Under the pieces are notes generated by a model that saw only the letters and a program-made list of their open reading frames with translations, did not search any database and was not told the DNA's origin. Positions 1-33,386 of a stretch of 33,386 nucleotides of DNA are shown here, piece after piece. The position numbers were made by a program, and so were the translations under genes. How positions within the stretch are numbered: the first letter of the stretch is position 1; each line of letters opens with the position of its first letter. Source of the DNA: Clostridia bacterium (lineage in GTDB: Bacteria; Bacillota; Clostridia; UMGS1883); assembly GCA_017440585.1 (NCBI GenBank), contig JAFSGW010000086.1, positions 1 to 33,386 on the forward strand. The letters are read 5' to 3'.

Positions 1-1
1 A

Positions 2-904
2 GGTACAAAGTTTGGTTATACAACAATGCCTCTCGGTCTTACAATGGTACAGGGTGCACAGGTAAGAGTAGGTGACGGTGTAAACGAAAAAGGTGAGGTA
101 AACGGAACAGACAGCGGTCTTCGTTTCATTACAAAGGTAAATACGAGCGATACACTTGTTTCAACAGATGAAAACGCAGAAATGGGCATAGTAATTACAG
201 CTCAGGGCAGCGAAGCAACTGCAAAGATTCCGACAGCAACCTGGCAGGATGATGACAAGACATGGTTCACATCTGCACTTAAGAACCTTGCAGTAGGTAA
301 CTTCTACCGTAAGTTTACAGCAACACCTTATGTAGTTGTTGATGGTATTGAGTTTGTAAACAACGATAAAACAAACATGGTAACAAGAAGTATTTACCAG
401 GTAGCAGCAGGCTTACTTGTAAAGGGCAACCCTGAAGGTGATGCAGGTTACGAGGACGAGGATGCACTTAAGGAAGGCGAAAAGCTTTATAAGGTGCTCA
501 ACGCATACGTAAACCAGACAGGTATCAGACTTGTTGCAGTAGATGGTGCATTGAAGGCAAATACAAACCTTACAACAAGTGGTGCATATGGACTTGGTGC
601 AGATGAACTTCACTTTGCAGTAACAAATGCTTCTTACGATGTTCAGAATAACGTATACAAGGTGACAATTGAAGCACTTGGTAATGCAGAAATCTACACA
701 GAAGGCTTCTTGCTTAACTATATCCGTATCAATAACAACAATTCCAAGGTAAAAGACAAGGTAACATTTGAGGTTGTTGACAAGAAGACAGTAAATCTTA
801 CATTCAATGCAGAAGGTTTACTTGACAGATTCGAAGAAAACGACAACAAAACTCCTGACAATAACGATGACGGACACGATCAGGAAAACCCCGATTTTAA
901 TTGA
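2..904 (+). CDS. Secreted/surface protein, C-terminal part (5' end outside window)
   Basis: The reading frame is open from base 2, so the gene begins upstream and only about 300 C-terminal residues are seen. The visible part starts with a beta-rich region (GLRFITKVNTSD, then EMGIVITAQGSE, then FYRKFTATPYVVVDG and TRSIYQVA). I recognise this pattern from repeats in large secreted clostridial proteins, but cannot name a family. A second beta-rich domain follows (DELHFAVTNASYDVQ to LTFNAEGLLD). The protein ends in an acidic Asn/Asp/Glu-rich tail (EENDNKTPDNNDDGHDQENP). No sortase motif, dockerin or SLH repeat is visible in this part. Codon use (GCA, GTA, ACA, CTT) resembles that of the large surface protein at 3819-7547 and suggests good expression. 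A rho-independent terminator follows 26 bases after the stop. The catalytic or binding role cannot be told from this fragment. Confidence 0.8.
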   Translation, partial: GTKFGYTTMPLGLTMVQGAQVRVGDGVNEKGEVNGTDSGLRFITKVNTSDTLVSTDENAEMGIVITAQGSEATAKIPTATWQDDDKTWFTSALKNLAVGNFYRKFTATPYVVVDGIEFVNNDKTNMVTRSIYQVAAGLLVKGNPEGDAGYEDEDALKEGEKLYKVLNAYVNQTGIRLVAVDGALKANTNLTTSGAYGLGADELHFAVTNASYDVQNNVYKVTIEALGNAEIYTEGFLLNYIRINNNNSKVKDKVTFEVVDKKTVNLTFNAEGLLDRFEENDNKTPDNNDDGHDQENPDFN

Positions 905-930
905 GTACGGAATAACTAAACAATCAAAAA

Positions 931-960
931 ACGACTCCTCGAAAGAGGAGCCGTTTTTTT
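931..960. terminator. Rho-independent terminator, probably bidirectional
   Basis: A GC-rich hairpin with 10-base arms (ACGACTCCTC / GAGGAGCCGT, one mismatch) and a GAAA loop is followed by seven T on the plus strand. An A-run precedes it, giving a T-run on the minus strand. It ends transcription of the upstream surface protein and can back up the minus-strand gene that stops at 1013. Confidence 0.9.
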
Positions 961-968
961 GCTGTGTG

Positions 969-999
969 AAAAAAGTAGGCGCGGCTTGTTAGCCGTGCC
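969..999 (-). terminator. Rho-independent terminator of the metallophosphoesterase gene
   Basis: A 9-base stem (GGCGCGGCT at 978-986 with AGCCGTGCC at 991-999, one G-T wobble) has a four-base loop. On the minus strand it is followed, two bases on, by a T-tract (plus-strand A-run 969-974). It lies just past the stop codon at 1013-1015. Confidence 0.75.
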
Positions 1000-1012
1000 T
1001 TTTGGGTAGTGT

Positions 1013-3625
1013 TTAGTTTATATAGGCTACTTTTGCTGTTGCAAGAGGAGCAATGTTTTTAATTCCGCCCCAGGAGAATACCTTTACAGATGTAATTGTT
1101 GCTCCTGTCAGCTCTGCTGTGCCGTCAAGTGTTGTTGTTACGCTTATGAGCTTATTGTCATTGTCAAAGCCTGCAACAATATAGATGCTTTCTGAGCTTT
1201 CATTGAAGTTGAAGGTTACGGTGATTTTTTCGCCATCCTTTATGGTGGCAACATTTGAAGTGAAGGATACATTTTCTGCTGTTGCTTCTCTTACACTGAA
1301 GTCGTCAAGATACCAATAGGGACCCATACCACCGTTATTGTCACCGCCGAGCCAGCGGAACCAGAAAAGAATGTGGTCTGTATCCTCAGTTGCAGTGAAG
1401 GCTCTTTCAATGGTTGTCCATTCTGTGCCCACGGGACCGGAGGAGGTTGCGGTTGCTGTGTTTTCATCGTCACCTTCATTTGCAACAAGGCTTGTTATCA
1501 TATAACCGCTATTGGAGCCTGTTTTGTGCTTTGCCTTGTAGGAAACAATGTATGTTTTGCCCGGCTCAACCTTTACGTAGCGTTTGAGTGAGCACAAGCC
1601 GTCCTTGCCGTCGTTCCATCTGGAGCCGAATGCCCAGTTGCCGTCGGGGATTGTGTTGGATGCAACACTTACTGCACCATTGTCTGTTACGTTCTGCGTT
1701 TTGCCTACAGCATAGCAGTGATTTGTTGAATAGGGGGAGCCGAAGGTGTTGTTTGTCTGTGCACTGAGCCAGCCGTCTAAGCTGAAATTGCCGTTTTCAT
1801 CCTCAAAGGAGGGGTTAGTCATAATGTTTTCGCCTACTGCCTTATAGGTTTTGAAATTGGAAAAACGCTTAATAAAGTCAATCTCAATTTCATCGTAGTT
1901 GCCTATACCTGTCATGTAGTTAACGTCGAAGAAGGTTCTTTCGCTGTCGGAAAGTGTGGCAGCATAGGGGGAGAAGGTTGAAATACGGATTTTGCCGCCT
2001 GCTTCATCAAACTCGGCAAATTTCATGAGGGCGTTACCACCATTGTATGCAAACTGATAGTCGGCAAGAACACTGTGTACCTTGTTGCCGAAGGCATTTG
2101 TAAGCTCCAGCACGCCGTAGCCGTGGCTGTGACCACCCACCATAAGGAAAACATTGTCGTGGTTTTTAACAATATTCCAGAGGGTTGAACCATTTGTGGA
2201 GAGCTTTGTTTCGTTGGGACGTGTGTCGGAGCAGTTCTGGATGTCGTGCATTACCACGATGGTGGGGCAGGAGGCGTAGCGTGTGAGTGCTCCGCGGAGC
2301 CATGCAATCTCTGCCACGTCGGAAAGCTTGTGCATGTCGATATAAACAAGCTTATAGGGGAAGCTTCCTGCTGTTACGTCGGCAACACCGCCTGTTCCGG
2401 AGGGGGAGTATTCAAGCATATAATCAGCGGAGGTTTCTGCAAAGGGACTGTTAGGGCCGAAATACTGCTCATAATACCAGAAGTTCTGTCCGTTGCCCGA
2501 GTCGTGGTTGCCGGTGGGAACAATTGTGCGGATGTCGCTTTCTGCAAGAGAGGTATAGGTTTTTGTAATCTGCTGCCACTGGGGTGTTTCCCAGAAGTCT
2601 TCAACGTTGTCACCCAGAGAAACAATGGCTTCAATGTTGGCATAATCCTTATTGTCGATTATCCAGCCCACAGCCTTATCCAGCACATTACCGCAGAATT
2701 TTGTTGTGTTCTGTGTGTCGGGAACGAAAACCATGTTGTAACGCTTTTCATCAGTTTCTTCAAAGGGAGAGTTGTCGCCGTACTCACCCATGTATTTTTC
2801 GGGATTGGGGATGAGCCAGTCCTTCTTCTGAAGGGCTGTGTCGGAAATACGTATCTGCTGAATATATCCGCGTGTATACTTGGAAGGAGTTGTGCCCGTG
2901 CCCTTGGAGGCAATACGGAACCTGCCGTCGGCGGAGTCTGCATACAAGCCCTGCATATGACTGACATTTGCATTGCGGAAGGACTCACAGCCATTTACAT
3001 AAGAGCGGACACCGTTATTGTCGCCTGTTATAACTATGTGATACCAGTTTTCAGCCTTGTCCATGGCAATTGACCACGCATCGGAGATGCTTTCACCATC
3101 TTTATCACGCACGGAAAGCTGAATTTCTTTACAGTTGGAAATATTGAATGAGGTGGAAACCTTTTCACCTTCGATGCTTGGTGCATTTTCAGAGGGAGCA
3201 AGGCGGGCAAAAATTGATTGCCAGCGGTCGGCTACAGACCAGTCTGAAGGCATTTTGTAAATGATTTCAATTGTGTAGCCATTGGCAAAGTTGTTTTTGT
3301 TTATGGGAGCATCGCTTGCCGTTACAAAGTCAATACCACCCTGAAGGATATTGCCGTTAAAGAAAAGACTGCCTGTGCTTCCATCGATAGATTCGTCGGA
3401 GAAGGATGCAGTTTTCTTGTAGTTAAGACCGAAGTGGCGCATTGTAAGGTTGTTGCCGTTGCCTGACTTGTCGGCAAGGACCATGCTGCCCGATTCAATT
3501 GAACCGGATTTAACTGCTGATTCGTTAAACTGCCAGTCGGCAACTGTTGCGGCAGAAACCGAAAGGGGGATAGCGGCGCAAACTGTTACAGCCAGTGCCG
3601 TAAGGAGCTTTTTTACAGAAATCAT
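1013..3625 (-). CDS. Secreted LamG-metallophosphoesterase protein with C-terminal carbohydrate-binding-like and Ig-like domains
   Basis: This 870-residue protein has a signal peptide (residues 1-25, cleavage after SVSA). A concanavalin/LamG-like domain follows (about 28-262, ending GYIQQIRISDTAL). A calcineurin-like metallophosphoesterase domain (about 295-560) shows metal-ligand motifs in order: PDTQN 302-306, GDN 338-340, GNHD 372-375, MHD 459-461 and GGHSHG 497-502. A carbohydrate-binding-like module (about 598-780, starting IMTNPSFED and ending YWYLDDFSV) leads to a C-terminal Ig-like cap with VKVFSWGGIKNIAPLA. The likely role is extracellular phosphoester hydrolysis; the substrate is unknown. 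The ATG at 3625 has AGGAGG eight bases upstream and its own promoter. It is divergent from the gene at 3819, whose C-terminal modules are similar. All five phosphoesterase motifs are intact, so an active enzyme is likely. Confidence 0.9.
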   Translation of the reverse strand: MISVKKLLTALAVTVCAAIPLSVSAATVADWQFNESAVKSGSIESGSMVLADKSGNGNNLTMRHFGLNYKKTASFSDESIDGSTGSLFFNGNILQGGIDFVTASDAPINKNNFANGYTIEIIYKMPSDWSVADRWQSIFARLAPSENAPSIEGEKVSTSFNISNCKEIQLSVRDKDGESISDAWSIAMDKAENWYHIVITGDNNGVRSYVNGCESFRNANVSHMQGLYADSADGRFRIASKGTGTTPSKYTRGYIQQIRISDTALQKKDWLIPNPEKYMGEYGDNSPFEETDEKRYNMVFVPDTQNTTKFCGNVLDKAVGWIIDNKDYANIEAIVSLGDNVEDFWETPQWQQITKTYTSLAESDIRTIVPTGNHDSGNGQNFWYYEQYFGPNSPFAETSADYMLEYSPSGTGGVADVTAGSFPYKLVYIDMHKLSDVAEIAWLRGALTRYASCPTIVVMHDIQNCSDTRPNETKLSTNGSTLWNIVKNHDNVFLMVGGHSHGYGVLELTNAFGNKVHSVLADYQFAYNGGNALMKFAEFDEAGGKIRISTFSPYAATLSDSERTFFDVNYMTGIGNYDEIEIDFIKRFSNFKTYKAVGENIMTNPSFEDENGNFSLDGWLSAQTNNTFGSPYSTNHCYAVGKTQNVTDNGAVSVASNTIPDGNWAFGSRWNDGKDGLCSLKRYVKVEPGKTYIVSYKAKHKTGSNSGYMITSLVANEGDDENTATATSSGPVGTEWTTIERAFTATEDTDHILFWFRWLGGDNNGGMGPYWYLDDFSVREATAENVSFTSNVATIKDGEKITVTFNFNESSESIYIVAGFDNDNKLISVTTTLDGTAELTGATITSVKVFSWGGIKNIAPLATAKVAYIN

Positions 3626-3658
3626 AAGTTTTCCTCCTGATACTTAATATTGTCTAAT

Positions 3659-3687
3659 ATTATATAATAAAGAGAGCGTTTTTTCAA
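3659..3687 (-). promoter_or_regulatory. Sigma-A promoter for the minus-strand metallophosphoesterase gene
   Basis: Read on the minus strand, TTGAAA (3682-3687) is followed after exactly 17 bases by TATAAT (3659-3664). The leader to the ATG at 3625 is about 25-30 nt and contains AGGAGG. Confidence 0.75.
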
Positions 3688-3703
3688 CCGTTAAAAGAAT
3701 GTG

Positions 3704-3734
3704 TTAAAATATTTTAAAAATTTTTAAAATTTTA
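3704..3734. promoter_or_regulatory. 31-bp A/T-only block between divergent promoters
   Basis: Every base from 3704 to 3734 is A or T. The block includes the perfect palindrome TTAAAATATTTTAA (3704-3717) and lies between the two divergent -35 elements. It could act as an UP element for the plus promoter or as a site for an AT-binding regulator. Function is inferred only from position and composition. Confidence 0.35.
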
Positions 3735-3735
3735 C

Positions 3736-3764
3736 TGTACAAGCGGTTCAAATCGTGCTATAAT
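3736..3764 (+). promoter_or_regulatory. Extended -10 promoter for the large surface protein
   Basis: TGTACA (3736-3741) is followed after 17 bases by TATAAT (3759-3764), preceded by TG at 3756-3757 (extended -10, TGnTATAAT). The transcript would have a leader of about 45 nt to the ATG at 3819. Confidence 0.75.
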
Positions 3765-3818
3765 TATCATATAATTGTGCTCGTTATAGACATATTGGGC
3801 ATTAAGGAGGAATTTTAT

Positions 3819-6800
3819 ATGAAAAAAAGTAGGATCATAGCACTTTTGACAGCTGCTGTTATGATCGTGAGCGTAATCCCTGCAGCCGCAGCGGGTTACT
3901 TCGTGGACGGAGAAGGCTTCGTTTACGACAAGTCCGGTGAAAACCTTATCGTTAACCCCGGCTTTGAAGATGGTCTCACAGGTCTTACAACAAACGAAGA
4001 GTATTATGAGATTTCAACAGCTGAAGCACACAGCGGTACAAATAGCCTTAAGGCTATCAAGAGTACAAAGGGTGATGGTGCAATCCTGAAGACCTTTGCT
4101 GTTGATAATGCTGAAGCAAGCTACTATCTTTCTTTCTGGTATAAGAACGTTGATACAGTAGCAAGAAGACCCCGTGTAACCTTCGCGTTTGCGGATTCTT
4201 CCGGTGCAGTTATTGATTCTCTTGTAGAAGAAACAAACGGTTGGGTTCAGGCAGGTACTGCATCCAACGATCAGGATATGCTTTACTCCAAGGGCGAGTG
4301 GGTTCAGTACACCACAGTTCTTAAGGGTAACGGCAGCAACGTAATCAAGAACGTTGTTCTTGAAGTTTACGGTCTTACAAAGAACGTAGCATACGTGGAT
4401 GATTTTGAGCTTTATGAGCTCATTCCCTCCAATGAATACAGTGCTGATTTCCAGGCAGCTGTTAAGGCATGGGAAAAGGTTTCAATGCCCAAGGGCAGCC
4501 TTGAAGGCTTTGGTACAATCGCCCTTCCAAGAGAAACAGGCGTTGAAGGCATCGGTGTTCAGTGGACATCCTCCTCTGTTGCTATTGATGCTGAAACAGG
4601 TGCATACTCCGCTCAGCCCGAAGAAGAGCTTGTAATTCTTACAGCACGTCTTTATGCTGAAGCTGATGAGGACGTATACTATGAATATGAATATCCTTAC
4701 ATAGTTAAGAGCATGTTCACTCCTTATATTGAATGGATGAAGAACGATGTATTCCCCAAGCTGGGTACATCTGTAGACTCTGACATTAAACTTGTAAAGG
4801 AACACACAATTACAGGCTACTACCCCGCAACAATCACATGGGAATGTTCTGATCCTGCAGTGCTTGACGGTGACGGTAACTTTACAGCTCCCGAAACAAC
4901 AGAGAGTGTTAACCTTATTGCAACTATCGAGTGTAACGGTTTCACAACATCTGTTACAAAGCGTATGAAAGCTATAGGCGGTAACATTGTTGCTGACGGT
5001 CTCGTTATGTACTATGACTTTGAAAAGGCTCTCGGCAAGGGTGGCGTTCTTTACGATAACTCTCAGAATGCTAAGGCTTTTAATGCTGAGGTTGAGGGTA
5101 TCACTCTTGTAGACGGTTTTGCTAAGTTTGCAGGCGGTGAATCTGCTATTATTCTTCCCTCTGACTATGCTACAGCTCTTACAGACAGCTACAGTGTATC
5201 TATGTGGGTAAATGTAGACAAGACTATTGCTACAAACTCTGCAATGTACCGTTTCTTTGACTTTGGTGGCGGTACAATGACATCTCAGTTCTTAAGATAT
5301 ATCCCCGGCTCCGGTCAGCTCACATTCATGGACCGTGGTACAGCTGACGGTGCTAATGACTGGGCTATCGATACAACAGTTACAGGCTTTGCTCAGACAT
5401 GGAAGCTGGTTACTCTTACATACGACCTTTCATCTTCTCCTGCAACAGCAACTGTTTATGTTGACGGCGTTGCAGTAGCAAACAGTGGCAGCTACTCCAA
5501 GCTTACAAACAGCGTAAACTCCCTTGCAGGTTCCTACTCTGAAACAGGCTTTATCGGTCGTACACAGTGGAACAACGGTGACAACCCCGACTTTATCGGT
5601 CTTATGGACGATGTAAGAATTTATAACAGAGCTATCACAGCTGATGAAGTTGCAACTCTTTATAACGAGACACGTCCCACAGTTACAGCTCCTGTTACAA
5701 TCAAGTTCCAGGATATTGACGGTGAAACACTTAAAGAAGATGTAATAGTTTCTGCGGACGTTGATACAACATATGACGTTCCTGCATCATATAAGAGCCT
5801 TCCTTCTACCTCCGATGACCAGTATCGCTATGTATATAAGTATATTTTCAGCAAGAGTACTGATTCTATAACAGTTTCTGCTGATAGTGAAAACGTATGT
5901 GTTCTTGTGTTCCAGCTTGAAAAGCAGGCTATGGGTACAAACATGCTTGCTAACCCCGGCTTTGAAGAAGGCGTGGATGGTTGGACAAGTAACAATGGTG
6001 GCAGTCTTGCTACAATTACAGGTTGGGTAAGAACAACAGAGGTTGCACATGAGGGCAACTACTCCTTGAAGAGAAATGCTGACGTTGGTAGTGCAAACGC
6101 ATCTAACTTCGGTACATATATTCCGATTGAAACAGGTAAGGTATATAACCTTAGCTTCTGGGAATACTGTGATTCTGCGGTTGGTGCAGGCAGCAGTATG
6201 ATGAGTGCTGTTTGTGTTACATCCTCTAAGGGTGCTACAAATAACTCCTCTGACCATCTTCTTCAGTTTGGTGGCTATTCTTCCTGGGTGAACGACGCAA
6301 ACAAGACTTCTCCCCGTGACGTTGCGTATGGTCAGGGCTGGAATCAGAGAGTATTTACATTTGATACAACAGGCGCAACAAATGCAAACTACATCTTTAT
6401 CGCATACGCTTGGAGCGCAGGTAGTGTATTCTGTGTAGACGATTTCGTTCTTGAAGAGGCAGGCACAGGTCCCGCCCCCGATAAAGACAGAATTGACGTT
6501 ACAGTTAAGTATGTTGACGCAGAAGGCAATACACTTAAGGATGATGTAATTATAAAGATACCTCAGGGTACAAATTCTTACACGATTCCCGATAACTACA
6601 AGACTATTGAAGATAAGGTAGCCGGTAGCCTTGTTTACAAGTACAGCTATAATGCGAAGGCTACAGACGGCAAGGACGTTGTAGAGATTTCTATCCTTCA
6701 CGAAAACGTTGCAACACTTGTGTTTGACGTAATCAAGGCTGACAAGAACTCCAATCTGGTTGTTGACGGCGACTTTATGGGTGAAGACGGCACATTCAGC

Positions 6801-7547
6801 TGGGGTACATGGCAGAGCCCTGAGACAGGTAATAACTTTGCAACAACATGTCAGGACTGGTTCTACCAGGTAAACCGTGACACAAATGCATCTGCTCTTT
6901 ACCTCACAGGTCTCACAGCTGATGACTATGCAGTTGGTACACGTTGGAACGACGGCGTAACAGGTCTTTGCTCCATGGCTAACTTTATCGAGGTTGAAAA
7001 GGGTAAGACATATATCGTATCCTACGATTATAAGCATTCTGCTGCAGGTACTGATGCATCTTACATCAGCACATCCTTCCAGAAGACAAAGTCCTACTCT
7101 CAGGGTGCTTCCGGTCAGAACATTCCCAAGAATGTTTCTACAGAATGGCAGACAAACACATTCACAATCACAGCTCCCGATGACGGTTACATTTACTTCC
7201 ACTTCTCATGGCTTGGCAGCGGCGGCAGCGCAGCTTCCTCCAACAATGGTAGTGGTCCCTACTGGTATTTCGATAACTTCGAAGTATTGGAAGTAATCAC
7301 ATTCGAAAACAACATCAAGTATGCTGCAGGCTATGCTGAAATCCTTGCTAAGGATGGCACAGAAGGTTACCTCGTTCAGGCAACTTACGATGCTGAAGGC
7401 GCACTTACAAAGGTTGTAATTTCTGAAAAGCTTACACTTAATCAGAAGGAAGCAACAAAGGTAGAGGTAGAAGCAGGCACAAAGCTTATGCTCGTTAAGG
7501 ACCTTGTAAGTCTTGAACCTCTCGCACCTGCAATTATAGCAGAATAA
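3819..7547 (+). CDS. Large secreted multidomain binding protein (CBM-like / Ig-like / LamG)
   Basis: This is a 1242-residue protein. I placed the start at the ATG at 3819 because AAGGAGG lies eight bases upstream and a signal peptide (1-25, ending PAAAA) follows; an in-frame start 42 bases upstream has no such site. Domains in order: carbohydrate-binding-like module (about 40-200, NLIVNPGFED to YVDDFELYE); two Ig-like domains (about 205-297 and 300-387); LamG/concanavalin fold (about 395-617, ending GLMDDVRIYNRAI); beta-grasp or MucBP-like repeat (about 625-702); second CBM-like module (707-883, NMLANPGFEE to FCVDDFVLEE); second MucBP-like repeat (891-973); third CBM-like module (976-1160); Ig-like cap (1161-1242). 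I see no catalytic motif, so adhesion or glycan binding is inferred. No cell-wall anchor is recognisable. The last two modules resemble those of the divergent neighbour. Confidence 0.9.
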   Translation: MKKSRIIALLTAAVMIVSVIPAAAAGYFVDGEGFVYDKSGENLIVNPGFEDGLTGLTTNEEYYEISTAEAHSGTNSLKAIKSTKGDGAILKTFAVDNAEASYYLSFWYKNVDTVARRPRVTFAFADSSGAVIDSLVEETNGWVQAGTASNDQDMLYSKGEWVQYTTVLKGNGSNVIKNVVLEVYGLTKNVAYVDDFELYELIPSNEYSADFQAAVKAWEKVSMPKGSLEGFGTIALPRETGVEGIGVQWTSSSVAIDAETGAYSAQPEEELVILTARLYAEADEDVYYEYEYPYIVKSMFTPYIEWMKNDVFPKLGTSVDSDIKLVKEHTITGYYPATITWECSDPAVLDGDGNFTAPETTESVNLIATIECNGFTTSVTKRMKAIGGNIVADGLVMYYDFEKALGKGGVLYDNSQNAKAFNAEVEGITLVDGFAKFAGGESAIILPSDYATALTDSYSVSMWVNVDKTIATNSAMYRFFDFGGGTMTSQFLRYIPGSGQLTFMDRGTADGANDWAIDTTVTGFAQTWKLVTLTYDLSSSPATATVYVDGVAVANSGSYSKLTNSVNSLAGSYSETGFIGRTQWNNGDNPDFIGLMDDVRIYNRAITADEVATLYNETRPTVTAPVTIKFQDIDGETLKEDVIVSADVDTTYDVPASYKSLPSTSDDQYRYVYKYIFSKSTDSITVSADSENVCVLVFQLEKQAMGTNMLANPGFEEGVDGWTSNNGGSLATITGWVRTTEVAHEGNYSLKRNADVGSANASNFGTYIPIETGKVYNLSFWEYCDSAVGAGSSMMSAVCVTSSKGATNNSSDHLLQFGGYSSWVNDANKTSPRDVAYGQGWNQRVFTFDTTGATNANYIFIAYAWSAGSVFCVDDFVLEEAGTGPAPDKDRIDVTVKYVDAEGNTLKDDVIIKIPQGTNSYTIPDNYKTIEDKVAGSLVYKYSYNAKATDGKDVVEISILHENVATLVFDVIKADKNSNLVVDGDFMGEDGTFSWGTWQSPETGNNFATTCQDWFYQVNRDTNASALYLTGLTADDYAVGTRWNDGVTGLCSMANFIEVEKGKTYIVSYDYKHSAAGTDASYISTSFQKTKSYSQGASGQNIPKNVSTEWQTNTFTITAPDDGYIYFHFSWLGSGGSAASSNNGSGPYWYFDNFEVLEVITFENNIKYAAGYAEILAKDGTEGYLVQATYDAEGALTKVVISEKLTLNQKEATKVEVEAGTKLMLVKDLVSLEPLAPAIIAE

Positions 7548-7557
7548 AATCAACATC

Positions 7558-7583
7558 AAAGGCACCCCTTCAGGGGTGCCTTT
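7558..7583. terminator. Palindromic terminator, left copy (left end of structured element)
   Basis: A perfect hairpin has 11-base arms (AAAGGCACCCC / GGGGTGCCTTT) and a TTCA loop. It starts 10 bases after the surface protein stop. Only three T follow, so it may be a weaker terminator than the identical copy at 7917-7942. Confidence 0.7.
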
Positions 7584-7942
7584 GAGCGTGTCGAAAAAGT
7601 CGACACGCAACAAAAAATCTTGCTGAGAGCAATATTTTTTGTTAATATTTTTCCGAGGAACAAAGTGCCAATTTCAGTGGTCAACTGTAACCGCTCTGTC
7701 ATCGCCCATGGCTTGCCAATCGCGGACAGTTTTCGCATACGAGCTATTAGCCTCGCTAACGCTTCGGATAGCTCAGCATCGTGCAAGGGGCTTGCGAGCC
7801 CCCTAAAATCGGCACTTTCGGAGGAGCAATGCGATTGCCCCTCCGATTTTATTCGGGGAACCTTCTTCCCCGAGCCCTTCGCTATTGTGCAAAATTTAGG
7901 GTTTATCGACAGTCTGAAAGGCACCCCTTCAGGGGTGCCTTT
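7558..7942. repeat. 385-bp hairpin-rich element with terminal inverted repeats (MITE-like or structured RNA)
   Basis: This fills most of the only gene-free stretch longer than 300 bases. Both ends carry the same 26-bp palindrome. The inverted similarity continues inward: left GAGCGTGTCGAAAAAG (7584-7599) against right, reverse-complemented, CAGACTGTCGATAAAC (7916-7901), 11 of 16 identical. Inside are further hairpins: 7586-7608 (8-bp perfect stem); 7610-7642 (9 bp plus 5 bp around one mismatch); 7741-7774 (7-bp stem with a nested 5-bp one); 7787-7802 (6 bp); 7818-7846 (7 plus 5 bp, one mismatch); 7853-7873 (8-bp perfect stem). AAAGTGCC at 7662-7669 can pair with GGCACTTT at 7811-7818, which would close a multibranched fold. 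No transposase is encoded and no clear target-site duplication is seen. It may be a non-autonomous mobile element or a structured RNA. Confidence 0.6.
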
Positions 7943-7945
7943 TTT
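7917..7945 (+). terminator. Rho-independent terminator, right copy (right end of structured element)
   Basis: The same 26-bp palindrome as at 7558-7583 (11-base arms, TTCA loop) is here followed by an unbroken T-tract through 7945. It is a strong plus-strand terminator directly upstream of the promoter at 7953. Confidence 0.85.
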
Positions 7946-7952
7946 GTATTGA

Positions 7953-7981
7953 TTGACACATTGTAAGGTTTGTGGTATGAT
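7953..7981 (+). promoter_or_regulatory. Sigma-A promoter for the membrane propeller/methyltransferase pair
   Basis: Consensus TTGACA (7953-7958), a 17-base spacer and TATGAT (7976-7981). Transcription would start near 7988 and give a leader of about 26 nt. Confidence 0.8.
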
Positions 7982-8013
7982 AACTTTAAAAAAGAAAGGT
8001 TATGTGAAATGTT

Positions 8014-8805
8014 ATGTTAAAGGAAACTAAAAAAATTGTTTGGTTTGGCGGACTTGCCCTTCTGATGATTTTAATTATTTCTGTTTTTACTTTTGCACCA
8101 AAAAAGGAAAAGGCTACCGAGGTAAACATTGCGGTTGATAAGAATACAAATATTGTAACAGACGGGGAATACATATTTTTCAATAATTCCGATGGCGATG
8201 TTATGACAATGCACGCTTTTGACGCAACAGCTGAAATCTGGGTTGAAGACAGGAAGGTTTTATCTGTATCCAATGACAATATTGTTTTAAAAAATAAAGA
8301 GGGATTGGTTGAGGTTTTCTCCAGAATAGAAAAAGGAATCGAGGAAACCTATGACATTGACAGCGATGCTGTTTATTGTACAAGCGGTGCAATTTATTAT
8401 ATAGATAATGAAACAAGATACATTATGCAGATTGACAGAAAGACAAAGGAAGAGGTTCTTTTTTTAGATACTGCCGTAAATGATATTCTGGTTTTTGGTA
8501 ACAGGCTTATTATAGCACCTGAGGAAAAGGGAAAGGGCATTGTTGTATTTGACTATGATTCGGGCAATGCAATGCAGCTTGCTTTGGAAAAAACAGTTGA
8601 AAAGCTTGCTTTTTCGGATCATATGGTTGTATACGCCGATACCAAGGATGTTGTAAGGAAGCTGAACTTGAACAGTGGCAGTGAGGTTGTGGTTAAGAAT
8701 GTTGAAACCGATGGACTTTGCTTCAGCAAGGGCGTATATTTCTACGTTGACAGAGTATGGGGCAAGTATAAGCTGGGAATAAACGATACTGATGCATTCA
8801 GATAA
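8014..8805 (+). CDS. Membrane-anchored beta-propeller-like protein (DUF5050-like)
   Basis: This 263-residue protein has a short cytoplasmic start, one transmembrane helix (about residues 8-27) and then an extracytoplasmic domain. That domain is made of repeated short beta strands with the pattern D-G-x-I-Y-Y/F-x-N (examples DGEYIFFNN, SGAIYYIDNETRYIMQIDRKT, KGVYFYVDR). This matches the propeller-like DUF5050 type found in many clostridial surface proteins; the assignment is by pattern only. The ATG at 8014 has a poorly placed Shine-Dalgarno (AAAGG at 7995-7999, 14 bases away), and a three-codon mini-ORF (8009-8020) overlaps the start. It lies 19 bases upstream of the rRNA methyltransferase gene and probably shares its transcript. 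No catalytic residues are recognisable and the function is unknown. Confidence 0.8.
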   Translation: MLKETKKIVWFGGLALLMILIISVFTFAPKKEKATEVNIAVDKNTNIVTDGEYIFFNNSDGDVMTMHAFDATAEIWVEDRKVLSVSNDNIVLKNKEGLVEVFSRIEKGIEETYDIDSDAVYCTSGAIYYIDNETRYIMQIDRKTKEEVLFLDTAVNDILVFGNRLIIAPEEKGKGIVVFDYDSGNAMQLALEKTVEKLAFSDHMVVYADTKDVVRKLNLNSGSEVVVKNVETDGLCFSKGVYFYVDRVWGKYKLGINDTDAFR

Positions 8806-8824
8806 AAGGAGCTTATAATTAATT

Positions 8825-9955
8825 ATGCAAAGATTACTTCTTACAGTGCCATGTCCTTTAGGGACAGAATCCATAACTGCACATCAGGTCAGACAGCTTG
8901 GCTATGAAACAACACAGGTTGTTGACGGCAGCGTTACCTTTGAGGGTGACGAGGAGGCAATAGCTCTTGCCAATATAAACCTTCGCAGCGGGGAGCGAGT
9001 GCTGATAAAAATGGGTGAGTTCAAGGCACTCAGCTTTACGGAGCTTTTTGATAACGTGAAAAAGCTTCCCTGGGAGAACTTTATAGGCAAAAACGATACC
9101 TTCCCCGTGAAGGGCTATTCCTTAAAATCCAAGCTTTTCAGCGTGCCCGACTGCCAGAGCATAATAAAAAAGGCTGTCGTGCAACGCCTTTCTGAAAAGT
9201 ACAATGTTTCCTGGTTTGAAGAAACGGGCCCGTTGTACAGAATACAGTTTTCCATAATGAAGGATATTGTAACCGTTTACATTGATACAACGGGTGCACC
9301 TCTTTATAAGAGAGGCTACCGTGCAGAGGGTGTGCTTGCCCCCTTGAGGGAAACACTTGCCTTTTCCATGATTGACATAAGCCGTTGGAGAGGGGACAGA
9401 CCCTTTATTGACCCCTTCTGCGGAAGCGGAACAATACCCGTTGAGGCAGCTTTATATGCCCTTAACATTGCACCGGGGATAAACCGCTCCTTTGAGTGCG
9501 AGAAGTGGGACATGTTTAAAAACGATACCTTTAAATATGCCCGTGAAGAAGCAAGGGACAACGAGGAACGAGACAATAAGATTGAAATTTACGGCTCGGA
9601 TATTGACCCGGATGCGGTTTCGCTTGCTATTTCCAATGCTAAAAAAGCAGGGGTTGCCGATAAAATACGGTTTTTTAAGGCAGACGTTAAGGATGTAAGG
9701 GCTTTTTCCGACAGAGGCATTGTAATGTGCAACCCGCCTTACGGTGAAAGACTTATGGATAAAAAGAGCGTAGAAAGGCTCTATGGTGTTATGGGAAGAA
9801 AGTTTGCCGAATATGAAAATGCCTCCAAGCTTATCCTTACCTCATATGAGGATTTTGAGAAGTTTTTCGGCAAAGGAGCAGACAAAAAGCGTAAGCTTTA
9901 TAATGGTATGCTTAAGTGCAATCTTTATATGTATTTTCCTGAAAAGAAGGGGTGA
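8825..9955 (+). CDS. THUMP-domain class I rRNA (guanine-N2) methyltransferase, RlmL/YpsC family
   Basis: This 376-residue protein is expected to transfer a methyl group from S-adenosylmethionine to a guanine of 23S rRNA (m2G, by family knowledge of RlmL and YpsC). An N-terminal ferredoxin-like and THUMP region (about 1-155) binds RNA. The Rossmann methyltransferase domain follows, with the SAM-binding motif DPFCGSGT at 196-203, an acidic motif IYGSDIDPDAV near 256-265, and the catalytic NPPYGERL at 303-310. Length is normal for the single-domain Gram-positive form, shorter than the fused enterobacterial RlmKL. AAAGGAG lies upstream of the ATG at 8825. It is probably co-transcribed with the membrane propeller protein 19 bases upstream. 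No terminator is visible after it. The exact modified base cannot be told from the sequence. Confidence 0.92.
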   Translation: MQRLLLTVPCPLGTESITAHQVRQLGYETTQVVDGSVTFEGDEEAIALANINLRSGERVLIKMGEFKALSFTELFDNVKKLPWENFIGKNDTFPVKGYSLKSKLFSVPDCQSIIKKAVVQRLSEKYNVSWFEETGPLYRIQFSIMKDIVTVYIDTTGAPLYKRGYRAEGVLAPLRETLAFSMIDISRWRGDRPFIDPFCGSGTIPVEAALYALNIAPGINRSFECEKWDMFKNDTFKYAREEARDNEERDNKIEIYGSDIDPDAVSLAISNAKKAGVADKIRFFKADVKDVRAFSDRGIVMCNPPYGERLMDKKSVERLYGVMGRKFAEYENASKLILTSYEDFEKFFGKGADKKRKLYNGMLKCNLYMYFPEKKG

Positions 9956-9982
9956 ATTTACAGTTTGTTCATGCTGCTTTCA

Positions 9983-10011
9983 TTGACAGGTAGTGCAAAA
10001 AAATGTATAAT
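9983..10011 (+). promoter_or_regulatory. Full-consensus sigma-A promoter
   Basis: TTGACA (9983-9988), exactly 17 bases, then TATAAT (10006-10011): both hexamers are perfect. Expected transcription start is near 10018, which falls inside or beside the ribosome binding site GGGAGG (10017-10022) of the next gene. Confidence 0.85.
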
Positions 10012-10029
10012 ACTGAGGGAGGTAATGCC

Positions 10030-10950
10030 ATGAAAAAGAAACTGTTAATTATATTGGGTGTGTTATATGCTCTGGTAATTGCGGCAGTGATTGCCTGCGT
10101 GATATATTTCTGGTCGTACATAAGTGCGGTTGACTGGAAGCTTATAAACCCTTCAAATATAAAGGCGTTATACCAGGGGCTTACAGAGTCTCCTGAGGTA
10201 ACTGCCGAAAGGAAGAAGCAGCTTGACAGCGAGCGCTCTGACAAGATAAAGGAATACATAAACCTTGAATTGAGAGAATATACAGAGGAAGAAAGAAGGC
10301 AGATTGAGTCGGGCGAAAAGTCGGAAACACAAATTTTAGCCCAGATCATAGCAGAGGCTACTGCAAAGAGTGAGGAGACACCCACCGAGGAGGCTACCGA
10401 AAAGACAGAAAAGCCCGTACAGAATGAGGAAAAGCCTCAGGAGAACAAACCCGAAGATGATAAGCCTCAGGAAAGCAAGCCTGCAGTTGAAGAGAAGCCG
10501 CAGGTAAATAAGCCTGCAGTTGAGGAAAAACCCCAGGACAATAAACCTCAGAAGGAAGAAAAACCCCAGGGTGAAACAGCAGAGCAGATTGTGGCAAGGC
10601 ATGTTTCCGAGCTGTATGCTATACAGAGCGATTTTGAAGGAAGAGTAATTGCTCTTGCATCAAGCGTTAAAAACTGGACAGCCGCATACCGCAATGCACA
10701 CCCCGGAATGACCTGGCGTGATGCAAAAATTGCCGCAGTGGAATACTTTTCGGGCACTGCATCGGCAATAGAAAAGGAATGCTATGCAAAGGTTGACGGC
10801 CAGATGGAAAAGCTTAAAAATGAGCTTAAGGCAATAGGAGCAGATACATCCATTGCATCAACAATAAAGTCTACTGCATATGCTGAAATGGAAGCAAAGA
10901 AGACACAGATTGTCCAGGAAGCATATACAAAGTTGAACAAAAAAGGATAA
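10030..10950 (+). CDS. Membrane-anchored protein with E/K/P-rich repeat linker, unknown function
   Basis: This is a 306-residue protein. I chose the ATG at 10030 because GGGAGG lies seven bases upstream; the in-frame ATG at 10003 lies inside the promoter spacer and cannot be translated from that promoter. One transmembrane helix (about 5-29) is followed by a charged helical region (about 55-112). Next comes a low-complexity linker (about 113-182) with repeats of EEKPQxNKP and PAVEEKPQ. A C-terminal domain of about 120 residues (from AEQIVARHVSEL) is helical and contains NAHPGMTWRDAKIAAVEYF. The architecture suggests an extracytoplasmic domain held away from the membrane, with the linker spanning the wall. 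I do not recognise the C-terminal domain. It has its own promoter and ends at a bidirectional terminator. Confidence 0.85.
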   Translation: MKKKLLIILGVLYALVIAAVIACVIYFWSYISAVDWKLINPSNIKALYQGLTESPEVTAERKKQLDSERSDKIKEYINLELREYTEEERRQIESGEKSETQILAQIIAEATAKSEETPTEEATEKTEKPVQNEEKPQENKPEDDKPQESKPAVEEKPQVNKPAVEEKPQDNKPQKEEKPQGETAEQIVARHVSELYAIQSDFEGRVIALASSVKNWTAAYRNAHPGMTWRDAKIAAVEYFSGTASAIEKECYAKVDGQMEKLKNELKAIGADTSIASTIKSTAYAEMEAKKTQIVQEAYTKLNKKG

Positions 10951-10953
10951 CAT

Positions 10954-10993
10954 AAAAAAGGCTGAAAGCACTTTAAATGCTTTCAGCTTTTTT
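10954..10993. terminator. Bidirectional rho-independent terminator between convergent genes
   Basis: A perfect 10-bp stem (GCTGAAAGCA at 10961-10970 with TGCTTTCAGC at 10978-10987) has an A-run before it and six T after it. It serves the plus-strand gene ending at 10950 and the minus-strand gene whose stop codon begins at 10993. Confidence 0.9.
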
Positions 10994-11703
10994 CAATTTA
11001 CGGGGATAAGATTTTCTTCCCAACAGAAAATTTCAAGTCTGTCGGAGCCTTCGTTAATATTAAGGCGGACATGGTTTCCATGTTTGACAAGATTGCCCTT
11101 ATAGGTTTTCACATCAGTCATATAACCGTTTTCATATGTGGCAATGAAGAGCTGTGTCGTACCCTTCGTAGAAGGTGCGAGGTTATTCCAGGAAAAAATG
11201 CGGATTTCAGTTCCGTCCTCCAAGGTTATTTTTAAAACACCGTTTTTCTTTTCAATGCCTCGACAAAGATACGTTTTAACATTTACCAGTGTATCGGAGG
11301 CATACTCTGCAATGCGAAAGTATCGGTTATATGAGGGTTGTGCTGTCATTGGAATGTAAAGCTCATCCACTGTAGTGCCGCTTTGGACAATTACCTTCCA
11401 GGTGCCCTCGGGCCACCGGTCAGAAAGAGCATCAGTGGGGATTGAATAGCCTTCTCTGAGCTCCTTGGCTGAAATAGTCATAATATACTTAGCGTAGCCG
11501 TAAAAGCCGGGTATGTCGGGATAATATAAGCCTATGTTGACATAGGCTATATTTGTCTTGCCATATATAACAAGGTCTTCGCCAAGAACATGTGTCGAGA
11601 AGGGGTAGGGGTCAATTGAAATATACTTCTCTGCAGCAGATACACCTACGGGAAAAGCGAGTATTAATATTATAAGAAATGTAATAATTTTTTTCATAAT
11701 CAT
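10993..11703 (-). CDS. Secreted protein with two Ig-like cap-type regions, unknown function
   Basis: This protein of about 236 residues has a signal peptide (MKKIITFLIILILAFPVGVSA). A beta-sandwich region follows (about 26-120; EDLVIYGKTNIAYVNIGLYYP, SDRWPEGTWKVIVQ) that looks like an Ig-type fold. The C-terminal half contains the motifs EIRIFSWNNLAPSTK, LFIATYENGYMTDVKTY and EIFCWEENLIPV, which resemble the C-terminal caps of the two large surface proteins in this window. The first ATG (11703) overlaps the mgtE stop as ATGA. The second ATG (11697) fits the weak upstream AGG better and starts a cleaner signal peptide, so the true start may be two codons in. It is translationally coupled to mgtE. 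No enzyme motif is seen. Confidence 0.8.
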   Translation of the reverse strand: MIMKKIITFLIILILAFPVGVSAAEKYISIDPYPFSTHVLGEDLVIYGKTNIAYVNIGLYYPDIPGFYGYAKYIMTISAKELREGYSIPTDALSDRWPEGTWKVIVQSGTTVDELYIPMTAQPSYNRYFRIAEYASDTLVNVKTYLCRGIEKKNGVLKITLEDGTEIRIFSWNNLAPSTKGTTQLFIATYENGYMTDVKTYKGNLVKHGNHVRLNINEGSDRLEIFCWEENLIPVN

Positions 11704-13115
11704 ATACCTAAAAATACTGTTGCCACGCGGAAATAAACAATCAGCGAGAGCACGTCTATTATTGAAGTGATGAAGGGGCTTGCCATAACGGCAGGGTCAA
11801 GCTTTATTGCCTGGGCAAGCATGGGAAGCACCGCGCCTACTATTTTTGCCGAAATAACCGTTATGAAAAGTGAAATACATATAACTGCATCCACCATAAG
11901 GGTTATATCGGGGTTCGAAAGAAGCATACGGTCCACAAGCCATATTTTTATAAAGCAGGCAACAGAAAGACACAAGCCGCAGAGTACGGCGGTGCGGATT
12001 TCCTTCCATACAACACGGAAAATATCGCCAAGCTTTAATTCGTCAAGGCTTAAGGCTCGGATAACAGTAACCGAGGACTGACTGCCCGAGTTGCCGCCCG
12101 TGCCCATCAGCATGGGAATAAATGCTATTAAAACTGCCTGGGAGGCAAGGGAGGACTCAAAGCCCGTTATTATCATGCCTGTAAAGGTGGCTGAAATCAT
12201 AAGCAGAAGAAGCCAGGGAATACGCGAGACGAAAAGTCCCCATGCACTCATTTTAAGATAGGGCTTTTCAGTAGGCGTGATAGCTGCCATCTTTTCAATA
12301 TCTTCCGTTGCCTCTTCCTGCAAAACGTCGATAGCATCGTCGATAGTAACAATGCCCACAAGGCGGTTTTCCTCGTCCACAACGGGAAGTGCCACAAAGT
12401 CATACTTCTGAAGGGCTGTAACAACGCTTTCGCGGTCGTCGGTGGTTTTGGCAACAATGACGTTTGTTTCCATTATTTCCTCAATTATTTTATCCGGTGA
12501 GGAGGTAAGGAGCATTCTTGCAGTTACAATACCTATAACAAGGCGGTTATTGTCCGTTACATAGCAGGTGTAGATGGTTTCCTTTTCAACGCCGCTGCGG
12601 CGGATAACTGCCAGCGCATCTGCAACTGTGAGAGCCGAGTTAAGGCGGACATATTCAGTTGTCATGATGCTTCCTGCACTGTCCTCGGGGTACTGTAGAA
12701 GCTCGTTTATAATATGCCTCGTTTCACTGTCGGTATTCCGTAAAATTCTCTTTACAACACCTGCAGGCATTTCCTCCAGAATGTCTACCGTATCGTCCAC
12801 ATAAAGCTCGTTGAAAACCTCACGGAGTTCAACATCGGAGAGGGTATGGATTAAATCCTCCTGCATGTCGGTATCGATTTCGACAAAGGTTTCGGCAGCT
12901 AAATCCTTAGGCAGAAGACGGAAGAAGATAGCTATCTTTTCCTCGGGAAGCTCAGGCATGATAAGTGCGATGTCGGCAGGATTCATTTCCGATATAAGTG
13001 CCTTAAGCTCGGAAAATTTACGCTCCGTAAGCATTTCGGTAATTTTTTCCGTAATATCCGTTTCTTCGATGATATCTGTTTCAATGTGCATAATTTCAGA
13101 TTCAACATGCTGCAT
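11700..13115 (-). CDS. mgtE: MgtE-family magnesium transporter
   Basis: This 471-residue inner-membrane channel for Mg2+ has the usual MgtE plan. A cytoplasmic N-domain of helical repeats (about 20-130; EMPAGVVKRILR) leads to a tandem CBS pair (about 135-260; SIMTTEYVRL, LVGIVTIDDAIDVL). A linker helix follows, then about five transmembrane segments (about 285-471). The pore motif GTGGNSGSQSSVTVIRAL and the later KLDPAVMASPFITSIIDVLSL match the conserved Mg2+ path of the family, including the conserved Asp. I chose the ATG at 13115 because AAAGGTGGG lies just upstream; a longer in-frame version would begin inside the -35 box. The leader is only about 25 nt, so no M-box riboswitch fits. It is followed by a secreted protein whose start overlaps the stop. 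Confidence 0.95.
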   Translation of the reverse strand: MQHVESEIMHIETDIIEETDITEKITEMLTERKFSELKALISEMNPADIALIMPELPEEKIAIFFRLLPKDLAAETFVEIDTDMQEDLIHTLSDVELREVFNELYVDDTVDILEEMPAGVVKRILRNTDSETRHIINELLQYPEDSAGSIMTTEYVRLNSALTVADALAVIRRSGVEKETIYTCYVTDNNRLVIGIVTARMLLTSSPDKIIEEIMETNVIVAKTTDDRESVVTALQKYDFVALPVVDEENRLVGIVTIDDAIDVLQEEATEDIEKMAAITPTEKPYLKMSAWGLFVSRIPWLLLLMISATFTGMIITGFESSLASQAVLIAFIPMLMGTGGNSGSQSSVTVIRALSLDELKLGDIFRVVWKEIRTAVLCGLCLSVACFIKIWLVDRMLLSNPDITLMVDAVICISLFITVISAKIVGAVLPMLAQAIKLDPAVMASPFITSIIDVLSLIVYFRVATVFLGI

Positions 13116-13146
13116 ATAAATCCCACCTTTCCGCATAGATAAGTAC

Positions 13147-13175
13147 ATTTTATCATATTTATTCCCGAATGTCAA
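13147..13175 (-). promoter_or_regulatory. Sigma-A promoter for mgtE
   Basis: On the minus strand, TTGACA (13170-13175), 17 bases, then TAAAAT (13147-13152). The -35 element sits 12 bp from the -35 of the divergent operon promoter. Confidence 0.8.
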
Positions 13176-13187
13176 AAAATAATGTTG

Positions 13188-13216
13188 TTGAAATGTTTGT
13201 TTTTTAGTGGTATTAT
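13188..13216 (+). promoter_or_regulatory. Sigma-A promoter for the seven-gene sulfur/methyl-cycle operon
   Basis: TTGAAA (13188-13193), 17 bases, then TATTAT (13211-13216). An overlapping TATAAT at 13216-13221 would need a 22-base spacer. No terminator or second good promoter is seen until after 19911. Confidence 0.65.
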
Positions 13217-13247
13217 ATAATAAGATACTTATGTGGAGGCGAAGCGT

Positions 13248-13553
13248 GTGAACAGCGAAAAGAAAAAGCTTGGCGTTTTTGGTAAAATTGTTATTGCAGA
13301 ATGTATTGTTCTTTTATTGTGTGCCGTAATTTTAAGGCTTGGTGTGTTTCCTTATCTTGCTCATGGCGGCATGAAGCATGTTGTTCTGGCAACACATACC
13401 TTTATGATTGGGCTTACGGCAACCTTGTTTTCACTTTTTGCAATAGTTTTCTGCAGAAAGTGGAAGAGCCACAAAAAGTATGTTATTCTGCCTGCGGTAT
13501 TTATGGTATTCGGTTACATATTGCTTATGCTGGCAAACGAAATAAACTTCTGA
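13248..13553 (+). CDS. Small three-helix membrane protein, unknown
   Basis: This 101-residue protein starts at GTG 13248, chosen because TGGAGG (13234-13239) lies eight bases upstream; a GTG 15 bases earlier overlaps that site. It has a Lys-rich N-terminus and three hydrophobic segments of about 20 residues (KIVIAECIVLLLCAVILRLG, VLATHTFMIGLTATLFSLFA, YVILPAVFMVFGYILLMLAN) separated by basic loops. It is the first gene of the operon, 13 bases before the cysteine desulfurase. I do not recognise the family and see no metal, heme or catalytic motif. Position at the head of the transcript may be conserved context or chance. Confidence 0.75.
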   Translation: MNSEKKKLGVFGKIVIAECIVLLLCAVILRLGVFPYLAHGGMKHVVLATHTFMIGLTATLFSLFAIVFCRKWKSHKKYVILPAVFMVFGYILLMLANEINF

Positions 13554-13566
13554 TGGAGAATTGATT

Positions 13567-14679
13567 ATGATATATCTTGACAACAGTGCCACAACACGGG
13601 TGGCACCTGAAGTAATTGATGTAATGACAGATCGCATGAAAAACACCTGGGGCAACCCTTCGAGCACCCATCTGGTGGGAAGGGAAGCCGGGAAAATGTT
13701 GAAGGAAGCCAGGAAGAAGGTTTCTGAATACCTTGGCGTGAGTGAAGGGGAAATATACTTCACCTCCGGCGGTACGGAAAGCGATAACATTGCCATACTG
13801 GGTGGTGCAAACATAAAAAAGGGTAAAAGGATTGTTACAACCCTTATTGAGCACGATGCAGTTCTGAAAACGATGGATTATCTTGAAGCAATGGGCTTTG
13901 AGGTTGTAAAAGTTGCACCTGAGGCAGACGGCAGTATTGACCCTTACAAGGTTATTGATGCGGTAGACGATAAAACCGTGCTTGTGAGTGTGATGCACGT
14001 AAACAACGAAACAGGTGCAATTATTGATATTGAAAAAATTGCAAAGGGTGCAAAGGCGAAAAATGCCCGTGTAATGGTGCACACAGATGCGGTACAGTCC
14101 TTTGGGCATATTGAAACAAAGCCTTACAAAATGGGCGTGGATATGATGAGTGTAAGCAGTCACAAAATACACGGACCAAAGGGCGTAGGTGTGCTTTTTA
14201 TAAAAAGCGGTATAAATGATTTGAAGAAGAGCGTTTTCGGCGGTGGGCAGGAAAAGGATATACGCCCCGGCACGGAAAACAGCTTTGCCATAGCAGGCTT
14301 CGGGAAGGCTGTTGAAATGATTGACCTTGCCGAAAATGAGAGGATAGCCCGCCTTCGTGAAAAAATGAAGAATGAGCTTCTTGGTTTGGGAAGGGTGCAT
14401 TATAACGGCTGTGAAAACTCCTCCTGCTATATTTTAAATATGTCCTTTGAAGGGGTGCGGAGCGAGGTTATGCTCAATGCACTTGACTCTAAAGGCATAT
14501 GTGTGTCAAGTGCTTCGGCATGTGCAGGAGGTAAGCACAAGAGCTATGTTTTAGCGGCGATGAAGGCGAAATTTGCCGACAATGCTGTGCGCTTCAGCTT
14601 TTCAAGGTACACAACAGAGGAAGAAATTGATAAAACGATAGATGCGATAAAAGAAATAATCAGATTGTTCAGGAGATAA
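13567..14679 (+). CDS. Cysteine desulfurase (NifS/IscS family), partner of ThiI
   Basis: This 370-residue PLP enzyme takes sulfur from cysteine as a persulfide and gives alanine. Seen: N-terminal IYLDNSATTR; catalytic-His motif IEHDAV (His96); HVNNETG near 144-150; aspartate in HTDAVQ; PLP lysine in SSHKIHGPKG (Lys200); RPGTEN near 233-238; persulfide cysteine in SSASACAGG (Cys319). The ATG at 13567 is preferred over the in-frame TTG at 13561 because GGAG lies eight bases upstream of it. thiI begins four bases after the stop. This fits the known arrangement in which a dedicated desulfurase (as NifZ in Bacillus) feeds ThiI, so the likely role is tRNA 4-thiouridine formation. A role in Fe-S assembly cannot be excluded; no iscU-like gene is adjacent. 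Confidence 0.93.
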   Translation: MIYLDNSATTRVAPEVIDVMTDRMKNTWGNPSSTHLVGREAGKMLKEARKKVSEYLGVSEGEIYFTSGGTESDNIAILGGANIKKGKRIVTTLIEHDAVLKTMDYLEAMGFEVVKVAPEADGSIDPYKVIDAVDDKTVLVSVMHVNNETGAIIDIEKIAKGAKAKNARVMVHTDAVQSFGHIETKPYKMGVDMMSVSSHKIHGPKGVGVLFIKSGINDLKKSVFGGGQEKDIRPGTENSFAIAGFGKAVEMIDLAENERIARLREKMKNELLGLGRVHYNGCENSSCYILNMSFEGVRSEVMLNALDSKGICVSSASACAGGKHKSYVLAAMKAKFADNAVRFSFSRYTTEEEIDKTIDAIKEIIRLFRR

Positions 14680-14683
14680 AGCT

Positions 14684-15862
14684 ATGAGAGAAATTTTATT
14701 GGTTAAATACGGTGAAATTATACTTAAGGGTTTAAACCGTAATAAATTTGAAGACATGCTTGTGGGAAACATACGCCGTGCGGCAGGTGATGAATGGATT
14801 GCCTCTGTTAAAAAGAGCCAGGCAATTATTTACATTACCCCCTGCGAGGGAAGAGATATTGATGCCCTGGCAACACGTATTTCCAAGGTTTTCGGTATTG
14901 TTTCCATAACGAGAGCAGGCGTTTTTGAAAAGGATATGGATACAATACTGGAAAAGGGCAGTGAATACCTTGCTCCATTTATGGAAAACGTTAAGACCTT
15001 TAAGGTGGAAGCTAAGAGAAGCGATAAGAAGTTCCCTTACAATTCACCTGAAATTTCACGCCTCATGGGTGGTGCAATTTTGTCAAGGTGCCACCGTCTT
15101 AAGGTTAACGTAAATGCTCCCGATGCTTTGGTAAGGGTTGAAATACGTGACAAGGAAGCATATGTTTTCTCCGACAGTGCAGTTATAAAGGGTCATGGAG
15201 GTATGCCCGTGAGAAGTAACGGCAGAGCAACCCTTTTAATTTCAGGCGGTATTGACTCGCCCGTTGCAGGCTATATGATGGCAAAACGCGGCGTTGAGCT
15301 GGAAGCGGTGCACTTTACATCGCCTCCTTACACAAGTGAGCTTGCAAAGGAAAAGGTTGTAAACTTAGCAAAGATTATTGCTCAGTACACAGGCGGCTTC
15401 ACAATGTATGTTGTGCCCTTTACAGAGCAGCAACTTGCAATACGTGACAATTGCCCTGAGGAGCACCTTACCATTATTATGCGCAGAATGATGATGAAGG
15501 TTACAGAAAGAATTGCAAAGAAGAATAAATCCATGGCATTAATTACCGGTGAGAGCTTAGGTCAGGTTGCAAGCCAGACCATTGAGGCACTCTCCGTTAC
15601 AAATGCATCTACGGAAATGAACGTTTTAAGACCTCTTATAGGTATGGACAAGGAGGAAATTATTCAGATTGCCAGAAAGATAGGCACCTTTGAAACCTCC
15701 ATTCTTCCTTATGAGGATTGCTGTACTGTATTTGTGCCCAAGCATCCCACAACAAAGCCCAAGCTTGAGAATATTTTAAAGAGCGAAAGCAAGCTTGATA
15801 TGGATTACTGGGTAGAAAAAGCTTTAGAGGATACAGAGTGGATAAGAATTGAGGCTGAGTAA
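14684..15862 (+). CDS. thiI: tRNA 4-thiouridine synthase ThiI (short form)
   Basis: This 392-residue enzyme adenylates U8 of tRNA and replaces oxygen with sulfur, giving s4U; in some bacteria it also serves thiamine synthesis. Domains: N-terminal ferredoxin-like plus THUMP region (about 1-165), then the PP-loop ATPase with SGGIDS at 187-192 (LLISGGIDSPVAGYMMAKRG). Family sequence GESLGQVASQTIEAL follows, then the C-terminal DCCTVFVPKHP. The protein ends without a rhodanese domain, so the sulfur must come from another protein or route. That agrees with the cysteine desulfurase directly upstream. It starts four bases after that gene and ends one base before cinA. Confidence 0.95.
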   Translation: MREILLVKYGEIILKGLNRNKFEDMLVGNIRRAAGDEWIASVKKSQAIIYITPCEGRDIDALATRISKVFGIVSITRAGVFEKDMDTILEKGSEYLAPFMENVKTFKVEAKRSDKKFPYNSPEISRLMGGAILSRCHRLKVNVNAPDALVRVEIRDKEAYVFSDSAVIKGHGGMPVRSNGRATLLISGGIDSPVAGYMMAKRGVELEAVHFTSPPYTSELAKEKVVNLAKIIAQYTGGFTMYVVPFTEQQLAIRDNCPEEHLTIIMRRMMMKVTERIAKKNKSMALITGESLGQVASQTIEALSVTNASTEMNVLRPLIGMDKEEIIQIARKIGTFETSILPYEDCCTVFVPKHPTTKPKLENILKSESKLDMDYWVEKALEDTEWIRIEAE

Positions 15863-15863
15863 T

Positions 15864-17099
15864 ATGCTTACGGCAGAAATTATCTGTGTAGGAACAGAGC
15901 TCCTTATGGGGCAGGTTTTGAATACAAATGAACATTATATAGCATCACGTCTTACAGAGGCAGGGGTTGCTCTTAACCATTCCTCCGTTGTAGGGGATAA
16001 CCCCGAAAGGCTAAAGGAGCTTCTTAACCTTGCAAAAGGCAGGGCAGATGTTATTATTATGACAGGGGGGCTTGGTCCTACAGACGATGACCTGACAAAG
16101 GAAACTGTTTCTGCGGCATTCGGGAAAAAGCTCGTGTTTCACCCCGAATGCATGGAAAAAATGGTTTCTTACCTTAAGGAAGCGGGCAGAAACCTTACAA
16201 AAAACAATGAAAAGCAGGCATATTTGCCCGAAGGATGTATTGTTATTGAAAATAATAACGGAACAGCACCGGGCTGTATAATTGAAGATGGGTTAAAGGC
16301 GGCAATAATGCTTCCCGGACCCCCAAGGGAAATGGTGCCCATGTTCAACGAAACCGTGCTTCCTTATTTGAAGAAAAAGTCGGGCATGGTATTAAAAAGC
16401 CGTGTTTTAAGGCTTTTCGGCATTGGGGAAAGCAGAGCGGCTTTAATGTGCGACAGTTTAATCAAAAACCAGACAAACCCCACCATTGCACCCTATGCAA
16501 AGGAGGGTGAGGTAACCTTTCGTGTGACAGCCTCGGGCGAAAGCGAGGATGAAGCACAGAGAATGGTTGATGAAGCCTGCGAAAAGATGTATGAAATATT
16601 AGGTGAATATATTTATGCCGAGGGTGATGACAACAGCATGGCAAGGGTGGTTGTAGACACTCTCAAGAAAAAGGGATTGACCGTTGCCACTGCAGAGAGC
16701 TGTACCGGTGGGCTTATAGGTAAAATGATAACCGAAGTTTCCGGTGCAAGCGAGGTTTACGGCTTTGGCTTTATAACCTACGCAAACGAGGCTAAAATGC
16801 AGCTTCTTGGGGTGAAGAAGGAAACACTTGATACCTTTGGTGCCGTAAGTGAGGAAACCGCCCGTGAGATGGCAGAGGGTGCAAGAAGGGCTTCGGGAAG
16901 TGACATTGCAGTTAGTGTTACGGGCATAGCAGGCCCCGGTGGCGGAACGGAGGAAAAGCCCGTAGGGCTTGTGTATATTGGCGTGAACGACAAATTGGGA
17001 ACAGAGGTTTTCCGTTTTGTGCAGCACGGTGACAGAGAAAGAGTTAGAAACAAGAGTGCACTTTGTGCCCTTGATATAATATTGAAAAGGATAAGGTGA
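15864..17099 (+). CDS. cinA: CinA family protein (nicotinamide-nucleotide amidase)
   Basis: This 411-residue protein combines an N-terminal molybdopterin-binding-like (COG1058) domain (about 1-170; ICVGTELLMGQVLNTN, MTGGLGPTDDDLTKE, LPGPPREM) with a C-terminal CinA amidohydrolase domain (about 255-411; TAESCTGGLIGKMIT, GFITYANEAKMQLLGV, VTGIAGPGGGTEEKPVGLVYIG). By family knowledge it recycles pyridine nucleotides by deamidating NMN, with an ADP-ribose pyrophosphatase activity in the N-domain. The ATG at 15864 has TTGAGG upstream within the end of thiI. An alternative in-frame start five codons earlier lacks a site. It is in the middle of the operon; luxS starts four bases after its stop. Confidence 0.94.
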   Translation: MLTAEIICVGTELLMGQVLNTNEHYIASRLTEAGVALNHSSVVGDNPERLKELLNLAKGRADVIIMTGGLGPTDDDLTKETVSAAFGKKLVFHPECMEKMVSYLKEAGRNLTKNNEKQAYLPEGCIVIENNNGTAPGCIIEDGLKAAIMLPGPPREMVPMFNETVLPYLKKKSGMVLKSRVLRLFGIGESRAALMCDSLIKNQTNPTIAPYAKEGEVTFRVTASGESEDEAQRMVDEACEKMYEILGEYIYAEGDDNSMARVVVDTLKKKGLTVATAESCTGGLIGKMITEVSGASEVYGFGFITYANEAKMQLLGVKKETLDTFGAVSEETAREMAEGARRASGSDIAVSVTGIAGPGGGTEEKPVGLVYIGVNDKLGTEVFRFVQHGDRERVRNKSALCALDIILKRIR

Positions 17100-17103
17100 A
17101 GTG

Positions 17104-17571
17104 ATGGATAAGATTGCATCTTTTACAGTTGACCACGACCTTTTGGAGGAGGGTATGTACATTTCCCGTATAGACGGTGACGTTACAACCTTTGACTTGA
17201 GAACAAGAAAACCCAATATGGGAGATTATATGGACAATGTGACAATGCATTCCGTGGAGCATATGTTTGCAACATTGGTAAGAAACAGCTCTATTGGTGA
17301 CAGGGTTATTTATTTCGGGCCTATGGGCTGCAGAACAGGGTTTTACCTTTTAACAAGGAATGTTGAGGCAGATGCTGTTTTTGAGGAAACAAAGAAGGTT
17401 TTAAGAGGCATTCTCAAGGAAGAGAAGATGTACGGTCAGAGCAAAAAGGAATGCGGAAACTATATGGAGCTTGACCTTGAAAAGGCAAAGACAGAGTGCG
17501 AAAAATACCTTAAGGTTTTAGAGGGCAAGGGCGAAAAGAACGATTTTACTTACAAGGGAGAAAAAATATGA
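17104..17571 (+). CDS. luxS: S-ribosylhomocysteine lyase LuxS
   Basis: This 155-residue metalloenzyme cleaves S-ribosylhomocysteine to homocysteine and DPD, the precursor of autoinducer-2. Metal ligands are visible: HSVEH (His49, His53, with catalytic Glu52) and Cys117 in KECGNYMELDLEKAK. The catalytic cysteine is Cys76 in GPMGCRTGFYLL. The N-terminal SFTVDHDLLEEGMYISRID and the LRTRKPN motif are typical, and length is normal. The ATG at 17104 has AAGGTGA upstream; the preceding GTG at 17101 is less well placed. The stop overlaps the mtnN start (ATGA), so the two successive enzymes of the pathway are translationally coupled. I cannot tell whether AI-2 acts as a signal here or is only a by-product. 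Confidence 0.97.
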   Translation: MDKIASFTVDHDLLEEGMYISRIDGDVTTFDLRTRKPNMGDYMDNVTMHSVEHMFATLVRNSSIGDRVIYFGPMGCRTGFYLLTRNVEADAVFEETKKVLRGILKEEKMYGQSKKECGNYMELDLEKAKTECEKYLKVLEGKGEKNDFTYKGEKI

Positions 17572-18269
17572 TAGGCATTATTTGCGCAATGCAGATTGAA
17601 ATTGACAAAATCAACGAGGAAATTGAAAACAAGACAACGGAAACCGTGAGCGGTATCACTTTCACAAGAGGTACTCTTTACGGCAAGGACATTGTTACTG
17701 CCGTGTGCGGTATAGGTAAGGTTTTTGCGGCAATCTGCACAGAGGCTATGATTATTAAATACAACCCCGATGTTATTTTAAACACGGGCGTTGCAGGCAC
17801 CCTTACGGATAAGCTCAATATATGCGATGTGGCAGTGTCCGCCTCTGTTGTACAGCACGATATGGATACCTCACCCTTAGGTGACCCCGTGGGGCTTTTG
17901 TCGGGAATTAATATTATAGAAATCCCTGCGGATGCCTGCGTTGCAGAGAATATGGCAAGGTGTGTTGAAAAAATAGGTCTAAAGAGCCTTACGGGCACAA
18001 TTGCCTCCGGCGATCAGTTCATAAACAGTGCCGATAAAAAGGCTTACATAAGAGATAACTTCAATGCTGTTGCCTGCGAAATGGAAGGCGGCAGCGTGGG
18101 ACATGTGTGCTATGTAAATAAAGTACCTTTTGCGGTTATAAGAGCAATCAGTGACGGTGCAGGGGATGACAGCCATATGGATTACCCCACCTTTGCACGC
18201 CTTGCGGCAGAAAAAAGTGCAACGGCGGTAAAATTATTTGTAAAGGAGCACTATAGTGAACAACTATAA
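17568..18269 (+). CDS. mtnN: 5'-methylthioadenosine/S-adenosylhomocysteine nucleosidase
   Basis: This 233-residue enzyme hydrolyses S-adenosylhomocysteine and methylthioadenosine, releasing adenine. Seen: N-terminal IGIICAMQIEID with the catalytic Glu11; glycine-rich AVCGIGKVFAA and NTGVAGTL; the nucleoside-binding CEMEGGSVGHVCY; and the catalytic Asp in IRAISDGAGDD. Length is normal. The start overlaps the luxS stop by four bases, and its own 3' end overlaps the adenine deaminase start by 14 bases. Its products are the substrates of the two flanking genes, which supports a dedicated pathway operon. Confidence 0.96.
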   Translation: MIGIICAMQIEIDKINEEIENKTTETVSGITFTRGTLYGKDIVTAVCGIGKVFAAICTEAMIIKYNPDVILNTGVAGTLTDKLNICDVAVSASVVQHDMDTSPLGDPVGLLSGINIIEIPADACVAENMARCVEKIGLKSLTGTIASGDQFINSADKKAYIRDNFNAVACEMEGGSVGHVCYVNKVPFAVIRAISDGAGDDSHMDYPTFARLAAEKSATAVKLFVKEHYSEQL

Positions 18270-19911
18270 GCGTATAAAGGCTGCCACAGGTGAAGAAAAG
18301 TGTGACCTTGTAATTGAAAATGCAAAAATATGCGACCTTTTTACCCACAGCATAATAGAAGGTAACCTTGGTATTACTGACGGTGTTATTGTGGGCTGTG
18401 GAGACTATGAGGGAGAGTGCCGGATAGATGCAAAGGGCGGTTTTGTTATGCCCACATTTGTTGAAAGTCATGTGCATATTGAATCAAGCATGCTGACCCC
18501 CGGGCATTTTGCAAGGCTTTGTGCAGTGAAAGGTGTTACGGAGGTTATTGCGGACCCTCACGAGATTGCAAACGTTGCAGGGGAGGACGGGCTCCGCTTC
18601 ATGCTGGAGGAAGCAAAGGATTTACCCGTTAACATACATTTTATGCTTCCCTCCTGCGTGCCTGCCACAGCCTTTGATTCATCAGGAGCAGTAATAGATG
18701 CAGAAAAGATGAAAAGTCTTATGGGTAAGTACGACTTTTTGGGACTGGGTGAAATGATGAACTACCCGGGAGTGCTCTCCTGCGAAAGAGATGTTTTGGA
18801 AAAGCTTGATACAGACAAGGTTATTGACGGGCATGCTCCGCTTCTTTCGGGCAAGGCCTTGAACGGCTATGCAGTAACGGGGATAAAAACTGACCACGAA
18901 TGCTCAAATACGGAAGAGGCACTTGATAAGGCACGCTGCGGTATGTACGTGCTGATGCGGGAAGGCTCGCAGGCGAGGGATATAAAAGGGCTTGTGGGAG
19001 CCGTGAATGCACATACCTTAAGAAGGTTTTTGTTCTGCACAGATGACAGGTACTTAGGCGATATTATGGAGCACGGCTCCATTGCAAACTGTGTAAGAGT
19101 TGCTGTCGGAGAAGGAATGGATGCACTTGATGCACTGACAATCGCATGCCTTAATCCGACAGAGTGCTATAATTTAGGCAAAAGAGGTGCCATTGCTCCG
19201 GGATATAATGCAGATATTATGATTTCGGAGGATATTACTGCCTCTCGTATAACACACGTTTTTAAGGGCGGCAAGCTCATTGCGAAGGACGGAAAGGCAC
19301 TTTTCGAAAAACATTCTGCAGATGATAGCAGGGTGCGGGGTAGTGTTCATATTAATCCTGTAAAAGGAGAGGACTTTGAAATAAAATTTGAAAAGGGTAT
19401 GAATGCTATTGAAATATTGCCCCATTCTCTTCTTACAAGGCTGTATAAAACAGAGGATGAAAAGGAGCTTAACCTGTGTGCTGTTGTGGAAAGACACAAA
19501 ATGACAGGTAATATAGGAAAGTGTTTTTTAAAGGGATTTGGTATAAGGAACGGAGCTATTGCCCAGAGTATAGGACACGATTCGCATAATATTACCGTGG
19601 TTGGCTCTGATTGCGAGTCCATGGCTGTTGCTGTTAATGCACTGGGAAGAGATGGCGGTATGAGCGTTGTTAAAGAGGGTGTTCTTAAAGCTTATATGCC
19701 GCTTCCCATAGCGGGGTTGATGAGCGATAAGGATGAAGAAGAAGCCTTGAGGATGCACAAAGAGATTTTAAAATGTGCAGAGGAAATTTCCTTTAATGAT
19801 GAGATTGAGCCTTTTATGATGTTATCCTTCCTTTCGCTTCCGGTTATTCCTGATGTGAAGATAAACGATAAGGGTCTTTTTGATGTGAAAAAGTTTAAGT
19901 ATTTTGAATAA
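18256..19911 (+). CDS. ade: Adenine deaminase
   Basis: This 551-residue amidohydrolase converts adenine to hypoxanthine and ammonia. Metal and active-site motifs: ESHVHIESSMLTP, ADPHEIANV, GHAPLLSGKALNGYAVTGIKTDHE and FCTDDRYLGD. The C-terminal half (IGHDSHNITVVGSD, PLPIAGLMSD, FLSLPVIPDVKI) matches the bacterial AdeC type, and length fits. The start is GTG 18256, with AAGGAG seven bases upstream, inside the 3' end of mtnN. It is the last gene of the operon; a terminator follows. Placing it after luxS-mtnN suggests that its main substrate is the adenine released by MtnN, feeding purine salvage. Confidence 0.95.
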   Translation: MNNYKRIKAATGEEKCDLVIENAKICDLFTHSIIEGNLGITDGVIVGCGDYEGECRIDAKGGFVMPTFVESHVHIESSMLTPGHFARLCAVKGVTEVIADPHEIANVAGEDGLRFMLEEAKDLPVNIHFMLPSCVPATAFDSSGAVIDAEKMKSLMGKYDFLGLGEMMNYPGVLSCERDVLEKLDTDKVIDGHAPLLSGKALNGYAVTGIKTDHECSNTEEALDKARCGMYVLMREGSQARDIKGLVGAVNAHTLRRFLFCTDDRYLGDIMEHGSIANCVRVAVGEGMDALDALTIACLNPTECYNLGKRGAIAPGYNADIMISEDITASRITHVFKGGKLIAKDGKALFEKHSADDSRVRGSVHINPVKGEDFEIKFEKGMNAIEILPHSLLTRLYKTEDEKELNLCAVVERHKMTGNIGKCFLKGFGIRNGAIAQSIGHDSHNITVVGSDCESMAVAVNALGRDGGMSVVKEGVLKAYMPLPIAGLMSDKDEEEALRMHKEILKCAEEISFNDEIEPFMMLSFLSLPVIPDVKINDKGLFDVKKFKYFE

Positions 19912-19917
19912 TTAAGA

Positions 19918-19961
19918 GCGTAATTTCAGGAAAGAAAAAAACTTGAAATTACGCCTTTTTT
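19918..19961 (+). terminator. Rho-independent terminator of the sulfur/methyl-cycle operon
   Basis: A perfect 11-bp stem (GCGTAATTTCA at 19918-19928 with TGAAATTACGC at 19944-19954) has an A-rich 15-base loop and is followed by six T. Confidence 0.9.
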
Positions 19962-19965
19962 GTAA

Positions 19966-19994
19966 TTGACTTTGGGTATAATTGGTGCTAACAT
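19966..19994 (+). promoter_or_regulatory. Extended -10 promoter for the ABC exporter pair
   Basis: TTGACT (19966-19971), 17 bases, then TAACAT (19989-19994) preceded by TG at 19986-19987. The start site would be near 20001, directly before the ribosome binding site AGAAGG (20005-20010). Confidence 0.6.
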
Positions 19995-20018
19995 ACAAAT
20001 TGAAAGAAGGTCGATAGC

Positions 20019-21761
20019 ATGAAAACAAGTAAGTGGATGTTCAAGTACATTAAGCCCTATGTTCCGGGTATGGTTTTTGCATTTTTGCTGACAATTACAA
20101 ACACTGTTTTAAGCAATGTGAGACCCCTTATCCAGGGTATGATAGTGGATGAGGTTTTTGAGGGCAGGAATATATCGCTTTTAGGCACTCTTGTTGCCGC
20201 AATGCTTATTGCAATACTTTTAAAGGATGTATTCAGAATTATTGACCATTACATACTTGAAGGCACAAGCCAGAAGATTATAAAGAATATGAGAGTTGAG
20301 CTGTATACCTCCCTTCAGAAGCAGGATTTCAGCTTTTTTGACTCCAACCGTACGGGCGACATAATGAACCGTCTTACGGGTGATATTGATTCCATCCGTC
20401 ACTTTATAGCGTGGGTTATGAACGGTATGATAGAAAATCTGTTTCTGTTTGTAACTGCACTTTGTATTTTGGGCTCAATCAATCCCACTTTAACACTTAT
20501 TCTTGTAGCCTTGACACCTGTTATAGGTACGGCAGGCTTTTTCTTCTCAAGAAAGGTTGGCCCTGCATTCCGTAATGCACGTGCTTGCCTCAGTCAGCTC
20601 AACACCGTTGCCCAGGAAAACATTTCCGGTAACAGAGTTGTAAAGGCTATGGTAAGAGAAGGCTTTGAGCTTGAAAAGTTTGACAAGGCAAATAATGCCT
20701 ATAAGGATGCAAACATTGCATCCAACCGCATTGCACAGAAATATATGCCCCTTTTGAACTTCCTTGCAAACACCCTTAACGTGCTGGTGCTTGTTGTGGG
20801 TGGCTGGATGGTTATAAGTGAAAAAATGACAATAGGTGACTATGTAACCTTCAACTCCATGAGCTGGGCACTTAATGCACCTATGCGCTCCCTTGGCTGG
20901 CTTATAAACGATACAAGCAACATGCTTGCCTCTGCGGAAAAGGTTAAGGAATTTTACCTTGCAGAGCCTGCAATTTACGGCAATAAGGCAGATAAGGAGA
21001 GAAATAAGCGTCTTGAGGGTAACGTTACCTTTAAAAACGTTTCCTTCTCCTACGACGGTGCTCCTGCAATAAAGAATGTGTCCTTTGAGGCAAAGAGAGG
21101 GCAGACAATTGCCATAATCGGTGAAACGGGCTCAGGTAAGTCCACTGTGGCAAACCTTATGTTCCGCTTTTACGATGCAACCGAGGGCGAGGTGCTCCTT
21201 GACGGAATGAATGTTAAGGACATGAGCTTAAAGCACGTAAGAAAGAGCATGGCTATGGCTATGCAGGATATTTTCCTTTTCTCCGATACAATTGAGGGTA
21301 ACATTGCCTACGGCAACCCCGAGGCAAGCTTTGAAGAGGTTAAGGAAGCGGCAATAAAGGCTGATGCACACGGCTTTATTGAAAGAATGCCCGAGGGCTA
21401 CGACACAATCGTGGGCGAGAGAGGCGTTGGTCTTTCAGGCGGTCAGAAGCAGAGAATTTCTCTGGCAAGAGCTCTTCTGAAGAAACCCTCCATACTTATT
21501 CTTGACGATACCACAAGTGCTGTTGACATGGAAACGGAAAAGTATATTCAGGAAATGCTTGCCCGTGAAGGCGGCAACAGAACGATGTTTATTATTGCAC
21601 ACCGTATAAGCTCTGTTAAAAATGCTGACCTTATCCTTGTTATGGAAAAGGGAAGCATTATTGAACGCGGCACACATGAGGAGCTTGTGGCTTTAGGCGG
21701 CAAGTACAAGGAAGTGTGCGACACCCAGATGGGCAGCTTTAACGTGAAGGAGGGAGAATAA
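20019..21761 (+). CDS. ABC exporter half-transporter, subunit with degenerate Walker B
   Basis: This 580-residue protein has an N-terminal six-helix exporter domain (about 1-320) and a nucleotide-binding domain (about 335-575). Motifs: Walker A GETGSGKST 368-376, Q-loop MAMQDIF, signature LSGGQ 472-476, Walker B ILILDD 492-497 and H-loop IIAHRI with His528. The residue after the Walker B Asp is Asp497 instead of the catalytic Glu, as in the non-catalytic site of heterodimeric exporters of the TM287/288 or BmrCD type. The signature is canonical. The stop overlaps the start of the partner gene (TAATG). The likely role is export of a lipid, peptide or drug; the substrate is unknown. AGAAGG lies eight bases before the ATG. 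Confidence 0.94.
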   Translation: MKTSKWMFKYIKPYVPGMVFAFLLTITNTVLSNVRPLIQGMIVDEVFEGRNISLLGTLVAAMLIAILLKDVFRIIDHYILEGTSQKIIKNMRVELYTSLQKQDFSFFDSNRTGDIMNRLTGDIDSIRHFIAWVMNGMIENLFLFVTALCILGSINPTLTLILVALTPVIGTAGFFFSRKVGPAFRNARACLSQLNTVAQENISGNRVVKAMVREGFELEKFDKANNAYKDANIASNRIAQKYMPLLNFLANTLNVLVLVVGGWMVISEKMTIGDYVTFNSMSWALNAPMRSLGWLINDTSNMLASAEKVKEFYLAEPAIYGNKADKERNKRLEGNVTFKNVSFSYDGAPAIKNVSFEAKRGQTIAIIGETGSGKSTVANLMFRFYDATEGEVLLDGMNVKDMSLKHVRKSMAMAMQDIFLFSDTIEGNIAYGNPEASFEEVKEAAIKADAHGFIERMPEGYDTIVGERGVGLSGGQKQRISLARALLKKPSILILDDTTSAVDMETEKYIQEMLAREGGNRTMFIIAHRISSVKNADLILVMEKGSIIERGTHEELVALGGKYKEVCDTQMGSFNVKEGE

Positions 21762-23536
21762 TGGCTCGTAATAAATTTGACGTTGATGAAAAGCTGGAAA
21801 GTCAGTTTAAATTTGAGTACATTGTAAGACTTGCAAAATACCTTCTTCCTGTTAAAAATTTAATGTTTTTAACCTTGGGGCTGGTAGTTTTAACAAGCAT
21901 TCTCAACATGCTTTCGCCTATGATAACAAGGCATGCGATGGACGTAAGCCTTCCTGATAAAGATTTTAAAACAGTGGTTTTATTAGGTCTGGGGCTTCTT
22001 TCCATTTATGTTTTCAATGCAGTTATTGAACGTTTCCGCCTTAAGGCTATGAACATTGCAGGTCAGAGCCTTGTTGCCGATTTAAGACGTGATGTATTTA
22101 TGAAGCTTCAGCAGCTTCCCTTTGACTTTTTCGATTCACGTCCTCACGGCAAAATCCTTGTAAGGGTTATAAACTACGTTAACAGCATTTCAAACCTTAT
22201 GACGGGTGGTCTTATAAACCTTATTACCGACACCTTTACAGTAATCGTAACCTTTGTTATGATGCTTGTTTTAAGCGTTAAGCTTTCCCTTATAATGCTC
22301 TGTGGTGTGGTTATTTTCTCGGCTGTTATATTTATGATGAAAAACAAGCAGAGAAGAGTGTGGCAGAATTATTCTGCAAAGCAAAGTAACCTCAATGCCT
22401 ATATTCACGAGAGCATTTCCGGCATAAAGGTTACACAGTCCTTTAACCGCGAAACAAAGAACAGGGAAATTTTTGAAACACAGTGCGAAAACGTGCGCAC
22501 AAGCTTTATGAAGGCAAAAATTATTGACATATGCAACTGGCCCATGGTTGAGACAATTTCAACCCTTACAACCTGCATGGTATTTTTAGTGGGCGGGAGC
22601 GAGCTTGTGTCGGGAGGCAGTATTACCGCAGGTACACTTATTGCCTTTGTAGGCTATGTATCACTTTTCTGGACACCTATACTTAATATTTGTAACTACT
22701 ATAATCAGCTTGTAAATACAGCGGCATACTTAGAGCGTATTTATGAGGTTCTGGACACTCCCGTGCTTGTTAAAAACCTGCCCGGTGCGGTGGATATGGG
22801 CGAGGCAAAGGGCGATGTTGAGTTTAAAAATGTTGACTTCTCCTATGAAGAGGGCGTTAAAATCCTTGATGATATGTCCTTTAAGGTTAAAAGAGGGGAA
22901 ACAATTGCAATTGTTGGTCCTACGGGTGCAGGTAAAACTACAATCATTAACCTTTTAACCCGTTTTTACGACATACAGAAGGGCGAAATTTTAATTGACG
23001 GAGAGAACATTACAAAGTTCACCCTTTCATCACTTCGTGAAAACGTGGGCGTAATGCTTCAGGACACCTTTATTTTCTCCGGTACGGTGTACGATAATAT
23101 CCGTTACGGTAAGCTTGATGCAACCGATGAGGAAATAAAGAAGGCAGCTTCGGTTGTTTGTGCAGATGAGTTCATAATGGAGCTTGAAAAGGGCTACGAA
23201 ACAGAGGTTAACGAAAGGGGCAGCAGGCTTTCTACCGGTCAGAGACAGTTGATTTCCTTTGCAAGAGTGCTTCTTTCTGACCCCAAGATACTCATTCTTG
23301 ACGAGGCAACCAGCAGTATTGACACGAAGACGGAAAAGGCACTGCAGGAGGGTATTAACCGCCTTTTAGAGGGCAGAACGGGCTTTGTTATTGCACACCG
23401 CCTCTCCACAATAAGAAATGCAGACCGCATTATGTATATTGACAAGGGTACAATTAAAGAGTGCGGTACACATGACGAGCTTATGGAAAAGAAGGGCTAT
23501 TACTACAAGCTTTATACAAGCCAGTATGCAGAATAA
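21761..23536 (+). CDS. ABC exporter half-transporter, catalytic partner
   Basis: This 591-residue protein has a six-helix transmembrane domain (about 25-335) and a nucleotide-binding domain (about 350-590). Motifs: Walker A GPTGAGKTT 386-394, Q-loop VMLQDTF, signature LSTGQ 490-494, Walker B ILILDE 510-515 with the catalytic Glu515, and H-loop VIAHRL with His546. The signature deviates from LSGGQ, so this subunit's signature together with the partner's Asp497 would form the degenerate site. Its own Walker B and the partner's LSGGQ would form the active one. The one-base overlap with the upstream gene points to coupled, equal synthesis as expected for a heterodimer. A terminator follows. Confidence 0.94.
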   Translation: MARNKFDVDEKLESQFKFEYIVRLAKYLLPVKNLMFLTLGLVVLTSILNMLSPMITRHAMDVSLPDKDFKTVVLLGLGLLSIYVFNAVIERFRLKAMNIAGQSLVADLRRDVFMKLQQLPFDFFDSRPHGKILVRVINYVNSISNLMTGGLINLITDTFTVIVTFVMMLVLSVKLSLIMLCGVVIFSAVIFMMKNKQRRVWQNYSAKQSNLNAYIHESISGIKVTQSFNRETKNREIFETQCENVRTSFMKAKIIDICNWPMVETISTLTTCMVFLVGGSELVSGGSITAGTLIAFVGYVSLFWTPILNICNYYNQLVNTAAYLERIYEVLDTPVLVKNLPGAVDMGEAKGDVEFKNVDFSYEEGVKILDDMSFKVKRGETIAIVGPTGAGKTTIINLLTRFYDIQKGEILIDGENITKFTLSSLRENVGVMLQDTFIFSGTVYDNIRYGKLDATDEEIKKAASVVCADEFIMELEKGYETEVNERGSRLSTGQRQLISFARVLLSDPKILILDEATSSIDTKTEKALQEGINRLLEGRTGFVIAHRLSTIRNADRIMYIDKGTIKECGTHDELMEKKGYYYKLYTSQYAE

Positions 23537-23543
23537 CTGACAG

Positions 23544-23570
23544 AAGAGGGCAGTAGGCTGCCCTCTTTTT
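23544..23570 (+). terminator. Rho-independent terminator of the ABC exporter operon
   Basis: A perfect 10-bp stem (AAGAGGGCAG at 23544-23553 with CTGCCCTCTT at 23558-23567) has a TAGG loop and runs into a T-tract. It starts seven bases after the stop at 23536. Confidence 0.9.
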
Positions 23571-23611
23571 GTGTATAAAAATGAATTTTCTTTGAACAAG
23601 GCGTGTTTTTG

Positions 23612-23640
23612 TTGACTATTGGGTAAAAAAGGTATAAAAT
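23612..23640 (+). promoter_or_regulatory. Promoter of the ATP synthase operon
   Basis: TTGACT (23612-23617), 17 bases, then TAAAAT (23635-23640). It lies between the upstream terminator and atpZ; no other promoter is evident before atpC. Confidence 0.65.
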
Positions 23641-23657
23641 ATTTAGCAAGTTAAGAA

Positions 23658-23942
23658 GTGGTAAAGAAAGTGACTGATAATATGCCGGATAATGAAAACA
23701 AATACAGATATATGAGAGCTGCGGGGCATATTACCCAGTTCGGGCTTGATATGGTTACGCCCGTTCTTTTGTGCACAATTATAGCCGTATGGTTAAAAAA
23801 TAAGCTTAGTCTTGGCTCATGGGTTGTAATTGTGGCAATAATAGCAGGTGTGGCGGTATCTGCACTTAACATGTTTAAGTTTATAAAAACGGTTGAAAAG
23901 GAAATGGGAGGCAGAAAGCATGACGAAAAACGTGAAGACTGA
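23658..23942 (+). CDS. atpZ: AtpZ/AtpI-type small membrane protein of ATP synthase operon
   Basis: This protein of up to 94 residues has two hydrophobic helices (FGLDMVTPVLLCTIIAVWL and WVVIVAIIAGVAVSALNMF) and a charged C-terminus (MGGRKHDEKRED). This fits the AtpZ (ATPase gene 1) family, thought to help assemble or supply cations to the synthase. The start is uncertain. GTG 23658 would leave a leader of only about 11 nt with no Shine-Dalgarno. GTG 23670 has a weak GTGG upstream, and ATG 23682 is also possible; all are in frame. It is the first gene of the operon, and the atpI start lies inside its 3' end. Confidence 0.82.
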   Translation: MVKKVTDNMPDNENKYRYMRAAGHITQFGLDMVTPVLLCTIIAVWLKNKLSLGSWVVIVAIIAGVAVSALNMFKFIKTVEKEMGGRKHDEKRED

Positions 23943-24318
23943 TGTTTTACGTGTTACGGCAGGTAATTTTATACTTGGTGCTGTTATGGTTCTTATTTTT
24001 GCACTTACAGGGCAGTTTTCCTTAAGCGTTTTATGGGGAGCAATCCTCGGCAACAGCTTTGTTTCCTTAAGCTTTTTGTGGCTGGCTGTTTCCGTTTCGA
24101 AAAATGTTGAAAAGGACCCTAAGAATGCTCAGCAAAGAGTGTCGGCAACGTATACCTACAGATTACTTGCTGCTGCGGCTGTTATTCTTATAGCAGTTAA
24201 ATTTGATATGTTCAATTGGGTAAGTACGGTTATACCTTTGTTTTATCAGCGCATTGTGGTTATGGTGGCAGGTAAAATGAGGGCAAGGGAGGACAATAGA
24301 GAGGTGAAGGCAGAGTGA
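23920..24318 (+). CDS. atpI: ATP synthase I-like membrane protein
   Basis: This 132-residue protein has four predicted helices (NFILGAVMVLIFALTG, WGAILGNSFVSLSFLWLAV, YRLLAAAAVILIAVKF, VIPLFYQRIVVMVAG). Place and topology fit the AtpI family, which aids c-ring assembly or ion supply. The ATG at 23920 has GGGAGG eight bases upstream and overlaps the end of atpZ. A further in-frame ATG 27 bases upstream has no site. The stop overlaps the atpB GTG start (GTGA). Sequence similarity within this family is low, so the call rests mainly on position and helices. Confidence 0.8.
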   Translation: MTKNVKTDVLRVTAGNFILGAVMVLIFALTGQFSLSVLWGAILGNSFVSLSFLWLAVSVSKNVEKDPKNAQQRVSATYTYRLLAAAAVILIAVKFDMFNWVSTVIPLFYQRIVVMVAGKMRAREDNREVKAE

Positions 24319-25040
24319 ATATAGAAATTACAGGTCCTAAGGTGATGTTTGAAATAGCGGGCATCAGAATTACCGAAACTGTTGTAAACGGTTGGATTGT
24401 AATCTTGCTCGTAAGCATTCTTTCATATTTCCTGACAAGAAATCTTCAAACGAAAAACCCGTCGAAAAGACAGCTTGTGACGGAAAAAATATATTTTATG
24501 CTTATGAATCTTGTAACCGGTGTTATGGGTAAAAAGTGGGTAAGGTTTGCTCCATACATTTGTGCACTTTTTGCGTATTCCATGTTTGGCTCCCTGATAA
24601 GCCTGACGGGTTTGCGTGCAGTAACGGGTGACCTCAGTACCACGGCTGCAATGGCAGTTCTGACAACAATAATGGTTATTGTAACCCACATCAGGACAAA
24701 GGGCGTCGGAGGGTGGCTCAAGAGCTACGCTGAGCCTGTAGCGGTTATCACACCCATAAACATTATAAGCGAAATTGCAAACCCCGTTTCAATGGCGTTC
24801 CGTCACTTTGGTAACATTGCGGCAGGTATTGTAATAACAAGCCTGATGTATGCGGCGTTAGCTGCGGCAAGCAATCTGCTTTTGGGCTGGATACCTGTTG
24901 AATTTATTGCAAATATCCCTATTCTGCAGGTGGGTATACCTGCGGTGTTATCCATTTATTTTGACTTGTTTACCGGATTTTTACAAGCGTATATAATTTG
25001 TATGCTTACAATGGTTAACGTATCCGGTGCAGGTGAATAA
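24315..25040 (+). CDS. atpB: ATP synthase F0 subunit a
   Basis: This 241-residue membrane subunit forms the ion half-channels beside the c-ring. Five to six hydrophobic helices are seen. The conserved block EIANPVSMAFRHFGNIAAGIVI carries the essential arginine that faces the c-ring carboxylate (FRHFGN, equivalent to the LRLFGN of other species). The C-terminal LQAYIICMLTMVNVSGA is typical. The start is GTG 24315, overlapping the atpI stop, with GAGGTGAAGG upstream. A 49-base AT-rich gap separates it from atpE. Confidence 0.94.
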   Translation: MNIEITGPKVMFEIAGIRITETVVNGWIVILLVSILSYFLTRNLQTKNPSKRQLVTEKIYFMLMNLVTGVMGKKWVRFAPYICALFAYSMFGSLISLTGLRAVTGDLSTTAAMAVLTTIMVIVTHIRTKGVGGWLKSYAEPVAVITPINIISEIANPVSMAFRHFGNIAAGIVITSLMYAALAAASNLLLGWIPVEFIANIPILQVGIPAVLSIYFDLFTGFLQAYIICMLTMVNVSGAGE

Positions 25041-25050
25041 TAGTTTTTAA

Positions 25051-25359
<309 letters not shown>

Positions 25360-25380
25360 TAAAAAGAAGGAGGAGTTTCC

Positions 25381-25884
25381 ATGGAAACACCATTTGTAAC
25401 TTTGGATACATGGACTCTCATTTTTACATGGGTCAATCTTCTTATTTTATTTCTTCTGGTGAAAAAGCTTTTCTTTAAGCCTATAGAAAAAATGCTTGAA
25501 GCCAGGAATGCGGAAATTGAAGCAGATTATTCAAAGGCAAAGAATGCACAGCTTGAAGCAGACAGCATGCGTGAGGAATACGAGGAAAAGCTCAGCGGTG
25601 CACAGGAAAAGGCTGAAAAAATAGTAAGCGATGCGGTGGAAAGTGCCAATCTTCGCGGTGAGGCAATTGTGAAGGAGGCCGAGGAAAAGGCTACCGGAAT
25701 GATTGAAAGAGCCGAGAAGAATATTGAAGCTCAGCGTGAAGCCGCTTTTAACGGCATAAAGAATGATGTTGCCCAGATGGCTGTGGACATTGCAAGGAAG
25801 ATTATTGAAAAGGATATTGATGAAAACGACCATGAAGAGCTTATAAACAAAGCCCTGGAAGGGTTAGGTGGCTCTGATGAATGA
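25381..25884 (+). CDS. atpF: ATP synthase F0 subunit b
   Basis: This 167-residue subunit of the peripheral stalk has one N-terminal membrane helix (LDTWTLIFTWVNLLILFLLV). A basic turn (KKLFFKPIEKMLEARN) and a long charged coiled coil (about 45-145) follow, with ADSMREEYEEKLSGAQEKAE and AEKNIEAQREAAFNGIK. The tail (VDIARKIIEKDI) contacts delta. AAGGAGGAG lies just upstream. The 3' end overlaps the atpH start by eight bases. Confidence 0.95.
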   Translation: METPFVTLDTWTLIFTWVNLLILFLLVKKLFFKPIEKMLEARNAEIEADYSKAKNAQLEADSMREEYEEKLSGAQEKAEKIVSDAVESANLRGEAIVKEAEEKATGMIERAEKNIEAQREAAFNGIKNDVAQMAVDIARKIIEKDIDENDHEELINKALEGLGGSDE

Positions 25885-26410
25885 GAGAATAAATCTGTAT
25901 TCCTCATCTCTTTATGACGTGGCAAAGGAAGAGGGCTGTGAAAAAGAGGTTTACGAAAGCCTTGTATTGGTGAAAGGTCTTCTTTCGGAGCATGAAGGCT
26001 ATATTAAGATAATGTCTTCCTCTGCAATTGCTTTTTCTGAGCGTGAAAGGCTCATTGACGAGGCCTTTGGCGGAAGTGTGCATCCCTTTGTGCTTAATTT
26101 TATGAAAATGCTTTCCAAAAAGAGAGTGTTTGAAATTTTCATAAAGGCAGCAGAGGAGTTTGAAAAAACATATTTCAAGGCTGCAGGCATTGAAAGAGCT
26201 ACGATAACCACAGCTGTGGAATTGAGCGATGAAAAGAAAAAGGAAATTGCAGACAGGATTGCAAAGGCTACGGGAAAGGAAATTATCCCTCTCTTTGTAA
26301 CGGACGAAAAAATCCTGGGCGGTATTCTTGTAGAAACAGAAAACACCGCTATAGATGCATCCCTTAGCGGTAAGCTGGAGTCCATAAAGAGATATATAGG
26401 CAAAGTTTAA
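25877..26410 (+). CDS. atpH: ATP synthase F1 subunit delta
   Basis: This 177-residue subunit links the b stalk to the top of F1. The N-terminal helical domain (INLYSSSLYDVAKEEG, FVLNFMKMLSKKRVFEIF) and the C-terminal part (ITTAVELSDEKKKEIADRI, DEKILGGILVETENTAIDAS) are typical of OSCP/delta. I chose the ATG at 25877, with AGGTGG six bases upstream; a GTG nine bases earlier overlaps that site. It overlaps atpF and precedes atpA by 18 bases. Confidence 0.94.
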   Translation: MNERINLYSSSLYDVAKEEGCEKEVYESLVLVKGLLSEHEGYIKIMSSSAIAFSERERLIDEAFGGSVHPFVLNFMKMLSKKRVFEIFIKAAEEFEKTYFKAAGIERATITTAVELSDEKKKEIADRIAKATGKEIIPLFVTDEKILGGILVETENTAIDASLSGKLESIKRYIGKV

Positions 26411-26428
26411 TAGTTTGGAGTGAAAATT

Positions 26429-27937
26429 TTGCGACTTAATTCAGATGAAATTGCAAGTATTTTAAAAGAACAGATAAAAAATTATTCCGATAAAACAAAA
26501 GAAACCGAAACCGGCAGAGTTATCGAGGTAGGTGACGGTATTGCCACAGCTACGGGTTTGGAAAACTGTATGGCAAATGAGCTGATAGAGTTTGAAAACG
26601 GCGAAAAGGCAATGGCACTTAACCTTAACGAGGGCACTGTAAGCCTTTGTATTTTAGGTAACGATGCAGGTATTAAAGAAGGAAGCCTTGTTAAAAGAAC
26701 GGGCAGGGTTGTTGAGGTAGGCGTAAGCGATGCTTTGATAGGCAGAGTAGTAGATGCTCTCGGCAGACCTATTGACGGCAAGGGCGAAATTAAGGCGGAT
26801 ACTTTCCGGCCCGTTGAAGTAAAGGCACCGGGTATTATTGAAAGAAAGAGCGTTAGTGTGCCCTTGCAGACGGGTATTAAGGCTATCGACTCCATGATAC
26901 CCATCGGCCGCGGTCAGAGAGAGCTTATCGTAGGTGACCGCCAGACCGGTAAAACAGTTATTGCTACAGATACCATCATTAACCAGCGTGGCAAGGATGT
27001 TATTTGTATTTATGTTGCAATCGGACAGAAAAAGTCCACAGTTGCCCAGGTGGTTGATACACTTGAGAAGAACGGTGCAATGAACTATTCAATAGTTGTT
27101 TCCGCAACGGCAAGTGACAGTGCACCGCTTCAGTACATTGCGCCTTATTCCGGCTGTACTATGGGTGAATACTTTATGGCACAGGGTAAGGACGTGCTTA
27201 TTATATACGACGATTTGTCAAAGCACGCCGTTGCTTACAGAGCAATGAGCCTTCTTATCCGTCGTCCTCCGGGAAGAGAAGCATATCCCGGTGACGTATT
27301 CTACCTTCATTCGAGATTACTTGAAAGAGCGGCATGCCTTGCTCCTGAGTATGGCGGTGGCAGTCTTACTGCACTTCCCATTATTGAAACTCAGGCAGGT
27401 GACGTTTCGGCATACATTCCCACAAACGTTATCAGTATTACCGACGGACAGATATTTTTGGAAACAGAGCTTTTCCACAGCGGTATTATGCCTGCTGTTA
27501 ACCCCGGTATCAGTGTATCAAGAGTAGGCGGCAGTGCACAGATAAAGGCAATGAAGAAGGTTTCCGGTAAGCTTAAGCTTATGTATTCGCAGTACCGTGA
27601 GCTTGCTTCCTTTGCTCAGTTCGGCTCAGACCTTGACGACGATACAAAGGCAAGACTTGCCCAGGGCGAAAGAATTGTGGAAATTTTAAAGCAGGGCAGA
27701 AACAAGCCCGTGCAGGTTCAGTTGCAGGTTGTTATTATTTACGCCTGTGTAAATGATTACCTGAAGGATATTCCCGTGGAAAGAGTTTCCGAATTTGAAG
27801 CCTTCCTTTTTGAAAATGTGCAGAACAACTTTGCACAGATAATTGAAAATATAGCAAATAAGAAGGACCTTGACGAGGAAACGGAAAAGCTTATTATAAA
27901 AGCTATAGAGGATTCAAAAAACAAATTTCTGAATTAA
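26429..27937 (+). CDS. atpA: ATP synthase F1 subunit alpha
   Basis: This 502-residue subunit binds nucleotide at the non-catalytic sites. Seen: beta-barrel start [18 protein letters not shown]-loop GDRQTGKT at 169-176, [20 protein letters not shown], and the arginine-finger motif SRVGG. Length is normal. The start is most likely TTG 26429, because TTTGGAG (26414-26420) lies eight bases upstream. The alternative GTG at 26420 overlaps that site and has nothing upstream. The N-terminal [16 protein letters not shown] then aligns with the usual alpha N-terminus. Confidence 0.95.
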
Positions 27938-27949
27938 TGGGGTGAAGGA

Positions 27950-28786
27950 ATGCCTCAGTCTACAAAAATTATTAAAAACAGAATAAAGAGCGTGGAAGGC
28001 ACAAAGCAGATTACAAAGGCTATGGAGCTTGTTGCCACCAGTAAGTTAAGGCGTGCAAAAGAAAATATGGAAAGAATAAAGCCGTATTTTGAGTCGCTCC
28101 GTTCCCTTGCAGAGGATCTGATGGAGGCAAATACCGATTTTTCGTCGCCCTTTTGTAAGGGTGATGAAAATAAACCTGCCTGCCATGTGGTAATTGCAGG
28201 TGACAGAGGCTTGGCAGGCGGATATAACGCAAATCTGTTCCGTTCCCTTAAAATTAAGGAGGGCGATTACATTGTGCCCGTGGGAAAAAAGGTTTGCGAG
28301 TATTTTGCCAAAAAGAACGTGAACATTTTAACCTATGATTATTCTCTTGCAGGTAATGTGAGAGTGGGGGACTGCACACGTATTGCACAGCTTCTTGCAC
28401 GTGACTACAAGGAAGGCAAATTCGGCAGTGTTGACGTGAGCTATACAAGGTTTGTAAATGTGCTTACCTTTGAACCTGAAACAGAGGAGCTGTTACCCTT
28501 TGCACCCCGTGAGAGGGGCGAAAAGAAGGCAGGCGTTCTCACCATATACGAGGGTGGTGTTGAGGCTGTGTTCAATCAGCTCATTCCCCAGTATATTTCG
28601 GGAATTATATATGGTGCGGTTACAAGCTCTGTTGCATCGGAGCTTTCAAGTAGGCGTAATGCAATGCAGGCGGCAAACAAGAATGCCGATGAAATGATTG
28701 CGGATTTAACCCTTAAATACAACCGCTCAAGACAAAGTGCAATAACTCAGGAAATTACCGAGATTGTTGCCGGAAGCGAGATATGA
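27950..28786 (+). CDS. atpG: ATP synthase F1 subunit gamma
   Basis: This 278-residue subunit forms the central rotor shaft. The N-terminal helix IKNRIKSVEGTKQITKAMELVATSKLRR (shown by its parts IKSVEGTKQITKAM and ELVATSKLRR) and the C-terminal helix NADEMIADLTLKYNRSRQ, followed by ITQEITEIVAG, pair as the coiled coil. The middle domain contains VIAGDRGLAGGYNANL. Length is normal. GGGGTGAAGGA precedes the ATG. Confidence 0.95.
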   Translation: MPQSTKIIKNRIKSVEGTKQITKAMELVATSKLRRAKENMERIKPYFESLRSLAEDLMEANTDFSSPFCKGDENKPACHVVIAGDRGLAGGYNANLFRSLKIKEGDYIVPVGKKVCEYFAKKNVNILTYDYSLAGNVRVGDCTRIAQLLARDYKEGKFGSVDVSYTRFVNVLTFEPETEELLPFAPRERGEKKAGVLTIYEGGVEAVFNQLIPQYISGIIYGAVTSSVASELSSRRNAMQAANKNADEMIADLTLKYNRSRQSAITQEITEIVAGSEI

Positions 28787-28792
28787 AAATGA

Positions 28793-30586
<1,794 letters not shown>

Positions 30587-30588
<2 letters not shown>

Positions 30589-30626
30589 TTTAAAAGCACA
30601 GGGAATTTTCCCTGTGCTTTTAAATT
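30587..30626. terminator. Perfect 19-bp palindrome, bidirectional terminator over both stop codons
   Basis: The arms at 30587-30605 and 30608-30626 pair without mismatch around a two-base centre, with GC-rich core GCACAGGG / CCCTGTGC and A/T flanks that supply T-tracts on both strands. It overlaps the atpC stop (30586-30588) and the stop of the convergent esterase gene (30625-30627). Confidence 0.92.
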
Positions 30627-31551
30627 AGTAACCGAAATATTCTTTGCAGTATTCATCGACCCTGGCATATAAAGCTTCACGCACATCCATGTCACCGATT
30701 AAGATATGATTGGAGTTTTCAAAGGTAAAGCAATCACTCTTTACGTTATGCTTTTTCAGGTTCTCAAAGGTGATTGTTTTATTTTTGGTAGGAACAATGC
30801 CATCCTTGCCGTCACCTGCATAGCCACAGATTGTGGGAATGGAGTTTTCGTTAATGTGAAAGGCGGGGGACATGGCATCAATAATTTCCTGAAGCTTATG
30901 GGGAGGTATATCGGAGGGACCCTTTACATTTTCCCCCAGGTCCTTCATGCCGTAAAGCATAATTGCCAGAGAGGGGCCGGTATTTTGGTCATAGTGCCAT
31001 TCATGCCAGGTTTCGGAGTTGAAGTCAGCAGGGCCTGCCATGTTGACAACAAAGGCAAGGGGGATTACTGACCTTTCGGGGCAGGAGTAGGAGAAAAGTG
31101 TTGCGATATGTGCTCCCGAAGAAAAACCGTGAAGAGCAAGAGAAGTAACGTTGTAACCGTTTTCGCTGCAGAAGGACTGAAGCTTATTGATTGCCGATGC
31201 AATATCGTCCATGTTGGTGCTTACGGGATGGTCTGCGTCAATGTAGTGATAATTTATGGTAGCTGTAACATAGCCTTTTTCGCTGTATCTTTTACAAAGA
31301 TAAGCCTCGGAGGATTTGTCACCGCTTGTCCAGCTTCCGCCGTGAATGAACAGTAGTGCCCCAAAGGTATGGTCGGAGGATGTTTTCGGGGGAAGGTATA
31401 TATCCATCTTATTACGCTCTGCCTCACCGTAGGAAATGTCTGTATGGACAGAGGCTGAAACAGCATTGTCTTTATCCGTCGTAATAAGCCCTCCGCTGAG
31501 TGAATTGATAAAAAGTGAGAAAAGAGTGGCTACCGCAACAAAAATTTTCAT
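30625..31551 (-). CDS. Secreted alpha/beta-hydrolase, esterase/lipase family
   Basis: This protein of about 308 residues has an N-terminal signal peptide or anchor (MKIFVAVATLFSLFINSL). The alpha/beta-hydrolase fold shows the oxyanion motif LLFIHGGSWTSGDKSS, nucleophile elbow GFSSGAH (Ser), and candidates for the acid and base in AGDGKDGIVPTKN (Asp) and FENSNHILIGD (His). HGGSW and GxSxGA(H/G) are typical of the hormone-sensitive-lipase-like and feruloyl/acetyl-esterase group, so hydrolysis of a short acyl ester, perhaps on a polysaccharide, is inferred. The ATG at 31551 has AGAGGTG six bases upstream; an in-frame GTG nine bases earlier overlaps that site. It is a single-gene unit with its own promoter, convergent with the ATP synthase operon. 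Confidence 0.9.
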   Translation of the reverse strand: MKIFVAVATLFSLFINSLSGGLITTDKDNAVSASVHTDISYGEAERNKMDIYLPPKTSSDHTFGALLFIHGGSWTSGDKSSEAYLCKRYSEKGYVTATINYHYIDADHPVSTNMDDIASAINKLQSFCSENGYNVTSLALHGFSSGAHIATLFSYSCPERSVIPLAFVVNMAGPADFNSETWHEWHYDQNTGPSLAIMLYGMKDLGENVKGPSDIPPHKLQEIIDAMSPAFHINENSIPTICGYAGDGKDGIVPTKNKTITFENLKKHNVKSDCFTFENSNHILIGDMDVREALYARVDEYCKEYFGY

Positions 31552-31580
31552 AAAAAACACCTCTTTATATTTTTATCTTA

Positions 31581-31609
31581 ATTATAAGTGTTATCCCTGA
31601 AAAAGTCAA
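31581..31609 (-). promoter_or_regulatory. Sigma-A promoter for the secreted esterase
   Basis: On the minus strand, TTGACT (31604-31609), 17 bases, then TATAAT (31581-31586). The leader is about 25 nt. Confidence 0.8.
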
Positions 31610-31701
31610 TAAAAAAGGGGAAATTTTAAGTTGCGGAAAAAGGTTAAGGCAGGTAAAAATTAAAAAACATACCAATTTACTATGTTTTTTCAAAAATAGT
31701 A

Positions 31702-31730
31702 TTGATTATCATTTTTATTTGTGCTATAAT
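31702..31730 (+). promoter_or_regulatory. Extended -10 promoter for the DUF523 gene
   Basis: TTGATT (31702-31707), 17 bases, then TATAAT (31725-31730) preceded by TG at 31722-31723. The start codon follows 23 bases after the -10. Confidence 0.75.
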
Positions 31731-31753
31731 CATGTTGAAAGGAGGGGAGAGCA

Positions 31754-32188
31754 GTGGACAATTTACTTATAAGCTCGTGCTTACTGGGTCTGGCGTGCCG
31801 CTATGACGGAGGCTGGAGAGAGTATGATTTAAAGGAGCTTGAGAAAAAGTTTAATCTTATTCCCATATGTCCCGAAATTTACGGTGGCTTACCAACCCCG
31901 AGGGTGCCAAGTGAAATTAAAGGAGACAGGGTAATAAACCGCGAAGGGGTTGACGTTACCGCCCAATACGAGAAGGGTGCAAAAGAAGCGTTGCACCTGG
32001 CAAGGCTTTTTAATGTGAAATGTGCTGTACTTAAGGCGAAAAGTCCCTCCTGCGGTAAAAATGCGATATATGACGGAACCTTTACCAAAACTTTAACAGA
32101 GGGTGACGGCATTACGGCAAAGCTTTTAAAGGCTAATGGAATAGCAGTTTTCACTGAGGAAGAGATAGACATTCTTCTTGAAAAATAA
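31754..32188 (+). CDS. DUF523 family protein
   Basis: This 144-residue cytoplasmic protein matches the DUF523 (YbbK-like) family. Cysteines sit in conserved places: SSCLLGLACRYDGG near the N-terminus, IPICPEIYGGLPTPRVP in the middle, and LKAKSPSCGKNAIYDG later. That arrangement suggests metal or Fe-S binding or a redox role, but no activity is established to my knowledge. The start is GTG 31754, with AGGAGGGGAG upstream. It has its own promoter and no clear terminator before the pflB promoter, so some read-through into pflB is possible. Confidence 0.88.
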   Translation: MDNLLISSCLLGLACRYDGGWREYDLKELEKKFNLIPICPEIYGGLPTPRVPSEIKGDRVINREGVDVTAQYEKGAKEALHLARLFNVKCAVLKAKSPSCGKNAIYDGTFTKTLTEGDGITAKLLKANGIAVFTEEEIDILLEK

Positions 32189-32222
32189 CTGAAAATATTT
32201 GTCAAATCCTATTATAAAATGA

Positions 32223-32251
32223 TTGACGAGTCAGATTTTATGCGGTATAAT
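32223..32251 (+). promoter_or_regulatory. Sigma-A promoter for pflB with overlapping short palindrome
   Basis: TTGACG (32223-32228), 17 bases, then TATAAT (32246-32251). The -35 overlaps TGAC-GA-GTCA (32224-32233), a small dyad that could be an operator. The leader to the ATG is about 62 nt and has no obvious riboswitch. Confidence 0.75.
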
Positions 32252-32320
32252 GATATGTGGTAACGAGAGTTGCCTGAATTTCATATTTAATTTTTTTCAT
32301 ATAAAGAGGAGGTAATTAAC

Positions 32321-33386
32321 ATGACTGATTTTAAGGCATGGGAAGGCTTTGACGGCCGAATCTGGAAGCTTGAAGTAAACGTAAGAGACTTCATTCAGAA
32401 GAATTACACACCCTATGACGGTGATTCTTCTTTCCTTGAAGGCCCCACAGATGCTACAAATAAGCTCTGGGGAAGACTTTCCGAATTACAGAAGGAAGAA
32501 AGAGCAAACGGCGGCGTGCTTGACATGGAAACCGAAAAGGTTGCTACACTTACAGCATATGGCCCCGGCTACATTGACGAATCCATGAAGGATCTGGAAA
32601 AGGTAGTAGGTTTGCAGACAGATAAGCCCCTCAAGAGAGCATTTATGCCCTTCGGCGGTATCAACATGGCTGTAAAGGCTTGTGAAACAAACGGTTACAC
32701 ACCCAACCCCGAGCTTGTTAAGATTTTCACAGAATATTGCCGTACTCATAACCAGGCAGTATTTGATGTATACACACCTGAAATGAGAGCTGCAAGAAGC
32801 AACAAGATCATCACAGGTCTTCCCGATGCATACGGCAGAGGCCGTATCGTAGGCGACTACAGAAGAGTTGCTCTTTACGGTATCGATTTCCTTATCGAAG
32901 AAAAGAAGAAGGATAAGGTAGCCTGCGGCGAAAGCAGCATGCGTGACAACGTTATCCGTGCACGTGAAGAAGTTGCTATGCAGATTAAGGCTCTTGAAGA
33001 TATGAAGGTTATGGCAGCATCCTACGGCTATGACATTTCCCAGCCTGCTACTAATGCACGTGAAGCTGTTCAGTGGCTTTACTTTGGTTACCTTGCAGCT
33101 ATCAAGACACAGAACGGTGCTGCAATGAGCGTTGGTAGAGTTTCCACATTCCTTGATATTTATATCAAGAGAGATATGGATGCAGGTATCCTTACAGAAC
33201 AGGAAGCTCAGGAGCTTATCGACCATTTCGTAATGAAGCTCCGTATGGTTAAGTTCGCCCGTACACCCGACTACAACCAGCTCTTCACAGGTGACCCCGT
33301 TTGGGCTACACTTGAAGTGGGCGGTATTGGTATGGACGGCAGAAGCATGGTTACTAAGACTGACTATCGTTTCCTCCGTACACTTG
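32321..33386 (+). CDS. pflB: Formate C-acetyltransferase (pyruvate formate-lyase), 5' part
   Basis: The first 355 codons of a pyruvate formate-lyase are present and the gene runs off the window. The enzyme converts pyruvate and CoA to acetyl-CoA and formate by a glycyl radical. The N-terminal blocks VNVRDFIQKNYTPYDGD, LKRAFMPFGGINM, HNQAVFDVYTPEMR and TGLPDAYGRGRIVGDYRRVA match PflB closely, which separates it from glycerol dehydratase or choline lyase relatives. The catalytic cysteines and the radical glycine lie in the part not seen. AGAGGAGGT ends seven bases before the ATG. Codon use (AAC, TTC, TAC, GGT, CGT) suggests high expression. The activase gene, often adjacent, is not in the window. 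Confidence 0.95.
   Translation, partial: MTDFKAWEGFDGRIWKLEVNVRDFIQKNYTPYDGDSSFLEGPTDATNKLWGRLSELQKEERANGGVLDMETEKVATLTAYGPGYIDESMKDLEKVVGLQTDKPLKRAFMPFGGINMAVKACETNGYTPNPELVKIFTEYCRTHNQAVFDVYTPEMRAARSNKIITGLPDAYGRGRIVGDYRRVALYGIDFLIEEKKKDKVACGESSMRDNVIRAREEVAMQIKALEDMKVMAASYGYDISQPATNAREAVQWLYFGYLAAIKTQNGAAMSVGRVSTFLDIYIKRDMDAGILTEQEAQELIDHFVMKLRMVKFARTPDYNQLFTGDPVWATLEVGGIGMDGRSMVTKTDYRFLRTL

Follow-up and report, generated by a model that had tools for sequence, protein, structure and literature searches.

The window, by which we mean the whole stretch of 33,386 nucleotides analysed here (contig JAFSGW010000086.1 of a Clostridia bacterium), contains two large, divergent genes at 1013-3625 (minus strand) and 3777-7547 (plus strand) with laminin-G-like and CBM_4_9 carbohydrate-binding domains, whose products are probably secreted or located at the cell surface. 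In the terminator of the gene at 3777-7547 sits a 333-bp element in its long form (7584-7916), which is the unit studied here. The element is bordered by identical 26-nt palindromes, AAAGGCACCCCTTCAGGGGTGCCTTT, at 7558-7583 and 7917-7942, which are target DNA and lie outside it. Just inside the palindromes, 11 of 16 positions agree between GAGCGTGTCGAAAAAG (7584-7599) and 7901-7916 read as its reverse complement (CAGACTGTCGATAAAC). An earlier note on this DNA had described the palindromes, the inverted similarity, further hairpins and a long-range pairing, all of which were found at their positions; the last of these, given there as 8 bp, is real and longer, extending over 13 columns (7662-7674 with 7806-7818) with one mismatch in the window copy. 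The features are as follows.

7558-7583, no strand: left copy of the duplicated target, the intrinsic-terminator hairpin of the upstream gene, identical to 7917-7942 and terminator-like by scan
7584-7916, minus (strand of the inferred RNA): mobile element of MITE type, long form, the unit common to the genome loci and congeners
7584-7599, plus: left terminal inverted repeat, with an end motif common across Clostridia
7586-7608, no strand: left-end hairpin P1 (GCGTGTCGA-AAAAG-TCGACACGC), arms 7586-7594/7600-7608, kept in families with otherwise different interiors
7609-7643, minus: hairpin P2, arms 7609-7624/7628-7643, with compensatory changes; its variants align poorly
7658-7886, minus: structured core (P6, P5, P3, P4 in RNA order), split by a 103-bp module and conserved in other families
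7662-7674, no strand: 5' arm (on plus) of the long-range helix P3
7676-7778, no strand: inserted module of 103 bp, also found alone in other repeat contexts of congeners
7787-7802, minus: hairpin P4, arms 7787-7792/7797-7802, variable in sequence and length
7806-7818, no strand: 3' arm (on plus) of P3
7819-7845, minus: hairpin P5, arms 7819-7827/7837-7845, with the conserved loop AATGCGATT (on plus)
7853-7873, minus: hairpin P6, arms 7853-7860/7866-7873, with a conserved loop
7901-7916, minus: right terminal inverted repeat (CAGACTGTCGATAAAC on minus), resembling the IS1182 end CAGACTGTCGAAAAAG
7917-7942, no strand: right-hand terminator hairpin of the duplication, with a T tract after it

A similarity search with the 385-bp query (7558-7942) revealed matches at about 24 loci in the 2.2-Mb genome, so the second copies to be sought in the host genome and its relatives proved to be many. 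Most of the genome matches end at query positions ~22-26 and ~359-367; therefore, the terminal palindromes are not common to the copies. In the short form, query position 118 is joined directly to 222, and the 103-bp segment 7676-7778 is present in four copies, the window's among them. Relatives of the element were also detected in congeners and other Clostridia. A search of GTDB genomes for the exact left-end hairpin returned at least 119 stretches, and among the matches listed the titles are those of Clostridia or related Eubacteriales, with Clostridium sp. MD294 (ASF356), Chakrabartyella piscis and Butyricicoccus faecihominis among the carriers. Many contigs of the congener G001 end inside the element (L303-L309, L312-L315, L318, L322), which breaks this assembly, so its copy number there is probably underestimated.

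The element has the attributes of a MITE: its terminal inverted repeats are kept in other copies too, it is short (333 bp) and without a transposase of its own, its copies are multiple and dispersed, a target-site duplication is present (26 bp in the window), and autonomous relatives with matching ends occur in the genus and the class, in assemblies other than the window's. The earlier suggestion of a MITE-like mobile element is thus borne out by the copies in the genome, in congeners and in other Clostridia. A protein-coding long form was rejected, since the sole long open reading frame of the element, P0001 (minus strand), has no Pfam match above the cut-off and the protein-like stretch falls in the 103-bp module, which recurs in unrelated repeat contexts with length differences. 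In the congeners G001, G003 and G002 (L286-L298) it is dispersed inside unrelated repeats with its hairpins apparently preserved, which suggests a mobile or shuffled structured module. Besides, two copies that have themselves diverged (L031 on C44 and L035 on C53) share a near-identical 114-bp insert (AACCGAACCCGAGTG...GGGTTCATTTT) in the P5 loop, and a lone left-end hairpin between A and T tracts (L037, C84:2200-2224) is possibly a relic that can now act as a terminator.

Well-preserved copies, read in element orientation, carry one hairpin on both flanks and another hairpin at each locus (for example AAAAAGCAATCCGAAAGGATTGCTTTTT, AAGACCCCATCGCTTTTGCGATGGGGTCTT and AAAGGAGATGCATTTGCATCTCCTTT). 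Direct flanking repeats scoring at least 15 were found in 12 of the 17 copies analysed and are mostly whole hairpins of 22-32 bp, while 4 of 272 mismatched flank pairs, taken as a control, reached a score of 12. Flanking repeats of the other five copies (C16, C17b, C34, C63 and C2) are only partial or diverged, as expected of older insertions. Similarly, at least 63 of the 86 loci listed from other Clostridia (64 in a second count) have a second copy of the upstream 24-mer, matching at 18/24 or better, at 130-510 bp downstream (the maximum in the cross-locus control is 17/24), and a stem of at least 9 bp precedes the element in 66 of the 86, versus 4.8% of random positions; the 86 are the loci with enough flank among the stretches picked by their left end, a choice that introduces no bias on sequence outside that end. 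The target-site duplication is the whole intrinsic terminator of the host gene and is not part of the element. The identity of the window's two palindromes would also be produced by a MITE moving with two terminators of its own, and the earlier note had the element bring them. This is extremely improbable, because the flanking hairpin differs from locus to locus with a near-constant element in between, and likewise in other Clostridia; the locus-specific hairpins rule out terminators belonging to the element, and the palindromes are the target's terminator, duplicated on insertion.

Some flanks depart from simple repetition. At L002 (C80), L009 (C49) and L023 (C51) the stems of the flanking hairpins match and the loops agree better with one of them reverse-complemented, as if one hairpin had been flipped. 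The flanks of C63 and C17b agree in their outer stems but not in the inner parts. Both orientations relative to the direction of the terminator occur (25 to 11, with 28 ambiguous, under arbitrary thresholds).

Inspection of empty sites, which had been proposed as a check on the duplication, revealed that three congeners have, after their ortholog of the upstream gene, one terminator without any element (AAAAACTCCGCAGTTTTGTATGCGGAGTTTTTT in G002, AAAAGCCCCGATTTTCGGGGCTTTTG in G001 and AAGAACTCTGTGAGTCGGCTCACAGAGTTCTTTTTT in G003). In G002, the next gene is related to the downstream gene (35% identity); in G001, such a relative (29%) is located at a greater distance. Because the terminator sequences of the congeners have diverged, these empty sites are positional and not base-for-base. 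In the window, according to the scan, the next gene is preceded by a promoter-like site, and the right terminator copy lies immediately before this site.

The ends of the element (CAGnnTGTCGAwAAA) match those of IS1182-family insertion sequences of the same genus and class. Within the genus, G001 encodes an intact IS1182 transposase (NF033551, 415.9 bits against a cut-off of 270) in an element of 1576 bp with the end CAGACTGTCGAA and the same 29-bp hairpin on both flanks. Two more IS1182 elements were found in G061 and G099, and those at L101 (same genus), L103 and L250 (class) have the shared end motif together with whole-hairpin repeats. Both transposases examined by family assignment belong to the IS1182 family. 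In G278, a short element of the superfamily and an intact IS1182 adjoin each other within a single terminator, and the hairpin of this terminator is present three times; this pair, together with the ends, the target and the type of duplication, ties the short elements to IS1182. Autonomous IS1182 elements (NF033551; e.g., L101) and the window element have in common the terminal motif CAGACTGTCGAAAAA, the terminator-hairpin target and, in the genomes examined, the whole-hairpin direct repeats, whereas the window element differs in having no transposase, a self-complementary left end, and a core that is absent from the autonomous loci tested. The element is therefore not filed as an IS1182 insertion sequence, which would have its own transposase, despite its family-type ends and palindromic target.

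Mobilisation by a transposase outside IS1182 that also targets hairpins was considered. The window's own assembly (93% complete, fragmented) yielded no IS1182 transposase and its genome no PF13751 match, and the exact left-end hairpin GCGTGTCGA...TCGACACGC was found on short elements only and not on the resolved IS1182 elements, as such a transposase would allow. We consider it improbable, given that IS1182 elements of the same genus share both the end motif and the unusual duplication of a whole hairpin, and that one IS1182 shares a terminator with a short element.

Known members of the family show a different outcome at the same kind of target. IS1272 and TnSha1 (IS1182 family) insert at stem-loops, frequently those of transcription terminators, show no preference for a primary sequence, and delete or replace the target stem-loop with no target duplication (PMC5678879, PMC4923244). 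The window element has the same stem-loop target, but its hairpin is duplicated whole, standing on both sides where the congeners have one; it is thus not of the IS1272 type, in which the stem-loop is deleted without duplication. The whole stem-loop would be duplicated if joining took place at the 5' feet of a cruciform, an outcome that has been drawn only as a possible pathway (b) (PMC5678879). Our data fit such a hairpin-duplication pathway, and the duplication lengths follow the hairpin. ISfinder, as cited in PMC7335449, gives direct repeats of 2-60 bp for the IS1182 family, so its curators may already have met such cases.

The interior of the element is strongly folded. The predicted fold of 7584-7916, with the minus strand as RNA, has an energy of -139.9 kcal/mol (-94.9 +/- 5.0 for dinucleotide shuffles, z = -9.1), which indicates structure beyond chance; further hairpins lie inside the 103-bp module at 7676-7778. 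In an alignment of 28 copies from four genomes, P1, P2, P3, P5 and P6 change with pairing kept, while loops and joints are constant: 92.4% of the cells are paired, compared with 84.4% in shuffles and 33-51% when slid, and the score for covariation is 0.224 versus 0.095 (0 of 500 shuffles). Compensatory stem changes, as looked for in a functional RNA, are therefore present, and the covariation asked about in the earlier note extends to the interior stems and is not confined to the terminator hairpins. Since related sequences are not independent, covariation counts here and below overstate the number of events.

A model of the core built from the minus strand (R1), which matches the window at 7764-7884 (minus, 94 bits), gave just three weak matches outside the genus, all of them in G181. 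A related repeat occurs in this genome in about 20 copies, its parts arranged in the same order and its end hairpin similar, and at least one copy (L347) has a recognisable duplicated terminator; compensatory changes occur in 18 of 52 predicted pairs among the G181 copies alone. A second model (R2), built from the G181 copies only, recognises copies of the window genome with E-values down to 7e-6. In 98 other loci it revealed 38 sites at E < 0.01, reaching up to 82 bits, 33 of which are located 31-120 nt inward from the left-end hairpin, every one on the opposite strand and none reversed. In the 55 aligned R2 matches, 91.2% of cells pair (68.8% in shuffles) with compensatory changes in 42 of 43 pairs; because this alignment was fitted to R2, and both training rows and a few matches on the reverse strand are among its members, its counts weigh less than the blind recovery of copies and their fixed position. 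Over 398 genomes of the phylum, a sample thin per genus and strictly filtered, the only R2 matches were in the window genome and, weakly, at one site in G061.

Inside the autonomous IS1182 elements tested, R2 found nothing convincing, and its one clear match at IS1182 loci (L252) is a neighbouring short element; an origin of the core as an internal deletion of IS1182 was therefore rejected. No Rfam 15 family matched the core or the element above its gathering score, in agreement with the earlier statement that it fits no RNA family. The conserved AATCCGCAGG recalls the Q element of group I introns; group I intron identity was rejected, as Rfam gave it no support. The core is widespread but not universal, since the interiors of some other families with the same ends are not recognised by R2. 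Nine loci with the same ends (L150, L154, L158, L161, L199, L202, L215, L227 and L235) share the interior motif TTCGTCGGCGTAC..GTACGNCAGAG, which lies within a long changing stem, is mostly unrecognised by R2 and is possibly a second type of structured core. As judged from the alignments, the element carries a covarying, putatively RNA-forming core that is conserved across element families of several Clostridia and absent from Rfam 15.

Departures from pairing point to a strand. On the plus strand, one-sided departures in P3, P5 and P6 comprise 29 A.C and 5 G.T cells, and A.C on plus corresponds to G.U on minus; by our own count of distinct pair events in these helices within the genus, the predicted strand is favoured by 11 to 4. 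Across all families, counted by pair and type, G.U exceeds A.C on the predicted strand by 32 to 16, and one U-G pair is invariant there in G181. With moderate confidence, the core is best read as a predicted RNA running from the right end toward the left-end hairpin (window minus). In the MD294 family, the distance between core and right end is only about 22 nt and no evident promoter was found, so transcription of the core may come from read-through.

The main rival for the core holds that its stems are kept for a DNA-level reason and that no functional RNA exists, the hairpins being bound by transposase in single-stranded or cruciform DNA, or quasi-palindromes being corrected by template switching. 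One family lacks an evident promoter beside the core, and departures are mostly replaced by perfect pairs, as template switching would give. We judge this rival rather unlikely, though worth serious attention: the excess of G.U over A.C on the predicted strand and the invariant U-G pair of G181 argue for RNA, loops and joints are conserved between the covarying stems, and the long-range helix P3 encloses P4, which simple quasi-palindrome correction does not explain. Mobile element and structured RNA, which the earlier note had put as alternatives, therefore go together, with RNA as the probable functional form of the core.

Taken together, we give a probability of roughly 0.85 to the reading of 7584-7916 as a MITE-type element that is moved in trans by an IS1182-family DDE transposase, with duplication of the target hairpin, and whose core is likely an RNA. 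Under this reading, the transposase would act on the non-autonomous element, the target hairpin would be cut as a cruciform, and after gap repair the element would have the full hairpin (26 bp here) on both sides. With a hairpin copy on each side, neither neighbouring gene is left without a terminator, and insertion is probably near neutral. The core would serve the non-autonomous element itself, because the autonomous IS1182 loci tested are without it; its role may lie in mobilisation, or in making transcribed copies tolerable or harmless. Since copies multiplied by transposition keep the structure across families, selection probably acts via propagation of the element.

Comparable systems offer partial parallels. 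The bacterial MITEs and small repeats BOX, RUP, SPRITE, ERIC and REP, as treated in the parts of a review that we consulted (PMC10969869), resemble the window element, by description and not by sequence, in being short, non-coding, multi-copy and intergenic, with transcripts that can fold stably; those parts contain no IS1182 MITE or whole-terminator duplication. In IStrons, a group I intron is joined to an insertion sequence, and the structured RNA is reported to make insertions harmless (PMC4227781). The analogy is limited to the joining of mobile DNA with a structured RNA, since the window element has no group I intron or Rfam match, is much smaller and has another transposase.

A speculative idea, which we hold to be unlikely, sees these elements as an ancient class of non-autonomous transposons whose defining feature is a conserved RNA that works with the IS1182 transposase or with its terminator targeting. 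If it were true, mobility would depend on an element-encoded RNA lacking in the autonomous partner, for instance one bound during terminator read-through. The copies provide dozens of natural cases of whole-hairpin duplication, which in the literature we found only drawn as a possibility for this family. The duplication length is set by the hairpin (~20-35 bp) and not by a fixed stagger, which makes structure-directed cutting directly testable. That both neighbours keep a terminator suggests how a high copy number at low cost is conceivable. Finally, the core is a candidate structured-RNA family of several groups of Clostridia that is missing from Rfam 15, and its link to transposition can now be tested.
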